64,000 nucleotides of DNA from Streptomyces thermovulgaris (GTDB lineage Bacteria > Actinomycetota > Actinomycetes > Streptomycetales > Streptomycetaceae), in contig NZ_MUME01000034.1 of assembly GCF_002155915.1 (NCBI RefSeq), forward strand, positions 1 through 64,000, written 5' to 3'. This document shows positions 1 through 64,000 of this stretch, one piece after another; positions within the stretch are counted from its first letter, which is position 1, and the number at the start of each line of letters is the position of its first letter. The notes under the pieces are model-generated. The model did not search any database. It was not told where the DNA came from and saw nothing but the letters and a program-made list of their open reading frames with translations. The translations under genes were made by a program, and so were the position numbers.

Positions 1-214
1 CGAAGTCCATGGCCACCGTGGTGGTGGTCTTGTCCCCGGTGTGGGTGAGGTCGTCGATGCCCGCCGAAGCGGACGTCATGACGGCCTCCGTGCGCAGCGG
101 GTTGATCTCCGAGACGGCGCCGACGAACGTGGTCTTGCCCACGCCGAAGCCGCCCGCCACCACGATCTTGGCAGAGGTGGTCGCCCGACCCGTGTCAGAG
201 CTTGCGAAGTCCAC
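1..214 (-). CDS. cvnD: Conservon small GTPase CvnD, partial (C-terminal part beyond window edge)
   Basis: The reading frame starts at a GTG (position 214) inside the 3' end of the DUF742 gene, a 20-nt overlap, and runs off the left edge after 71 codons. The visible N-terminus carries a P-loop, GGFGVGKTT, at residues 21-29, followed by a Thr-rich stretch ending VAMDF where the switch/G2-G3 region of Ras/MglA-like GTPases lies. It is the last visible gene of a four-gene conservon (sensor ATPase, Roadblock, DUF742, GTPase). In this family the GTPase is thought to associate with the membrane sensor complex, like a heterotrimeric G-protein module. The identification is firm; the signal it carries is unknown. 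Confidence 0.93.
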   Translation of the reverse strand, partial: MDFASSDTGRATTSAKIVVAGGFGVGKTTFVGAVSEINPLRTEAVMTSASAGIDDLTHTGDKTTTTVAMDF

Positions 215-593
215 TGAGCACCCTTTCGAGCAGCGTCACATCCGGTGCGCCACCGTTGTTCTCGTCGCCGCCCGGCTGGTGGATGGCCACCAGGCCGGCT
301 TCGGCGAGGTCCGCAACGAGGATTCGTGCCACACCCAGCGGCATGGCGAGCAGTGCCGACACCTCGGCCACCGATTTCACCTCGCGGCACAGGTGGCAGA
401 TCCGCTGGTGCTCCGGGAGCAGTCCCATCAGCACTGCCGGGTCGGCCGTGGTGCTGACCAGGGCCTCGATGGCGAGCTGGTAGCGCGGCCGGGTCCGGCC
501 GCCGGTCATCGCATACGGACGCACCAGCGGCTGTTCGCCCTCGTCCCCGTACGACTCCGCGTACGGATCATGAGAGGCGGTGGGCGGGGTCAT
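195..593 (-). CDS. cvnC: DUF742 protein of the conservon (CvnC)
   Basis: This is a 132-residue DUF742 protein. I chose the ATG at 593 because GGAGG sits 4 nt upstream of it; an in-frame ATG at 629 would add 12 residues without an obvious ribosome site. The C-terminal half resembles a winged-helix fold, with the family-typical HQRICHLCREVKSVAEVSA and GVARILVADLAEAGLV segments. DUF742 proteins occur almost only in cvn operons, between the Roadblock protein and the GTPase, and are believed to form part of the membrane-associated complex. Its end overlaps the start of the GTPase gene by 20 nt, so translation is probably coupled. Confidence 0.93.
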   Translation of the reverse strand: MTPPTASHDPYAESYGDEGEQPLVRPYAMTGGRTRPRYQLAIEALVSTTADPAVLMGLLPEHQRICHLCREVKSVAEVSALLAMPLGVARILVADLAEAGLVAIHQPGGDENNGGAPDVTLLERVLSGLRKL

Positions 594-706
594 GAATCCT
601 CCGGGCTGGACAGCAAGTCGGTCAGTCAAGCCGTCTGACGAGGCCGGTGGGGGGATCGGGGCGGCCGGACGGTGTTGTGGTCAGGTGGGGGTGGTACCGG
701 GGCCGG

Positions 707-1129
707 TCAGCGGAGCAGACTGCCCTGCAGCTCGGCGCGCAGGTCGGGCGTGAGGACATCCCCTGCACGGTCGACGAGCAGCGCCATCTCGTAGCCGACG
801 AGGCCGATGTCGCACTCGGGGTGCGCGAGGACCGCGAGGGACGAACCGTCGGAGATGGACATGATGAAGAGGAATCCCCGCTCCATCTCCACGACCGTCT
901 GCGCCACATTGCCGCCCTCGAAGATCCGGGAGGCCCCGGCGGTCAGCGAGGTCAGACCGGAGGCGACGGCCGCGAGCTGGTCGGCGCGGTCGCGCGGAAA
1001 GCCTTCGGACATCGCCAGAAGCAGTCCGTCGGCCGACACCACGACGGTGTGGGACACCCCCGGGGTGTTCTCCGCGAAGTTGGTGATCAACCAGTTCAGG
1101 TTCTGTGCCGCCTGGCTCATCTGGCTCAA
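707..1129 (-). CDS. cvnB: Roadblock/LC7-domain protein of the conservon (CvnB)
   Basis: This is a 140-residue protein covering a complete Roadblock/LC7 domain (SHTVVVSADGLLLAMSEGF, then GASRIFEGGNVAQTVVEM). Roadblock proteins of this type act as partners or GTPase-activating proteins for MglA-like GTPases. The chosen start is a TTG at 1129, which follows the TAG of cvnA with no gap and has AGGAG 6 nt upstream. An ATG three codons later (1120) is the alternative but lies 15 nt from that site. The direct stop/start contact with cvnA suggests translational coupling inside the operon. Confidence 0.94.
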   Translation of the reverse strand: MSQMSQAAQNLNWLITNFAENTPGVSHTVVVSADGLLLAMSEGFPRDRADQLAAVASGLTSLTAGASRIFEGGNVAQTVVEMERGFLFIMSISDGSSLAVLAHPECDIGLVGYEMALLVDRAGDVLTPDLRAELQGSLLR

Positions 1130-4100
1130 CTAACGCTCCTGCTGGTGAGTGGGGAAGCTGCCCGTCCGGCCGTGACCGGCCTGACGGCCCTGTGCGATGC
1201 CCCGACGGAGATTGGTCAGCCGGCCGCGCACGTCGTCGGGCGCACGCGAGACCTGCGGACCGCTCTGGTGCGGTTGCTGCTGAGCCGTGCCCGGGACGAG
1301 GTTCGCCCTCGGCACCCGGCGCGGCAGACCGGAGGTGGTGACACCACCCGAAGTCGGCTTCCTGACCCGCTCAGCCTGTCGCATCAGCTCGTCGTTCGGC
1401 GAGCTGCGCCAGGCGGGGGCGGCGTTCCGCTGGGGAGCGGAGGACTGGGGCGCGGCGGCTTGCGGCTGCTGCGCGGCCGGGGCCGGCGACGCGGCGCTCT
1501 GCTGCTGCCGGCGACCGCGGAACCAGTCGGTCTCCAGGGTGTCGTACAGCGGCGTACCGACGTCACCGCTGCTGCTGGGGGCCGGCGGCAGGGCCCAGTT
1601 GTCCTCGGGACGCCGCTGCGGGGTGCCCGCACCGGCCTGCGCCGGACGGGCGGCGTCCTGCTGCGGCTGCTCGGGCCGGCCCGCGGAGGCGGGGTCCGGG
1701 CGGCCCGGCAGGGAGCGACGGGCGAGAGCACCGCCGCCCTGGCCCGGCTGGGCGTACTGGCCGGTGGAGCTGTTGTCGTAGCCCTGCTGCTGGGCGTACT
1801 GGCCGGTGGAGCTGTTGTCGTAGCCCTGCTGCTGGGCGTACTGGCCCGTGGAGGCGTTGTCGTGGCCCTGCTGCTGGGCGTCGAACCGGCCCGGCCGGGC
1901 GGGGGCGTTCTGGCCGGCCGGCCCGAAGACGTCCGAACGGACGAACTGGCCCGTGTTCGGCGCGCCGCCCGCACCCGGACGCGGGGCGTCGAAGTCGGGA
2001 CGGGGTATCTCCGCGGTCGAGCCCGGACCCTGCCGGTCGTCGATCCGGGGCATCTCCGCCGTCGAGCCCGGACCCTGGCGGTCGTCGAACCGGGACGCCC
2101 GGGGGGAGGGCGCCCTGTCCTGCTCGTCGTGGCCGCGCGGTGCGTCCAGGGCGGCCCGGCCGCCCGCGCCCCGGTCTCCCCAGCCCTGCGACGGCCCGTT
2201 GCCGCCCGGCAGCTCGGCACGCGCACCGCCGCGCTGCTGCAGCTGCGGCTGGCGGGCCTGACCGGCGCCGCCCGCCTGCTGCGGGGCGGCGGCATCACGG
2301 GCGCCGCCACCGAAGACGTCCTGCCGCTGTCCGCCGGCGAAGCCCTGCGGGGCGGCGGGCGCCTGGCCGCCGAAGCCGCCGGCCGCGCCCGCCGGGGCCG
2401 GACGGCCCTGCTGCGGCCGGCCCGGACCCTGCGGCCCGCGCTGCGGTCCCGGCCCGCCGGGACCGCCCGGGCGGCCCGTGCCGGGCAGCGCGGCCCGCGG
2501 ACCCTGGCCGGCACCGAGCCGGCCGGGGCCGGACGCGCCCGCCCCCGAGGAGCCGCCGCTCATCTGACGGCGCGCCGCGGCGGCTCCGGCAGCCGCGGCC
2601 GCGGCCGCCGGACCGCCGGAGGGACGGCCGCCCGAGGAGCCGCCGGCGCCGCCCACGGCCGGCCTCTTGTTCTGGGTGACGTCGACGGGCAGCATGACCA
2701 GCGCCGTCGTGCCTCCGGAGTCGGAGGGACGCAGCTGGATGCGGATGCCGTGCCGCTGGGACAGACGGCCGACCACGAACAGACCCATGCGGCGGGAGAC
2801 CGACACGTCCACGGTGGGCGGGTTGGCCAGCCGCTCGTTGATCGCGGCGAGGTCCTCCGGCGACAGACCGATACCGGTGTCGTGGATCTCGATCAGCACC
2901 CGCCCGTCGGGCAGCGCGTGACCGGTGACCTTGACCTTGGTCTGCGGCGAGGAGAACGAGGTCGCGTTCTCCAGCAGCTCGGCGAGCAGGTGCACGAGGT
3001 CGTTGACCACACGGCCGGCGACCTCGGTGGGCGGCACCGCGGACAGCTCGATGCGCTCGTACTGCTCCACCTCGGACGCGGCGGCACGGAGCACGTCGAC
3101 CAGCGGGACCGGGCGGGTCCAGCGGCGGCCGGGCTCCTCGCCCGCGAGGACGAGGAGGTTCTCGCCGTTGCGGCGCATGCGCGTGGCGAGGTGGTCGAGC
3201 TTGAACAGCGAGGCCAGCTGGTCCGGGTCGGCCTCACGGGACTCCAGTTCGGAGATCAGCGACAGCTGGCGCTGGATCAGACCCTGGGAGCGACGCGAGA
3301 GGTTGGTGAACATCGCGTTGACGTTGCCCCGCAGCAGGGCCTGCTCGGCGGCGAGACGGACCGCCTCGCGGTGCACCTCGTCGAAGGCCTCGGCCACCTG
3401 GCCGATCTCGTCCCGGGAGTGCAGACCGACCGACTCCACGGACGTGTCGACGTCCTGCGGGTCCGACTCCGACAGCTGCTTGACCAGCTCGGGCAGACGC
3501 TCCTGGGCGACCTTGGTGGCCGTCTCCTGGAGCCGGCGCAGCGAGCGGATCATGGAGCGGGCCATGACGAAGGCGCCGACCAGCGACACGCCGAGGACGA
3601 TCAGGATCAGCGCACCGGAGATGATGGCCTCGCGCTCGGTGGCGTTGCGCAGCTCACGGGCCTTCTGCTCCATCTCCTCGAGCAGCGTGTACTCGATGTT
3701 CTTCATCTGCTGGAGCTTGGTGGAGCTGTCGTCGACCCAGTCGAGGTAGGAGCGCTTGTCCGCCTGCTTCAGACCGTCGCGGCTCTCCAGGACGCGCTTG
3801 GCGTAGGTGTCCGCGGCCAGGATGGTCGGGTTGCCCTCCCCCATGGGCTTGATGAGTTCCTCGGCCTCGTCGCCGTAGATGTTGCGGAAGCTGTTGAGGT
3901 CCGAGGTCTGGCTCTCCAGCGCCGCCTGGGCGTACAGGCGGTCGTTCTCGGAGAGGCGGCCGGCCGAGGTGTTGTTGGCCGGCAGCGCGGCGGCGATCAC
4001 GGCGCGCTGGATGGAGGCGTACTCCTTGGCGGAGGAGAAGGCGGCCAGGGCGCGGGTGCGCTGAATCATCTCCGGGCTGTTGGTCGCCTGGGCCATGTCC

Positions 4101-4810
4101 TGGGACAGGGAGAGCAGCCCGGTGATCAGCCGGTGGTACCGGTCCACCGTCCGGGACGCGTTGTCCTTGTCCTGGTACGCGTCCTTGCGGATCTTGTTGA
4201 GCTCGTTGAGGTCGCTGACGATGCCGACGATGGTGTCGCGGACGCCCAGCAGGTTGCCGTTCTTGCTGGCGGCGTCGATCTCCTCGGACGCGGAGATGAA
4301 GTTGTCCCGGGCCCGGTCCGTCTTGGCCCGGATGCCCTTGACGGCGGTCGCGCTCGCCGTGGAGCGGTTGGCCAGCGGTCCGGCGGTCTGGTCGCGCTCC
4401 TCCTGGAGCGCGGCGGCCAGCTCGGTGGCCTGCTTGGTCATCTCCGCCAGCAGCTTGATGTTGTCCAGCTGCTGGATGTCCTCCATGTTCTGGTCGATGC
4501 GCAGCGCACCCAGCGTGGTCGCGGCGACCACGGGGAGCGCGAGCAGCGAGACCAGACGGGTGGAGATGCGCCAGTTGCGCATCGCCAAGCGCGAACTCGG
4601 GTTGATCAGGCTCTTGGCCGGCTTGGGTGTCGAAGCGGGACTCGGCGGGGTCGACCCGCCGGCCGCGCCGGGGCGGTCACCGCCACCGCTGTCGCCGGCC
4701 GGGCCGGGGCCCGGGTTCTGGGCGTGCTGGGGCGAGGAACCACGGTCGGTCCCGCCGTGCGGCTCCGGCTCGGCCGAAGCGCTGCCATCCCTCTTGAAAC
4801 GTCCCTGCAC
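1130..4810 (-). CDS. cvnA: Conservon sensor histidine-kinase-like protein with NIT sensor domain (CvnA)
   Basis: This 1226-residue membrane sensor begins at a GTG. A basic, Pro-rich N-terminus leads into a first membrane segment (about residues 78-100), an extracytoplasmic NIT-type helical sensor domain, a second membrane segment (about 397-419) and a HAMP linker. A dimerisation helix follows with a candidate phosphate-accepting His540 (KLDHLATR) and a HATPase domain (about 600-710) with the N-box ELLENA and the G-box DTGIGL. The last 500 residues are a disordered Gly/Pro/Gln/Ala-rich tail with a poly-Ala run and tandem repeats (14-residue STGQYAQQQGYDN units near 977-1019). The long tail is unusual for histidine kinases and typical of CvnA proteins. 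It heads the operon cvnA-B-C-D; the order matches S. coelicolor conservon 1 from memory. Confidence 0.94.
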   Translation of the reverse strand: MQGRFKRDGSASAEPEPHGGTDRGSSPQHAQNPGPGPAGDSGGGDRPGAAGGSTPPSPASTPKPAKSLINPSSRLAMRNWRISTRLVSLLALPVVAATTLGALRIDQNMEDIQQLDNIKLLAEMTKQATELAAALQEERDQTAGPLANRSTASATAVKGIRAKTDRARDNFISASEEIDAASKNGNLLGVRDTIVGIVSDLNELNKIRKDAYQDKDNASRTVDRYHRLITGLLSLSQDMAQATNSPEMIQRTRALAAFSSAKEYASIQRAVIAAALPANNTSAGRLSENDRLYAQAALESQTSDLNSFRNIYGDEAEELIKPMGEGNPTILAADTYAKRVLESRDGLKQADKRSYLDWVDDSSTKLQQMKNIEYTLLEEMEQKARELRNATEREAIISGALILIVLGVSLVGAFVMARSMIRSLRRLQETATKVAQERLPELVKQLSESDPQDVDTSVESVGLHSRDEIGQVAEAFDEVHREAVRLAAEQALLRGNVNAMFTNLSRRSQGLIQRQLSLISELESREADPDQLASLFKLDHLATRMRRNGENLLVLAGEEPGRRWTRPVPLVDVLRAAASEVEQYERIELSAVPPTEVAGRVVNDLVHLLAELLENATSFSSPQTKVKVTGHALPDGRVLIEIHDTGIGLSPEDLAAINERLANPPTVDVSVSRRMGLFVVGRLSQRHGIRIQLRPSDSGGTTALVMLPVDVTQNKRPAVGGAGGSSGGRPSGGPAAAAAAAGAAAARRQMSGGSSGAGASGPGRLGAGQGPRAALPGTGRPGGPGGPGPQRGPQGPGRPQQGRPAPAGAAGGFGGQAPAAPQGFAGGQRQDVFGGGARDAAAPQQAGGAGQARQPQLQQRGGARAELPGGNGPSQGWGDRGAGGRAALDAPRGHDEQDRAPSPRASRFDDRQGPGSTAEMPRIDDRQGPGSTAEIPRPDFDAPRPGAGGAPNTGQFVRSDVFGPAGQNAPARPGRFDAQQQGHDNASTGQYAQQQGYDNSSTGQYAQQQGYDNSSTGQYAQPGQGGGALARRSLPGRPDPASAGRPEQPQQDAARPAQAGAGTPQRRPEDNWALPPAPSSSGDVGTPLYDTLETDWFRGRRQQQSAASPAPAAQQPQAAAPQSSAPQRNAAPAWRSSPNDELMRQAERVRKPTSGGVTTSGLPRRVPRANLVPGTAQQQPHQSGPQVSRAPDDVRGRLTNLRRGIAQGRQAGHGRTGSFPTHQQER
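1755..1880. repeat. Three tandem 42-bp repeats inside cvnA
   Basis: Three head-to-tail 42-bp units start at 1755, 1797 and 1839. The first two are nearly identical and the third has diverged. They encode 14-residue Gln/Tyr-rich units in the disordered tail of the sensor. A second, shorter repeat lies nearby (about 2006-2095) and encodes two units containing DDRQGPGSTAE. The copy number is likely to vary between strains. Confidence 0.9.
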
Positions 4811-5401
4811 TAGCGTCGCAACCTCTGGACCAGGCGCCCCTCCGCGTCGACGGAAGGACGGTGTCGGCGTGTGGGGAGCGTCCTGAAACGTTCCCCTCGG
4901 TGGTCGTGAATTGACCGGCGCTGGCTCCCCCTTCCCGCCGCCACTCAGCGCTGTTTGCGCCCTGCGCGCCGGTGTGATCCTGCGGCGGTCCGTGGCATTC
5001 CAGCACAGTGGCGGATCTGCAACAAGGCGTGAGGGGCAGGCTGTGACTTCTGTGACACTCGGTCATCTTTCGATCACCCTGCGTGGAAAGGTATCTGACT
5101 CATAAGGGGCATATCTCTGCGTACCCGCGAGTCGTAAGAGGTGTCCCAGTCGCCATGATCGGGAGCGGAATGGCGGCTTCAGCGACTAATTGTCCGTTTT
5201 TGGGGGCGGGGATCGCGTCGAGAAAATGCCCGGTTTGCCGCTCTGTTCGTGAGCAAACTCACATCTGAATCACGGGCTCTTCACGACTTCGGCCGGGAAT
5301 TGAATGTTTAGCCTGACGTTTTACAGAGTTGGCACTACCGACAACCCGGCGCGGGACTTTTTCGACACCCGGCGCCCGTACAGACGAGGTCTCGTACAGC
5401 T
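4811..5401. other. Intergenic region upstream of the conservon operon
   Basis: This 591-bp divergent spacer has no convincing gene. Its middle (about 5040-5340) is clearly less GC-rich than its surroundings and probably holds the promoters for the conservon operon (minus) and the small peptide gene (plus). A direct repeat of the type TGTGAC occurs near 5040-5055. I found no ribosome-site-supported ORF; the 61-codon frame at 5083-5268 has poor GC3. Confidence 0.6.
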
Positions 5402-5590
5402 GTGAAGACGACGATGATGTTCCGCACCATAGCCAACCCCCGGCGCACCACGCTGTCGCACCTCACGGATGCCGGTGCCCTGCGGACGCCGGAGCGGCCG
5501 GAGCACTCCGTCTCCCTCCCCTCCCGGACCGCCAACCCCCGGCGCACCGTCCTCACGGACGTGCCGGTCGCGACCACTGCCGCCGAGTAG
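5402..5590 (+). CDS. Small conserved-looking protein with two ANPRRT motifs
   Basis: This is a 62-codon frame starting GTG (5402), with an alternative ATG at 5414 (58 codons). Third positions are strongly GC-biased, as in real genes here. The product carries an internal duplication: ANPRRTTLSHLTDA near the N-terminus and ANPRRTVLTDVPVA at the C-terminus, separated by a Pro/Glu/Ser linker. It has no membrane segment, signal peptide or known domain that I recognise. A GAGG lies 12 nt before the GTG, which is a weak ribosome site. A strong terminator-like hairpin follows at 5677. The function is unknown; the motif duplication and base composition argue it is translated. Confidence 0.55.
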   Translation: MKTTMMFRTIANPRRTTLSHLTDAGALRTPERPEHSVSLPSRTANPRRTVLTDVPVATTAAE

Positions 5591-5676
5591 TACGCGGGCC
5601 GGCCGCGGAATGCTCACGGCAGCCGGCGAAAAGGCCGGCGGACGGACCGCCCGCGGCCGGAACGGTTCAAAAAGCA

Positions 5677-5702
5677 GGGGCGTCCCGCGTCCGGGACGCC
5701 CC
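5677..5702. terminator. Strong hairpin downstream of the small ANPRRT gene
   Basis: This is an 11-bp perfect stem (GGGGCGTCCCG / CGGGACGCCCC) with a 4-nt loop. A run of five A's precedes it on the plus strand, which is a T-run for the minus strand, and CTCCTTCGT follows. It can end transcription in either direction and separates the small peptide gene from the FAH-gltX operon. Confidence 0.8.
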
Positions 5703-5805
5703 TCCTTCGTGTCCGTGCGCCGTGACGCACGAGGCCCGGACCCCCTGGCCGCGTTAGCCTGGAGCGTCAGACTCCAGTCGCTCATGTCAAGGGACCAAGC
5801 AACCC

Positions 5806-6591
5806 GTGCGCATCGCCAGGTTCTCCATCGACGGGAACGTCGCCTTCGGCGCGGTCGAGGGCGACCAGCCGGACGAGCTCGTCCTCGACATCATCAAGGG
5901 CATTCCGTTCACGGACTTCGAGCTCTCCGGCACGCGGGTGCCGCTGAGCAAGGTACGGCTGCTGCCGCCGGTGCTCCCCAACAAGGTCGTCGCCTTCGGC
6001 CGCAACTACGCCGAGCACGCCCGTGAGCTCGGCAGCGAGGTGCCCGACGCCCCGTTCGCCTTCTTCAAGCCCGCCACCTCGGTGATCGGCCACGGGGACC
6101 CCATCCAGTACCCCCCGTTCTCCCAGGAGCTGCACCACGAGGCCGAGCTGGCCGTGGTCATCGGCCGGATGTGCCGCGAGGTCCCGCGCGAGCGCGTCAA
6201 GGACGTGATCTTCGGCTACACCTGCGCCAACGACGTCACCGCCCGCGACGTCCAGCGGCGCGAGGCGCAGTGGGCCAGGGCGAAGGGCTTCGACACCTCC
6301 TGCCCGCTCGGTCCCTGGGTGGAGACGGACATCGACATCACCGCCGCGGCCGATCTGACCATCCAGCTCACGGTCAACGGCGAGCAGCGGCAACTGGGCC
6401 GCACCAGCGAGATGATCCACCCCATCGAGGATCTGATCGTCAACATCTCCGAGGCCATGACGCTGCTTCCCGGCGACGTGATCCTCACGGGCACCCCGGC
6501 AGGGGTCGGCCCCCTGAACGTCGGCGACGAGGTCGCCGTCACCATCGAAGGTATCGGCACTCTCACCAACAAGGTTGTCAAGCGTGACTAG
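5806..6591 (+). CDS. Fumarylacetoacetate hydrolase (FAH) family protein
   Basis: This is a 261-residue FAH-superfamily enzyme with a GTG start and AAGGGA 11 nt upstream. The family core is plain: [28 protein letters not shown], the metal-binding acidic residues in [11 protein letters not shown], the segment [14 protein letters not shown], and the C-terminal [21 protein letters not shown]. These residues bind a divalent cation in 2-keto acid hydrolases, isomerases and acylpyruvases. The exact substrate cannot be assigned from sequence; acylpyruvate or oxaloacetate-tautomer metabolism is typical of this subgroup. Its stop overlaps the chosen gltX start by 8 nt, so the two genes form an operon. 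Confidence 0.9.
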
Positions 6592-8116
6592 CGCACCCTC
6601 CCCCCTGTCCCCGGCTTCGCACGAGCAGGAGGCCCCCCGGACCCCCGTACGCGTCCGTTTCTGTCCCTCGCCCACCGGGAACCCCCATGTGGGCCTGGTC
6701 CGCACCGCCCTGTTCAACTGGGCGTTCGCCCGGCACCACCAGGGCACCCTGGTCTTCCGCATCGAGGACACCGACGCCGCGCGCGACTCCGAGGAGTCCT
6801 ACCGGCAGCTGCTGGACGCGATGCGCTGGCTGGGCCTCGACTGGGACGAGGGACCCGAGGTCGGCGGCCCGCACGCGCCGTACCGCCAGTCGCAGCGCAT
6901 GGACATCTACCGGGACGTCGCCCAGAAGCTGCTGGACGCCGGCTACGCCTACCACTGCTACTGCTCCCAGGAGGAGCTGGAGAGCCGCCGTGAGGCCGCC
7001 CGCGCCGCCGGCAGGCCCTCCGGCTACGACGGCCACTGCCGGGACCTGAGCGCCGAGCAGATCGCGGAGTACAAGGCCCAGGGCCGCGCCCCGATCGTCC
7101 GCTTCCGCATGCCCGACGAGACGATCACCTTCACCGACCTGGTCCGCGGCGAGCTGACCTTCAGCCCGGAGAACGTCCCGGACTACGGCATCGTCCGGGC
7201 CAACGGCGCCCCGCTCTACACGCTGGTCAACCCGGTCGACGACGCCCTGATGGAGATCACCCACGTCCTGCGCGGCGAGGACCTGCTCTCCTCCACCCCG
7301 CGCCAGATCGCGCTCTACAAGGCGCTGATGGACCTCGGCATCGCCAAGGGCATCCCCGAGTTCGGCCACCTGCCGTACGTGATGGGCGAGGGCAACAAGA
7401 AGCTGTCCAAGCGCGAGCCGCAGTCCTCGCTGAACCTCTACCGCGAGCGCGGCTTCCTGCCCGAGGGCCTGCTCAACTACCTCTCCCTGCTCGGCTGGTC
7501 GCTCGCGCCCGACCGGGACATCTTCTCCCTGGAGGAGATGGTCGCGGCCTTCGACGTCAAGGACGTGAACCCCAACCCGGCCCGCTTCGACCTGAAGAAG
7601 TGCGAGTCGATCAACGGCGACCACATCCGCCTGCTGGATGTGAAGGAGTTCACCGAGCGCTGCCGCCCGTGGCTGCAGCCCCCGTTCGCCCCCTGGGCCC
7701 CGGAGGACTTCGACGAGGCCAAGTGGCAGGCGATCGCCCCGCACGCCCAGACCCGGGTGAAGGTCCTGTCCGAGATCACGGACAACGTCGACTTCCTGTT
7801 CCTGCCGGAGCCGGTCGAGGACGAGGCGAGCTGGAACAAGGCGATGAAGGAGGGCTCCGACGCCCTTCTGCGCACGGCCCGCGAGAAGCTGGAGGCCGCC
7901 GACTGGACCTCCGCCGAGTCCCTGAAGGAGGCCGTCCAGGCGGCCGGCGAGGTCCACGGCCTCAAGCTCGGCAAGGCCCAGGCCCCGGTCCGCGTCGCCG
8001 TCACCGGCCGCACGGTCGGTCTGCCTCTCTTCGAGTCCCTGCAGGTCCTGGGCAAGGAGAAGGCGCTGGCCAGGATCGACGCGGCACTGGCGAAGCTGAC
8101 GGCGCGGACGGCGTAG
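6584..8116 (+). CDS. gltX: Glutamyl-tRNA synthetase
   Basis: This is a 510-residue class I aminoacyl-tRNA synthetase that charges tRNA-Glu, and in organisms using GatCAB also tRNA-Gln. The HIGH-type motif appears as NPHVGL within [18 protein letters not shown], and the KMSKS-type loop as KLSKRE. A CYC...C cluster in the insertion domain resembles the zinc site of bacterial GluRS. I start at the GTG at 6584 (AAGG 9 nt upstream, overlapping the FAH stop) rather than the TTG at 6575, which has no ribosome site. A Glu/Gln tRNA array lies 1 kb downstream. Confidence 0.97.
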
Positions 8117-8186
8117 GGCAGCACGGACAGCACAAGCCGGCGCAGGACGGCGCAGACGGCGCGCAGAGCAGCGCATCCGCACGCCA

Positions 8187-8215
8187 GGGGCGGCACCCGG
8201 TCCGGGTGCCGCCCC
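8187..8215 (+). terminator. Terminator hairpin after gltX
   Basis: GGGGCGGCACCC pairs with GGGTGCCGCCCC around a GGTCC loop, 70 nt after the gltX stop. It lacks a T-run, as is usual in Streptomyces. It separates gltX from the HAD gene. Confidence 0.75.
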
Positions 8216-8274
8216 GCGTGCTGTCCGGCCGAGGACGGCCCCTGCCCGGCCGGCCCTGGCGTACCGTCGGTGGC

Positions 8275-9009
8275 ATGCGGATCAAAGCCGTGCTCTGGGA
8301 CGTGGACGACACCCTCTTCGACTACACCACCGCCGACCGCGTCGGCATGCGGGAGCACCTGGTGGCCGAGGGACTGCTTCAGGCCCACGGAAGCGTGGAG
8401 GAGGCCCTGGCACGCTGGCGGCGGATCACCGACGAGCAGTGGGCGCGGTTCGCGGCCGGGGAGGTGTCCTTCGAGCAGCAGCGACGGGACCGGGTGCGGG
8501 TCTTCCTCGGCCGGCCGGAGCTGAGCGACGACGAGACCGAGGCGTGGTTCGAGCGGTATCTGAGGCGCTATGAGGCCGCCTGGGCGCTCTTTCCGGACGT
8601 GCTGCCCGTCCTGGACTGCCTCACCGGTGTCTACCGGCACGCGGTGCTGTCCAACTCCAACCTGCGGGTCCAGGAGCACAAGCTGCGCGCCCTCGGGGTG
8701 CGCGACCGCTTCGAGGTCGTGCTGTGCGCCGCCGAGCTCGGCGTGGCGAAGCCGGAGGCCCGGGCGTTCCACGCCGCCTGCGAGGCGCTGGAGCTCGCTC
8801 CGCGTCAGGTGGCGTACGTCGGCGACCACCCGGAGATCGACGGGCGGGGAGCCGCCGAGGCCGGGCTGTTCTCCGTCTGGATCGACCGTGACGGTGCGTG
8901 CGCCGCCCCTGCCGGGGACACCGGTCCGCGCCGGATCACCTCGCTCGCCGAACTGCCCGGCCTCCTCGGCACGGATATGAGTTTTGGCGCCCCGCCCGCC
9001 TTCAGGTAA
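8275..9009 (+). CDS. HAD-superfamily hydrolase
   Basis: This is a 244-residue haloacid-dehalogenase-type phosphatase. The four HAD motifs are visible: DVDDTLFD (nucleophile Asp near residue 9), LSNSN, the lysine in VAKPEARAF, and GDHPEID with the acidic magnesium ligands. A helical cap lies between motifs I and II. The substrate is not predictable. The ATG at 8275 lacks a clear ribosome site but has a -10-like TACCGT ending 7 nt before it, so a leaderless message is plausible. It lies between the gltX terminator and the tRNA array. Confidence 0.9.
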   Translation: MRIKAVLWDVDDTLFDYTTADRVGMREHLVAEGLLQAHGSVEEALARWRRITDEQWARFAAGEVSFEQQRRDRVRVFLGRPELSDDETEAWFERYLRRYEAAWALFPDVLPVLDCLTGVYRHAVLSNSNLRVQEHKLRALGVRDRFEVVLCAAELGVAKPEARAFHAACEALELAPRQVAYVGDHPEIDGRGAAEAGLFSVWIDRDGACAAPAGDTGPRRITSLAELPGLLGTDMSFGAPPAFR

Positions 9010-9060
9010 TGTTCTTCCTGCGCCGCGGGGCACGGGCCACCGGCCCGGAACCGGAGGCGC

Positions 9061-9094
9061 TATCCTAGAACAAGAACCCCTGGACAGGGGCTTG
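9061..9094 (+). promoter_or_regulatory. Probable tRNA-array promoter -10 and leader hairpin
   Basis: A TATCCT hexamer (9061-9066) is followed by a hairpin, CAAG-AA-CCCCTG / CAGGGG-CTTG (9071-9094), just before the first tRNA at 9103. I read this as the -10 element and the 5' leader of the tRNA operon. No convincing -35 hexamer was seen. Confidence 0.45.
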
Positions 9095-9102
9095 CGTTCC
9101 AG

Positions 9103-9174
9103 TGGCCTATGGTGTAATTGGCAGCACGACGGATTCTGGTTCCGTTAGTCTTGGTTCGAGTCCAGGTAGGCCAG
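9103..9174 (+). tRNA. tRNA-Gln (anticodon CUG)
   Basis: This 72-nt cloverleaf has a 7-bp acceptor stem (TGGCCTA / TAGGCCA), discriminator G, and the anticodon stem-loop ACGGA-TTCTGGT-TCCGT with anticodon CTG. The CCA end is not encoded. Confidence 0.97.
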
Positions 9175-9215
9175 CTCGCAGAGCTCATCTGCACCCCGCG
9201 GATCATTATCCGCAA

Positions 9216-9288
9216 GCCCCCGTTGTGTAGCGGCCTAGCACGCTGCCCTCTCAAGGCAGTAGCGCCGGTTCGAATCCGGTCGGGGGTA
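9216..9288 (+). tRNA. tRNA-Glu (anticodon CUC)
   Basis: This 73-nt cloverleaf has acceptor arms GCCCCCG / CGGGGGT (first pair G-U), the anticodon arm CTGCC-CTCTCAA-GGCAG with anticodon CTC, and a T-loop TTCGAAT. The discriminator is A. Confidence 0.97.
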
Positions 9289-9307
9289 CGGATCCTTCGG
9301 GATCAAG

Positions 9308-9380
9308 GCCCCCGTTGTGTAGCGGCCTAGCACGCCGCCCTCTCAAGGCGGTAGCGCCGGTTCGAATCCGGTCGGGGGTA
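9308..9380 (+). tRNA. tRNA-Glu (anticodon CUC), second copy
   Basis: It matches the copy at 9216 except for one base-pair change in the anticodon stem (CCGCC / GGCGG), which keeps the pairing. The anticodon is CTC. Confidence 0.97.
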
Positions 9381-9401
9381 CTCAACAAAATGAAATGCCT
9401 T

Positions 9402-9473
9402 TGGTCTATGGTGTAATTGGCAGCACGACGGATTCTGGTTCCGTTAGTCTTGGTTCGAGTCCAGGTAGACCAG
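9402..9473 (+). tRNA. tRNA-Gln (anticodon CUG), second copy
   Basis: It matches the copy at 9103 except for a compensated acceptor pair (TGGTCTA / TAGACCA). The anticodon is CTG. Confidence 0.97.
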
Positions 9474-9499
9474 CTGATCTGCGGAAACGCATGATCTGC

Positions 9500-9572
9500 G
9501 CCCCCGTTGTGTAGCGGCCTAGCACGCTGCCCTCTCAAGGCAGTAGCGCCGGTTCGAATCCGGTCGGGGGTA
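9500..9572 (+). tRNA. tRNA-Glu (anticodon CUC), third copy
   Basis: It is identical to the copy at 9216 through the cloverleaf. It is the last tRNA of the array, and a terminator starts 10 nt downstream. Confidence 0.97.
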
Positions 9573-9581
9573 CACGGATGG

Positions 9582-9607
9582 AAAGGCCCTCCCTCGGGAG
9601 GGCCTTT
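9582..9607 (+). terminator. Terminator of the tRNA array
   Basis: AAAGGCCCTCCC pairs with GGGAGGGCCTTT, giving a stem that ends in a TTTT tract on the plus strand. Its A-tract also serves the convergent MerR gene on the minus strand. Confidence 0.9.
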
Positions 9608-9622
9608 TCGATGTGTTCGCGG

Positions 9623-10273
9623 TCATTTCCCGTCGAACCGGCGGCGCGACTCCTCCGCCTCCGCGAGCCGGCGCAGGCTGAGCAGCACCGGCTCGTACAG
9701 CACCGTCAGCGCCACCGCGGCCTCCACCTGCTCGTCCGGCGTTCCACAGCGCTCCACCAGGTCCAGGTCGCTGACGGCGATCCGCTCCGCGGCACGGGCA
9801 TACGGCTCCAAGTGCTCGACGTCGCACGGGTAACCGAGCCGGGACAGGGCGGCGATCGCGGTCACCAGCATCCCGTAGGCCGGTGCGGCCGAAGGCCGGT
9901 CGCAGGCGTTGTCGCGGTGCCAGCCGAGCCGCTCCATGAGCGCGTCGGCGGTGCGCCGGGCCGCTTCGGTGGCCTGGTCCGTCTCGTCGGGCTCCGGGCC
10001 GTGCGGCAGGGCCCAGGTGGCGGTGCCCAGCCGCTGGTGGAGATCCATCCGCTCGTCCTGCAGGGCGGCGATCACCTCACGGGCGGAGCTCACCGGGATC
10101 CGTCCCACCTGGATCAGGGCCCGCACCAGCCGCAGGCGCCGCAGATGCCCCTCGTCGTAATCGGCCTGCGTGGCCGTGACACGGCGGCCGGGGTGCAGCA
10201 GCCCTTCGCGCAGATAGAACTTGATCGTCGCGGTGGAGACGCCGCTGCGCGCGCTCAGTTCCGCCAGTCGCAT
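9623..10273 (-). CDS. MerR-family transcriptional regulator
   Basis: This 216-residue protein has an N-terminal MerR winged helix (MRLAELSARSGVSTATIKFY, then LREGLL and a Tyr-Asp-rich wing). A dimerisation helix and a longer C-terminal domain of unknown ligand follow. I start at the ATG at 10273 (AAAGGA 11 nt upstream) because an extension to 10321 only adds residues before the HTH. It is divergent from the DUF4188 gene, and a perfect 7-bp dyad lies between them. The most likely role is control of that neighbour and itself. Confidence 0.88.
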   Translation of the reverse strand: MRLAELSARSGVSTATIKFYLREGLLHPGRRVTATQADYDEGHLRRLRLVRALIQVGRIPVSSAREVIAALQDERMDLHQRLGTATWALPHGPEPDETDQATEAARRTADALMERLGWHRDNACDRPSAAPAYGMLVTAIAALSRLGYPCDVEHLEPYARAAERIAVSDLDLVERCGTPDEQVEAAVALTVLYEPVLLSLRRLAEAEESRRRFDGK

Positions 10274-10318
10274 GTCCGTGCCGGTCCTTTCCCTCTTGCG
10301 GCTCTCGTTGGAGAGTGT

Positions 10319-10339
10319 CACTATCCTAAATAGATAGTG
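10319..10339. promoter_or_regulatory. Dyad operator between merR-type gene and DUF4188 gene
   Basis: CACTATC-(7 nt)-GATAGTG is a perfect inverted repeat in an AT-rich pocket between two divergent starts. MerR proteins bind dyads placed between -35 and -10 elements, so this is the obvious candidate operator. Confidence 0.6.
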
Positions 10340-10391
10340 AAGCTATCCGACGACTCCGGGCGATCGGGAGCGATCGAGGATGGGGGATGTC

Positions 10392-10877
10392 ATGAGTGCC
10401 GAGCCGATCAAGGGGCGCATGGCCGCGGCCGGCGAGCGGGACGTGGTGGTCCTCCTCATCGGAATGCGGATCAACAGCTTTGCCGCGGTGCGCAGTTGGT
10501 GGCCGGTGGCCAGGGCCATGAGGCCGATGCTGGCGGAGCTGTCCCGCGATCCGGACAGCGGTCTTCTCGGGTACCGGATCCTGCTGGCCGGGCTCCGTGA
10601 GGTGCAGCTGGTGCAGTACTGGGAGTCCAAGGAGAAGCTCTTCGCCTACGCCGCCGCGCCCGACAGGAGCCACCACCCCGCCTGGGCCGCCTTCAACCGG
10701 CGGCTGCGGGAGGGAAAGGGCGGGGTCGGCATGTGGCACGAGACCTATGTCGTCCCGGCCGGTTCCTATGAGGCCATCTACGTGAACATGCCCGAGTCCG
10801 GCCTGGGCGGGGCCCTGGGAGTCGTACCGGTCGCCCGCCGGGGAGACCGCGCGGCGGCCCGTCTGCGCATCTCCTGA
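10392..10877 (+). CDS. DUF4188-family (monooxygenase-like) protein
   Basis: This is a 161-residue protein of the DUF4188 type: VVVLLIGMRINSFAAVRSWW, a central GYRILLAGLREVQLVQYWES and a C-terminal Gly-rich end. The fold resembles small dimeric ferredoxin-like monooxygenases, but no enzyme activity is established. I start at the ATG at 10392 because GGGGGA lies 4 nt upstream; an ATG at 10380 is in frame. It is divergent from a MerR regulator, an arrangement suggesting inducible expression by a small molecule. Confidence 0.8.
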   Translation: MSAEPIKGRMAAAGERDVVVLLIGMRINSFAAVRSWWPVARAMRPMLAELSRDPDSGLLGYRILLAGLREVQLVQYWESKEKLFAYAAAPDRSHHPAWAAFNRRLREGKGGVGMWHETYVVPAGSYEAIYVNMPESGLGGALGVVPVARRGDRAAARLRIS

Positions 10878-11224
10878 GCGGGCGCCGCGGACCCGCGTAC
10901 GGGCCGGAAGAAGGCGGAAGAAGGCGAAGGCGGGGGAGGAGCGCACAGGGGCGCACGGCGGAAGGGAACGGGGCCGTCCCCGCCGGAGCCGGGCGGGACC
11001 CCTCGGCCCGGCGCAGCGGGCGGGGACGGCGGCGGATGCCGGATGCGGGCCCCGCCGGCCGCCGGAGCCCGCTGCTCGGGCGGCCGCGGCCGGAAGGCCG
11101 AAGGGGGGCAGAGCCGGCGCAGGTGCAAGGGGCGCAAGGGCCGTCGGATTTCCGTCCGGAGGGCCTGCCGCGGCGTTGAGGCCGGCCCTCCGTGCGGTGT
11201 GTGCTGAGGGTGCGTGCGAGAGGG
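10878..11224. other. GC-rich spacer with purine-rich tandem repeat
   Basis: This 347-bp convergent spacer between the DUF4188 gene (plus) and ndgR (minus) has no supported gene. It holds two tandem 10-bp units GGAAGAAGGC (10906-10925) inside a purine-rich stretch. No clear terminator was found. Confidence 0.6.
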
Positions 11225-11941
11225 TCAGCCGGAGCGGCGGAGGGCCTCGGAGAGCCGGGCGGCGGCGTCGAGGACCGCCTGGGCGTGCAGACGGCCCGGA
11301 TGACGCGTGAGGCGCTCGATGGGGCCGGAGACCGAGACCGCGGCCACGACGCGGTTGGAGGGGCCGCGCACGGGTGCGGAGACGGAGGCGACACCCGGCT
11401 CGCGCTCGCCGATCGACTGGGCCCAGCCCCGGCGCCGCACACCCGACAGGGCCGTCGCCGTGAAACGGGCGCCCTGCAGGCCGCGGTGGAGGCGCTCCGG
11501 CTCCTCCCAGGCCATCAGGACCTGCGCCGAGGAACCCGCCTTCATCGTGAGCGTGGAACCGACCGGGACCGTGTCCCGCAGACCGGACAGACGCTCCGCC
11601 GCGGCGACGCAGATGCGCATGTCGCCCTGGCGGCGGTAGAGCTGGGCGCTCTCGCCGGTCATGTCCCTCAGATGCGTGAGCACCGGGCCGGCGGAGGCGA
11701 GCAGGCGGTCCTCGCCCGCTGCCGCGGCCAGTTCCGCCAGACGCGGGCCGAGGATGAACCGGCCCTGCATGTCGCGCGCCACCAGGCGGTGGTGCTCCAG
11801 TGCCACGGCCAGCCGGTGGGCCGTGGGCCGTGCCAGTCCGGTGGCCGCGACCAGACCCGCGAGGGTGGCCGGACCGGACTCCAGGGCGCTCAGGACGAGA
11901 GCTGCCTTGTCCAGAACGCCGACGCCGCTACTGTTGTCCAT
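11225..11941 (-). CDS. ndgR: IclR-family regulator NdgR of leucine/amino-acid metabolism
   Basis: This is a 238-residue IclR-type protein. The N-terminal winged helix (GVLDKAALVLSALE, then GLARPTAHRLAVALE) is followed by the C-terminal effector domain with PVGSTLTMKAGSSAQVLMAW and VSAPVRGPSNRVVAAVSVSG. The start is the ATG at 11941; an upstream ATG at 11962 lies in the operator region. It is divergent from leuC, as in S. coelicolor, where NdgR (AreB in S. clavuligerus) binds the ndgR-leuC spacer and links amino-acid synthesis to antibiotic production. Two dyads in the spacer fit this. Confidence 0.93.
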   Translation of the reverse strand: MDNSSGVGVLDKAALVLSALESGPATLAGLVAATGLARPTAHRLAVALEHHRLVARDMQGRFILGPRLAELAAAAGEDRLLASAGPVLTHLRDMTGESAQLYRRQGDMRICVAAAERLSGLRDTVPVGSTLTMKAGSSAQVLMAWEEPERLHRGLQGARFTATALSGVRRRGWAQSIGEREPGVASVSAPVRGPSNRVVAAVSVSGPIERLTRHPGRLHAQAVLDAAARLSEALRRSG

Positions 11942-11949
11942 GCAACGAT

Positions 11950-11994
11950 ACTTGCGTCTCACTCTGTGAAACGCAAGTTCAATTTTCCATGGAA
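11950..11994. promoter_or_regulatory. Candidate NdgR operator region between ndgR and leuC
   Basis: There are two symmetric elements. ACTTGCGT-(13 nt)-ACGCAAGT (11950-11978) is an exact 8-bp inverted repeat starting 8 nt upstream of the ndgR start. The palindrome TTCCATGGAA follows at 11985-11994. IclR proteins bind short palindromes of this kind. Which of the two is bound by NdgR is not decided here. Confidence 0.6.
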
Positions 11995-12132
11995 CACGTC
12001 ACTCTGTAACCACCACAGGGCTTGCGGACCGGACGGGTTCGCGACGGTTGCCCGGTCTTGGGGAACCGGGCGCCGCATCCTCAAGATCTCTAGTGTGGTC
12101 GGCGCCCCTGGCGTCCGGCCGGAGGGAAAGCG

Positions 12133-13563
12133 ATGGGTAGGACACTCGCGGAGAAGGTCTGGGACGACCATGTCGTCCGGCGCGCCGAGGGCGAGCCCGA
12201 CCTTCTCTACATCGATCTGCATCTGCTGCACGAGGTGACCAGCCCCCAGGCCTTCGACGGCCTGCGCAAGAGCGGACGCACCGTGCGCCGGCGCGATCTG
12301 ACCATCGCCACCGAGGACCACAACACCCCGACGATCGACATCGACAAGCCCATCGCGGACCCGGTCTCCCGCGCCCAGCTGGAGACCCTCCGCAAGAACT
12401 GCGCCGACTTCGGCGTCCGGCTGCACCCGCTGGGCGACGTCGAGCAGGGCGTCGTCCATGTCGTGGGCCCGCAGCTGGGACTGACCCAGCCGGGCATGAC
12501 CGTCGTCTGCGGCGACTCGCACACCTCCACGCACGGCGCCTTCGGCGCGCTGGCGTTCGGCATCGGCACCTCCCAGGTGGAGCATGTGCTGGCCACCCAG
12601 ACCCTGCCGATGGCCCGCCCGAAGACCATGGCGATCACCGTCGACGGCGAACTGCCCGAGGGCGTCACGGCCAAGGACCTGATCCTGGCGATCATCGCGA
12701 AGATCGGCACCGGCGGCGGCCAGGGCTACATCCTGGAGTACCGCGGCTCCGCCATCGAGAAGCTCTCGATGGAGGCCCGCATGACCATCTGCAACATGTC
12801 GATCGAGGCCGGCGCCCGCGCGGGCATGATCGCCCCGGACGAGACCACCTTCGAGTACCTCAAGGGCCGCCCGCACGCCCCCCAGGGCGCCGACTGGGAC
12901 GCGGCCGTCGAGTACTGGAAGACCCTCAGGACCGACGACGACGCCGTCTTCGACGCCGAGGTCGTCATCGACGCCTCCGAGCTGGCCCCGTTCGTCACCT
13001 GGGGCACCAACCCCGGTCAGGGCGCGCCGCTTTCGGCGTCCGTCCCCGACCCGGCTTCGTACGAAGACCCCTCGGAGCGCCTGGCCGCCGAAAAGGCCCT
13101 GGAATACATGGGGTTGGAGGTCGGACAGCCGCTGCGCTCCATCAAGGTGGACACCGTCTTCGTAGGCTCCTGCACCAACGGCCGCATCGAGGACCTGCGC
13201 GCCGCCGCCGAGGTCCTCAAGGGCCGCAAAGTCGCCGACGGCGTACGGATGCTGGTCGTCCCCGGCTCCGCGCGGGTCGGTCTGCAGGCCGTCGCCGAGG
13301 GCCTGGACGTGATCTTCAAGGAGGCCGGCGCCGAGTGGCGGCACGCGGGCTGCTCGATGTGTCTGGGCATGAACCCCGACCAGCTCGCCCCCGGTGAGCG
13401 CTCCGCCTCCACCTCCAACCGCAACTTCGAGGGCCGGCAGGGCAAGGGCGGCCGTACCCACCTGGTCTCCCCGCAGGTCGCCGCCGCCACCGCGGTCCTG
13501 GGCCACCTGGCCTCCCCGGCCGACCTGTCCGACGTCGACACCCCCACGCCCGCTGGAGTCTGA
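12133..13563 (+). CDS. leuC: 3-isopropylmalate dehydratase large subunit
   Basis: This is a 476-residue aconitase-family subunit that, with LeuD, isomerises 2- and 3-isopropylmalate in leucine synthesis. The three [4Fe-4S] cysteines are present: Cys347 in GSCTNGR and Cys407/Cys410 in CSMCLGMN. Other signatures include [12 protein letters not shown] and [10 protein letters not shown]. The ATG at 12133 has GGAGGG 6 nt upstream. leuD follows after 6 nt, and the divergent ndgR is the likely regulator. Confidence 0.97.
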
Positions 13564-13569
13564 AAGATC

Positions 13570-14163
13570 ATGGAAGCCTTCACCACCCACACCGGCCGGG
13601 CCGTCCCGCTGCGCCGCAGCAACGTCGACACCGACCAGATCATCCCCGCCCACTGGCTCAAGAAGGTCACGCGCGACGGGTTCGAGGACGGGCTGTTCGA
13701 GGCCTGGCGCAAGGACCCCGAGTTCGTGCTCAACCGCCCCGAGCGGCAGGGCGCCACGGTCCTGATCGCCGGCCCCGACTTCGGCACCGGCTCCTCCCGC
13801 GAACACGCCGTCTGGGCGCTGCAGAACTACGGCTTCAAGGCCGTGATCTCCTCCCGCTTCGCGGACATCTTCCGCGGCAACTCGCTGAAGAACGGCCTGC
13901 TCACGGTGGTCCTGGAGCAGAAGACCGTGGACGCGCTGTGGGAGCTCACCGAGCGGGACCCCGGGGCCGAGGTGACCGTCGACCTGGTCGACCGGGAGGT
14001 GCGTGCCGAGGGCATCACCGCCCCCTTCGAGCTGGACGAGAACTCCCGCTGGCGGCTGCTGAACGGGCTGGACGACATCTCCATCACCCTGCAGAACGAG
14101 GCCGACATCGCCGCCTACGAGGCCAGGCGCCCCTCCTTCAAACCGCGCACCCTGCCGGTCTGA
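13570..14163 (+). CDS. leuD: 3-isopropylmalate dehydratase small subunit
   Basis: This is the 197-residue swivel-domain partner of LeuC. Family signatures are [33 protein letters not shown] and [17 protein letters not shown]. The ATG at 13570 has GGAG 12 nt upstream and lies 6 nt after leuC, so the two are one transcript. A long perfect hairpin (14252-14284) ends the operon. Confidence 0.97.
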
Positions 14164-14470
14164 TCCGGCGCCCCGGCCGGTGCCCGACGGCCGGGCCGGG
14201 ACCCGATCCGGCGCCCGCATACGTCGAGTTTCGGCCACCGCAACCACCCCGCCGTACCCCCGATCGCCACGATCGGGGGTACGGCCGTTCCGGGGTCCGT
14301 GCCCCTTGCAACGTCACCGCTTTCACCCCCAACTTCCCACTTCAGGAGGCTTGTTGACGGGATACGGGGGGTCCGGGTCCTTGGTCGGCGAAGGTGCCGG
14401 AAGGGTTGTTTGAGGCGGTAGTTGCCCCCCAGCGCAGGCGACAACTCGCCCCAGATGGCACAATCTGTGC
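14164..14470. other. Spacer after leuD
   Basis: This 307-bp spacer holds the leuCD terminator and the promoter region of the next small gene. An AGGAGG at 14344-14349 followed by TTG codons opens a 20-codon frame, which I do not regard as a gene. Confidence 0.6.
14252..14284 (+). terminator. leuCD terminator
   Basis: This is a perfect 15-bp stem (CCGTACCCCCGATCG and its complement) with a CCA loop, about 90 nt after the leuD stop. It is among the strongest hairpins in the window. Confidence 0.88.
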
Positions 14471-14701
14471 ATGGACAACGACGGCCAACTCGAGCTCTAT
14501 ACGGCGGTCGCGGCCCAACTCAAGGAAGCGCACACCAGGGTGCGCGCACTGCAAGTCCCGGAGGGCGTGCGCATGGCGCTGACCCGGAAGCTTCTGGCCA
14601 TTACGGCCATGGCCAAGCGTGATCTTGTCGGCGCGAGAAGGCATCTGGAGAGGTTCACGGAAGACCTCGACAAGAGCCGAATCCCCGGTGAGGAAGGCTG
14701 A
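14471..14701 (+). CDS. Small conserved helical protein of unknown function
   Basis: This is a 76-residue, mostly helical, charged protein (QLELYTAVAAQLKEAHTRVR, then KLLAITAMAKRDLVGARRHL). There is no signal peptide and no recognised domain. The ATG at 14471 has no ribosome site, but CACAAT lies 6 nt upstream in a -10-like position, so the message may be leaderless. It sits between leuD and hupS, and I recall an equivalent small gene there in S. coelicolor. The function is unknown. Confidence 0.75.
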   Translation: MDNDGQLELYTAVAAQLKEAHTRVRALQVPEGVRMALTRKLLAITAMAKRDLVGARRHLERFTEDLDKSRIPGEEG

Positions 14702-14762
14702 ACAGCCCGAGACGAGACCGTTGAGTCCGTTGCGTCACAAGGGTGATTAGCCCGTTTCATGT

Positions 14763-14791
14763 TTGATTTGCGGTATATATCCGCCTAACGT
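14763..14791 (+). promoter_or_regulatory. Promoter of hupS with AT-rich dyad in the spacer
   Basis: TTGATT (14763-14768), a 17-nt spacer and TAACGT (14786-14791) form a good vegetative-type promoter about 50 nt before the hupS start. The spacer contains GCGG-TATATAT-CCGC (14770-14784), a short dyad that could be an operator. Its position between -35 and -10 would let a bound protein block RNA polymerase. Confidence 0.6.
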
Positions 14792-14842
14792 GCGAAAAGG
14801 CTTGAACACTTTCGTTCTGGCAGGGTCTCCGAAGGGGAAGAC

Positions 14843-15448
14843 GTGAACAAGGCGCAGCTCGTAGAAGCGATTGCCGACAAGATGGGCGGCCGCCAGCAGG
14901 CCGCCGATGCCGTCGACGCGGTCCTGGACGCCATCGTCCGCGCGGTCGTCGCCGGGGACCGGGTCTCGGTCACCGGCTTCGGGTCCTTCGAGAAGGTCGA
15001 CCGCCCCGCCCGCTATGCGCGCAACCCGCAGACGGGTGAGCGGGTGCGGGTCAAGAAGACCTCCGTTCCCCGCTTCCGGGCCGGCCAGGGGTTCAAGGAC
15101 TTGGTGAGCGGTGCGAAGAAGCTCCCGAAGAACGACATCGCGGTGAGGAAGGCGCCCAAGGGCAGCCTCTCCGGCCCGACCGCCACCATCGCCAAGGCCG
15201 CCGGCAAGAAGGCCGCCGCGAAGAAGACCACGGCGGCGAAGAAGGCCGCGGCCAAGAAGACCACGGCGGCGAAGAAGACCGCGGCCAAGAAGACCACCGC
15301 CGCGAAGAAGACCACGGCCAAGAAGGCGACGCCCGCGAAGGCCGCCGCCAAGAAGACCACGGCCAAGAAGGCGCCGGCGAAGAAGGCGACGGCCAAGAAG
15401 GCCCCCGCCAAGAAGTCGACCACCCGCAAGACCGCCGCCCGCAGCTGA
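14843..15448 (+). CDS. hupS: HU-type nucleoid protein with histone H1-like lysine tail (HupS)
   Basis: This 201-residue protein begins at a GTG with GAAGGGGAAG just upstream. Residues 1 to about 95 form a complete HU fold (MNKAQLVEAIADKMGG, GFGSFEKVDRPARYARNPQT, then PRFRAGQGFKDLV). The remaining half is a KKTTAKKA-type repeat tail that is almost only Lys, Ala and Thr. This fusion is typical of the spore-associated HupS of Streptomyces, which condenses the nucleoid. The tail is about 100 residues, and its GCCAAGAAG-rich DNA is prone to length changes. Confidence 0.96.
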   Translation: MNKAQLVEAIADKMGGRQQAADAVDAVLDAIVRAVVAGDRVSVTGFGSFEKVDRPARYARNPQTGERVRVKKTSVPRFRAGQGFKDLVSGAKKLPKNDIAVRKAPKGSLSGPTATIAKAAGKKAAAKKTTAAKKAAAKKTTAAKKTAAKKTTAAKKTTAKKATPAKAAAKKTTAKKAPAKKATAKKAPAKKSTTRKTAARS

Positions 15449-15798
15449 GAAGGTGCCCCGTGGATCGGGCCGGCTCCGGTGAGCGGTGCCCTGTGACCGA
15501 GGCGGGCGGGGCCGGTGCGCGCGGACGCACGGCAAGGAGAGGCCCTGGAGAGGGACCGGACGGGAAGCCGGCGCGCCGCGCCGGCGAGTGACGACCGCAC
15601 GGCCGACGCGCGTGCCGACCCCCGCGACCCGCGGCACGATCCGAACCGCATCCCCAAGGAGGCACCGAGGTACTCACGCGCCCGGCCGGACTCCCGGGGG
15701 AGCCCGGCCCGCGGTGTGTCCGGCACCCCGCACCCGGTGGGGCCGTGCCGCACGAGTCGCACGAGCGGCCCCGGCCGGCCCGCGGTCCGGTTCACGGT
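15449..15798. other. GC-rich convergent spacer after hupS
   Basis: This 350-bp spacer lies between hupS (plus) and a small minus-strand gene. It is very GC-rich with several small dyads, but I found no single clear terminator and no gene with a ribosome site. Confidence 0.55.
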
Positions 15799-16002
15799 TC
15801 AGAAGGTCTGCAGCGTCACCAGGGTGATCCGCAGACCGTCCCCTTCGCCCTCCGTCTCGATCCGCACCCGCTGTCCGGGGCGCAGCAGCCGCAGGCCGCC
15901 CGCGTCGAACGCCGACGCGTCGAAGGGCACCGGGGTGCCGTCGTCCAGAAGCACTTGCCCGCTGCGGCTCTCGGGGTCGTACGTGTATGCGGTCGCCTGC
16001 AT
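15799..16002 (-). CDS. Small OB-fold / cold-shock-like protein
   Basis: This 67-residue protein is predicted to be nearly all beta strand: ATAYTYDPESRSGQVLLDDG, then a PFDASAFDAGG turn and LRPGQRVRIETEGEG. The strand order and the LRPGQRV segment recall cold-shock-domain proteins, but the aromatic RNA-binding motifs are missing. It starts at the ATG at 16002, and cofC ends 47 nt upstream on the same strand, so the two may be co-transcribed. The function is not known. Confidence 0.75.
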   Translation of the reverse strand: MQATAYTYDPESRSGQVLLDDGTPVPFDASAFDAGGLRLLRPGQRVRIETEGEGDGLRITLVTLQTF

Positions 16003-16049
16003 GACGGCAGCCTACTGCCCCGCCGCCGGCACCCCCGCCGCTTCGTGCC

Positions 16050-16688
16050 TCAGCCCCGGGCGAGCGGCAGCCGCGCCGCCGCGGCGGCCGTGCGCGGCCC
16101 CACCCCGAGAGCCAGCGCCTGACGCAGATCGTCCCCGGTGTCCACGTCCCGGCGCACGGACTCCACCGCCTCCAGGAACAGTTCCACCGCCCCGGACGCC
16201 CGGTGCCGGATCCGGGAATCGGGACCGAAAGCCGGAAGCAGCGCACTCCTTGGAGCCGCCGCCAGCAAAGTCGTGCCGACCGCCGCCGAATCCGCGAGAA
16301 AGGCGCGCGGAAATTGTGCGGCCGCCCGCAGGACCCGGGCCAATTCCCCGGGCCGCAGCGCCGGAAGGTCGGCATTCAGGGCCGCAACGGGGGCCTCGGG
16401 GCGCGCGGACCGCACGACCGCCGCCGCGTGCGCGAGCGCGGCGTTCAGACCGGCGCGCGGCTCGTCGGCCACGATCCGGGCGCCCAGCGCCGCCAGTCTC
16501 CGCCCGGCCGTGCCGTCGTCCGTGACGACTGCCACATCCGCGACCGCCGGACAGGACAGCGCGGCCGCCACGGTGTCCTCGGCGAAGGCCAGGGCGAGGC
16601 CCGGCCGCAGCTCGTCGCCGACGGCCCCCGACAGCCTGCTCTTGGCCCGGTTCAAGGGTTTCAGGGGGATGACCAAGGTCCACTGCAC
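16050..16688 (-). CDS. cofC: 2-phospho-L-lactate / phosphoenolpyruvate guanylyltransferase (F420 synthesis)
   Basis: This 212-residue CofC/FbiD-type nucleotidyltransferase starts at a GTG with AAAGGGA about 11 nt upstream. Family features include the N-terminal VIPLKPLNRAKSRL nucleotide-binding segment, VAVVTDD, the GLNAAL segment and ALNADLPAL. The enzyme activates phospholactate or phosphoenolpyruvate with GTP for coenzyme F420 synthesis. The other F420 genes are not in the window. It is divergent from the acyltransferase gene. Confidence 0.9.
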   Translation of the reverse strand: MQWTLVIPLKPLNRAKSRLSGAVGDELRPGLALAFAEDTVAAALSCPAVADVAVVTDDGTAGRRLAALGARIVADEPRAGLNAALAHAAAVVRSARPEAPVAALNADLPALRPGELARVLRAAAQFPRAFLADSAAVGTTLLAAAPRSALLPAFGPDSRIRHRASGAVELFLEAVESVRRDVDTGDDLRQALALGVGPRTAAAAARLPLARG

Positions 16689-16917
16689 CGGCGTTCCGTC
16701 CCTTTCGTGCGGCCGTCATTGTCCCCCCTGGCCATGGGGTCGACCGGGGGAGGGCGGGGCGCGAGGCCCCCGGCGAGGACGGTGACGGGCGACGGGCGGG
16801 CGTACGGTGTTCTCGACAGACGGGCGACCTGGGGCGACACTTGTGCGGCCCCCCGCCCCGGGTGGCAGTTCCAGGGACCATCCAGAGGAACTAGAGGAAC
16901 TAGAGGAAGGTGTCCGC

Positions 16918-17730
16918 GTGTCCCGCCGCAGAATCGGCTTCTGGTACCGCTTCGCAGCGGTGATCTGCAAACCGCCGCTGGTGGTTCTGCTCAAGCGGGA
17001 CTGGCGTGGAATGGAGAACATTCCGGCCGAGGGTGGATTCATCACCGTGGTGAACCACAATTCGTATATCGACCCCCTCGCATATGCGCATTTCCAGTAC
17101 AACACCGGGCGCGTGCCGCGATTCCTGGCGAAGAGCGGGCTTTTCAAGAAAGGATTCATCGGCGCCGCGATGCGCGGCACCGGGCAGATCCCCGTCTACC
17201 GCGAGAGCACGGACGCGCTGAGCGCCTTCCGCGCCGCGATCGAGGCCGTGGAGCGCGGCGAGTGCGTCGCGTTCTATCCCGAGGGGACGCTCACCCGTGA
17301 CCCGGACGGCTGGCCGATGACCGGCAAGACGGGCGCCGCACGGGTCGCCCTGCAGACCAAGTGCCCGGTGATCCCGATCGCCCAGTGGGGCGCCAACGAA
17401 CTGCTGCCGCCCTACTCGAAGAAGCCCCGGCTGCTGCCGCGCAAGACCCATCACGTCCTGGCCGGTCCGCCCGTGGACCTCTCGCGCTTCTACGACAAGG
17501 AGGTGACCCCGGAGCTCCTGAAGGAGGCGACCGAGACCATCATGGAGGCCATCACCCGCCTGCTGGAGGAGATCCGCGGGGAGAAGGCGCCCCCCGTGCG
17601 CTACGACCCGCGCCGGGAGCGGATCGAGCAGCGCCGCCGCACCGAGGCGCAGATCCGGGGCAGGACCATGCCGGCCGCACGGCGGCCGGACGCGCGGAAG
17701 GCCGTGCAGGAAGAGGGGCAGGGCGCGTGA
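16918..17730 (+). CDS. 1-acyl-glycerol-3-phosphate acyltransferase (PlsC-type)
   Basis: This is a 270-residue LPLAT-superfamily acyltransferase. The catalytic HX4D box reads NHNSYID, and the substrate-binding box reads FYPEGTLTRD. The C-terminus is basic and probably peripheral. The GTG start at 16918 has AGGAAGG 7 nt upstream, the third of three tandem AGAGGAA motifs. Its stop overlaps the gpsA start (GTGA), so the acyltransferase and the enzyme that makes its glycerol-3-phosphate backbone are co-translated. The exact acyl acceptor is inferred. Confidence 0.92.
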   Translation: MSRRRIGFWYRFAAVICKPPLVVLLKRDWRGMENIPAEGGFITVVNHNSYIDPLAYAHFQYNTGRVPRFLAKSGLFKKGFIGAAMRGTGQIPVYRESTDALSAFRAAIEAVERGECVAFYPEGTLTRDPDGWPMTGKTGAARVALQTKCPVIPIAQWGANELLPPYSKKPRLLPRKTHHVLAGPPVDLSRFYDKEVTPELLKEATETIMEAITRLLEEIRGEKAPPVRYDPRRERIEQRRRTEAQIRGRTMPAARRPDARKAVQEEGQGA

Positions 17731-18737
17731 GCAAGCCGGTCAAGGCGGCCGTGTTCGGCACCGGATCGTGGGGCACGGCCTTCGGCCTGGTCCTCGCCGA
17801 CGCCGGCTGCGAGGTCACCCTCTGGGCCCGCCGTGCCGAACTCGTCGACGCGGTCAACTCCACCCGGGTCAACCCGGACTACCTGCCCGGAGTCGAACTC
17901 CCGGAGAACCTGCGGGCCACGGCCGACGCCGCCGAGGCCGCCCGCGACGCCGACTTCACGGTGCTCGCCGTCCCCTCGCAGACCCTGCGCGCCAACCTCG
18001 CCGAGTGGCTGCCGCTGCTCGCCCCGGGCACGGTCCTCGTCTCCCTGATGAAGGGCATCGAGCTGGGCACCGCCATGCGGATGAGCGAGGTCATCGAGGA
18101 CGTCACCAAGGTCGGCCCCGACCGGATCGCCGTGGTCACCGGGCCCAACCTCGCCCGCGAGGTCGCCGCCCGGATGCCGGCCGCCGCCGTGGTGGCGTGC
18201 ACCGACGAGGAGGTCGCCCGGCGGCTCCAGAGTGCCTGTCACACCTCGTACTTCCGCCCGTACACCAACACCGACGTCGTCGGCTGCGAACTCGGGGGAG
18301 CCGTCAAGAACGTGATCGGCCTGGCCGTCGGCATCGCGGACGGCATGGGGCTCGGCGACAACGCCAAGGGGTCGCTCATCACCCGAGGGCTCGCCGAGAC
18401 CACCCGGCTGGGCGTGGCGCTGGGCGCCGATCCGCTGACCTTCTCCGGGCTCGCCGGCCTCGGCGACCTGGTGGCGACCTGCTCCTCGCCGCTGTCGCGC
18501 AATCACACCTTCGGCACCAACCTGGGCAAGGGCATGACCCTGGAGGAGACCATCGCGGTCACCAAGCAGACCGCCGAGGGGGTCAAGTCCTGCGAGTCGG
18601 TGCTGGATCTGGCCCGCCGGCACGGCGTCGACATGCCCATCACGGAGACCGTCGTCAGCATCGTGCACCAGGGCAAACCGCCGGTGGTGGCCCTCAGGGA
18701 GCTGATGTCGCGCAGCGCCAAGCCGGAGCGGCGCTGA
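17727..18737 (+). CDS. gpsA: NAD(P)-dependent glycerol-3-phosphate dehydrogenase
   Basis: This 336-residue enzyme reduces dihydroxyacetone phosphate to sn-glycerol-3-phosphate for phospholipids. It has the Rossmann motif VFGTGSWGTAF at residues 9-19, VSLMKGIE, VTGPNLAREVA, and the catalytic lysine region GGAVKNVIGLAVGIADGM with DNAKGSLITRGL. The GTG start overlaps the acyltransferase stop by 3 nt. ddl follows after 59 nt and appears to have its own promoter. Confidence 0.97.
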   Translation: MSKPVKAAVFGTGSWGTAFGLVLADAGCEVTLWARRAELVDAVNSTRVNPDYLPGVELPENLRATADAAEAARDADFTVLAVPSQTLRANLAEWLPLLAPGTVLVSLMKGIELGTAMRMSEVIEDVTKVGPDRIAVVTGPNLAREVAARMPAAAVVACTDEEVARRLQSACHTSYFRPYTNTDVVGCELGGAVKNVIGLAVGIADGMGLGDNAKGSLITRGLAETTRLGVALGADPLTFSGLAGLGDLVATCSSPLSRNHTFGTNLGKGMTLEETIAVTKQTAEGVKSCESVLDLARRHGVDMPITETVVSIVHQGKPPVVALRELMSRSAKPERR

Positions 18738-18757
18738 ACGACGCAGCGTTTCCCGCG

Positions 18758-18787
18758 CTGACTCGGGCCTTGGCCAACAGGTACGCT
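18758..18787 (+). promoter_or_regulatory. Candidate promoter for leaderless ddl transcript
   Basis: CTGACT (18758-18763) and TACGCT (18782-18787) are 18 nt apart. The ddl ATG lies 9 nt after the -10, and no ribosome site is visible before it. This spacing would put the transcript start at or next to the start codon. Confidence 0.4.
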
Positions 18788-18796
18788 CATCGCGAT

Positions 18797-19954
18797 ATGA
18801 GCACCGAGAACCTCCCCCAGAGCCCCGAGCAGCCGCCGCGCAAGCCCCGCGTGGCCGTCGTCTGCGGCGGCCGCAGCTCCGAACACGGGATCTCCGTGGT
18901 CACCGCGGGTGCGGTGCTGCGCGCCATCGACCGGTCCAAGTACGAGGTCCTGCCGATCGGCATCACCCAGGACGGCCGTTGGGCCCTCACCGCGGACGAC
19001 CCGGCGCGCATGGCGATCACCGACCGCCGCACCCCCAGCGTCGACGAGCTCGCCGAATCGGCCGAGGGCGGTGTGGTGCTCTCCGTCGACCCGGGCAACC
19101 GTGAAGTCGTCTACACCGAGCCCGGTTCGGTCCCCAAGGCGCTGGGCGAGGTCGACGTGGTCTTCCCGGTGCTGCACGGCCCCTACGGCGAGGACGGCAC
19201 CCTTCAGGGCCTCCTGGAGCTGGCCGGCGTGCCCTATGTGGGCTCCGGGGTGCTCTCCTCGGCGATCGGCCAGGACAAGGAGTACATGAAGCGGGTGTTC
19301 ACCTCCTTCGGGCTCAAGGTCGGCCCGTACATGGTGATCCGGCCCCGCGAGTGGAGCCGGGACGAGACGGCCGTCCGCGGGAGAATCGTCGACTTCGCCG
19401 GCGAGCACGGCTGGCCGCTGTTCGTGAAGCCCGCCCGCGCGGGCTCGTCCATCGGCATCACCAAGGTCGACGACCTCTCGGGCCTCGACGAGGCGCTCGA
19501 GGAGGCCCGGCGGCACGATCCGAAGGTGCTCGTGGAGGCCGCGGTGCGCGGCCGTGAGATCGAGTGCGGGGTACTGGAGTTCGAGGACGGCCCGCGGGCC
19601 TCCGTGCCGGCCGAGATCCCGGCGAGCGAGTCCCACGCGTACTACGACTTCGAGGCCAAGTACATCGACTCCACGCCCGGCATCGTCCCGGCCCCGCTGA
19701 CCGAGGAGCAGACCGCCGAGGTGCAGCGGCTCGCGGTGGAGGCCTTCGAGGCGGCCTCCTGCGAGGGCCTGGTCCGCGCGGACTTCTTCCTCACCGAGGA
19801 GGGAGAGTTCGTGATCAACGAGATCAACACGATGCCCGGCTTCACCCCGATCTCGATGTACCCGCAGATGTGGCAGGCGAGCGGCATCGACTACCCGGAG
19901 CTGATCGACCGCCTCATCCAGGCGGCCCTGCGCCGCTCGACGGGCCTGCGCTGA
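18797..19954 (+). CDS. ddl: D-alanine--D-alanine ligase
   Basis: This 385-residue ATP-grasp enzyme makes D-Ala-D-Ala for peptidoglycan. Visible features include CGGRSSEHGISVVTAGAV near the N-terminus, HGPYGEDGTLQGLLE, the phosphate-binding loop KPARAGSSIGI, and the metal site INEINTMPGFTPISMYP. The YIDSTP segment in the omega-loop region is as expected for a D-Ala ligase; vancomycin-type D-Lac ligases differ there. The ATG at 18797 lacks a Shine-Dalgarno sequence. No van genes are nearby. Confidence 0.96.
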   Translation: MSTENLPQSPEQPPRKPRVAVVCGGRSSEHGISVVTAGAVLRAIDRSKYEVLPIGITQDGRWALTADDPARMAITDRRTPSVDELAESAEGGVVLSVDPGNREVVYTEPGSVPKALGEVDVVFPVLHGPYGEDGTLQGLLELAGVPYVGSGVLSSAIGQDKEYMKRVFTSFGLKVGPYMVIRPREWSRDETAVRGRIVDFAGEHGWPLFVKPARAGSSIGITKVDDLSGLDEALEEARRHDPKVLVEAAVRGREIECGVLEFEDGPRASVPAEIPASESHAYYDFEAKYIDSTPGIVPAPLTEEQTAEVQRLAVEAFEAASCEGLVRADFFLTEEGEFVINEINTMPGFTPISMYPQMWQASGIDYPELIDRLIQAALRRSTGLR

Positions 19955-20149
19955 CCTCCAAAGGCCGGCAGGGCCGTGCCGGCCGCGGCCCTGCCGCACA
20001 GGACGCGGCCGGTCCCGCACGGCATCCGGCCCGGCCGGGGCGCGGACGGCGCACGGCCCGTGACCGGACGGCGGCCCGGGCCCCACGGCGCCCGTTTGGC
20101 CGCACGCGTGGCCGGCCGGGCGCACCGCCGGTCCCGCCCCCGGGAGGGC

Positions 20150-20632
20150 TCAGTCGGCCACGCCCTCGGGAATCGTCTTCTTGATCGCCGGCGCCAGCGA
20201 GACCAGCGGCGCCATCCCGTGCGCGGAGCGTTCCACGGGGATCGTCACCTCGACGTACGCCACCCGCAGGGTCGTCGTGAAGCGAAACGATCCGTCGTCC
20301 TGCTGCTGCATCAGCCAGCCGACGCCGTTGACCTCCACGCCGTCGGCCTCCGGATCGTCCATCGCGGCGGGCCGCGGAACCCCGCAGCGCAGTATGATCG
20401 CCGGACTTCCCCAGCCCGCGGTGAGTGCGGAGGCGGGCCGGGGGTCCTCACGGCTCAGCCCGTCGACCGTCCGCGGCAGCGCCTCGTCCAGGTTCCGGCA
20501 CAGTCCGGTGACCGTCGCGTCCGGGCTGGGAACCGCCACGGCGGCGCTGCCGTCGCTCGAGGAGCAGCCCACGGCGGCGGCCAGCAGGGCGAGAAGGGGC
20601 AGACCGGAAAGCCGATGACGCAAAGAGCTCAC
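20150..20632 (-). CDS. DUF3515 lipoprotein
   Basis: This 160-residue predicted lipoprotein begins at a GTG. The signal peptide has a basic start (SSLRHRL), a hydrophobic core and a lipobox ending VGC at residues 21-23, followed by a Ser-rich tether. The mature part matches the actinobacterial DUF3515 type (LCRNLDEALPRTVDGLSR, then CGVPRP and a C-terminal VEVTIPVERS). No enzyme motif is visible. It is convergent with ddl, and 20 nt separate it from the upstream Lrp-domain gene. Confidence 0.87.
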   Translation of the reverse strand: MSSLRHRLSGLPLLALLAAAVGCSSSDGSAAVAVPSPDATVTGLCRNLDEALPRTVDGLSREDPRPASALTAGWGSPAIILRCGVPRPAAMDDPEADGVEVNGVGWLMQQQDDGSFRFTTTLRVAYVEVTIPVERSAHGMAPLVSLAPAIKKTIPEGVAD

Positions 20633-20652
20633 CGGCCAAGGGTAGACGGGGG

Positions 20653-20886
20653 CTACAGATGCACGATCGGACAGGTCAGGGTGCGGGTGATGCCGTCCAC
20701 CTGCTGGACCTTCGCCACCACCATGCGCCCCAGGTCGTCCACCGTGTCGGCCTGGGCGCGCACGATGACGTCGTAGGGTCCTGTCACGTCCTCGGCCTGG
20801 AGCACCCCGGGGATCTTGCCGATCGTCTCGGCGACGGTCGACGCCTTGCCGACTTCCGTCTGGATCAGGATGTACGCCTGTACCAC
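20653..20886 (-). CDS. Stand-alone Lrp/AsnC ligand-binding (RAM) domain protein
   Basis: This 77-residue protein consists only of the C-terminal effector domain of Lrp/AsnC regulators (AYILIQTEVGKASTVAE, then GPYDVIVRAQADTVDDLG and GITRTLTCPIV). It has no DNA-binding helix-turn-helix. I start at the GTG at 20886, which has GGAGG 4 nt upstream; the longer frame to 20934 is not needed. Such stand-alone domains form dimers or rings and bind amino acids, or pair with full-length Lrp proteins. It is divergent from thiL. Confidence 0.88.
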   Translation of the reverse strand: MVQAYILIQTEVGKASTVAETIGKIPGVLQAEDVTGPYDVIVRAQADTVDDLGRMVVAKVQQVDGITRTLTCPIVHL

Positions 20887-21120
20887 GGAACCTCCAGGGC
20901 GGCCACGAGGATCATGTGGGAAAAGAGAAGCCACGGTATCGCGTCGCCACGCGCCGCGGGGAGAGCCGCGAGGGCCGCGACGTACGTGCCGGGTGCAGGT
21001 AGGACAGAAGCAGTAGGGAAGCAGGACAGAAGTTGACGGTCATCCTGACCGTAACGAGGACCGCGTTGACGCGCGACCGGGAACGGACAGGGACAGAAGG
21101 GCGAAAGGGTCGAAAGGGCA

Positions 21121-22082
21121 ATGAAGGGCACTGTTGGTGAGCTCGGCGAGTTCGGGCTCATCAGGGAGCTCACCTCCCGTCTCACCACCACCCCGGCGGT
21201 CCGGGTCGGACCCGGCGACGACGCCGCGGTGGTCGCCGCCCCCGACCGCAGGGTCGTGGCGAGCACCGACGTACTCGTGGAGGGGCGGCACTTCCGCCGG
21301 GACTGGTCCACGGCGTACGACGTGGGCCGCAAGGCGGCCGCCCAGAACCTGGCGGACATCGCCGCGATGGGCGCGGTGCCGACCGCGCTGCTGCTCGGTC
21401 TGGTCGTGCCCGCGGAGCTCCCGGTCACCTGGCCCACCGAACTGATGGACGGGCTGCGTGACGAGTGCCAGGTCGCCGGTGCCGCCGTGGTCGGCGGAGA
21501 TGTGGTGCGCGGTGACACGATCACGGTGTCGATCACCGCACTCGGCGATCTGCGCAACCACGAGCCGGTGACACGCGCCGGCGCACAACCCGGCGACCTG
21601 GTCGCGGTGACCGGCTGGCTGGGCTGGTCCGCCGCCGGGCACGCGGTGCTCTCCCGCGGCTTCCGCTCGCCCCGGGCCTTCGTCGAGGCCCACCGCCGCC
21701 CCGAGCCGCCGTACCACGCGGGCCCCGCGGCGGCCGGACTCGGCGCGACCGCGATGTGCGACGTCAGCGACGGACTGATCGCCGACCTGGGGCACATAGC
21801 GGAGGCCAGCAAGGTCCGCATCGACATCCGCTCCGGCGCCATCGACATCCCCTCGCAGATGAACGACATCGGGCAGGCCGTGGGCGTCGACCCGATGCAG
21901 TGGGTGCTGACCGGGGGAGAGGACCACGCGATCGTGGCGACCTTCCCGCCGGACGTGAAGCTGCCGGCCCGCTGGAAGGTGATCGGCGAGGTGCTCAATC
22001 GCTCGGCCCTGCCCCAGGTCACGGTCGACGGGGCGCCCTGGACCAGGAAGGGCGGCTGGGACCACTTCGGAGGCATCGAGGC

Positions 22083-22086
<4 letters not shown>
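21121..22086 (+). CDS. thiL: Thiamine-monophosphate kinase
   Basis: This 321-residue PurM-like kinase converts thiamine phosphate to thiamine pyrophosphate. Signatures are [46 protein letters not shown] and [15 protein letters not shown]. The ATG at 21121 has GAAAGGGC just upstream. It overlaps thiD by 4 nt (ATGA), an operon of two thiamine kinases. I looked for and did not see a TPP riboswitch in the 234 bp upstream. Confidence 0.96.
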
Positions 22087-22916
<830 letters not shown>

Positions 22917-22953
22917 CCGCACAGGGGCTCCGGCCGTTTCGGGGCATGGCAAA

Positions 22954-22979
22954 AGCCGGTCCACCGAGGTGGACCGGCT
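22954..22979. terminator. Bidirectional terminator between thiD and rpmB
   Basis: AGCCGGTCCACC pairs with GGTGGACCGGCT. An A-run on the left gives a TTTT tail for the minus strand (rpmB). It lies between two convergent genes. Confidence 0.88.
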
Positions 22980-23026
22980 CAGTGCAGCGAGCCTGGGGTG
23001 GCCGCGCTCTCAGCTGTCGGCGTGCG

Positions 23027-23212
23027 TCAGCGCGAGACCTTGCCGGCCTTGATGCACGAGGTGCAGGCGTTCACGCGCTTCGGCGTCCCGCCGACCACGG
23101 TACGCACACGCTGGATGTTCGGGTTCCAGCGGCGGGACGTACGGCGGTGCGAGTGCGAGATGTTGTTGCCGAAGCCCGGCCCCTTGCCGCAGACGTCGCA
23201 GTTGGCAGCCAC
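23027..23212 (-). CDS. rpmB: 50S ribosomal protein L28
   Basis: This is a 61-residue L28 of the zinc-binding (C+) type, with CDVC near the N-terminus and CTSC near the C-terminus. The basic core is [19 protein letters not shown]. The GTG at 23212 has GGAG 6 nt upstream. A C+ form usually means that a cysteine-free, zinc-regulated paralogue exists elsewhere in the genome. It is divergent from the DAK2 gene. Confidence 0.97.
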
Positions 23213-23474
23213 GGGTCACTCCAAAGACTTCAGATGCACGTACGGTTGAGCCCGGCATGCCGGGACCAGATCTCGGGCTCGGGGAGCACTTCGAAATCCG
23301 AGTGGCGCTGCCAGGGAAGAGCCCGACAGGATCGGGCAACTGGAGCAGCATACATCGGCTGCTTCCATGCAGGGAAATTACCATGACGGCTCCGGGGGCC
23401 CGCCCGGGCCCGCTTCCGATCCGCGCCGCCCCGGGGTCTACGCTGCGTCCAGTCCAGCAGCTCAGGGAGGCGCA

Positions 23475-25217
23475 GTGGCGCAGGTGCCGCAGACGTTCGA
23501 CGCGCCGGCGGTGCGCACCTGGTGCGGCCTGGCACTGCGGGCGCTGGGCCGCGCACGCGAGGAGATCGACGCGATCAACGTCTACCCCGTGGCCGACGGG
23601 GACACCGGCACCAACCTGTATCTGACCGTGGAGTCCGCCGCCGCGGCCGTGGAGGCCGTGTTCGCCGCGCACGAACTGAAGAGCGGGGACGGCGGGGACG
23701 GCTCCCCGGGGCCCACCCTGGCCGACGCCGCACGGGCGATGGCCCACGGGGCGCTCATCGGGGCCCGCGGCAACTCCGGGACGATCCTCGCCCAGCTGCT
23801 GCGCGGCATGGCCCAGGTGTTCGCCGCCGACGGCGAGTGCGCGCACACCGACGGCCACGGCCTGCGCCTGGCGCTGCGGCACGCGGCCGACTCCGCCCGG
23901 CAGGCCGTGGCGCACCCCGTGGAGGGCACGGTCCTGTCGGTCGCCTCGGCGGCCGCGGAAGCGGCCACCGGCACCGAGGGCGACTGCGGGGCGGTCGCAC
24001 GGGCGGCCTACGAGGGGGCGTGCGCGGCCCTGGCCGCGACCCCCGGCCAGCTCGAGGTCCTGGAGCGCGCCGGAGTGGTCGACGCCGGCGGACGCGGCCT
24101 GGTGACGGTGCTCGCCGCCCTGGTGGAGACGCTCACGGGACGGCCGCCGGGAGAACCGCCCTTCCCGTCGGGAGCCGCTTCGGCACCGGGAGCGCCGGGA
24201 GCCGGTCCGGCGGCCGGTGCCCTGCCGACCGTGCCGCACGCGCGCACGAGGGACACCGGGGACGACGCGCCGGGCGTCTGCGCCCGGTCCGCGAGCGGCC
24301 CCGCCTTCGAGGTGACCTACCTCCTGGACGCCGAGGACGAGGCCGTCGCCCGGCTGCGCGAACGGCTCGACGCGCTCGGGGACTCCCTGGTCGTGGTCGG
24401 CGGCGACGGGCTGTGGAACGTGCATGTGCACGTCGACGACGCCGGAGCCGCCGTGGAGGCGGGCATCGAGGCCGGACGGCCGCACCGCATCCGCATCACC
24501 CACTTCGGCGCGGACGACGCGCACACCACCGGGGCCGTGGCCCCCCGAGAGCGCGCCCAGCGCGCCGTGGTGGCCGTCGTGCCCGGCGAGGGCCTGGCCG
24601 GGCTGTACACCGAGGCCGGGGCGATCGCGGTGCTCGCCCGCCCGGGGGAGCCGCCCGCGAGCGGCGAGCTCGTGGAGGCCGTGCGGCGGGCGCACGCGCG
24701 CGAGGTGGTCCTGCTGCCCAACGACGACGAACTGCGCCACACCGCGGCCGCCGCGGCCGAACAGGTCCGCGAGGAGGGCGTCCGCGTCGCCCTGATCCCG
24801 ACCCACTCGGCCGTGCAGGGCATCGCCGCCCTCGCCGTGCACGAGCCCGGGCGCCGCTTCGACGAGGACGTCGTCGCGATGACCTCGGCGGCCGGTGAAA
24901 CCCGCTACGCCGAGATCATCGTCGCCGAGCGCCAGTCCTGGACCACGGCCGGCATCTGCCAGGCCGGTGACGTCCTCGGCCTCGTCGACGGCGACGTGGC
25001 CGTGATCGGCCAGGACGTCACGGCCACCGCCGAGGCCGTCCTGGACCGGATGCTCGCGGCCGGCGGCGAGCTGGTCACCCTGGTCCTCGACGACGAGGTC
25101 CCCGACTCCGTCGCCGACCGTCTGCAGGCCCGGGTCCGCGAGGCGTACCTCGCGGTGGACACGGTGGTCTACCGCGGCGGCCGGCAGGGGGCGCTGCTGC
25201 TCATCGGGGTGGAGTAG
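23475..25217 (+). CDS. DAK2/DegV-like kinase (FakA-type fatty acid kinase family)
   Basis: This 580-residue protein has an N-terminal DhaL/DAK2 kinase domain (NVYPVADGDTGTNL, GARGNSGTILAQLLRG, GVVDAGGRGLVTVL) and a C-terminal DegV-like domain ending in VDTVVYRGGRQGALLLIGVE. A variable Ala/Gly/Pro-rich linker (about residues 225-265) joins them. The architecture is that of FakA, which phosphorylates fatty acids bound by a separate FakB/DegV protein; no FakB is adjacent. The GTG at 23475 has GGGAGG 4 nt upstream. The gene usually sits before recG; here two minus-strand genes intervene. Confidence 0.92.
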   Translation: MAQVPQTFDAPAVRTWCGLALRALGRAREEIDAINVYPVADGDTGTNLYLTVESAAAAVEAVFAAHELKSGDGGDGSPGPTLADAARAMAHGALIGARGNSGTILAQLLRGMAQVFAADGECAHTDGHGLRLALRHAADSARQAVAHPVEGTVLSVASAAAEAATGTEGDCGAVARAAYEGACAALAATPGQLEVLERAGVVDAGGRGLVTVLAALVETLTGRPPGEPPFPSGAASAPGAPGAGPAAGALPTVPHARTRDTGDDAPGVCARSASGPAFEVTYLLDAEDEAVARLRERLDALGDSLVVVGGDGLWNVHVHVDDAGAAVEAGIEAGRPHRIRITHFGADDAHTTGAVAPRERAQRAVVAVVPGEGLAGLYTEAGAIAVLARPGEPPASGELVEAVRRAHAREVVLLPNDDELRHTAAAAAEQVREEGVRVALIPTHSAVQGIAALAVHEPGRRFDEDVVAMTSAAGETRYAEIIVAERQSWTTAGICQAGDVLGLVDGDVAVIGQDVTATAEAVLDRMLAAGGELVTLVLDDEVPDSVADRLQARVREAYLAVDTVVYRGGRQGALLLIGVE

Positions 25218-25325
25218 CTCCCCCGCGAAATCCGCGGGCGGCGGCGGGCCGTCGCCCACCGCCCGCCGCCGGGCCCCTCGCGCCCCGGCTCCTCGCGCCC
25301 CGGCTCCTCGCGTCCCCGGGGCGCT

Positions 25326-28286
25326 TCAGCCCTCCGGCTGCCTGCCCAGGACGTCCAGCAGCCGCTCGGCCTCCGCGCACCGCAGCTGCGGCAGGTCCTC
25401 CCCGGCGCCCGCGCCCCTGACGCCCCGGCCGCCCGGCTGGGTCCGGTAGGCCGCCAGGACGTCGCGTGCGCGCCGCTCCGCCTCGGCGGACCGCCCCAGG
25501 TCGGCCGCCAGCCAGCCGGCGGCGAGCTCCGCACCGGTCCGCTCGTGCAGGGCGTTCGGCCCCAGCAGCGCGAAGGCGGCGATCGCCTGCTCCATCCTGG
25601 CGAGGGCCTCCTCGAGCCCGGCCCGGGACACCCCGCCCTCCGCGCCGGTGGCGACACCCGCGAGCAGATCGCCGAACTGACGGTGCGTGTGACCGAGTTC
25701 GGCCACGAACCGCTGCCGCGCCACCTCGTCGTCGGCACGGTCCCGCGCCTTCTCGCACTCCGCGACGGCGGACCTCATCAGCTCCCGCGCGGCCTGCGGC
25801 CCGGCCTCGGTGCGCAGCGCCAGCCAGGCCCGGGCACGGGTGGCGCGCACCAGGCCGTGCACGCTGTCCAGGGAGCGCCACAGATCGCACGCGCGCGCGT
25901 AGGCACGGTCCGCCTCCTCGTGCAGCCCCGCCCGGCTCAGCGACTCGGCGGCCAGGTGGGCGAGGGTCGCGTGGTCCTGCTGCTCGGGCCAGTGCCGGGC
26001 GATCTCGGCGGCCCGGAGCCGGTGCTCGGCGGCCGCCCGGTGCTCCCCGAGCTCGCTCAGACAGTCGCCGAGCCACCACCGCGTCTGCACGACCGCCCCG
26101 TCGCCGTGCGTCTCCACGGACAGCTCCAGGAGCGCGGACTCCAGCACCTCGGCGGCCTCGGCCCACCGCCCCTGCCGCAGCAGCAGCCCGCCGAGCTGCT
26201 GGCGCGCCCAGGCCCCGAGGGCCGGCCCCTCCTTCGCCTCGTCGGCCCAGTGCGCCGCCTCCAGGGCGTGCCGCGCCGCCTCCTCGACCCGGTCCAGGCC
26301 GCCGAGCACCTCGGCGAGCTGCAGATGCAGCTGGGCCCGTCCCGCGGCCTCCAGATGCGCCCCGCCGTGCTCCAGGGCCGCCCGCAGCGCCCGCTCGGCC
26401 CGCTCCGGGTCGCCCAGGTGGTACGCGAGCCCCGCCAGCCGGGCCTCGTACTCCACCGCGAACCACGGCACCCCGGCCCCGGCGTACTCGGCCGCGGCCC
26501 GCTCGAACAGCTCCACGGCCGTGTGCGGGTCCCCGGTGCGCGCGGCGATCTCCGCGAGCATCGCCCGCGCCTCGGCCGCCCGGGTGGTGAGCCGCACGTC
26601 GTCACCGGTGCGCCCCTCGACGAGCGCCAGCACCTCCCGGGCGGCCCGTTCGGCGGCGGACAGCACCTCGAGGTCCACGGGACCGTCGGCCAGGTGCACC
26701 GGCCGCATCAGGATCCGCGCCCGCGCCATCACCACGGACGCGGTCTGCCGTACGCCGGTGCCCCCCTCGGCGTACAGCGCGAGGACCCGTTCGTACGGCT
26801 CGGCGACCGCGGCGCGTGCCCCCTCCACGTCGCCCGCCAGCGCCCGGACGTACGCCGCACGCGCGCGGGCCGCCAGCGCCTCGCCCGGATCGCCCGCCTC
26901 CGCGTACAGCTCGGCGGCCCGCTCGAACAGCGCGGCGCCCTCGGGGCCCCTGCTCATCGCCTCGTGGTCGGCGATCTCGGCCCGGTCCCGGGCGTCCAGC
27001 TCGACGCCCTGCGCGGCCCGTGCCACCGCCGCCCAGGCCTCCACGGCGTTCGGCTGCAGGGTGTCCGACAGGCGGCGCGCCTCGGCGATCAGCGCGGACA
27101 GGTCGGCCGTCTGCGGCGCCGCCGGCTCGGCGGGGACCCGCGGCGCGGGAGCCGGGGCGGGGGCGGCGGACCGCGTCGTGCGCACCCCCAGCGGCAGCCG
27201 GTCCACCAGCGGGCGCTGCGCCATGCGCGCGCGTGTCCGCTCCCCGACGTGCGAGGAGCCGTTGCGCTCGTCGAAGCGGGCCGCCAGGGCCGACGCCTCC
27301 GTACGCGCGTGCGCGGCGAGCTCGCGGGCCGTCCAGTCGCGTCCCGCCGGCCCGGGCACCGGCTGCTCGCCCATCCCCAGCTCGACCAGCCGGTCCATGA
27401 GCAGGGCCACCACCGCGAGGAAGTCCAGCTTGCCGCGCGGATGACCGTCGTCCGTGAAGTACGCGGGCCGCTGCGCCAGCAGCTCCAGCGCCCGCGCCTC
27501 GTTGCCGGTCAGCGCGCAGAACTCCACGTGCTCGGCGTAGGTGCTGCGCATGCTCTCCATCTGCCGCACCAGCCGGATGCCCCGCAGATGGTGGGCGCGC
27601 GCCTCGTCGAGGCGGCCGAGCCGCAGCAGCGGCAGCAGGGAGGTGCCGAGGACCGCGTGCGGCTCGTGGGCACAGGAGAACTCGCCGTCCAGCACCGGCC
27701 GCCACAGCTCGAGGGCCTCCGCGTCCCGGCCGCGCTCGGCCTGCCACCAGCCCTGGTCGTGCAGCTCGCAGGCGTGGCAGTCGGCCATGCGGTCCCGGTC
27801 GGCGGCCAGCCACGCCGCATACGCCCGCTCCGCCCGCTCCAGGTCCCCGATGTGCCAGGCGACGCTGAACTCGGCGCTGCGCACGGCCCGTTCGGAGTAA
27901 CCGGCGAGCCGGTAGCGGCGCTCCATCTCGCCGAGCCACTTCTCGATGGAGGCCAGCGGAATGTGCGGCTGGCCCAGCATGCCCGCCGACATCCACTTGA
28001 AGGCCCAGTGCAGCGAGTGGGCCTCGTACTCGTCGAAGTCCTCGGGGCGTTCGTCCCACATGCGCAGCAGCCGCGCGAAGGGGACGAACATCTTGTCCTT
28101 CTCGGAGCTGTAGTTGTAGACCGTCAGCTGGTGCCCCAGCGCCTCGATCACGCCCAGCGGGATGTTCAGCCTCTCGGCCTCGGCCAGCAGCTGCTCCGCG
28201 CGGGCGTTGCGGGCCGGCCCCTCCGGCTGCTCGCCGTTGGCGGCTATCGCCCGGCGCAGGGAGTCCAGGTCGGTGATCTCGCTCAT
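25326..28286 (-). CDS. Large TPR-like repeat protein coupled to Hsp90
   Basis: This is a 986-residue protein, nearly all helix. A first block (to about residue 365) has degenerate repeats, then a PAPAPAPRVPAEPAAP linker, then about 600 residues of TPR-like units (for example GDPGEALAARARAAYVRALA, GDPERAERALRAALEHGG, GLHEEADRAYARACDLW). There is no signal peptide or catalytic motif. The ATG at 28286 has GGAGG 7 nt upstream and overlaps the Hsp90 stop as ATGA, so the two are made together. A scaffold or client adaptor for the Hsp90 is the natural inference. The pair is absent from my memory of the same locus in S. coelicolor. Confidence 0.85.
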   Translation of the reverse strand: MSEITDLDSLRRAIAANGEQPEGPARNARAEQLLAEAERLNIPLGVIEALGHQLTVYNYSSEKDKMFVPFARLLRMWDERPEDFDEYEAHSLHWAFKWMSAGMLGQPHIPLASIEKWLGEMERRYRLAGYSERAVRSAEFSVAWHIGDLERAERAYAAWLAADRDRMADCHACELHDQGWWQAERGRDAEALELWRPVLDGEFSCAHEPHAVLGTSLLPLLRLGRLDEARAHHLRGIRLVRQMESMRSTYAEHVEFCALTGNEARALELLAQRPAYFTDDGHPRGKLDFLAVVALLMDRLVELGMGEQPVPGPAGRDWTARELAAHARTEASALAARFDERNGSSHVGERTRARMAQRPLVDRLPLGVRTTRSAAPAPAPAPRVPAEPAAPQTADLSALIAEARRLSDTLQPNAVEAWAAVARAAQGVELDARDRAEIADHEAMSRGPEGAALFERAAELYAEAGDPGEALAARARAAYVRALAGDVEGARAAVAEPYERVLALYAEGGTGVRQTASVVMARARILMRPVHLADGPVDLEVLSAAERAAREVLALVEGRTGDDVRLTTRAAEARAMLAEIAARTGDPHTAVELFERAAAEYAGAGVPWFAVEYEARLAGLAYHLGDPERAERALRAALEHGGAHLEAAGRAQLHLQLAEVLGGLDRVEEAARHALEAAHWADEAKEGPALGAWARQQLGGLLLRQGRWAEAAEVLESALLELSVETHGDGAVVQTRWWLGDCLSELGEHRAAAEHRLRAAEIARHWPEQQDHATLAHLAAESLSRAGLHEEADRAYARACDLWRSLDSVHGLVRATRARAWLALRTEAGPQAARELMRSAVAECEKARDRADDEVARQRFVAELGHTHRQFGDLLAGVATGAEGGVSRAGLEEALARMEQAIAAFALLGPNALHERTGAELAAGWLAADLGRSAEAERRARDVLAAYRTQPGGRGVRGAGAGEDLPQLRCAEAERLLDVLGRQPEG

Positions 28287-30163
28287 CGGTGATCCTCCCC
28301 CGGCGCGTCGGTGCCGTGGTGGGTGGCCCACTCCAGCAGGCCGATGAACGCGCGGTTCAGCAGCGCCGAGTCGGCGGGCCGCAGCGGGCGCTGCGCCATC
28401 AGCAGCGCCTGTCCGTACAGCGACTCGGTCGCCGTCCCGATCAGCTCCGCGTCGCGCAGCGAACCGATCCTGCGGACCAGCGGGTTGAGGTGGTTGAGCA
28501 CCAGACGCGCACGGGGAGCGCTGCCCCGCAGCGAGCCGAGGATGCCCGCCCACAGGTCGTCGGCCTGCGCCTCGGCCTGGGCGCGGGCCTGCTCGTGCCG
28601 GGCCGCCCGGTCGTCCAGGTGCAGCGCGGGCACGGACAGCGGGTGGAAGGCGCGCAGCACCACGTCGCAGCCCAGCGGGTCCAGCCTGGCCCGCGCGGCG
28701 GCCAGGAAGCCCGACAGGGCCAGCTCCTCGGCCGGGTCGACGGGGTCCAGATGGGCGGTCACGGTGTCCGCGTCCAGCTCGGCGACCGCCGTCCCCGGAC
28801 GCACCGACGGCAGCGCCTCGACCAGCTCGCTGTCGTAGGTGTAGCCGCCGTTGACGACGCCGATGCCCTGCGCGGAGGCGATCGGCGCGACCTGCCGGTA
28901 CTCCTCGACCGTGCGCGTGAAGTGCACGACCGGGTGGCGCTGCGCGAACTCCTCCAGGGACATCTGCCCGTCGGTCGTCTCGAACGGCAGCCACGGCAGC
29001 ATCGTGCGCAGCATCTCCGCGTCGTGCCGGGCCAGCGACTTCACACCCAGGTGATGCACCGACAGAAAGGCGGCCAGCCGCTCCGGATCGCCGGCCGCGA
29101 GATCGGCCAGCCAGGAGCGGATCCGCTCGCCCAGCGCCTCGCGCACACCGGCCAGCGTCTCGTCCTCGTACAGCGCCTCGCGCGAGGCGGTGGGCCGCAG
29201 GCTGTCCGTGTCGAGCACGCAGCGCACGAAGAACGCCCAGTCGGGCAGCAGCTGTTCGGCCCGGTCGGTCAGCAGCATGCCCTTCAGGTGCACACGGTGG
29301 CCCGCCCGCTGTGCGGGACTGACCGCCGACGGCAGCACATAGGCCACCCCGCGGATCCCGGCCAGCGGCACGTCCAGGTCGATGGAGTCCAGCGGGGTGA
29401 AGCCGAACAGCTCGTGGCAGTGCCGGGCCAGGGCGACCCGGCGGGCGGCGGGGGAGGGGTACGACCGGTCCCAGGGCGCGGGCAGGTCGGTGACGGCCTC
29501 CTCGCCCACGCGCACGTCGTACGGCAGCAGCGAGCCGAAGTCCCGGGCCAGCGCGAGCACCCGCTCCTCGGTCAGCCACTCGCCGGCCCCCGCCCGCGCC
29601 TGGAGGTGCACGGTGGTGCCGGGCTCCGGACGGGCGGAGCGGGGCAGGGTCCGCACGGTGTACGAGCCGTCGTCGCACGCCGTCCACTCCACGGGCGGGG
29701 CGTCCGGCACCCGGGCGCTGCGGCTGACCACCCGGATCCGGTCGGCCACCACGAAGCAGGCCAGCAGGCCGATGCCGAACTGGCCGAGGAAGTCCGAGCG
29801 GGCCTCCTGCAGCCCCTCGGCCCGCTTGGAGCTGCGGCCGATGGTGGCCAGCAGCTCGTGCACATCGGTCTCGGTCAGACCGATGCCGGTGTCCTCCACC
29901 CGGAGGGTGGTGCCGTCCGCGAACAGCCGCACCCGGGCGGGGGCGTCCGGCTCCCCGGCACGCCGGGCGGTGAGGGCGTCCACGGCGTTCTGCAGCAGTT
30001 CGCGCAGATAGACCTTGGGACTGGAGTACAGGTGGTGCGAGAGCAGGTCCACCAGACCGCGCAGGTCGACCTGGAACGTGTGGGCCGACTGGGACTGCTG
30101 GTGAGACTGCGATGCCTGGGAGGTCTGGGATGCCTGAGATGACTGTGAGGTCTCGAAGTCCAT
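28283..30163 (-). CDS. Divergent Hsp90-family ATPase
   Basis: This is a 626-residue Hsp90/HtpG-family protein. After a Gln/Ser-rich N-terminal leader (residues 6-26) the GHKL ATPase motifs follow: YLRELLQNAVDAL (catalytic Glu and Mg-binding Asn), EDTGIGLTETDV in place of DNGIGM, the lid ATIGRSSKR, and FLGQFGIGLLACFVVADRI. The middle-domain arginine that contacts ATP is kept in SREALYEDE. The C-terminal dimer domain is poorly conserved and has no EEVD-type tail. It differs enough from housekeeping HtpG to be a separate subfamily. It forms an overlapping operon with a giant TPR-like protein, unusual for bacterial Hsp90, and is divergent from recG. Confidence 0.9.
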   Translation of the reverse strand: MDFETSQSSQASQTSQASQSHQQSQSAHTFQVDLRGLVDLLSHHLYSSPKVYLRELLQNAVDALTARRAGEPDAPARVRLFADGTTLRVEDTGIGLTETDVHELLATIGRSSKRAEGLQEARSDFLGQFGIGLLACFVVADRIRVVSRSARVPDAPPVEWTACDDGSYTVRTLPRSARPEPGTTVHLQARAGAGEWLTEERVLALARDFGSLLPYDVRVGEEAVTDLPAPWDRSYPSPAARRVALARHCHELFGFTPLDSIDLDVPLAGIRGVAYVLPSAVSPAQRAGHRVHLKGMLLTDRAEQLLPDWAFFVRCVLDTDSLRPTASREALYEDETLAGVREALGERIRSWLADLAAGDPERLAAFLSVHHLGVKSLARHDAEMLRTMLPWLPFETTDGQMSLEEFAQRHPVVHFTRTVEEYRQVAPIASAQGIGVVNGGYTYDSELVEALPSVRPGTAVAELDADTVTAHLDPVDPAEELALSGFLAAARARLDPLGCDVVLRAFHPLSVPALHLDDRAARHEQARAQAEAQADDLWAGILGSLRGSAPRARLVLNHLNPLVRRIGSLRDAELIGTATESLYGQALLMAQRPLRPADSALLNRAFIGLLEWATHHGTDAPGEDHR

Positions 30164-30331
30164 CGTCGCAGCGCCGTCGTGGGGGGACCGCAGGTCGGCG
30201 CGGGGTCGGGCGGTCCCGGTGGGGCGGTGACCGCGAAAGGGGGCCGGAGCGCGTCATCCTAGAACCCGGACGGCCGGGCCGACCAGGGGGTTTCGACGAC
30301 GTGCACGGCATTGTCGGTGCCGTGGTGTGCA

Positions 30332-32566
30332 ATGGAACCCGTGTCCGCACCGAGAGAAGCACTGCAACAACCGCTGAAGTCGGTGCTCGGTCCCGCCACC
30401 GCGAAGGTGATGGCCGAGCATCTCGGCCTGCACACCGTCGGCGACCTCCTCCACCACTACCCGCGCAGATACGAGGAGCGCGGCCGGCTCACCCGCCTCG
30501 CCGACCTGCCCATGGACGAGCACGTCACGGTGGTCGCCCAGGTGGCCGACGCCCGTCTGCACACCTTCGCCTCCTCCCGGGCGCCCCGCGGCAAGGGCCA
30601 GCGCCTGGAGGTGACGATCACGGACGGCAGCGGCCGGCTCCAACTGGTCTTCTTCGGCAACGGCGTGCACAAGCCCCACAAGGAACTGCTGCCGGGCACA
30701 CGCGCGATGTTCGCGGGCAAGGTCTCCGTCTTCAACCGGCGGCTGCAACTGGCCCACCCGGCCTATGAGTTGCTCAGGGACGACACCGAGGAGACGGTCG
30801 AGAGCTGGGCCGGTGCCCTCATCCCCATCTACCCGGCCACCGCCAGGCTGGAGTCCTGGAAGATCGGCAAGGCGGTCCAGACCGTCCTGCCCAGCGCCCA
30901 GGAGGCCGTCGACCCGCTGCCCGAGTCCCTCCGCGCGGGCCGCGGCCTGATCCCCCTGCCCGAGGCCCTGCTCAAGATCCACCGCCCGCACACCAAGGCG
31001 GACGTCGCCGAGGCCCGCGCCCGTCTGAAGTGGGACGAGGCCTTCGTCCTCCAGGTCGCCCTCGCCCGCCGCCGCCACGCGGATACCCAGCTTCCCGCCG
31101 TCCCCCGCCGCCCCGGGCCGGACGGTCTCCTCGCCGCCTTCGACGCCCGCCTCCCCTTCACCCTCACCGAGGGGCAGCAGAAGGTCTCCCGAGAGATCCT
31201 CGACGACCTGGCCCGCGAGCACCCGATGCACCGCCTGCTCCAGGGAGAGGTCGGCAGCGGCAAGACGCTGGTCGCCCTGCGCGCCATGCTCGCCGTCGTC
31301 GACGCCGGCGGACAGGCCGCGATGCTCGCGCCCACCGAGGTGCTGGCCCAGCAGCACCACCGGTCGATCACCGAGATGATGGGGGAGCTGGCCGAGGGAG
31401 GGATGCTGGGCGGACCCGAGCACGCCACCAAGGTGGTGCTGCTCACCGGCTCCATGGGCGCCGCCGCCCGCCGCCAGGCCCTGCTCGACCTGGCCACCGG
31501 CGAAGCCGGCATCGTCATCGGCACCCACGCCCTGATCGAGGACAAGGTCCAGTTCCACGACCTGGGGCTGGTCGTCGTGGACGAACAGCACCGCTTCGGC
31601 GTCGAGCAGCGCGACGCCCTGCGGGGCAAGGGGAACTCCCGGGGGGAGAAGCGGACCCCGCACCTGCTCGTCATGACCGCGACCCCCATCCCGCGCACGG
31701 TCGCGATGACGGTCTTCGGCGACCTGGAGACCTCCGTCCTCGACCAGCTCCCGGCGGGCCGCTCGCCCATCGCCAGCCATGTCGTCCCGGCCGCCGACAA
31801 GCCGCACTTCCTGGCCCGGGCCTGGGAGCGGGTGCGCGAGGAGGTGGCGAAGGGCCACCAGGCGTACGTGGTCTGCCCGCGCATCGGGGACGAACCGGTG
31901 GACGAGGGGAAGGGCGCCCGGAGGAAGTCCCCCGAGGACGAGGCCGAGAAGCGCCCGCCGCTCGCCGTCCTCGACGTCGCCGAGCAGCTCGCCGGGGGAC
32001 CGCTGCACGGCCTGCGGGTCGAGGTGCTGCACGGCCGGATGCAGCCCGACGACAAGGACGCCGTCATGCGCCGCTTCGCCGAGGGGAAGACCGACGTCCT
32101 GGTCGCCACCACGGTCATCGAGGTCGGGGTGAACGTGCCGAACGCCACCGTGATGGTGATCATGGACGCCGACCGCTTCGGCGTCTCCCAGCTGCACCAG
32201 CTGCGCGGACGCGTCGGCCGCGGCTCCGCCCCGGGCCTGTGCCTGCTGGTCACCGAGATGCCCGAGGCGAGCACCGCGCGCCGGCGGCTGGACGCGGTGG
32301 CCTCCACCCTCGACGGCTTCGAGCTCTCCCGCATCGACCTCGAGCAGCGCCGCGAGGGCGACGTCCTCGGCCAGGCCCAGTCCGGCTCCCGCTCCAGCCT
32401 GCGGGTGCTCGCCGTCATCGAGGACGAGGAGATCATCGCCCAGGCCCGCGAGGAGGCCGCCGCCGTGGTCGCCGCCGACCCGGACCTGGAGCACCTGCCC
32501 GGACTGCGCACGGCCCTGGACGCCCTGCTGGACGAGGAGCGGGAGCAGTACCTGGAGAAGGGCTGA
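30332..32566 (+). CDS. recG: ATP-dependent DNA helicase RecG
   Basis: This 744-residue SF2 helicase reverses stalled forks. It has an N-terminal wedge/OB domain (GDLLHHYPRRYEERG, GRLQLVFFGN), Walker A GEVGSGKT near residue 305, the DEQH box (VVDEQHRFG) near 416, MTATPIPRT, and the motif VI segment HQLRGRVGRG. A charged insertion (about 525-545, GKGARRKSPEDEAEKR) between helicase motifs looks lineage-specific. The start is the ATG at 30332; a GTG at 30341 is possible, and no clear ribosome site discriminates. Confidence 0.96.
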   Translation: MEPVSAPREALQQPLKSVLGPATAKVMAEHLGLHTVGDLLHHYPRRYEERGRLTRLADLPMDEHVTVVAQVADARLHTFASSRAPRGKGQRLEVTITDGSGRLQLVFFGNGVHKPHKELLPGTRAMFAGKVSVFNRRLQLAHPAYELLRDDTEETVESWAGALIPIYPATARLESWKIGKAVQTVLPSAQEAVDPLPESLRAGRGLIPLPEALLKIHRPHTKADVAEARARLKWDEAFVLQVALARRRHADTQLPAVPRRPGPDGLLAAFDARLPFTLTEGQQKVSREILDDLAREHPMHRLLQGEVGSGKTLVALRAMLAVVDAGGQAAMLAPTEVLAQQHHRSITEMMGELAEGGMLGGPEHATKVVLLTGSMGAAARRQALLDLATGEAGIVIGTHALIEDKVQFHDLGLVVVDEQHRFGVEQRDALRGKGNSRGEKRTPHLLVMTATPIPRTVAMTVFGDLETSVLDQLPAGRSPIASHVVPAADKPHFLARAWERVREEVAKGHQAYVVCPRIGDEPVDEGKGARRKSPEDEAEKRPPLAVLDVAEQLAGGPLHGLRVEVLHGRMQPDDKDAVMRRFAEGKTDVLVATTVIEVGVNVPNATVMVIMDADRFGVSQLHQLRGRVGRGSAPGLCLLVTEMPEASTARRRLDAVASTLDGFELSRIDLEQRREGDVLGQAQSGSRSSLRVLAVIEDEEIIAQAREEAAAVVAADPDLEHLPGLRTALDALLDEEREQYLEKG

Positions 32567-32634
32567 CAGACTGGGAGCCGGCCAGAAGCCGGCCGCACCA
32601 GGACCGGACCGCACCGAGACAAGGACCCAAGGAC

Positions 32635-33728
<1,094 letters not shown>

Positions 33729-33845
33729 ACCGCCGACGGACCGTCACCCGGTGTCCGGCGGTTGCCCCGTGGCCGTACAGTCGTCCCGTCGGTCTCCCCT
33801 ACATCTCCCCGTACATCCGCACCCGTAGAGAGTGGCGAGCACACG

Positions 33846-34958
33846 ATGGACGTGCAGAAGAAGCTCGACGAGATCGTGGCCACGGTCTCCAGCGCCCGTT
33901 CCATGCCCATGTCGGCGTCGTGCGTGGTCAACCGCGCCGAGCTGCTCGCGATGCTCGAAGAAGTGCGCGAGGCCCTGCCCAGCTCGCTCGCACAGGCGCA
34001 GGAGCTGATCGGCGACCGCGACCAGATGGTGGAGGAGGCACGGCGCGAGGCCGAACGGATCATCGAGAACGCGCGCGCCGAGCGCGACGCGATGATCGCC
34101 GGCACCGAGATCGCCCGCCGCTCCCAGGCCGAGGCCGACCGGATCCTCGCCGAGGCCCGCAGGGAGGCCGAGGAGATCCGTGCCGAGGCCGACGACTACG
34201 TCGACTCCCAGCTCGCCAACTTCGAGGTCGTCCTCACCAAGACGCTCGGCTCGGTGGGCCGCGGACGCGAGAAGCTGCTCGGCACCGGGCCCGGCCTCGA
34301 CGAGAACGGCTACGAGGACGAGGACGCCCCCGAGCGCAGCCACGACCCGGAGACCCTGCGCCGCAACGCCGACGCGTACGTCGACGCCAAGCTCAGCGCC
34401 TTCGAGGCGGTCCTCGCCAAGACCCTGGAGGCCGTGGGCAAGGGCCGCCAGAAGCTGCAGGGCCGCATCGCCACCGACGACCTCGGCGCCCTCGCCGACG
34501 ACACCACCACCGTCCAGCACTCCAGCGACGCCGACTACCTCGCCGACCTCGCGGCCCTCGCCGGCACCTCGGCGGCCCAGGCCGCGCCCGCCGAGCAGCA
34601 GCCCGCCCAGCCGCCGTACGAACCGCAGCCCGCCTACGGCTACCGGCAGCCCGCGCAGAGCGACCCCTACGGCGGCTACCAGCAGGGCTACGGGGGCCAG
34701 GACCAGTACGGCTACCAGCAGGCCGACCCGTACGCCCCCGCCTCCGGCTACGCCCCGGCGGGAGGCTCCTCCTACCAGGGCTACGACGCCGGGCAGACGT
34801 ACGACCCGAACCAGGCGCAGCAGGCCCAGCAGGGGCACCAGGACCCCCAGGGCTACGGCCGGCCCCGGACGCCCGCCCTCGACGAGACCAGCCTCTTCGA
34901 CACCAGCATGATCAGCGCGGAGCAGCTGCGCGCCTACGAGCAGGGCCGCGGCCTGTAG
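33846..34958 (+). CDS. DivIVA-like coiled-coil protein with Gln/Tyr-rich tail
   Basis: This 370-residue protein has a long charged coiled coil (about residues 30-130; EEARREAERIIENARAERD, AEADRILAEARREAEEIRAE). A duplicated segment follows: DYVDSQLANFEVVLTKTLGS and AYVDAKLSAFEAVLAKTLEA. The final third is a Gln/Tyr/Pro/Gly-rich disordered tail. It is annotated elsewhere as a cell-division-initiation or DivIVA-type protein; a cytoskeletal or polar scaffold role is inferred. The ATG at 33846 has a weak GGCGAG upstream. It lies between coaD and yceD. Confidence 0.85.
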   Translation: MDVQKKLDEIVATVSSARSMPMSASCVVNRAELLAMLEEVREALPSSLAQAQELIGDRDQMVEEARREAERIIENARAERDAMIAGTEIARRSQAEADRILAEARREAEEIRAEADDYVDSQLANFEVVLTKTLGSVGRGREKLLGTGPGLDENGYEDEDAPERSHDPETLRRNADAYVDAKLSAFEAVLAKTLEAVGKGRQKLQGRIATDDLGALADDTTTVQHSSDADYLADLAALAGTSAAQAAPAEQQPAQPPYEPQPAYGYRQPAQSDPYGGYQQGYGGQDQYGYQQADPYAPASGYAPAGGSSYQGYDAGQTYDPNQAQQAQQGHQDPQGYGRPRTPALDETSLFDTSMISAEQLRAYEQGRGL

Positions 34959-34996
34959 GCGGGCCCGCGGCCGCGGGCGGCCGTCCGGCCGCCGGA

Positions 34997-35026
34997 TTGG
35001 GACGAGAGCGGAAGGTCCAGTATCCT
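34997..35026 (+). promoter_or_regulatory. Promoter of the yceD-rpmF-rnc operon
   Basis: TTGGGA (34997-35002), an 18-nt spacer and TATCCT (35021-35026) lie about 90 nt before the DUF177 gene start. Both hexamers fit the Streptomyces vegetative consensus reasonably well. Confidence 0.55.
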
Positions 35027-35117
35027 GGCTCTTCGGTCGCGTGTACGTCCGCGATCAGCGCTGCCCTGGAACACCTCCGGGTCGGCGTCCCGCCGAGCTC
35101 GGAAACCGAAAGCAGGA

Positions 35118-35768
35118 ATGGCCCACAACGCCCGCCTCGACCACCGCAGCCCTCTCGTGTTCGACACGCACGAGCTCGGGCGGCGGCCCGGCACGCTGCA
35201 GCGCCTGACCCGCACGGTCCCCGCCCCCAAGGACTTCGGCCTCAAGGGAGTGATCGGAACGCCGGAGGGCGCTCCGGTGGAGCTTGCACTCAGGCTCGAG
35301 GCGGTCATCGAGGGGGTGCTCGTCACGGGCACCGCCCGTGCACAGGTCAAGGGGGAGTGCGTAAGGTGTCTGGAGCCGCTCGAGCTCGATCTCGAAGCGG
35401 ACTTCCAGGAGCTGTTCTCGTATCCCGCCACCGACGACCGGGGCCGTGGGAGCGCACGGTCCGAGGAGAGCGCCGGTGACGAGGACGACGAGGACATGTT
35501 CTTCATCGAGGACGGCCTGTTCGACCTCGAACCCCTGCTGCGTGACGCGGTGGTGCTCGCACTGCCGATGCAGCCGGTGTGCCAGGAGGACTGCCCGGGT
35601 CTGTGCTCCCAGTGCGGAGCGCGGCTTGCGGACGACCCGGACCACCACCATGACGCCGTCGACATCCGTTGGGCGGCTTTGCAGGAACTCGCCGACGCCA
35701 TGAGGGGCGGCGAGAAGGACAAGACGAGCGGCGCCGAAGCGGGCGTCGACGAGAAGCAGGAGAAATAG
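35118..35768 (+). CDS. DUF177 (YceD-type) protein
   Basis: This 216-residue protein is encoded directly before rpmF, as in most bacteria, where YceD affects 23S rRNA stability or processing. It has CVRC near residue 77 and a second cluster [13 protein letters not shown], together a plausible zinc site. An acidic linker ([14 protein letters not shown]) lies between. The ATG at 35118 has AGCAGGA upstream. rpmF starts 2 nt after the stop. Confidence 0.93.
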
Positions 35769-35770
35769 CC

Positions 35771-35944
35771 GTGGCTGTTCCGAAGCGGAAGATGTCGCGC
35801 AGCAACACGCGCCACCGCCGGTCGCAGTGGAAGGCTGCGGTCCCCACCCTGGTGGCGTGCGAGCGCTGCCACCAGCCGAGGCAGCAGCACATCGCGTGCC
35901 CGTCGTGCGGCACCTACAACAAGCGCCAGGTCCTCGAGGTCTGA
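35771..35944 (+). CDS. rpmF: 50S ribosomal protein L32
   Basis: This 57-residue protein has the usual [20 protein letters not shown]-terminus and a zinc ribbon (CERC and CPSCG). The GTG at 35771 follows the DUF177 stop by 2 nt. Together with yceD and rnc it links ribosome assembly and RNA processing in one transcript. Confidence 0.97.
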
Positions 35945-35963
35945 GCGGCTGGTGAGAGGCACT

Positions 35964-36785
35964 GTGTCCACTGCCAAGAAGGCGGAAGGCGCCGAGCCAG
36001 GCAGCTCCCGCCGACGCGGAAGTGCTTCGTCGGACAACACGGCCTCGCCCCTCACGGTTCTGGAAGGGCGGCTCGGTTACTCGATCGAGCCCGCCCTTCT
36101 GGTGCGTGCGCTGACCCACCGCTCCTACGCGTACGAGAACGGCGGCCTGCCGACGAACGAGCGGCTGGAGTTCCTCGGCGACTCCGTCCTCGGCCTCGTC
36201 GTCACGGACACGCTGTACCGCACCCACCCCGACCTGCCCGAGGGCCAGCTGGCCAAGCTGCGGGCCGCGGTGGTCAACTCCCGTGCGCTGGCGGAGGTCG
36301 GCCGCAGCCTCGACCTGGGGTCCTTCATCCGGCTCGGTCGCGGTGAAGAGGGCACGGGCGGCCGGGACAAGGCGTCCATCCTCGCCGACACCCTGGAAGC
36401 GGTGATCGGCGCGGTCTATCTCGACCAGGGCCTCGACGCGGCCTCCGAACTGGTGCACCGCCTGTTCGACCCGCTGATCGAGAAGTCCTCCAACCTCGGA
36501 GCCGGCCTGGACTGGAAGACCTCCCTCCAGGAGCTCACCGCGACCGAGGGGCTCGGCGTGCCCGAGTACCTGGTCACGGAGACCGGCCCCGACCACGAGA
36601 AGACCTTCACTGCTGCCGCCCGCGTCGGAGGCGTCTCGTACGGCACCGGCACCGGCCGCAGCAAGAAGGAGGCGGAGCAGCAGGCCGCCGAGTCCGCGTG
36701 GCGGTCCATCCGCGCCGCGGCGGACGAGCGCGCCAAGGCGGCACAGGCCGCCGAGGGCGCCGACGAGGCGTCGGCCTCCGCCTGA
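35964..36785 (+). CDS. rnc: Ribonuclease III
   Basis: This 273-residue double-strand-specific RNase matures rRNA and controls mRNAs; in S. coelicolor it is AbsB, needed for antibiotic production. It has the catalytic signature [16 protein letters not shown], the second acidic site [16 protein letters not shown] and a C-terminal dsRNA-binding domain ([14 protein letters not shown], then [16 protein letters not shown]). I chose the GTG at 35964 (AGAGG 4 nt upstream) over the GTG at 35952. It ends in an Ala-rich tail. Confidence 0.96.
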
Positions 36786-36938
36786 GGCGCGTCCTTCTCC
36801 TTCTTCGCTTCCTTCTTCGGACGCTCCTGGCCGTCCCGGCACCGCACGCCCCGCGGGCCCTCCCGCGGCCGGCGTGCGGTGGGGCGGGAGCATGGAGAGG
36901 CCGTACCGTGCGCGTACGGCCGGGGACTGGGGAGAGGC

Positions 36939-37799
36939 ATGCCCGAACTGCCCGAGGTCGAAGTCGTACGGCGCGGTCTGGAGCGGTGGGTCGCCCACCG
37001 CCGCGTCGCCGATGCCGAGGTGCTGCATCCGCGCGCAATACGCCGTCATCCGGCGGGCGCGGAGGACTTCACGCACCGGCTGAAGGGCCGCCGCGTCGGC
37101 CTGCCCGGCCGCCGCGGCAAGTATCTGTGGCTCCCCCTGGAGGACGGCGGCCAGGTGATCCTGGCCCACCTCGGCATGAGCGGGCAGCTGCTCGTCCAGC
37201 CGCTCGAGGCCCCCGCCGAGAAGCACCTGCGCATCCGCATCCGCTTCGACGACGGGCTGGGCACCGAGCTCCGCTTCGTCGACCAGCGCACCTTCGGCGG
37301 TCTGTCGCTGCACGACACCACCCCCGACGGGCTGCCCGACGTCATCGCGCACATCGCCCGCGACCCCCTCGATCCGCTGTTCGACGACGAGGCCTTCCAC
37401 CAGGCGCTGCGCCGCAAGCGGACCACCATCAAACGGGCCCTGCTCGACCAGTCGCTGATCAGCGGCGTCGGCAACATCTACGCGGACGAGGCGCTGTGGC
37501 GGGCCCGCATCCACTACGAACGGCCCACCGCCGGCTTCACCCGCCCGCGCACCGCCGAACTCCTCGGCCACATCAGGGACGTGATGCGCGAGGCCCTCGC
37601 CGCGGGCGGCACCAGCTTCGACAGCCTCTACGTCAACGTCAACGGCGAGTCCGGCTACTTCGACCGCTCCCTGGACGCCTACGGCCGCGAGGGCCTGCCC
37701 TGCCGCCGCTGCGCCACCCCGCTGCGCCGCCGCCCCTGGATGAACCGCTCCAGCTACTACTGCCCGAAGTGCCAGCGGCCCCCGCGCCCGGCGGCGTGA
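36939..37799 (+). CDS. mutM: Formamidopyrimidine-DNA glycosylase
   Basis: This 286-residue base-excision enzyme removes 8-oxoguanine and FaPy lesions. The N-terminal Pro2-Glu3 (PELPEVE) is the catalytic centre; the beta-hairpin lysine is in RRGKYLWL, and GVGNIYADE is the helix-two-turn-helix. The zinc finger has CRRC and CPKC. The ATG at 36939 has GGAGAGG just upstream. A terminator overlaps the stop codon. Confidence 0.96.
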
Positions 37800-37829
37800 C
37801 CTCCGGGGCGGCACCGCCCCGGAGGTCAC
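37796..37829 (+). terminator. Terminator overlapping the mutM stop
   Basis: This is a perfect 16-bp stem (GTGACCTCCGGGGCGG and its complement) with a 2-nt loop. The TGA stop of mutM lies inside the left arm. It isolates the recG-mutM cluster from the relic region downstream. Confidence 0.85.
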
Positions 37830-38092
37830 GCCGTGCCGTCAGTGGCCGAAAAAGTGAAGGACCGGGTCTCCGACCTGCGGCCGTGCAATCGATCAACGCT
37901 GCGACCTGCGACTTGGCTGTCGCTGGTTGTCAGCGTTGGTTGCCGTTGGGCGCCCTCGCACGGCCCGTAGATGACCCGGGACTGTGCCGGAGCTGACTGC
38001 GTTCACCAGCGTGGATCAAGGTGATCCGGTTCCCAGGTCACCAATCGCGGGTTGCGATCAGCGTCTCTATGTCAGCGCCCTGGAATCCGTAG
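37830..38092. other. Gene-free, lower-GC segment next to recombinase relic
   Basis: There is no supported gene. The DNA is less GC-rich than its surroundings and contains imperfect GTTG/TTGTC repeats (about 37910-37950). With the recombinase relic that follows, the reading is the decayed end of an integrated element. No intact attachment site or tRNA fragment was recognised. Confidence 0.5.
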
Positions 38093-38290
38093 GTGCTGGA
38101 TGCGGGGGAGAGCAGCAAGGCCCTCGGTGAGTACCGGGGCCACCACGACCCCGGCTTCACGCCTTCACGTCGCGGACGTACACGCGCCGGGCCGGATCCG
38201 GGCCGCGGCGGATCAGCGTCCTCGCGGACGAGGAACCGACGGTGGGCGGCCCGGACCCGGCCCAGGAGGGCGTGCAGCCGTCCTGGCCTG
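38093..38290 (+). pseudogene. Relic of a tyrosine recombinase (integrase C-terminus), frameshifted
   Basis: The frame from 38093 reads LDAGESSKALGEYRGHHDPGFT, then loses homology. The shift is explained by a tandem 8-bp duplication (CTTCACGC / CTTCACGT, 38155-38170). Dropping one copy restores FTSRTYTRRAG and then ADEEPTVGGPDPAQE, matching the RTYTH catalytic Tyr region and tail of phage-type integrases (usual form LGHxDPGFTLRTYTHL). A stop lies just upstream (38090-38092) and the rest of the recombinase is missing. It is a dead remnant. Confidence 0.7.
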
Positions 38291-38298
38291 TGGTCGTC

Positions 38299-39453
38299 TC
38301 AGTAGCCGAAGTTCTGCGTCCACCACGGTCCGCCGGGGCCGAAGTGCACGCCGACGCCCAGGGTCTTGAAGTCGCAGTTCAGTATGTTGGCCCGGTGGCC
38401 GGGGCTGTTCATCCAGGCCTCCATCACCGCCGCCGCGTCGGCCTGGCCGCGGGCTATGTTCTCGCCGCCGAGGTTGGTGATGCCGGCCTTCGCCGCCCGG
38501 TCCCACGGCGAGGCGCCGCTGGGGTCGGTGTGGTCGAAGAAGCCGCCCTCGGCCATGGCCCTGCTGAAGTCCCCGGCGAGGTCGGCCAGCGCACTGCTCG
38601 CCGCCAGGGGGGAGCAGCCCACCTTGGCCCGCTCCTCGTTGACGAGCCTGAGCACCTCGGCCTCCGCGGCGGCCTCCTTGGAGAGTCCCGCCGCCGGGGC
38701 CTCTGCCTTGTCCGGTGCCTTGGTGGCGGGGGCGGCGGGCGACGGGGTCTTCGGCCTGGCCGGTGCGGCCGGGGCCGTGGTCTTCTGCTCCTTGGCCGGT
38801 GCCTCGGTGGGCGTGGCCGACGGCGAGGCCTTCCCCGGCGCGGTGGTGGGGGCCGACGACGGGGCGGACGGCGTGGGCGAGCCGGGCCGGTTCGCGTCGC
38901 GGCTCGTGGAGGAGCCGCCGGCCCGGCTGTCCGGGGCGGTGGCGTCGCCGGACGTGCCGCCCTGCGGGCTCTCGGTGCTCGTCGGCGAGTCCGCGGCCTG
39001 CACCCTGTCGGCGCCGCTGGTCCTGTCGCCGCCCAGCTTGTAGTTCTCCAGGCCCGGCACGGCTCCGGTGGCCACCGCCACCGTGCCGAGGGCGACCGCG
39101 GCCGAGACGCCGAGCAGCCCTGTGCGGACCGGTGTCGCGGGCTTCTTCTTCCGGCGGTGACCACGTCTGCGCGGTCCCTCCGAGGGGCTGAAGCCCTCGG
39201 CCGGGAAGGACACGGTGTCGGCGGCACGGGGCAGGCCGTCGTCCGTCGCGTAGAGGTACTCCTCGGCCTTGGTGCGGGCGTCGGCGTACAGGTCCGGGTT
39301 CAGATAGGGCGCGGTGCCCCAGTGGTCGTCGTGGCCCTGCGGGCGGGCGTCCCACGAGTCGCGGCCCTGCGCATAAGAGCCGTACGTCTCCGTGACCTCC
39401 GTGGCGCGCCCCGTGGCGGCGCGGTCGGCGTCCGAGCGTCGGTGGCGTCCCAT
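38299..39453 (-). CDS. Membrane-anchored CAP/SCP-domain protein
   Basis: This 384-residue protein has a cytoplasmic N-terminus (about 110 residues) with a basic RRRGHRRKKK stop-transfer flank. One membrane segment (about 117-138), a long Ser/Thr/Pro/Ala-rich wall-spanning linker and a C-terminal CAP/SCP (PR-1) domain follow: LRLVNEERAKVGCSPL, FDHTDPSG, GGENIARG, AWMNSPGHRANIL, and WWTQNFG at the end. The bacterial function is unknown. I start at the ATG at 39453 (GAGGAAGG 7 nt upstream) rather than 39519, which lies inside a palindromic operator. It is divergent from acyP. Confidence 0.9.
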   Translation of the reverse strand: MGRHRRSDADRAATGRATEVTETYGSYAQGRDSWDARPQGHDDHWGTAPYLNPDLYADARTKAEEYLYATDDGLPRAADTVSFPAEGFSPSEGPRRRGHRRKKKPATPVRTGLLGVSAAVALGTVAVATGAVPGLENYKLGGDRTSGADRVQAADSPTSTESPQGGTSGDATAPDSRAGGSSTSRDANRPGSPTPSAPSSAPTTAPGKASPSATPTEAPAKEQKTTAPAAPARPKTPSPAAPATKAPDKAEAPAAGLSKEAAAEAEVLRLVNEERAKVGCSPLAASSALADLAGDFSRAMAEGGFFDHTDPSGASPWDRAAKAGITNLGGENIARGQADAAAVMEAWMNSPGHRANILNCDFKTLGVGVHFGPGGPWWTQNFGY

Positions 39454-39513
39454 GTCCTGGCCTTCCTCATCTCTGGTGGTCGACACGCGACCTGAGCCGT
39501 TGCGGTCAACCCG

Positions 39514-39533
39514 ACTCACTCGATCGAGTGAGT
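39514..39533. promoter_or_regulatory. Perfect 20-bp palindrome upstream of the CAP-domain gene
   Basis: ACTCACTCGATCGAGTGAGT is self-complementary over its whole length and lies about 60 nt before the CAP-gene start and 90 nt before acyP. Length, symmetry and position fit a TetR-type operator. No TetR gene is adjacent. Confidence 0.6.
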
Positions 39534-39622
39534 TTCATATGAGATTCATTGGGTCGGGACGGTACCGCATGGCGTGAGGGGAGGAAGTGCCCCCAGGGAC
39601 ATTGGGCGGTTAAGTTGCGGGC

Positions 39623-39904
39623 ATGAGCGAGGATGTGCGACTGGTCGCGTGGGTGCGCGGACATGTCCAGGGAGTGGGTTTCCGCTGGTTCACCAGGGCC
39701 AAGGCCCTGGAGATCGGCGGGCTGAGTGGTTTTGCTCTCAATCTGGACGACGGGCGGGTACAAGTGGTCGCCGAAGGCAACCAAGAGGGCTGCCAGAAGC
39801 TCCTCGACTGGCTGCGCGGCGGCGACACGCCCGGGCGCGTGGACGGTGTCACCGAGATCTGGGACACACCGCGCGGCGGCTACGACGGTTTCATGATCCG
39901 CTGA
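39623..39904 (+). CDS. acyP: Acylphosphatase
   Basis: This 93-residue protein hydrolyses carboxyl phosphates such as acetyl- and carbamoyl-phosphate. The phosphate-binding arginine lies in [10 protein letters not shown], and the catalytic asparagine in [17 protein letters not shown]. It occupies the classical acyP position upstream of smc. Confidence 0.95.
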
Positions 39905-40282
39905 CGGTGTGATGCCCCGCGGGGCCCGCGGACGGGGCGAAAACTGCCGCCGGCATCCGCTCGAAGGGAAAACGAGCAGGTGATTGCCGAGAAACCCCGT
40001 TCCGGGGGTTGCGCGGCACGAAATGATCACTGCACCCGGAAGGGCTCACGGGATTCCCGGCGCCGTCCTCGTCCGGCCGCACGCCCCCCGTATGTCCGTC
40101 GATACGGGCCGTGATCGTGTTGACCGTCAAACTTTTTGGTGAGACGCTGAAAGCCCGAGCACCTGAGCTGTTTGGCATGGATGAACGGCAGCACAAACTC
40201 AACAGTGCCAAGCACCACGGGTGCGAACCCCTCACGACCCACACCGCTTCGGTCGGTCACTCATTGTGGAGGACCATCCATC
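39905..40282. other. Spacer between acyP and the small coiled-coil gene
   Basis: This 378-bp stretch has no supported gene. A GC palindrome (GCCCCGCGGGGC, 39914-39925) may help terminate acyP. A dyad TTGAC-C-GTCAA (40120-40130) precedes a lower-GC stretch that probably holds the promoter of the next gene. Confidence 0.55.
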
Positions 40283-40486
40283 ATGGCAAAGGCGCTTCTC
40301 GGTTACGTCGGCGGCTCCGACCCTCGACTCCTCGCCGAGATGCGACGGCTTCAGCAGCGCGTCCAGGACCTGGAATCCGAGCTGGTACGGATTCAGGCGG
40401 AGAACGACGCGCTGGCGGCTGCCGCTTCTCACAACAGGGTCATGGAGCGCGCCGACGCACACCAGGCGGAGCCTGCGCTCACCTGA
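40283..40486 (+). CDS. Small coiled-coil protein of unknown function
   Basis: This is a 67-residue protein. The N-terminus AKALLGYVGGSDPRLLAEM is followed by a heptad-repeat coiled coil (MRRLQQRVQDLESELVRIQ) and a short polar tail. The ATG at 40283 has GGAGG 10 nt upstream. A strong terminator follows at 40553. I recall an equivalent gene between acyP and smc in other Streptomyces. The function is unknown; the coiled coil suggests a partner protein. Confidence 0.85.
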   Translation: MAKALLGYVGGSDPRLLAEMRRLQQRVQDLESELVRIQAENDALAAAASHNRVMERADAHQAEPALT

Positions 40487-40552
40487 GCACTGCATCGCAG
40501 ATGACGCAGTGATCGGGCTGCACGTGTCAACCGCTCGGTTGCTCAGAGTTGC

Positions 40553-40575
40553 AAGGGACGCCTTCGGCGTCCCTT
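40553..40575 (+). terminator. Terminator after the small coiled-coil gene
   Basis: AAGGGACGCC pairs with GGCGTCCCTT over a TTC loop, followed by the pyrimidine run CCTTCTTCG. It ends the short transcript before smc. Confidence 0.9.
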
Positions 40576-40728
40576 CCTTCTTCGCCCCGCCCTTTGCCCC
40601 GTCATTTCCTGCACCGAGCATCCTTTCACCGTCTTGACCTTTGGTCTGCCCTGCGCATTCCCAGGTGAAACCGCACGGCTGCGAGGGTTCGTGGAGTGGG
40701 CCGAAGGTGCCGGGTAAAGTCCGAAATC

Positions 40729-43700
40729 GTGCACCTCAAGACCCTGACCCTCCGCGGGTTCAAGTCGTTCGCCTCGACGACCACGCTCCGGTTCGAGCCG
40801 GGGATCACGTGCGTCGTCGGCCCGAACGGCTCGGGCAAGTCCAATGTCGTGGACGCGCTCAGCTGGGTCATGGGCGAACAGGGCGCCAAGTCGCTGCGCG
40901 GCGGCAAGATGGAGGACGTCATCTTCGCCGGCACCACCGGGCGCCCCCCGCTCGGCCGCGCCGAGGTCTCGCTGACCATCGACAACTCCGACGGCGCGCT
41001 GCCCATCGACTACACCGAGGTCACCATCACGCGGACGATGTTCCGCAACGGCGGCAGCGAGTACCAGATCAACGGCAACACCTGCCGGCTGCTCGACATC
41101 CAGGAGCTGCTGTCCGACTCCGGCATCGGCCGCGAGATGCACGTCATCGTCGGCCAGGGCCAGCTCGACTCCGTCCTGCACGCCGACCCCATGGGCCGCC
41201 GCGCCTTCATCGAGGAGGCCGCGGGCGTCCTCAAGCACCGCAAGCGCAAGGAGAAGGCGCTCAGAAAACTGGACGCGATGCAGGCCAACCTCGCACGCGT
41301 GCAGGACCTCACCGACGAACTGCGCCGCCAGCTCAAGCCACTGGGCCGCCAGGCGGCGGTCGCCCGCCGGGCGGCGGTCATCCAGGCCGACCTCCGCGAC
41401 GCCCGTCTGCGCCTGCTGGCCGACGACCTCGTACGCCTCCGGGAGGACCTGAAGGCCGAGATCGCCGACGAGACGGCCCTGAGGGAGCGCAAGGAGGCCG
41501 CCGAGCAGGAGCTGAGGAAGGCCCTGCAGCGCGAGGCCCTGCTGGAGGACGAGGTGCGCCGGCTCGCCCCGCGCCTGCAGCGCGCCCAGCAGACCTGGTA
41601 CGAGCTGTCCCAGCTCGCCGAACGCGTGCGCGGCACGATCTCGCTCGCCGACGCGCGTGTGAAGAGCGCCACCTCCGCGCCGCCCGAGGAACGGCGCGGA
41701 CGCGACCCGGAGGACCTGGAGCGCGAGGCCGCCCGCATCCGTGAGCAGGAGGCCGAGCTCGAGGCGGCCCTCGAGGCGGCCCGGCGGGCGCTGGAGGACA
41801 CCGTCGCCCACCGTGCCGAGCTGGAACGCCAACTCGCCGTCGAGGAGCGCCGTCTGAAGGACGCGGCGCGTGCCATCGCCGACCGCCGCGAGAGCCTGGC
41901 CCGGCTCAACGGCCAGGTGAACGCGGCCCGTTCGCGCGCCGCCTCCGCCCAGGCCGAGATCGACCGGCTGACCGCGGCCAGGGACGAGGCCCGGGAGCGG
42001 GCCGCCCGCGCCCAGGAGGAGTACGAGGCCCTCAAGGCCGAGGTCGACGGCCTCGACGCCGACGACGAGGAGCTCGCCGCCCGCCACGAGGAGGCCAGGG
42101 CGGCCCTCGCCGAGGCGGAGGCCGCTCTCACGGCCGCCCGTGAGGCGGTCACGGCGGCGGAACGCGAACGGGCGGCGACCCAGGCCCGGCACGACGCCCT
42201 GGCCACCGGGCTGCGCCGCAAGGACGGCACCGGCGCCCTGCTCGACGCGAGGGACCGTCTCACCGGCCTTCTGGGCCCCGTCGCCGAACTCCTGACGGTC
42301 GCCCCCGGCTACGAGATCCCCCTGGCCACCGCCTTCGGCGCCGCCGCCGACGCCCTCGCGGTCGCCTCCCCCTCCGCGGCCGTGGAGGCCCTGCGCCTTT
42401 TGCGCAAACAGGACGCGGGCCGCGCGGCCCTGCTGCTCGCGGACGACCGGGCCGACGCCCCGGCCGGCCCCGCGCCGGACGGGACGGACCGGGCGGACAC
42501 GGGGTCTCCTGCCGTGCCCTCCGTGAACGGCCACCCCTTCGCCGCCGATCTCGTCAGCGGCCCCGCCGGGCTGATGCCCGCCGTGCGCCGGCTGCTGCGG
42601 GGGATCGTCGTCGTCGGGACGCTGGAGGACGCCGAGGACCTGGTCCGGGCACGGCCCGATCTCACGGCCGTGACCGCGGAAGGGGATCTGCTCGGGGCGC
42701 ACTTCGCGCAGGGCGGGTCCGCCGGGGCGCCCAGTCTGCTGGAGGTGCAGGCCGCCGTGGACGAGGCCGCCGCCGAGCTCGAGGAGCTCGCCGTGCGCTG
42801 CGAGGAGCTGGCCGAGGCACAGCGGCGGGCCGAGGAACGGCGCAAGGAGTGCGCCGCCGCCGTCGAGGAGCTGGGAGAGCGGCGACGGGCCGCCGACCGG
42901 GAGAAGTCCGCCGTCGCGCAGCAGCTGGGCCGGCTCGCCGGGCAGGCGCGCGCCGCCGCCGGGGAGGCCGAGCGGTCGGCGATCGCCGCCGACCGCGCCC
43001 AGGAGGCCCTCGACAAGGCGCTCCAGGAGGTCGAGGAACTCACCGAACGGCTCGCCGCCGCCGAGGAGATGCCGATCGAGGAGGAGCCCGACACCTCCGT
43101 GCGGGACCGGCTCGCCGCCGACGGCGCCAACGCCCGCCAGACCGAGATGGAGGCCCGCCTCCAGGTCCGTACGCACGAGGAACGGGTCAAGGCGCTGGCC
43201 GGGCGGGCCGACTCCCTGGACCGTGCCGCCCGCGCCGAACGCGAGGCACGCGCGCGTGCCGAGCAGCGGCGCGCCCGGCTGCGTCACGAGGCGGCCGTCG
43301 CCGGAGCGGTCGCCTCCGGCGCCCGGCAGCTGCTCGCCCATGTCGAGGTCTCCCTGGCCCGCGCCGAGCAGGAGCGCGCCGCCGCCGAGGCCGCCAAGGC
43401 CCGGTGCGAGCAGCAGCTGGCCGCCGCCCGTGCCGAGGGACGCGAGCTCAAGGCCGAGCTCGACAAGCTGACGGACTCCGTCCACCGCGGCGAGGTGCTC
43501 GGCGCCGAGAAGCGGCTGCGCATCGAGCAGCTGGAGGCCAAGGCGCTGGAGGAGTTCGGCATCGAGCCGGAGGGGCTGGTGGAGGAGTACGGACCGCACC
43601 GGCTCGTGCCGCCCTCGCCGCCCGCCGAGGGCGAGCAGCTGCCGGAGGACCCGGAGCACCCGCGCAACCGGCCGAGGCCCTTCGTCCGCGCCGAGCAGGA

Positions 43701-44331
43701 GAAGCGGCTGAAGGCCGCCGAGCGCGCCTACCAGCGGCTCGGCAAGGTCAACCCGCTGGCCCTGGAGGAGTACGCCGCCCTGGAGGAACGCCACAAGTTC
43801 CTCAGCGAGCAGCTCGAGGACCTCAAGAAGACCCGGGCCGATCTGCTCAAGGTCGTCAAGGAGGTCGACGAGCGCGTCGAGCAGGTCTTCACCGAGGCCT
43901 ACCGGGACACCGCCCGCGAGTTCGAGGGCGTCTTCAGCCGGCTCTTCCCGGGGGGCGAGGGACGGCTCGTCCTGACCGATCCCGACAACATGCTGACCAC
44001 GGGCGTCGACGTCGAGGCCCGTCCGCCGGGCAAGAAGGTCAAGCGGCTGTCCCTGCTCTCCGGCGGCGAGCGGTCGCTGACGGCCGTCGCACTGCTCGTG
44101 TCGATCTTCAAGGCCCGTCCGAGCCCGTTCTACGTCATGGACGAGGTCGAGGCGGCCCTGGACGACACCAACCTCCAGAGGCTGATCCGGATCATGCAGG
44201 AGCTGCAGGAGACCTCGCAGCTCATCGTGATCACGCACCAGAAACGCACCATGGAGGTGGCGGACGCGCTCTACGGCGTCTCCATGCAGGGCGACGGCGT
44301 GTCGAAGGTCGTCAGCCAGCGGCTGCGTTAG
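40729..44331 (+). CDS. smc: Chromosome segregation ATPase SMC
   Basis: This 1200-residue SMC protein has an N-terminal head with Walker A GPNGSGKSN at residues 31-39 and Q-loop VMGEQGAKSLRGG. Two long coiled-coil arms flank the hinge (about 500-670), and the C-terminal head has LSGGERSLTA (about 1109) and Walker B VMDEVEAALDD (about 1137). With ScpA/ScpB it organises chromosomes, which is critical during sporulation septation. The hinge carries an Ala/Asp/Gly/Pro insertion (DDRADAPAGPAPDGTD). I start at the GTG at 40729; the longer frame has no ribosome site. Its last codons are duplicated just after the stop. Confidence 0.97.
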   Translation: MHLKTLTLRGFKSFASTTTLRFEPGITCVVGPNGSGKSNVVDALSWVMGEQGAKSLRGGKMEDVIFAGTTGRPPLGRAEVSLTIDNSDGALPIDYTEVTITRTMFRNGGSEYQINGNTCRLLDIQELLSDSGIGREMHVIVGQGQLDSVLHADPMGRRAFIEEAAGVLKHRKRKEKALRKLDAMQANLARVQDLTDELRRQLKPLGRQAAVARRAAVIQADLRDARLRLLADDLVRLREDLKAEIADETALRERKEAAEQELRKALQREALLEDEVRRLAPRLQRAQQTWYELSQLAERVRGTISLADARVKSATSAPPEERRGRDPEDLEREAARIREQEAELEAALEAARRALEDTVAHRAELERQLAVEERRLKDAARAIADRRESLARLNGQVNAARSRAASAQAEIDRLTAARDEARERAARAQEEYEALKAEVDGLDADDEELAARHEEARAALAEAEAALTAAREAVTAAERERAATQARHDALATGLRRKDGTGALLDARDRLTGLLGPVAELLTVAPGYEIPLATAFGAAADALAVASPSAAVEALRLLRKQDAGRAALLLADDRADAPAGPAPDGTDRADTGSPAVPSVNGHPFAADLVSGPAGLMPAVRRLLRGIVVVGTLEDAEDLVRARPDLTAVTAEGDLLGAHFAQGGSAGAPSLLEVQAAVDEAAAELEELAVRCEELAEAQRRAEERRKECAAAVEELGERRRAADREKSAVAQQLGRLAGQARAAAGEAERSAIAADRAQEALDKALQEVEELTERLAAAEEMPIEEEPDTSVRDRLAADGANARQTEMEARLQVRTHEERVKALAGRADSLDRAARAEREARARAEQRRARLRHEAAVAGAVASGARQLLAHVEVSLARAEQERAAAEAAKARCEQQLAAARAEGRELKAELDKLTDSVHRGEVLGAEKRLRIEQLEAKALEEFGIEPEGLVEEYGPHRLVPPSPPAEGEQLPEDPEHPRNRPRPFVRAEQEKRLKAAERAYQRLGKVNPLALEEYAALEERHKFLSEQLEDLKKTRADLLKVVKEVDERVEQVFTEAYRDTAREFEGVFSRLFPGGEGRLVLTDPDNMLTTGVDVEARPPGKKVKRLSLLSGGERSLTAVALLVSIFKARPSPFYVMDEVEAALDDTNLQRLIRIMQELQETSQLIVITHQKRTMEVADALYGVSMQGDGVSKVVSQRLR

Positions 44332-44354
44332 GGGTCGTCAGCCGGCGGCTGCGT
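44307..44354. repeat. Tandem duplication of the smc 3' end
   Basis: A 22-bp sequence (44307-44328), encoding the last residues of SMC, recurs at 44333-44354 with one mismatch. The period is 26 bp, and the stop codon TAG lies between the copies. It looks like a recent duplication in which the first copy keeps the reading frame. Confidence 0.85.
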
Positions 44355-44535
44355 CGGGTCCTGTCCTCCGGATCCTGCCGCCTTCACTTCCCGTGCCGGG
44401 GGCCCTCAGCCCCCCGTGCCCTGGGCCCGCGTGCCTCCATGACTTCAAGGCAGCCGACCCTTGTATACCGGCTGACTACAACACGTGAACGAATGGCTCC
44501 CCAGAAGAGCGAAGAACTTCGTTATCACTGCGATA

Positions 44536-44563
44536 TTGACTTCGACTCTTGAACGCATAGTCT
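44536..44563 (+). promoter_or_regulatory. glcP promoter
   Basis: TTGACT (44536-44541), 16 nt and TAGTCT (44558-44563) lie about 85 nt upstream of the glcP start. The dyad CGAAG-AA-CTTCG directly upstream is a possible activator or repressor site. glcP is glucose-inducible in S. coelicolor. Confidence 0.6.
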
Positions 44564-44611
44564 CTGCAACGTTGTTTTTACCTTCAGTTCTCGTCCGGAG
44601 AGCTGAGCCCT

Positions 44612-44629
44612 GCCGGCAGCGCTGCCGGC
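44612..44629. promoter_or_regulatory. 18-bp perfect palindrome in the glcP leader
   Basis: GCCGGCAGCGCTGCCGGC is fully self-complementary and ends about 5 nt before the GAGGAG ribosome site of glcP. As RNA it could form a hairpin near the ribosome site; as DNA it could be an operator. Confidence 0.5.
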
Positions 44630-44647
44630 GTGCCCGAGGAGTCATAC

Positions 44648-46066
44648 GTGATCATCACAGAGCAAGCCCCCAGGCCAGGAGCCGATACGGCCCATCCCGA
44701 ACACCTCGGGCACGTCGTCTTCATCGCGGCGTCGGCCGCCATGGGCGGTTTCCTCTTCGGGTACGACAGCGCCGTGATCAACGGTGCCGTCGAGGCCATC
44801 CGTGACCGCTACGCCGTCGGATCCGCGGAGCTGGCCCAGGTCATCGCCATCGCCCTGATCGGCTGCGCCGTCGGCGCCGCGACCACGGGCCGCATAGCCG
44901 ACCGCATCGGCCGCATCCGGTGCATGCAGATCGCCGCGCTCCTGTTCGCCGTCAGCTCCATCGGCTCGGCCCTGCCCTTCGCCCTGTGGGACCTCGCCCT
45001 CTGGCGTGTCATCGGCGGCTTCGCCATCGGCATGGCCTCGGTCATCGGCCCCGCCTACATCGCCGAGGTCGCCCCGCCCGCCTACCGCGGCCGCCTCGGC
45101 TCCTTCCAGCAGGCCGCGATCGTCGTCGGCATCGCCGCCTCCCAGCTGGTCAACTGGGGTCTGCTGCACGCCGCCGACGGCGACCAGCGCGGCACACTGA
45201 TGGGCCTGGAGGCCTGGCAGGTCATGCTGGGTGTGATGGTCGTCCCGGCCGTGCTGTACGGACTGCTCTCCTTCGCCATCCCCGAGTCCCCGCGCTTCCT
45301 GCTCTCCGTCGGCCGCCGCGACCGCGCCCGCGCGATCCTCGCCGAGGTCGAGGGCAAGGACGTCGACCTCGACGCCCGGGTGGCCGAGATCGAGCAGGCC
45401 ATGAAGAGCGAGCACAAGTCCTCCTTCAAGGACCTGCTCGGCGGCAGCTTCCTGTTCAAGCGGATCGTCTGGATCGGTATCGGCCTGTCCGTCTTCCAGC
45501 AGTTCGTCGGCATCAACGTCGCGTTCTACTACTCCACGACGCTGTGGCAGTCGGTCGGCATCAACCCGACGGACTCGTTCCTCTACTCGTTCACGACGTC
45601 GATCATCAACATCGTCGGCACCGTGATCGCGATGATCTTCGTGGACCGCATCGGCCGCAGGCCGCTCGCGCTCATCGGTTCGGCCGGCATGGCCGTCAGC
45701 CTGGCCCTGGAGGCCTGGGCGTTCTCGCACCCGCTGGTCGACGACAGGCTGCCGGCCACCCAGGGTCTGGTCGCCCTGGTCGCCGCCCACTCCTTCGTCC
45801 TCTTCTTCGCCCTGTCCTGGGGCGTGGTCGTCTGGGTCCTGCTCGGCGAGATGTTCCCGAACCGGATCCGCGCCGCCGCCCTGGGCGTGGCCGCCTCCGC
45901 CCAGTGGATCGCCAACTGGGCCATCACCGTGACCTTCCCGTCGCTGGCCGACTGGAACCTCTCCGGCACCTACGTGATCTACACGTTCTTCGCTGCGCTC
46001 TCCATCCCGTTCGTCCTGAAGTTCGTCAAGGAGACGAAGGGCAAGACGCTGGAGGAGATGGGCTAG
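44648..46066 (+). CDS. glcP: Glucose permease GlcP (sugar porter, MFS)
   Basis: This 472-residue, 12-helix major facilitator carries glucose with protons; Streptomyces takes up glucose this way rather than by PTS. Sugar-porter signatures include GGFLFGYDSAVINGAVEAI, GRIADRIGRIRCMQ, PAYIAEVAPPAYRGRLGSFQ, the PESPRFLLSVGR loop, FQQFVGINVAFYYS and the C-terminal FVKETKGKTLEEMG. The sequence closely matches the S. coelicolor GlcP that I remember. I start at the GTG at 44648 (GAGGAG 6 nt upstream). A strong terminator follows. Confidence 0.95.
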   Translation: MIITEQAPRPGADTAHPEHLGHVVFIAASAAMGGFLFGYDSAVINGAVEAIRDRYAVGSAELAQVIAIALIGCAVGAATTGRIADRIGRIRCMQIAALLFAVSSIGSALPFALWDLALWRVIGGFAIGMASVIGPAYIAEVAPPAYRGRLGSFQQAAIVVGIAASQLVNWGLLHAADGDQRGTLMGLEAWQVMLGVMVVPAVLYGLLSFAIPESPRFLLSVGRRDRARAILAEVEGKDVDLDARVAEIEQAMKSEHKSSFKDLLGGSFLFKRIVWIGIGLSVFQQFVGINVAFYYSTTLWQSVGINPTDSFLYSFTTSIINIVGTVIAMIFVDRIGRRPLALIGSAGMAVSLALEAWAFSHPLVDDRLPATQGLVALVAAHSFVLFFALSWGVVVWVLLGEMFPNRIRAAALGVAASAQWIANWAITVTFPSLADWNLSGTYVIYTFFAALSIPFVLKFVKETKGKTLEEMG

Positions 46067-46125
46067 TCCCCACAGACTCGAGGAGAAGGGCTTCCAGTCC
46101 CCGCCGCCCCTCTCCTCGACCCGTT

Positions 46126-46163
46126 CGCCGCCCCGTCCGGACCGCCGTCCGGGCGGGGCGGCG
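46126..46163 (+). terminator. glcP terminator
   Basis: This is a 17-bp stem (CGCCGCCCCGTCCGGAC and its complement with one G-U pair) with a 4-nt CGCC loop, followed by GTTTGTG. It lies 60 nt after the glcP stop. Confidence 0.85.
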
Positions 46164-46215
46164 GTTTGTGCGGGGCCCCGCATCCGGGCCGGCAGGACCC
46201 GGCGGTGAGGGAAAC

Positions 46216-46265
46216 GGAGAGAAGGAGAAGGGAGAAGAGGGAGAGGAGGGAGAGGAGGGGAGGGG
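46216..46265 (+). repeat. 50-nt uninterrupted purine tract
   Basis: Every base on the plus strand from 46216 to 46265 is A or G, built from GAGAAGG and GGGAGAGGA-type units. It lies between the glcP terminator and the ftsY promoter. Confidence 0.9.
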
Positions 46266-46445
46266 CGCTTCCGTGCGGATCTCCGTCGCCCGAGGAAGGA
46301 CGCACGGGACCTGCGCGCAAAAGGGCTGCGGGCGCGGCTCGTCCCACTCTCTTTTGATCCGACTTATATATGTCCGCGCCGTTTGTTCCTTCGGGGAAGG
46401 CGCAAACCCCTCAGGCCGGAAACCATGGCTGATACTGGCAGGGTT

Positions 46446-47654
46446 ATGGAAACCATCATCCTTGCTGTAGTCATCGCCGTGGTGGTGCTCGGCGCGCTCG
46501 GCGGGCTCATCGTCGCCGGCAGGCGAAAGAAGCCGCTGCCCCCGCCGCCGCCCTCGCCTCCCGACATCACCGCCCCTCCGGCCGAGCCACATGTGGGCGA
46601 GGAGGCCGAGACGCCGCGCGAAGAGCCGCGGCGGACGATCGAGGAGGTGGACCTGCCCGACGGGTCGCCCCCCGTCGCCGTCGAGGAGCCGCCCGTCGAG
46701 GAGCTTCCGGCTCCCGCGATCGAGGTTCCGGAGCCCACCGCCGGCCGTCTGGTACGGCTGCGCGCCCGTCTCGCCCGGTCGCAGAACGCCCTGGGCAGGG
46801 GCCTGCTCACGCTGCTGTCCCGTGAGCATCTCGACGAGGAGACCTGGGAGGAGATCGAGGACACCCTGCTGACCGCCGACGTCGGCGTGCAGCCCACCCA
46901 GGAGCTGGTCGAGCGGCTGCGCGAGCGCGTCCGCGTGCTCGGCACCCGCACCCCCGCCGAGCTGCGCGGGCTGCTGCGCGAGGAGCTGCTCACGCTGATC
47001 GGCCCCGACATGGACCGCACCGTGAAGACCGAGCCGGCCGAGAGCAAGCCCGGCATCGTGATGGTCGTCGGCGTCAACGGCACCGGCAAGACCACGACGA
47101 CCGGCAAGCTCGCCCGTGTCCTGGTCGCCGACGGCCGCAGTGTCGTCCTCGGCGCCGCGGACACCTTCCGTGCGGCCGCCGCCGACCAGCTGCAGACCTG
47201 GGGCGAGCGGGTCGGCGCCCACACCGTGCGCGGCCCGGAGGGCGGCGACCCCGCCTCCGTCGCCTTCGACGCGGTGAAGGAGGGCAAGGAGATGGGCGCC
47301 GACGTGGTGCTCATCGACACCGCCGGCCGTCTGCACACCAAGACCGGCCTCATGGACGAGCTCGGCAAGGTCAAGCGCGTCGTGGAGAAGCACGCCCCGC
47401 TCGACGAGGTCCTGCTCGTCCTCGACGCGACCACCGGCCAGAACGGTCTGATCCAGGCCCGTGTCTTCGCCGAGGTCGTCGACATCACCGGCATCGTCCT
47501 CACCAAGCTGGACGGCACCGCCAAGGGCGGCATCGTGGTCGCCGTCCAGCGCGAGCTGGGCGTACCGGTCAAGCTGGTCGGTCTCGGCGAGGGCCCGGAC
47601 GACCTGGCCCCCTTCGAGCCGGAGGCCTTCGTCGACGCCCTCATCGGCGACTGA
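46446..47654 (+). CDS. ftsY: Signal recognition particle receptor FtsY
   Basis: This 402-residue SRP GTPase receptor docks Ffh-ribosome complexes at the membrane. Unlike E. coli FtsY it has a true N-terminal membrane segment (METIILAVVIAVVVLGALGG), typical of actinobacteria, then an acidic/Pro-rich A domain and the NG domain: GVNGTGKTTTTGKLA, AADTFRAAAADQL, LIDTAGRLHTK and TKLDGTAKGG. I start at the ATG at 46446 that opens the membrane segment; an in-frame ATG at 46425 is possible. Its partner ffh lies 7.6 kb downstream. Confidence 0.95.
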   Translation: METIILAVVIAVVVLGALGGLIVAGRRKKPLPPPPPSPPDITAPPAEPHVGEEAETPREEPRRTIEEVDLPDGSPPVAVEEPPVEELPAPAIEVPEPTAGRLVRLRARLARSQNALGRGLLTLLSREHLDEETWEEIEDTLLTADVGVQPTQELVERLRERVRVLGTRTPAELRGLLREELLTLIGPDMDRTVKTEPAESKPGIVMVVGVNGTGKTTTTGKLARVLVADGRSVVLGAADTFRAAAADQLQTWGERVGAHTVRGPEGGDPASVAFDAVKEGKEMGADVVLIDTAGRLHTKTGLMDELGKVKRVVEKHAPLDEVLLVLDATTGQNGLIQARVFAEVVDITGIVLTKLDGTAKGGIVVAVQRELGVPVKLVGLGEGPDDLAPFEPEAFVDALIGD

Positions 47655-47989
47655 CCGCCCGCCGGCCCTTCAACGGCGAACGCCCGCCCCGGTGGACCCG
47701 GGACGGGCGTTCGCCGTCGACGGGCCCGTCTCCCGGGGCGCGCTTCCCGGGTGCCCGAAGCGGCGGCGGGGCCGGGCCCTCTCCCTCGCTCACCGGGCTC
47801 ACGGCCGCCGCGCTGCACCACCCCTCGGGCGGCGGTCGCGAGGCGGCTGCTGCCGCACGGCCGTGACCGTACGGATCGTGAAGAGGGCCGTGAAGAGGGC
47901 GAGGAGGAACGCGCGGACCACGCGAAGAGAGCCGTACGGACCGCGCGAAGAGAGCCGGGAGCCCCCGGACGGCAGCCGTCCGCCCCGCG
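47655..47989. other. Spacer after ftsY
   Basis: This 335-bp convergent spacer holds the ftsY terminator and then a GA-rich stretch with a 14-bp direct repeat, CGCGAAGAGAGCCG, at 47921 and 47944. No gene is supported. Confidence 0.6.
47673..47717 (+). terminator. ftsY terminator
   Basis: ACGGCGAACGCCCG pairs with CGGGCGTTCGCCGT (14 bp) over a 17-nt loop, starting 19 nt after the ftsY stop. Confidence 0.82.
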
Positions 47990-48661
47990 TCACGCCCGGG
48001 AGCGGTGGGCCACGTAGGCCAGGGTGCCCAGGAGGAGGCGGGCCTCGGGAAGGGCGGCGCAGTCCGGGGAGGGCGGACGGAGCCAGCGGACCGGACCCCG
48101 GCCGCCCCGGTCGGAGGGCGGGGCCGTGAGGTAGGTGCCCGGACCGAGGCCGCGCAGATCGAGCGAGGCGGGGTCGTCCCAGCCCAGGCGGTAGAGGAGG
48201 GACGGCAGCTCGGCGGCGGCCCCGGGGGCGACGAAGAAGTGCGCGCGGCCCTCCGGGCTGACGGTCACCGGGCCGACGGGGAGGCCCAGGCGCTCCAGCC
48301 GGGCCAGGGCACGGCGTCCGGCCGACTCGGCCACCTCGATGGCGTCGAAGGCACGCCCGACCGCCAGCATCACCGAGGCTCCGGGCATCTCCGTCCACGC
48401 CCGGGTCACCTCGTCGAGCGTGGCGCCGGCCGGGATCCCGGGCGCGCACTCCAGGGGATGGGCGCCCGGTGCCGGACAGTTCGTGCGTCCGCAGGAGCAC
48501 GCGCCGCCGACGGCCCGCGCGCCCCGCACCACGTCCCAGCCCCACAGGCCGGTGTACTCGGCCACCGCCGTGCACTCCGACGAGCGGGACGAGCGGTACG
48601 ACCGGCCGCGTCGCCGCGCGCCGGAACGGATCTCGCGCATGCCGCCGATCGTGAAACCCAT
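47990..48661 (-). CDS. Primpol-like (bifunctional DNA primase/polymerase N-terminal domain) protein
   Basis: This 223-residue protein resembles the archaeo-eukaryotic primase-type prim/pol N-terminal domain: AEYTGLWGWDVVRGARA, a CSCGRTNC...GAHP cysteine cluster, TEMPGASVMLAVGRAFDAIEV, RAHFFVAPG, and LDLRGLGPGTYLTAPPS. In active enzymes the strand after the Gly turn carries a DxD metal site; here it reads DAIEV, so catalysis is doubtful. There is no helicase or other domain. The ATG at 48661 has GGAGGGGG directly upstream. It is a solitary gene divergent from nsdA, and its role is unknown. Confidence 0.82.
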   Translation of the reverse strand: MGFTIGGMREIRSGARRRGRSYRSSRSSECTAVAEYTGLWGWDVVRGARAVGGACSCGRTNCPAPGAHPLECAPGIPAGATLDEVTRAWTEMPGASVMLAVGRAFDAIEVAESAGRRALARLERLGLPVGPVTVSPEGRAHFFVAPGAAAELPSLLYRLGWDDPASLDLRGLGPGTYLTAPPSDRGGRGPVRWLRPPSPDCAALPEARLLLGTLAYVAHRSRA

Positions 48662-49106
48662 GCCCCCTCCAACGATTTCGCCGCCCCGATGGTTACGAGG
48701 CGGCCGCGGATCGTGACTCTCCGTCTTCGCTTCCTCCCCCGGTGCGGCCGGGTCCCGCGGCGTCCGGAGGCGTTCCGCGTGGTGCGCCCCGCGGCGCGCG
48801 CCCTCGCGTGCACCGCTCCACCCGCGGCCGTCCTGCGTCAAGTGAAGCGCGTCGCGCTCGGCGGGAGTTCATTCGAAGGGGTGGCGAATGGTGGCGTTTC
48901 ATGGACCCCCATGGCTGTACGAGTGATCGTGGGATTACTGTAAGTGCGCGAGTCCTGGGGCACATGCACATACGGGTATGCCGGAGGCAAGCCCGGCAGT
49001 TCGGGCGAAGAGTTGAGAACCGGCGGACGGACAGCCGTATTGACGGGCATTCTGATAGGGCTTGGCGCACTCAGCGACGAGTGGTCTCAGGGATGGGGGC
49101 TTTCCA
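48662..49106. other. Divergent spacer upstream of nsdA
   Basis: This 445-bp region has alternating GC-rich and less GC-rich patches. A -10-like TACTGT occurs at 48936-48941. No ribosome-site-supported gene was found. It probably contains the promoters of nsdA and of the primpol-like gene. Confidence 0.55.
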
Positions 49107-50600
49107 GTGAGCGGCAGCAACGGCGGCGGCGGGACGGGCGTGGCGAGCGTGGACAAGCGCCCGAACGAGCTGCTCGCCTCATGGTTCGTGCGCAGTGGCT
49201 GGTCCAAGGGAGAACTCGCCCGGCAGGTCAACCGCCGTGCCCGTCAGCTGGGCGCCCACCACGTCTCCACCGACACCTCGCGTGTCAGGCGCTGGCTGGA
49301 CGGCGAGAACCCGCGCGAGCCGATCCCGAGGATCCTCTCGGAACTGTTCTCCGAGCGCTTCGGCTGCGTCGTCTCCGTGGAGGACCTCGGCCTGCGCACC
49401 GCCCGCCAGGCACCCTCCGCGACCGGCGTCGACCTGCCCTGGACGGGCCCGCAGACCGTGGCCCTGCTCAGCGAGTTCTCGCGCAGCGACTTAATGCTGG
49501 CGCGGCGCGGCTTCCTCGGGACCTCGCTGGCGCTGTCCGCGGGGCCCTCCCTCATCGAGCCGCTGCAGCGCTGGCTCGTGCCCTCGCCTCCCGCCCCCCA
49601 GCGGGAGCCCGAACCGCAGACGCAGAGCTCTTCCCGCCGCTTCGGCCGGCTCTCCCGGCCCGAGCTGGAGCTGCTGGAGACCACCACCAAGATGTTCCGG
49701 AAGTGGGACGCCCAGTGCGGCGGCGGTCTGCGCCGCAAGGCCGTCGTCGGCCAGCTGCACGAGGTGACGGACCTCCTCCAGGAACCCCAGCCCGAGGCCA
49801 CCACCCGCAGGCTCTTCAAGGTCGCCGCTGAGCTGTCCCAGCTGGCCGGCTGGATGAGCTACGACGTGGGCCTGCACCCCACCGCGCAGAAGTACTTCGT
49901 CCTGGCTCTGCACGCCGCCAAGGAGGCCGGTGACAAGCCCCTCGGCTCGTACGTCCTGTCCAGCATGAGCCGCCAGATGATCCACCTCGGCCGCCCCGAG
50001 GACGCCCTGGAGCTCATCCACCTCGCCCAGTACGGCAGCCGGGACTGCGCGAGCCCGCGCACCCAGGCCATGCTGTACGCGCTGGAGGCCCGGGCCTACG
50101 CCAACATGGGCCAGCCCGGCAGATGCAAGCGCGCGGTGCGCATGGCCGAGGACACCTTCGCCGACGCCGAGGACTGGGACGAGCCCGACCCCGACTGGAT
50201 CCGCTTCTTCTCCGAGGCCGAGCTGCACGCCGAGAACTCCCACTCCTACCGCGACCTGGCCTATGTCGCCGGCCGCAGCCCCACCTACGCCTCCCTGGCC
50301 GAGCCGCTGATGCGGAAGGCCGTGGACCTGTTCGCCAAGGACCGGGAGCACCAGCGGTCGTACGCGCTCAACCTCATCGGCATGGCCACGGTGCACCTGC
50401 TCCAGCGCGAGCCCGAGCAGAGCACCCAGTACGTCACCCGCGCCATGAAAGTGGCCAAGAAAGTGCGCTCCGAGCGCGTGAACACCCGTATCCGGAAGAC
50501 CGTCGACAACGCCGTACGCGACTACGGGGACTGCGGGGAGATCATGGACCTCACCGAGCAGCTCGCCGCCGAGCTGCCCGAGACCCTCGAGGCCGTCTGA
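49107..50600 (+). CDS. nsdA: NsdA, negative regulator of development and antibiotic production
   Basis: This 497-residue protein matches the Streptomyces NsdA that I remember: an N-terminal DNA-binding-like region (LASWFVRSGWSKGELARQVN, TDTSRVRRWLDGENPRE) and a TPR-like C-terminal half (LHAAKEAGDKPLGSYVLSSM, ALELIHLAQYG, RAYANMGQPGRCKRAVRMAE). Loss of NsdA increases sporulation and antibiotic output in S. coelicolor. Codon 129 (49491-49493) is TTA, which needs the bldA tRNA, so full translation is expected only late in development. The GTG start at 49107 has GGGGGC upstream. It is monocistronic. Confidence 0.94.
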   Translation: MSGSNGGGGTGVASVDKRPNELLASWFVRSGWSKGELARQVNRRARQLGAHHVSTDTSRVRRWLDGENPREPIPRILSELFSERFGCVVSVEDLGLRTARQAPSATGVDLPWTGPQTVALLSEFSRSDLMLARRGFLGTSLALSAGPSLIEPLQRWLVPSPPAPQREPEPQTQSSSRRFGRLSRPELELLETTTKMFRKWDAQCGGGLRRKAVVGQLHEVTDLLQEPQPEATTRRLFKVAAELSQLAGWMSYDVGLHPTAQKYFVLALHAAKEAGDKPLGSYVLSSMSRQMIHLGRPEDALELIHLAQYGSRDCASPRTQAMLYALEARAYANMGQPGRCKRAVRMAEDTFADAEDWDEPDPDWIRFFSEAELHAENSHSYRDLAYVAGRSPTYASLAEPLMRKAVDLFAKDREHQRSYALNLIGMATVHLLQREPEQSTQYVTRAMKVAKKVRSERVNTRIRKTVDNAVRDYGDCGEIMDLTEQLAAELPETLEAV

Positions 50601-50712
50601 GCCCGCACCGTTCCGCGTCGTCCCGCCTCTGAGCCCCGGCCGCGGCCGGCCTTCCCGAACTGCCCGACTCGGCTCCCCCATGCCAGGTCATCGGAAGGCC
50701 GCCGCGGCCGGT

Positions 50713-52573
<1,861 letters not shown>

Positions 52574-52598
52574 ACAGCACGAGGACGGGAGTCGCCGG

Positions 52599-55013
52599 GT
52601 GAAGAGGACAGACGTGCGAAGCCAGGCGGAGAAACCGGACCCCGGTGGCTACGCGGCGGCCCTCGCCGCACTGACCGACGAGTGGCTGGCCGGGCTGTTC
52701 GACAGAGCGGCCAAGGGGCGGGGCGTCGCCCTCGTCGCCGTCGGCGGCTACGGGCGCGGCGAGCTGTCCCCCCGCAGCGACCTGGACCTGCTCCTGCTGC
52801 ACGACAACGGGGACGCCGAGGAGATCGCCACCCTCGCCGACCGCCTCTGGTACCCCGTGTGGGACCTCGGCCTCACCCTCGACCACTCGGTCCGCACCCC
52901 CGCCGAGGCCCGCAGGGCGGCAGGGGAGGACCTCAGGGTCCAGCTCGGCCTGCTGGACGCCCGGCACCTCGCCGGCGACCGCGGCCTGACGGCCGCACTG
53001 CGCACCACGGTCCTCGCCGACTGGCGCAACCAGGCGCCGAAACGGCTCCCCGAACTCCAGGACCTGTGCGCCGAACGCGCACGGCGGTACGGCGAACTGC
53101 AGTACCTTCTCGAACCCGACCTGAAGGAGGCCCGCGGCGGTCTGCGGGACGCCACCGTGCTGCGCGCCGTCGCCGCCTCCTGGCTGGCCGACCCCCCGCG
53201 CGCGGGCCTCGCCGACGCCCGCCGCCGGCTGCTCGACGTACGCGACGCCCTGCACCTCACCACGGGCCGCGCCACCGACCGGCTCGCCCTGGAGGACCAG
53301 GACCAGGTCGCCGCCGCGCTGGGCCTGCTCGACGCCGACGCCCTCCTGCGCCAGGTGTACGAGGCGGCCCGCGTCCTGTCCTACGCCGGCGACCTCACCT
53401 GGCGGGACGTACGGCGTGTGCTCAAGGCCCGGGCCGCACGGCCCAGGCTGCGCGCCCTGCTGGGCGGCGGAAAGCCCCCCGCGGAGCGGTCCCCGCTCGC
53501 CGAAGGGGTGGTGGAGCAGGACGGCGAGGTGGGCCTCGCCCTCACGGCACGCCCCGAACGCGACCCCGTGCTTCTCCTGCGTGCCGCGGCCGCTGCCGCA
53601 CAGGCCGGGCTCCCGCTCTCCCCGCACGCCGTACGGCACCTCGCCGCCACCGCGCGCCCCCTGCCCACGCCATGGCCCGCCGAGGCCCGCGAACAGTTCG
53701 TCACCCTGCTCGGCTCCGGCCGTCCCGCCGTCCAGATCTGGACGGCCCTGGAGGCGGAGGGCCTGATCACCCGGCTGCTGCCCGACTGGGAACGGGTGCG
53801 CTGCCGCCCGCAGCGCAACGCCGTCCACCGCTGGACGGTCGACCGCCATCTGATCGAGACGGCCGTGCACGCCTCCGCGCTCACCCGCCGTGTCGACCGC
53901 CCCGACCTGCTCCTGGTCGCCGCCCTGCTGCACGACATCGGCAAGGGATGGCCCGGCGACCACTGCGTGACCGGCGGGACCATCGCCAGGGACGTGGCCC
54001 TGCGCATCGGCTTCGACCAGGCCGACGCGGCCGTGCTCGCCGACCTGGTGCGCCACCACCTGCTGCTCGTCAAGACCGCCACCCGGCGCGACCTGGACGA
54101 CCCGGCCACCGTCCGCGCGGTCGCCGAGGCGGTCGGCACCCGCGGCACGCTGGAGCTGCTGCACGCCCTGACCGAGGCGGACGCCCTGGCCACCGGCCCG
54201 GCCGCATGGTCCTCCTGGCGCGGCTTTCTGGTCTCCGAACTGGTGAGGCGGGTCTCGGCCGTCCTCACCGGGGACGCCCCCGAGGAGCCCGGGCCCGCCG
54301 CACCCACCGCCGAGCAGGAGCGGCTGGCCGTCGAGGCCTTCCGCACGGGCGGTCCGGCGCTGGCCCTGCACGCACGGCCCGAGCCGCCCGCCGGGGAGCA
54401 CCCGGGGACGGACGCGGAGGGATCCTCGCAGGAGCCCGAGCCCCTCGGCGTCGAGCTGCTGATCGCCGTCCCCGACCAGCCGGGCGTCCTGCCCGCCGTC
54501 GCCGGAGTGCTGGCCGTCCACCGGCTCACCGTCCGCACGGCCGGGCTGCGCGCCCTGGAACTGCCGGACGAGGTCGGCGACGGCTCCGTACTGCTGCTGG
54601 ACTGGCGGGTCGCCGCCGAGTACGGCTCCCCGCCCCCGGCGGACCGGCTGCGCGCCGACCTCGCCCGGGCCCTGGACGGCTCCCTGGACATCGCCACCCG
54701 CCTCGCCGAGCGGGACGCGGCCCACCGCTGGCGCCGCGGGGCCGGGGCGCCACCGCCCCGGGTCACGGTCGCCCCGGCCGCCTCCCGGCACGCCACCGTG
54801 ATCGAGGTCCGGGCGCAGGACGCACCGGGGCTGCTGTTCCGGATCGGCCGGGCGCTGGAGAAGGCGGGAGCGCGGGTGCGGAGCATGCACGTCAGCACGC
54901 TGGGAGCGAACGCGGTCGACGCCTTCTACGTCACGACGGACACGGGGGAGCCGCTGCCGGAGCCGGACGCGACGTCGATGGCACGGATGCTGGAGGAGGC
55001 GCTGCGGGCGTGA
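52599..55013 (+). CDS. glnD: PII nucleotidyltransferase / nucleotidyl-removing enzyme GlnD
   Basis: This 804-residue sensor enzyme modifies GlnK. The nucleotidyltransferase motif GGYGRGELSPRSDLDLLLL has its two metal-binding aspartates in DLD. The HD hydrolase domain (HRWTVDRHLIETAVHASAL, LLHDIGKGWPGDH) removes the nucleotide, and two C-terminal ACT domains (LIAVPDQPGVLPAVAGVLAV and VRAQDAPGLLFRIGRALEK) sense glutamine. In actinobacteria it acts as an adenylyltransferase. I start at the GTG at 52599 (GGGAG 7 nt upstream); a GTG at 52614 also has a fair site. Confidence 0.95.
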   Translation: MKRTDVRSQAEKPDPGGYAAALAALTDEWLAGLFDRAAKGRGVALVAVGGYGRGELSPRSDLDLLLLHDNGDAEEIATLADRLWYPVWDLGLTLDHSVRTPAEARRAAGEDLRVQLGLLDARHLAGDRGLTAALRTTVLADWRNQAPKRLPELQDLCAERARRYGELQYLLEPDLKEARGGLRDATVLRAVAASWLADPPRAGLADARRRLLDVRDALHLTTGRATDRLALEDQDQVAAALGLLDADALLRQVYEAARVLSYAGDLTWRDVRRVLKARAARPRLRALLGGGKPPAERSPLAEGVVEQDGEVGLALTARPERDPVLLLRAAAAAAQAGLPLSPHAVRHLAATARPLPTPWPAEAREQFVTLLGSGRPAVQIWTALEAEGLITRLLPDWERVRCRPQRNAVHRWTVDRHLIETAVHASALTRRVDRPDLLLVAALLHDIGKGWPGDHCVTGGTIARDVALRIGFDQADAAVLADLVRHHLLLVKTATRRDLDDPATVRAVAEAVGTRGTLELLHALTEADALATGPAAWSSWRGFLVSELVRRVSAVLTGDAPEEPGPAAPTAEQERLAVEAFRTGGPALALHARPEPPAGEHPGTDAEGSSQEPEPLGVELLIAVPDQPGVLPAVAGVLAVHRLTVRTAGLRALELPDEVGDGSVLLLDWRVAAEYGSPPPADRLRADLARALDGSLDIATRLAERDAAHRWRRGAGAPPPRVTVAPAASRHATVIEVRAQDAPGLLFRIGRALEKAGARVRSMHVSTLGANAVDAFYVTTDTGEPLPEPDATSMARMLEEALRA

Positions 55014-55234
55014 CACCCGCCGCTCCGCGTCCCCCGGCCAGGGCGTGCCTTTCGCCGGCGCGGGGGTGATCCGGCCGCGCCGGGCCGGCCGGACGGCGTG
55101 TCCCGCCGCTTCCCGCAGCTGCGGGAGGGTGTCCTCGCCCACTGGGCCCAACGGGCGGGGACGGTTCACTTGCGGAGCCGGATACCCTGGAGGGCAGCCG
55201 AGAACGCCCCCGAATCCCGAGGACCGACGCCATC

Positions 55235-56782
55235 GTGTTCGACACTCTCTCCGACCGCTTGTCAGCCACTTTCAAGTCCCTGCGGGGCAAGGGCAGGCTG
55301 TCCGAGGCGGACATCGACGCCACGGCCCGGGAGATCCGCATCGCGCTCCTCGAGGCCGATGTGGCGCTTCCCGTCGTCCGGGCCTTCATCAAGAGGGTCA
55401 AGGAAAGGGCGCTCGGCGCCGAGGTCTCCCGCGCGCTGAACCCGGCACAGCAGTTCATCAAGATCGTCAACGATGAACTCGTCGAGATCCTGGGCGGCGA
55501 GACCCGTCGTCTCCGCTTCGCCAAGCAGCCCCCCACCGTGATCATGCTCGCCGGCCTCCAGGGTGCCGGTAAGACCACCCTCGCGGGCAAGCTCGGCAAG
55601 TGGCTCAAGGATCAGGGGCACTCCCCGGTGCTGGTCGCCGCCGACCTCCAGCGCCCGAACGCCGTCAACCAGCTCAGCATCGTCGCCGAGCGGGCCGGCG
55701 TCGCCGTCTACGCACCCGAGCCGGGCAACGGTGTGGGCGACCCGGTCAAGGTCGCCAAGGACTCCATCGACTTCGCGAAGAACAAGCTCCACGACATCGT
55801 GATCGTGGACACCGCCGGCCGTCTCGGCGTCGACGCCGAGATGATGCAGCAGGCCGCGGACATCAGGGACGCGATCCAGCCCGACGAGATCCTGTTCGTC
55901 GTCGACGCCATGATCGGTCAGGACGCCGTCAACACCGCGGAGGCGTTCCGCGACGGCGTCGGCTTCGACGGCGTGGTGCTCTCCAAGCTCGACGGCGACG
56001 CCCGCGGTGGTGCGGCCCTGTCGATCCGCCAGGTCACCGGCAAGCCGATCATGTTCGCGTCGAACGGCGAGAAGCTCGAGGACTTCGACGCGTTCCACCC
56101 GGACCGGATGGCCTCCCGCATCCTCGACATGGGTGACCTGCTCACCCTGATCGAGCAGGCGGAGAAGACGTTCAGCAGGGAAGAGGCCGAGAGGATGGCC
56201 TCCAAGCTGGCGTCCAAGAAGGGGCAGGACTTCACCCTGGACGACTTCCTGGCCCAGATGGAGCAGGTCAGGAAGATGGGGTCGATCTCCAAGCTCCTCG
56301 GCATGCTGCCCGGCATGGCCCAGATCAAGGACCAGATCAACAACATCGACGAGCGCGACGTCGACCGCACCGCCGCGATCATCAAGTCGATGACACCGGC
56401 CGAACGCCAGGACCCGACGATCATCAACGGCTCCCGCCGCGCCCGTATCGCCAAGGGCGCCGGTGTCGAGGTGAGCGCCGTCAAGAACCTGGTCGAGCGC
56501 TTCTTCGAGGCCCGCAAGATGATGTCCCGCATGGCCCAGGGCGGCGGCTTCCCCGGCATGCCGGGGATCCCGGGCATGGGCGGCGGCCCCGGCCGGGCGA
56601 GGAAGCAGCAGAAGAAGGCCAAGGGCAGGCAGCGCTCCGGCAACCCGATGAAGCGCAAGCAGCAGGAGCAGGAGGCGGCGGCCCGCCGCGCCGCGGCCCA
56701 GGGCGGCGGCGCCTTCGGGCTGCCGCAGCAGGGCGGTCAGGGCTTCGAGCTCCCGGAGGAGTTCAAGAAGTTCATGAGCTGA
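55235..56782 (+). CDS. ffh: Signal recognition particle protein Ffh
   Basis: This 515-residue SRP54 homologue binds 4.5S RNA and signal peptides. It has an N domain, a G domain with GLQGAGKTTLAGKLG (from about residue 108), DTAGRLGVD and SKLDGDARGG, and a Met-rich M domain (KMGSISKLLGMLPGMAQ, then the SRP RNA-binding GSRRARIAKGAG). A flexible Gly/Met/Gln/Lys-rich tail follows. The GTG at 55235 has GAGGA 11 nt upstream, and a -10-like TACCCT lies at 55183-55188. A terminator follows. Confidence 0.97.
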   Translation: MFDTLSDRLSATFKSLRGKGRLSEADIDATAREIRIALLEADVALPVVRAFIKRVKERALGAEVSRALNPAQQFIKIVNDELVEILGGETRRLRFAKQPPTVIMLAGLQGAGKTTLAGKLGKWLKDQGHSPVLVAADLQRPNAVNQLSIVAERAGVAVYAPEPGNGVGDPVKVAKDSIDFAKNKLHDIVIVDTAGRLGVDAEMMQQAADIRDAIQPDEILFVVDAMIGQDAVNTAEAFRDGVGFDGVVLSKLDGDARGGAALSIRQVTGKPIMFASNGEKLEDFDAFHPDRMASRILDMGDLLTLIEQAEKTFSREEAERMASKLASKKGQDFTLDDFLAQMEQVRKMGSISKLLGMLPGMAQIKDQINNIDERDVDRTAAIIKSMTPAERQDPTIINGSRRARIAKGAGVEVSAVKNLVERFFEARKMMSRMAQGGGFPGMPGIPGMGGGPGRARKQQKKAKGRQRSGNPMKRKQQEQEAAARRAAAQGGGAFGLPQQGGQGFELPEEFKKFMS

Positions 56783-56807
56783 ACCCCGCACGGCAGCGGT
56801 GCGGCAT

Positions 56808-56839
56808 CGAGGGCGTCCTTCCGCGAGGGGACGCCCTCG
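56808..56839 (+). terminator. ffh terminator
   Basis: CGAGGGCGTCC pairs with GGACGCCCTCG (11 bp) over a 10-nt loop, 26 nt after the ffh stop. Confidence 0.85.
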
Positions 56840-57035
56840 GCGCATGTGCGGGGGCCGCCGGGGAGGCGCCGGGGGAGAGCGCCGGAGGCCGGTGCCTGCC
56901 GGAGCGCGGGGACGCGGCCGTCCGGGAAGGAATGTCCTGGCCGGGAAAGGACGCGAAGACACCCGACCGCCTTGCGGGCGCCCGAGATCCAGGGCATCCG
57001 CGCTCCGGGGCCCCGGGATTCAGGGCGCCCGTGCC

Positions 57036-57917
57036 TCAGGGCGTCCGGGCGATCAGGTAGCGGAAGACGTTCGGCATCCACACCGTGCCGTCGGGCCGCT
57101 GGTGGGGGTGCAGGGCCTCCGCCAGCTCCTTGTCGACCTGGTCGCGGTCGGTCGCGGCGATCGCCGCGTCGAACAGCCCCGTGGAGAGCAGACCGCGCAC
57201 CGCGCTGTCGAGGTCGGCGTAGCCGAAGGGGCAGGAGATCCGGCCGGAGCCGTCCGGCCGCAGTCCGACACGACGGGCCGCCTCCTCGAGGTCGTCGCGC
57301 CGGGCGGGGCGCCGGCCGCCCGGGCCGCGCGACGGGTCGGGCGGCCTGCCGGCCGCCCGCAGGACGGCCGAGGTGGCGCAGCGCTCCGGCGGCCCCCAGC
57401 CGGTCAGCACCACGGGTGCTCCCCGCGCGGCCAGCGGTGTCGCCGCGGTGAGCAGACCGACCAGTTCCTCCAGGTCCCCGGTGAGGCAGCCGATCGGCTC
57501 GAAGGCGGTCACCAGGGTGTAGGGCGCACGGTCGTCGGCGGCGTCCTGCGGTGTCCCGTCGACGATCCGGACGGCCGGAGCGCGGGAGGGGGCCGCGGAG
57601 GCCGTACGCGCGCGGGTGTCCCACGGCTTCGGCAGCAGCCGCTGCCGGGCGAGGGCGAGCCGTTCCGGGCAGGAGGAGTCGACCCCGGTGACCGTCGCGC
57701 CCCTGGACACCGCCAGGAGCAGGGCCAGCCCGGAGCCGCAGCCGAGGGCCAGCATCCGTGTGCCGGCGCCCACCTCCAGCCGCTCGTAGACCGCCTCGTA
57801 GAGCGGGACCAGCATCCGTTCCTGGATCTCGGACCAGTCACGCGCGCGTGCACGTGGGTCCACGGGGGGTGCCGTTCCTGCGTGCCGTGCGTGCTGCCGC
57901 GCGAGCGTAGGTGTCAT
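57036..57917 (-). CDS. SAM-dependent methyltransferase
   Basis: This 293-residue class I methyltransferase-like protein has motif I as MLALGCGSGLALLLA (about residues 55-69), an acidic residue after strand 2 in VTGVDSSCPERL, and a YTLVTAFEPIG strand in place of motif IV. A Pro/Arg-rich low-complexity insertion (PDPSRGPGGRRPARRDD) lies in the C-terminal half. The substrate is unknown. I start at the ATG at 57917; the frame could extend to 57992 without a better ribosome site. It is convergent with ffh and divergent from the SprT-like gene. Confidence 0.85.
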   Translation of the reverse strand: MTPTLARQHARHAGTAPPVDPRARARDWSEIQERMLVPLYEAVYERLEVGAGTRMLALGCGSGLALLLAVSRGATVTGVDSSCPERLALARQRLLPKPWDTRARTASAAPSRAPAVRIVDGTPQDAADDRAPYTLVTAFEPIGCLTGDLEELVGLLTAATPLAARGAPVVLTGWGPPERCATSAVLRAAGRPPDPSRGPGGRRPARRDDLEEAARRVGLRPDGSGRISCPFGYADLDSAVRGLLSTGLFDAAIAATDRDQVDKELAEALHPHQRPDGTVWMPNVFRYLIARTP

Positions 57918-58459
57918 GGATAAGCGCCCCAATCCGCCGAGAGTTGCCGCTGTGCCCGATGTCCGTGGCCCCCGTGCAGTGCGCCCCCGCATCCTCGTAA
58001 GCCAGGTAACTGCGAGCCTTCCCTCGCGTCCAGGGGGCGTGTGCTCCCGGTTGGCGCCAAAGGCGCCCCGCTCGGAACCTCATGATTCGGCAATCCGGGC
58101 GCGGGCCGGCGTGTCCGGAAGTCGACGGTCCGGTCGGATCCGTGACATGGGGCCGGTGGCGTACGCGGTAACGTCGCAAGGGCCGCGGACGCTGACCGAA
58201 GCGAGGCCCTCGGGGCCGGGAAGCGACCGAAACGCCTCTTGCGCGTGGCGCGATCCTTCAGTGCCGGCGTGCGCGACACGCGTACGCGCCGGCGCGTGCT
58301 CCCCTTTGCGCACCACCTTGGGAGGAGGTGCGAGACTTCTCCGCAGATCAGCGCACCCGCCCTCGTCAGGATGCATCAGTGGCAACTGACGGGTACGTGC
58401 AAATTATTTGGGATGCCCCGGAATAGGAACACAACGACACCTCGACTCGTTCTCCTTAC
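57918..58459. other. Divergent spacer with a lower-GC leader before the SprT-like gene
   Basis: This 542-bp spacer is GC-rich near the methyltransferase, then drops in GC from about 58370 to 58459 directly before the SprT-like gene. The low-GC end contains a short frame (ATG 58371 or 58413) that stops at 58463, overlapping the SprT-like GTG, and contains an in-frame TTA codon. It could be a leader peptide; coding evidence is weak. Confidence 0.55.
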
Positions 58460-59056
58460 GTGAGCACGACACCACCTGTTCTCGCCGCAGAGCTGGCACA
58501 GGCGTGGGCCGACATTCAGCGGTTCCACCCCGAGCTGCCAGATCTTGCCGCGCCTGAGTCCCTGATCGGGGAGTCGTCGTCCGCATGCGGACGCGAACTC
58601 TCCTTCGAGCGACTGCTGCACGAGGCAGTCCATGGCATCGCCGCCGCGCGCGGTGTGCGCGACACCTCCCGCGCCGGCCGCTATCACAACCGCAGGTTCC
58701 TCGCGATCGCCGAGGAACTGGGCCTGGACCATCCCGAGGAGCCGCACCCGAGCAGCGGTTTCTCCCTGGTCCGGCTCAGCCCCGAGGCGAAGCGGCGGTA
58801 CCGACCGACGATCGAGCGCCTCCAGCGGGCGCTGAAGGCGCACATGGCGGCCACGTCCGCCGACACCAGCCGCACCTTCCGCGGCCCGGCCGCCCGCCAC
58901 GGCTCCTCCGGCGGCGGCGTCCGGGTCAAGGCGGTGTGCGACTGCGGGCGCAACGTCCGGGTCGTCCCCTCGGTCCTGGCCCAGGCCCCGATCGTGTGCG
59001 GCGGCTGCGGCCAGCCGTTCAGGATCCCGGAACCCGTGGGAGCGACGGCGGGCTAG
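58460..59056 (+). CDS. SprT-like zinc metallopeptidase-type protein
   Basis: This is a 198-residue protein. Residues 54-59 read HEAVHG, a HExxH zincin motif. His76 in GRYHNRRFLAIAEELGLD fits the third ligand of SprT/Spartan-type peptidases. A C-terminal zinc ribbon has Cys160, Cys162, Cys180 and Cys183 (CDCG and CGGC), as in SprT-like proteins that act on DNA-protein crosslinks. No signal peptide is present, so it is intracellular. The GTG at 58460 lacks a Shine-Dalgarno sequence. I recall a hypothetical protein at this site in S. coelicolor. The family assignment rests on motif order, not on a search. Confidence 0.75.
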   Translation: MSTTPPVLAAELAQAWADIQRFHPELPDLAAPESLIGESSSACGRELSFERLLHEAVHGIAAARGVRDTSRAGRYHNRRFLAIAEELGLDHPEEPHPSSGFSLVRLSPEAKRRYRPTIERLQRALKAHMAATSADTSRTFRGPAARHGSSGGGVRVKAVCDCGRNVRVVPSVLAQAPIVCGGCGQPFRIPEPVGATAG

Positions 59057-59449
59057 GAACGCGGCTGCTCGTGGCAGCCGCGCTCCGTGACCGACAGGCA
59101 GGCGCGCCCCGCGGGGTGCGAGCCGCGGACAGTCGTGCCTCTCCCGGGCCTCTCGGGCAGGGGTCCGGGGCGGCACGGGCGGGCGCGGCGGCACCCCGCG
59201 GGCGCGGGCCGACACACCCATCCGCGGCACCCGGACCCCCGGGTGCCGCCCGAGCCTGCCCGGGTGCGGTTCGCCCCGCCCTCCTCCGAAGGAGCCCCGC
59301 CGGGTATGGCACAATGGCTAGCTGTACTCGACAGCCGCCAGGATCCCTCTCTCCTCCGGCTGACGCGTCCACCGGGCACCTCGGACACCGCATCCCCACG
59401 CGGTGGCTTCGTCGTGCCCACCACGTCAATTCCAGGAGAACCCACTCCC
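59057..59449. other. Leader region of the rpsP operon
   Basis: This 393-bp spacer has no gene. TATGGCACAATGGCTAG at 59305-59321 looks like a promoter core (CACAAT at 59310-59315 in the -10 position), leaving a 5' leader of about 130 nt before rpsP. Long leaders are common for ribosomal-protein operons. Confidence 0.5.
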
Positions 59450-59869
59450 GTGGCAGTCAAGATCAAGCTGAAGCGTCTGGGCAAGATCCGTTCGCCTCAC
59501 TACCGCATCGTCGTCGCCGACTCCCGCACCCGTCGCGACGGCCGGGCGATCGAGGAGATCGGTCTGTACCACCCGGTGCAGAACCCCTCGCGCATCGAGG
59601 TCAACTCCGAGCGTGTGGCGTACTGGCTCTCCGTCGGCGCTCAGCCGACCGAGCCGGTGCTCGCCATCCTGAAGAAGACCGGTGACTGGCAGCGGTTCAA
59701 GGGCGAGCCCGCTCCCGCCCCGCTGCTGCAGCCGGAGGAGAAGGCCCCGCGCCCGTCGTTCGAGGCCCTCACCGGGGACGACGAGGCCAAGGGTGAGGCG
59801 ATCACCCCGAAGAAGAAGGCTGAGAAGAAGGACGAGGCCGCTGCCGAGTCCGAGTCGACCGAGGCCTGA
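59450..59869 (+). CDS. rpsP: 30S ribosomal protein S16
   Basis: This 139-residue S16 has the standard core [39 protein letters not shown] and [18 protein letters not shown] 50-residue acidic/Lys-Ala tail typical of actinobacteria follows. The GTG at 59450 has AGGAGA 10 nt upstream. It is the first gene of rpsP-khpA-rimM-trmD-rplS. Confidence 0.97.
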
Positions 59870-59874
59870 GCAAC

Positions 59875-60114
59875 ATGCTCGAAGAGGCGCTTGAGCACCT
59901 CGTGAAGGGCATCGTCGACAACCCTGACGATGTGCAGGTCGCCTCGCGCAACCTGCGCCGCGGACGCGTGCTCGAGGTCCGGGTCCACCCCGACGACCTC
60001 GGCAAGGTGATCGGCCGCAGCGGCCGTACCGCACGCGCCCTGCGCACCGTCATGGGCGCCCTCGGCGGGCGGGGCATCCGCGTCGACTTCCTCGACGTGG
60101 ACCACGTCCGCTGA
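59875..60114 (+). CDS. khpA: KH-domain RNA-binding protein KhpA
   Basis: This 79-residue single KH domain has the GxxG loop as IGRSGRTARAL. KhpA homologues pair with KhpB (Jag) and bind RNA. The ATG at 59875 is 5 nt after rpsP, and rimM follows after a 270-nt gap. Confidence 0.95.
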   Translation: MLEEALEHLVKGIVDNPDDVQVASRNLRRGRVLEVRVHPDDLGKVIGRSGRTARALRTVMGALGGRGIRVDFLDVDHVR

Positions 60115-60384
60115 CGCCCGTCGCAGACGGCTCGGACCGGTCCGGCGGACCGGTCGCGGGAAGGCGCCGGTTTCCTTTCGGCACGCATGAGCGGGGCCCG
60201 GCGCGTCCGGACGCACAGCGGAGGAGGGAGCCGGCGCGTACGGCGTCGGCGACCGGTGACCACGCGGGGACCGGGCGTGCCGGGCCCCGCGTGCGCGACA
60301 GGATCCGCCGGGACCGGCCCAGGGGCCGGGGAGGGCTGCTGGGCCGTCCCCGGCCCGTCGTGTCATGACAGGAGATTCTCGCAA

Positions 60385-60930
60385 GTGCAGCTGGTAGTCG
60401 CACGGATCGGCCGCGCCCACGGCATCAAGGGCGAGGTCACCGTGGAGGTGCGTACCGACGAGCCGGAGCTCAGGCTCGCCCCCGGCGCCGTCCTGGCCAC
60501 CGATCCGGCGGACGCCGGACCGCTGACCGTGGAGTCGGGCCGCGTGCACAGCGGGCGCCTGCTTCTGCGCTTCAAGGGCGTGAACGACCGCAACGCCGCC
60601 GAGGCCCTCCGCAACACCCTCCTGATCGCCGAGGTCGACCCGGAGGAGCTTCCCGAGGGCGAGGACGAGTACTACGACCACCAGCTGATCGACCTCGACG
60701 TCGTCACCGAGGACGGCACGGAGGTCGGCCGGATCACCGAGATCTCCCACCTGCCCCACCAGGACCTGCTCATCGTCGAGCGCCCGGACGGCAGGGAGGT
60801 GATGATCCCCTTCGTCGAGGAGATCGTCACCGGGATCGACCTGACGGAGCAGCGGGCCGTCGTCGCCCCGCCGCCCGGCCTGCTCGACGACCGTGCCGAG
60901 GTGGTCTCGCCCAAGGACGACCGCGCATGA
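60385..60930 (+). CDS. rimM: 16S rRNA processing protein RimM
   Basis: This 181-residue assembly factor binds S19 and matures the 30S head. The RimM N-domain ([20 protein letters not shown]) and PRC-barrel C-domain ([20 protein letters not shown], then [10 protein letters not shown]) are both complete. The GTG at 60385 has AGGAG 10 nt upstream. It overlaps trmD by 4 nt (ATGA). Confidence 0.96.
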
Positions 60931-61760
60931 GGATCGACGTCGTCACGATCTTCCCCGAGTACCTCGAGCCGCTGAACGTCTCCCTCGTGGGCAAGGCACG
61001 CGCACGCGGACAGCTGAACGTGCACGTGCACGACCTGCGCGCCTGGACGTACGACCGGCACCACACGGTCGACGACACCCCCTACGGCGGCGGCCCCGGC
61101 ATGGTGATGAAGACCGAGCCCTGGGGAGAGGCCCTCGACACCGTCCTCGCCGACGGCTACGAGGCCGGCGCCCACGCGCCCGTGCTCGTCGTCCCGACGC
61201 CCAGCGGCCGCCCCTTCACCCAGGAACTCGCCGTCGAGTTCTCCGCACACCCCTGGCTGATCTTCGCGCCCGCCCGCTACGAGGGCATCGACCGCCGGGT
61301 CGTGGACGAGTACGCCACCCGGATGCCCGTCCACGAGGTGTCCATCGGCGACTACGTCCTCGCCGGCGGGGAGGCGGCCGTCCTGGTCATCACCGAGGCC
61401 GTGGCCCGGCTGCTGCCCGGCGTCCTCGGCAACGCCGAGTCCCACCGCGACGACTCCTTCGCGCCCGGCACCATGGCCAACCTCCTGGAGGGGCCCGTCT
61501 ACACCAAGCCGCCCGTCTGGCGCGGCCGCGGCGTCCCCGAGGTGCTGCTCAGCGGCCACCACGGGAGGATCGCCCGCTGGCGCCGCGACGAGGCCCTCAG
61601 ACGGACGACGGCCAACCGGCCCGACCTGATCGAGCGCTGCGACCCCCGGGCCTTCGACAAGAAGGACCGGGAGACGCTGTCCCTCCTGGGCTGGGAGCCG
61701 GACCCCGACGGCGAGCCGTACGGCAGATTTTGGCGCAGGACCAAGGGCGTGGAAGAATAG
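60927..61760 (+). CDS. trmD: tRNA (guanine-37-N1)-methyltransferase
   Basis: This 277-residue SPOUT enzyme prevents frameshifting by making m1G37. The N-terminus [30 protein letters not shown], the knot segment YEGIDRRV and [17 protein letters not shown] are all standard. The ATG overlaps the rimM stop. rplS follows after 134 nt. Confidence 0.97.
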
Positions 61761-61894
61761 CGCGATGTTGTGCGCCGTCCGGCGTGCGTCCCTGCCACAG
61801 GGGGATACGACGCCCGCTCCGACCCGCACAGCAGTGATCCCGAACCTCTAGTTCCCGTTGATGACCTGTGGCATCAGCGAAGAAAGCAGACGAC

Positions 61895-62245
61895 ATGTCT
61901 CACCTGCTCGACACCGTCGATGCCGCATCGCTCCGCACGGACATCCCGGACTTCCGCCCGGGTGACACCGTCAACGTCCACGTCCGCGTCATCGAGGGCA
62001 ACCGCTCCCGTGTGCAGCAGTTCAAGGGCGTGGTGATCCGCCGCCAGGGCTCCGGCGTGCGCGAGACCTTCACCGTCCGCAAGGTCTCCTTCTCCGTCGG
62101 CGTCGAGCGCACCTTCCCGGTGCACACCCCGATCGTCGAGAAGATCGAGCTGGTCTCCAAGGGCGACGTGCGCCGCGCCAAGCTGTACTACCTGCGCGAC
62201 CTGCGCGGCAAGGCCGCGAAGATCAGGGAGAAGCGCGAGAACTGA
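61895..62245 (+). CDS. rplS: 50S ribosomal protein L19
   Basis: This 116-residue L19 has [39 protein letters not shown] and [20 protein letters not shown]. The ATG at 61895 has only a weak purine site (GAAAGC). A hairpin that abuts the next start codon lies 20 nt after its stop. Confidence 0.97.
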
Positions 62246-62265
62246 GCGCTTTCCGGGACACCGGT

Positions 62266-62290
62266 CGGGGCCGGATACCATTCGGCCCCG
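62266..62290 (+). promoter_or_regulatory. Hairpin abutting the sipW start, with -10-like loop
   Basis: CGGGGCCG (62266-62273) pairs with CGGCCCCG (62283-62290), and the ATG of the signal peptidase gene is the very next base. The loop contains TACCAT (62276-62281), a TAnnnT -10 element 9 nt before the ATG. It may be the rplS terminator and the promoter of a leaderless message at once. No ribosome site is seen before the ATG. Confidence 0.45.
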
Positions 62291-63025
62291 ATGGACACCG
62301 AAGCACAGCCGACGGAGCGCGACCGCTCCTCCTGCCCTTTTGACGCCGGAGCCGAACGGGCTCCGGGCGCGCGAGGGCCGGAGGACCGGTCGCGTTCGGC
62401 GTTGACGGCACGGGTCGCCGAGTGGTTCCCCGGCGGGCGGATCACCCTGACCGTGCTGATCTGTCTGGTCTTCCTGCTGCTCCTCCACACGTTCGTGGTG
62501 CAGCCGTTCCAGGTCTCGAGCGGCTCCATGGAGCGGGGATTGAGGGCCGGGGACCGTGTCGCCGTGAACAAGTTGGCATACCGTTTCGGTGCCGCGCCGC
62601 AGCGCGGTGATGTCGTCGTGTTCGACGGAACCGGCTACTTCGGGGACGCCGACTACATCAAACGCGTTGTGGGTGTAGGGGGAGACCATGTGGTCTGCTG
62701 CGACAAGGACGGGAGGATCCAGGTGAACGGCCGGCCGGTCGACGAATCGTCGTTCCTCTACCCCGGTGACCGCCCCTCCGCGGTGCCGTTCGACGTCGTC
62801 GTGCCCGACGGCACCCTGTTCGTCCTCGGCGACCACCGCGCCGCCTCCCGCGACTCCCGCGACCACCTGGGCTCGCCGGGCGGCGGCATGATCCCGGTCG
62901 GCGACGTGGTCGGCCGGGCGGACCGGATCGTCTGGCCCCTCGACCGCTGGGCCCGCCTGGACCGCCCCGACGCCTACGCGCGCGTGCCCGCCGCGGCCGG
63001 TTCCCCGGACGGCGCCCATGGGTAG
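62291..63025 (+). CDS. sipW: Type I signal peptidase (SipW-like, first of cluster)
   Basis: This 244-residue membrane peptidase cleaves signal peptides of exported proteins. A cytoplasmic N-terminus is followed by one membrane segment (about 51-70), the catalytic Ser79 in SSGSMERGL, Lys124 in YIKRVVGVGGD, and the box GDHRAASRDSRDH. Streptomyces carries four such genes in a row (sipW, X, Y, Z) after rplS; this is the first. The ATG at 62291 follows a hairpin directly. It overlaps the next gene by 8 nt. Confidence 0.94.
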   Translation: MDTEAQPTERDRSSCPFDAGAERAPGARGPEDRSRSALTARVAEWFPGGRITLTVLICLVFLLLLHTFVVQPFQVSSGSMERGLRAGDRVAVNKLAYRFGAAPQRGDVVVFDGTGYFGDADYIKRVVGVGGDHVVCCDKDGRIQVNGRPVDESSFLYPGDRPSAVPFDVVVPDGTLFVLGDHRAASRDSRDHLGSPGGGMIPVGDVVGRADRIVWPLDRWARLDRPDAYARVPAAAGSPDGAHG

Positions 63026-64000
63026 TCGAGGCAGACCACGCGGGGTCCCCGCCAGCGCCGTCAACAACCCCCTGCCCACCGGGATGCGGCGTGCCGTCAG
63101 CCCGGCCAGCGGCCGCACCCGTGTCGAGCGGCGCAAGCTGCAGCGCAAGGTCAGGCGCAAGCGCAGGCGCTCCGCGATCCGGGAGATACCGCTGCTCGTC
63201 GGCGTCGCCGTGCTCATAGCCCTGGTGCTGAAGACCTTCCTCGTGCAGGCCTTCGTGATCCCCTCGGGCTCCATGGAGCAGACCATCCAGATCGGCGACC
63301 GGGTCCTGGTCGACAAGCTGACCCCCTGGTTCGGCTCCAAGCCGAAGCGCGGGGACATCGTGGTCTTCCACGACCCGGGCGGCTGGCTGGCCGGCGAGCA
63401 GACCGTCGTCAAGGAGGACGACCCCGTCGTCGTCAAGCAGATCAAGCAGGGCCTCGTCTTCATCGGCCTGCTGCCCTCCGACGACGAGCAGGACCTCATC
63501 AAACGGGTCGTCGGCGTCGGCGGGGACCGCGTCAGGTGCTGCGACGCGCAGGGCAGGGTGACCGTCAACGGCGTTCCCCTGAGCGAGGAGGAGTACCTCT
63601 ATCCGGGCAACGCCCCCTCCAGCGTCCCGTTCGACGTCACCGTTCCCCCGGGCCGGCTGTGGGTGATGGGCGACCACCGGGACAACTCCGCCGACTCGCG
63701 TGCCCACCAGGACTCCGAGTACGGCGGCACGGTCTCGGAGGACTCCGTGGTGGGGCGTGCCGTGGTGATCGGCTGGCCCGTCAGCCGCTGGTCCATGCTG
63801 CGGGAACCGAAAACCTTTTCGGCGGTGTCCGACGCGACGGCCGGGTCGACCGCCGCCGCCCAGAAGTCGCATAGGGTTGTTCCCAGCAGTTGGAATGGAC
63901 CCGTTCAGCTCCCGACCCCTGCGGAACTCCCGCTCGTTATGGGAGTAGTGGGCCTGCGCCGGGCGTGGTGCGGGCGGCGGCACGGAGTAAGGAGTTGGCG
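63018..64000 (+). CDS. sipX: Type I signal peptidase (SipX-like), 3' end beyond window
   Basis: The frame from the ATG at 63018 stays open to the window edge (327 codons). It overlaps sipW by 8 nt. The N-terminus is basic, followed by a membrane segment (about 57-78), catalytic Ser85 in IPSGSMEQTI, Lys162 in LIKRVVGVGGD and the GDHRDNSADSR box. Compared with SipW it has a long insertion between Ser and Lys (about residues 118-160, GGWLAGEQTVVKEDDPVVV) and a C-terminal extension with a hydrophobic stretch that is still unfinished. Its end and the next sip genes are outside. Confidence 0.93.
   Translation, partial: MGSRGRPRGVPASAVNNPLPTGMRRAVSPASGRTRVERRKLQRKVRRKRRRSAIREIPLLVGVAVLIALVLKTFLVQAFVIPSGSMEQTIQIGDRVLVDKLTPWFGSKPKRGDIVVFHDPGGWLAGEQTVVKEDDPVVVKQIKQGLVFIGLLPSDDEQDLIKRVVGVGGDRVRCCDAQGRVTVNGVPLSEEEYLYPGNAPSSVPFDVTVPPGRLWVMGDHRDNSADSRAHQDSEYGGTVSEDSVVGRAVVIGWPVSRWSMLREPKTFSAVSDATAGSTAAAQKSHRVVPSSWNGPVQLPTPAELPLVMGVVGLRRAWCGRRHGVRSW

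Follow-up and report, generated by a model that had tools for sequence, protein, structure and literature searches.

The locus considered here raises the question of whether a bacterial Hsp90 can possess a TPR-type partner protein of its own. In most accounts, bacterial Hsp90 acts with no TPR co-chaperone dedicated to it. In the window (i.e., the whole 64,000-nucleotide stretch of Streptomyces thermovulgaris DNA that was analysed), an Hsp90-like gene was followed on the same strand by a gene for a 986-residue protein. As claimed in a preliminary description of this DNA, the two open reading frames overlapped, and the junction was read as ...CACCGATGAGCG..., i.e., an ATGA overlap that suggests translational coupling. 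The features of the locus were as follows.

28283..30163, minus strand: Hsp90 (626 aa) of the NF010683/PRK14083 type, probable Group C HtpG, assigned from NF010683 score, tree clade and the model of a relative
within 28283..30163, minus strand: predicted N, middle and C-terminal Hsp90 domains, from the model of a relative compared with full-length TRAP1/Hsp90
25326..28286, minus strand: partner protein (986 aa), predicted helical-repeat/TPR, from ATGA overlap, TPR_12 match and AlphaFold2 model
28283..28286, minus strand: ATGA start/stop overlap read at the junction, putative translational coupling
27207..28286, minus strand: partner core, residues 1-360, with homologues in nine phyla
27768..27779, minus strand: CxxC (C170 and C173 in D-C-x-A-C-E), candidate metal/redox site with C205
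27672..27674, minus strand: third conserved cysteine, C205, from the core alignment
25437..27101, minus strand: C-terminal TPR superhelix, residues 396-950, a mostly actinobacterial extension less conserved than the core
23367..25217, plus strand: DAK2-family gene (name from the preliminary description), open reading frame on the left flank of the insertion
30311..32566, plus strand: recG (name likewise), open reading frame on the right-hand side of the insertion, oriented divergently to the Hsp90 gene

As had been proposed, the pair is an accessory insertion, placed between DAK2 and recG; universality at this locus had been named as an observation that would count against this. Of 38 congeneric genomes, 16 carried the pair there, that of the window among them, and DAK2 directly adjoined recG in 15/15 checked congeneric genomes that lacked the pair at the locus. 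The roles suggested earlier for the two proteins (secondary metabolism, development or defence) found no support in the data. Heat-shock control via known repressors was rejected: within the window, no CIRCE-like or HAIR-like site was seen at up to 3 mismatches, and the one RheA-like match (56377) was as many as chance expects.

Identity and lineage of the Hsp90

With NF010683 ('HSP90 family protein'), for which the cut-off is 455, the Hsp90 of the window scored 870.4 bits; the HtpG model NF003555 gave 181.8 bits, below the cut-off of 371 for canonical HtpG. Judged by its motifs (Bergerat ATP-binding motifs, catalytic Glu and middle-domain Arg), the protein belongs to the Hsp90 superfamily of GHKL ATPase chaperones. 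Retention of the ATPase residues, noted earlier for this protein alone, proved general, with relaxed RE(L)xQN and PTASRE patterns (which mark the catalytic Glu and the middle-domain Arg) in 157 and 155, respectively, of the 159 Hsp90s of the group. PDB matches of the window Hsp90 were to TRAP1 and HtpG, and a predicted model of a relative (L178) aligned with TRAP1 over 628 columns (rmsd 10.8); an N-M-C architecture with a C-terminal dimerisation domain is predicted from this relative. The pair's Hsp90 was the sole Hsp90 detected in the window genome, where one other match reached 25 bits, and is not an extra alongside canonical HtpG in this organism.

In a tree of 48 chosen rows, with the reference sequences of Chen 2006 and Group B outside it, the partner-bearing Hsp90s, including that of the window, formed one clade (100/100) apart from 11 HtpG-type rows. 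Canonical HtpG (Group A type), although similar in Hsp90 fold and ATPase motifs, belonged to a separate clade, and the partner core was found at 0/11 of its loci. The available passages of PMC1525184 and PMC3708813 describe a deep bacterial Hsp90 branch (HtpG Group C or hsp90C) that is distinct from E. coli-type Group A and is reported from Actinobacteria, Firmicutes, gamma-proteobacteria, Bacteroidetes and Spirochaetales; the same passages make no mention of a partner gene, and those of Press 2013 (PMC3708813) leave hsp90B and hsp90C out of consideration. The pair's Hsp90 resembles Group C in forming a deep branch apart from Group A and in the fit of NF010683 (870 bits), and is probably Group C of Chen 2006, whose sequences lie outside the tree, because the distributions match and because Listeria and S. 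coelicolor are in Chen's set. Among the matches listed from open-licence PMC text, neither a functional study of Group C HtpG nor a description of the Hsp90-partner pair was found. The pair is not a novelty of Streptomyces: its Hsp90 falls within an ancient, deep group of bacterial Hsp90s, and partner-bearing loci of this group are spread over nine phyla. A geldanamycin-pocket residue was also tried as a marker to place the studied S. hygroscopicus HtpG, but Leu at the position of yeast N92 was present in both clades and therefore decides nothing.

Linkage of Hsp90 and partner genes across bacteria

A partner-core homologue was present on the same strand at 151 of the 159 Hsp90 loci of the group, a count that leaves out loci with short flanks (L001-L032 and L113-L136) and Hsp90-like proteins below 350 bits. 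This cut-off fell in a gap between 328 bits (L154, excluded) and 546 bits, the lowest score retained. With start codons picked by script, the core began within -50 to +60 nt of the Hsp90 stop at 145 loci, 97 of which showed an overlap, and the overlap was of 4 nt in 59 of the 151 pairs, the window's own among them. Thus the association of this Hsp90 with the core is far beyond chance, and the dedicated partner postulated from the window is a feature of nearly the whole group. The idea of a bacterial Hsp90-adaptor module extends further than first put forward, partner-bearing loci being distributed over nine phyla.

Exceptions were few. Among the six pairs outside the -50 to +60 nt interval, the core in fact adjoined the Hsp90 gene in L216 and L217, where the automatic start was wrong, began 88-203 nt downstream in L198, L203 and L231, and lay upstream in L230 (approximately 2.9 kb away by start position and without CxxC). 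In L194 the core was on the opposite strand, and at five loci with no contig end involved (L139, L184, L207, L221 and L222) no adjacent core was seen. Co-occurrence was also strict in the genomes searched. Thus, in 61 family genomes the core was found in 37/37 with the Hsp90 and in 1/24 without it, the reverse of a partner occurring mostly alone, which the preliminary description had named as contrary evidence; in a phylum sample of 149 genomes (up to 12 candidates per genome scored), the core was found in 4, every one with the Hsp90. Orphan cores were noted in one genome (G044) and on an Actinomyces oris plasmid.

Distances between Hsp90s and between cores were correlated over 145 pairs (r=0.948; largest value in 1000 permutations, 0.134), as would be expected of any co-inherited pair. 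In 11 genomes that carried two pairs, the same assignment of partners was obtained in 55/55 genome-by-genome comparisons, showing that Hsp90 and partner were co-inherited without partner swapping. Several partner genes followed a single Hsp90 gene at some loci (four in L225; two each in L229, L232, L208, L214 and L151), while no open reading frame fusing Hsp90 and core was found among the 159 loci. Nor was a third gene seen to recur at a fixed place across phyla in the 25 largest clusters of neighbouring open reading frames from 80 named loci. These clusters consisted mostly of same-genus synteny and of shadow open reading frames that lay on the opposite strand or in a different frame. The few mixed ones (e.g., of 8 and 7 loci) occupied varied positions on both strands, and a third operon gene was rejected on these grounds; the longest member of the 7-locus cluster resembled an ABC transporter by eye.

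Core, cysteines and TPR extension of the partner

The window partner matched Pfam TPR_12 with 43.4 bits (cut-off 30.1) over 6 stretches, which places it among TPR proteins, and its fold is predicted to be helical, the AlphaFold2 model being all-helical (pLDDT 93.0, pTM 0.88). Its C-terminal part was an LGN/OGT-like superhelix in a structure comparison by VIA-align that covered mainly residues 372-982. Most actinobacterial partners comprised the core and the TPR superhelix whereas outside Actinomycetota the first partner was usually the core alone (approximately 330-385 aa). Of four core-only partners scanned, two barely passed one TPR model and two matched none. Thus, of the 986-residue protein described earlier, a partner that is present and dedicated was borne out, but its size is mainly actinobacterial and the widely conserved part is the first 360 or so residues.

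The cores formed one sequence family, in which W94, K97, W98, C170, C173, C205, P209, D339, R341 and N342 were strongly conserved. The CxxC and third cysteine were all present in 140 of 145 cores (a set that drops the truncated or odd partners L173, L189, L216, L217 and L230 and one identical Hsp90), and the remaining 5 had none of the three. At four of these five loci an additional downstream partner gene with CxxC was present; the fifth, L237, had a single partner. The cysteine triad, together with the WxxKW and FDxRN motifs, looks like a functional site, and the three cysteines probably bind a metal or act as a redox switch.

Function of the pair

We favour, with some reserve, the explanation that the two proteins are the components of one Hsp90 machine, i.e., a bacterial Hsp90 with a dedicated, co-translated co-chaperone of TPR type. 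An ancient Hsp90 lineage, probably HtpG Group C, would work with this partner, whose conserved core of approximately 360 residues would dock on the pair's Hsp90 without use of an EEVD tail and would carry the putative metal-binding or redox-switch site. In Actinobacteria the TPR superhelix may recruit or present clients, and the Hsp90 would take whatever the partner delivers through the ATP-driven clamp cycle that is usual for Hsp90. A physical complex is suggested by the linkage described above; the read-through model of Hsp90 and partner had a pLDDT of 85.6 but a pTM of only 0.60.

The nearest parallel is eukaryotic Hsp90 with Hop, FKBP51/52, PP5 or XAP2, where an N-M-C Hsp90 is likewise paired with a TPR solenoid protein. 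According to text from PMC7688965, bacteria are without a Hop orthologue. In contrast with the TPR clamp and C-terminal MEEVD of the eukaryotic systems, an EEVD end was found in 0/145 Hsp90s and therefore docking must take another form than in eukaryotes. Also unlike the eukaryotic co-chaperones, the core represents a different family, is co-translated with the Hsp90 that it accompanies and has a cysteine triad. Should the complex prove real, bacterial Hsp90-adaptor machines arose independently of eukaryotic ones. The conserved co-translated partner gives a first concrete handle on this Hsp90 branch, namely a predicted subunit and a conserved site that may bind a metal or be an active site. 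Genomes that naturally carry two pairs, and partners that consist of the core alone, provide small, tractable test systems.

A similar arrangement was noted in a second lineage, T2, where an Hsp90-like gene was directly followed at 6/6 loci by a gene for a protein of approximately 775 aa with weak TPR matches. These loci were in actinobacterial genomes and on the Xanthomonas vasicola plasmid pXVH29. As in the present pair, an Hsp90-type ATPase gene precedes a helical-repeat-like gene, but the T2 Hsp90s formed a clade separate from the pair's Hsp90 in the 48-row tree and the core profile gave no match at the T2 loci. It is conceivable, though we advance it tentatively, that throughout an entire deep branch, found in at least nine phyla, bacterial Hsp90 forms an obligate machine of two proteins with a dedicated metal- or redox-dependent, EEVD-independent TPR co-chaperone and that T2 recruited a different TPR-like protein; non-canonical bacterial Hsp90s would therefore have helical-repeat partners as a rule, to which canonical HtpG would be the exception.

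The main rival to a co-chaperone machine, unlikely in our judgement, is that the TPR protein is a private client: this Hsp90 lineage would be a foldase specialised in the maturation or stabilisation of one solenoid protein of its own, and that protein would carry out the actual function elsewhere. An obligate chaperone-client pair would give much the same picture, with a chaperone gene preceding its target gene in tight coupling, two to four partner genes after one Hsp90 as if clients shared a chaperone, and a core that is widespread next to an extension that is variable. Against this, partners were almost never found apart from the Hsp90 in the genomes searched, and the all-or-none cysteine triad, WxxKW and FDxRN resemble a functional site, with which a private client is nevertheless compatible.

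It appears very unlikely that the pair is a mobile module for stress or defence, with the Hsp90-type ATPase and the TPR protein serving as sensor and effector. Its accessory genomic position and patchy spread (94/150 family genomes, 12/396 in the phylum sample) would suit such a module, as would the 61% identity of T2 Hsp90s from an actinobacterial genome and the Xanthomonas plasmid and the location of a distant Hsp90-like gene beside a TIR gene in Pseudanabaena. However, PADLOC matches were weak and confined to the ATP-binding domain, i.e., N-domain similarity of the Hsp90 to TmtA and restriction enzymes, and the partner had none; with no whole-protein match to a PADLOC model, a known anti-phage defence system was rejected, and no third gene recurred at a fixed place. 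Least probable, in our estimation, is that the genes share an operon because both proteins act in one pathway with no mutual contact. The interface between Hsp90 and partner is so far putative, which leaves room for this reading, but gene order and coupling were kept over nine phyla and paralogous pairs did not swap, a pattern that is unusual for genes that merely share a pathway.

The window's gene pair and its insertion locus

The window carries two genes on the reverse strand, and their extents and ATGA overlap were confirmed as given in the preliminary description:

28283-30163, strand (-): ORF, Hsp90 of 626 aa
25326-28286, strand (-): ORF, partner protein of 986 aa, ATGA overlap with the Hsp90 gene

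The Hsp90 scored 870 bits against NCBIfam NF010683 'HSP90 family protein' (cut-off 455) and fell below the cut-off of NF003555 for HtpG, the canonical bacterial Hsp90 (182 bits versus 371). Six stretches of Pfam TPR_12 were found in the partner. No second Hsp90 was found in the window's genome, the next match being a 25-bit ATPase. Hsp90s above the NF010683 cut-off were noted in 94 of 150 same-family genomes and in 12 of 396 phylum-wide genomes. Among 80 loci retrieved around Hsp90 matches in same-family genomes, a same-strand homologue of the window's partner adjoined the NF010683-type Hsp90 in 72 of 72; tblastn found none at the remaining 8, whose Hsp90s are of other types (five T2, a second, separate Hsp90-like lineage, and three HtpG).

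Of the 72 family pairs, 15 share the window's position between DAK2 and recG, and all 15 are from the window's genus (38 genomes in the sample, its own included). Elsewhere in the family the pair occupied other genomic places, and 11 family genomes contained two pairs. Of the 22 congeneric genomes without a pair at this site, 15 were examined, and DAK2 adjoined recG in all 15, with 9-304 nt between match ends. Thus, the pair at this spot is an accessory insertion, which bears out the earlier proposal that it interrupts the DAK2-recG order. The TPR gene and DAK2 converge, and the gap between their ends contains a short GC-rich direct repeat (about 25270-25322) in which a ~15-nt unit like GGGGCGCGAGGAGCC recurs, by eye, roughly three times. 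The window also contains a cluster of five tRNA genes (9103-9573) with anticodons Gln(CTG), Glu(CTC), Glu(CTC), Gln(CTG) and Glu(CTC). In one family genome (G122, L089, about 8017-9794), the Hsp90 gene next to an intact partner gene seems to be frameshifted, since its match is split into two pieces that overlap and lie in different frames.

Coupling of Hsp90 and partner across phyla

A tblastn search of plasmid records with the partner matched 6 records, from Listeria, Actinomyces and Streptomyces, the Listeria match being a gene that follows an 'HSP90 family protein' gene at a distance of 11 nt. In Paenibacillus, a 353-aa partner gene overlapped that of Hsp90 by 4 nt. In an alignment of partners, shared sequence was confined to the first ~350 residues, and profiles of this core (the N-terminal ~360 residues) and of Hsp90 were run over all loci. 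When the best 80 of 576 relatives from a genome scan with the Hsp90 alignment were taken, the core was present in 74, on the opposite strand in L194 and upstream of Hsp90 in L230, and the six misses included two contig ends (L170, L192). In all, 159 Hsp90 loci with profile scores over 350 bits were examined, an uneven sample with many close relatives (Streptomyces-like, Paenibacillus, Corallococcus, Actinomadura) that was picked by Hsp90 match, the window and two Listeria records being known beforehand to have the partner. A same-strand core was noted at 151 of the 159 loci, within -50 to +60 nt of the Hsp90 stop in 145 of these; 97 of the 145 overlapped the Hsp90 gene, 59 by exactly 4 nt. The other eight loci were L170 and L192, L194, L139, where a different ORF of 298-328 aa with TPR matches barely above two cut-offs took the place of the core, and L184, L207, L221 and L222, where profile search near Hsp90 found no core. 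Partner-bearing loci came from Actinomycetota, Bacillota, Bacteroidota, Planctomycetota, Acidobacteriota, Myxococcota, Pseudomonadota, Deinococcota and Thermodesulfobacteriota. The pair is a real, phylum-spanning two-gene Hsp90 module, and the window's version is typical for actinobacteria.

Profile searches of canonical HtpG loci gave no core (0/11), and co-directional ORFs downstream of 10 of these 11 loci gave no TPR match (several of the ORFs may be spurious). The core was found in 38 of 61 family genomes, i.e., all 37 with Hsp90 and one without (G044), in agreement with the dedicated partner that had been proposed, and in 4 of 149 phylum-sample genomes, all 4 with Hsp90 (12 candidates scored per genome). 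Beside the orphan core of G044 (L273, 3805-8438), at the position expected for Hsp90, lies an ORF that by eye resembles an IS110-like transposase, and the surrounding 13-kb stretch contained no Hsp90. A 1011-aa partner homologue was also noted on an Actinomyces oris plasmid (L155, 5842-8877), with no Hsp90 match anywhere on this 415-kb plasmid record.

In a 48-sequence Hsp90 tree, branches with 100/100 support set apart the window's type (30 rows), HtpG (11) and T2 (6); the placement of two long branches (L154, L139) was unsure. Hsp90 and core distances were correlated over 145 pairs (r=0.948; largest of 1000 permutations, 0.134) and inside the family (0.933), as expected for co-inherited genes, and nearest neighbours were the same in 80 of the 145 pairs only. 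Because Hsp90 and core paralogues of the 11 two-pair genomes were assigned alike in 55 of 55 pairwise comparisons, which are not independent, partner swapping between paralogous pairs has not occurred.

Anatomy of the two proteins and nature of the pair

The AlphaFold2 model of the window's partner (pLDDT 93.0, pTM 0.88) consisted almost entirely of helices, with a disordered linker (373-394) between the core and a C-terminal part that resembled the TPR superhelices of LGN, OGT and KLC (Z up to 19.8, rmsd 5.1, 333 residues). Mean pairwise identity in 53 full-length partners was 0.50 for the core versus 0.34 for the C-terminal part. At the 73 named loci whose partner lies on the same strand, first partners fell into three size classes: 330-385 aa (61 loci), 687-970 aa (nine loci, all Actinomycetota) and under 330 aa (three loci, all cut off or broken); in the family and class searches, 68 of 75 actinobacterial loci had partners of at least 840 aa. 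The long extension is not strictly actinobacterial, since two Oscillospiraceae have second partner genes of 756-758 aa (L214, 6519-8786; L229, 7777-10050).

C170, C173 (CxxC) and C205 were each kept in 140 of 145 cores, the remaining five being without all three, and may have a joint metal or redox role. At four of these five loci another partner gene with CxxC lies downstream (0.9 kb further on in L214), whereas the sole partner of L237, like that of L230 (outside the 145), is Cys-less. Further strongly conserved residues were W94, K97, W98, P209, D339, R341 and N342. Tandem partner genes were seen after the Hsp90 of Listeria monocytogenes (L151, 7797-9762; two, both with CxxC) and the one Hsp90 of Myroides pelagicus (L225, 6773-11209; four, CxxC in the second only).

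As the preliminary description had stated, the ATPase residues are kept (motifs in 157 and 155 of 159 Hsp90s). No EEVD tail was seen in the 145 Hsp90s compared. Judged from these C-termini, docking would therefore not be possible by the eukaryotic TPR-EEVD contact. The best matches of the window's Hsp90 to solved structures end near residue 410; the C-terminal domain is predicted to have diverged rather than been lost, because the model of a relative (L178) aligned with TRAP1 across 628 columns. In the L178 pair the Hsp90 stop is followed directly by the partner ATG, and the modelled read-through chain gave well folded parts (pLDDT 85.6) but a pTM of 0.60.

The pair is best read as a co-chaperone complex, and we lean modestly towards this view. 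The main rival, a private chaperone-client pair in which the partner would be the substrate of its Hsp90, is rather improbable.

Previous descriptions and other Hsp90-like pairings

Chen et al. (2006, PMC1525184) recognise Groups A, B and C of bacterial HtpG and assign the two copies of S. coelicolor to different groups; we infer that the window's Hsp90 clade is Group C. Press et al. (2013, PMC3708813) cover hsp90A only. Listeria lmo0941, described in another report (PMC6901971) as a hypothetical protein of unknown function with signals of selection, lies close to fri and lmo0942 and, from this location, is probably the Listeria partner gene. The literature searched was found to contain no mention of a TPR partner; the Hsp90 family is known there, and both the partner and its tight coupling seem to be undescribed.

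In the T2 lineage, all 6 loci examined have, behind the Hsp90-like gene, a gene for a protein of ~775 aa. Like the window's pair, this pair joins an Hsp90-type and a TPR-like gene, but its partner gave no match to the core profile, and TPR matches in the two partners scanned were weak and sub-threshold. One T2 pair lies on a Xanthomonas vasicola plasmid and its relative in an actinobacterial genome, which suggests horizontal transfer between the two; pairs L156 (5947-10170) and L094 (5607-9847) shared 61% identity in Hsp90 and 35-37% in the partner. There seems to be a tendency among non-canonical bacterial Hsp90s towards partnerships of this sort. L139 (8701-11369) has a highly divergent Hsp90 of the window's clade; the ORF behind it, ~300 aa long and overlapping it, has TPR matches but does not match the core, and may represent a third type of partner. 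On a Pseudanabaena plasmid (L154, 5213-10795), the gene for an Hsp90-like protein with a long C-terminal extension is followed by a hypothetical and a TPR gene, and a divergent TIR-domain gene adjoins this locus.
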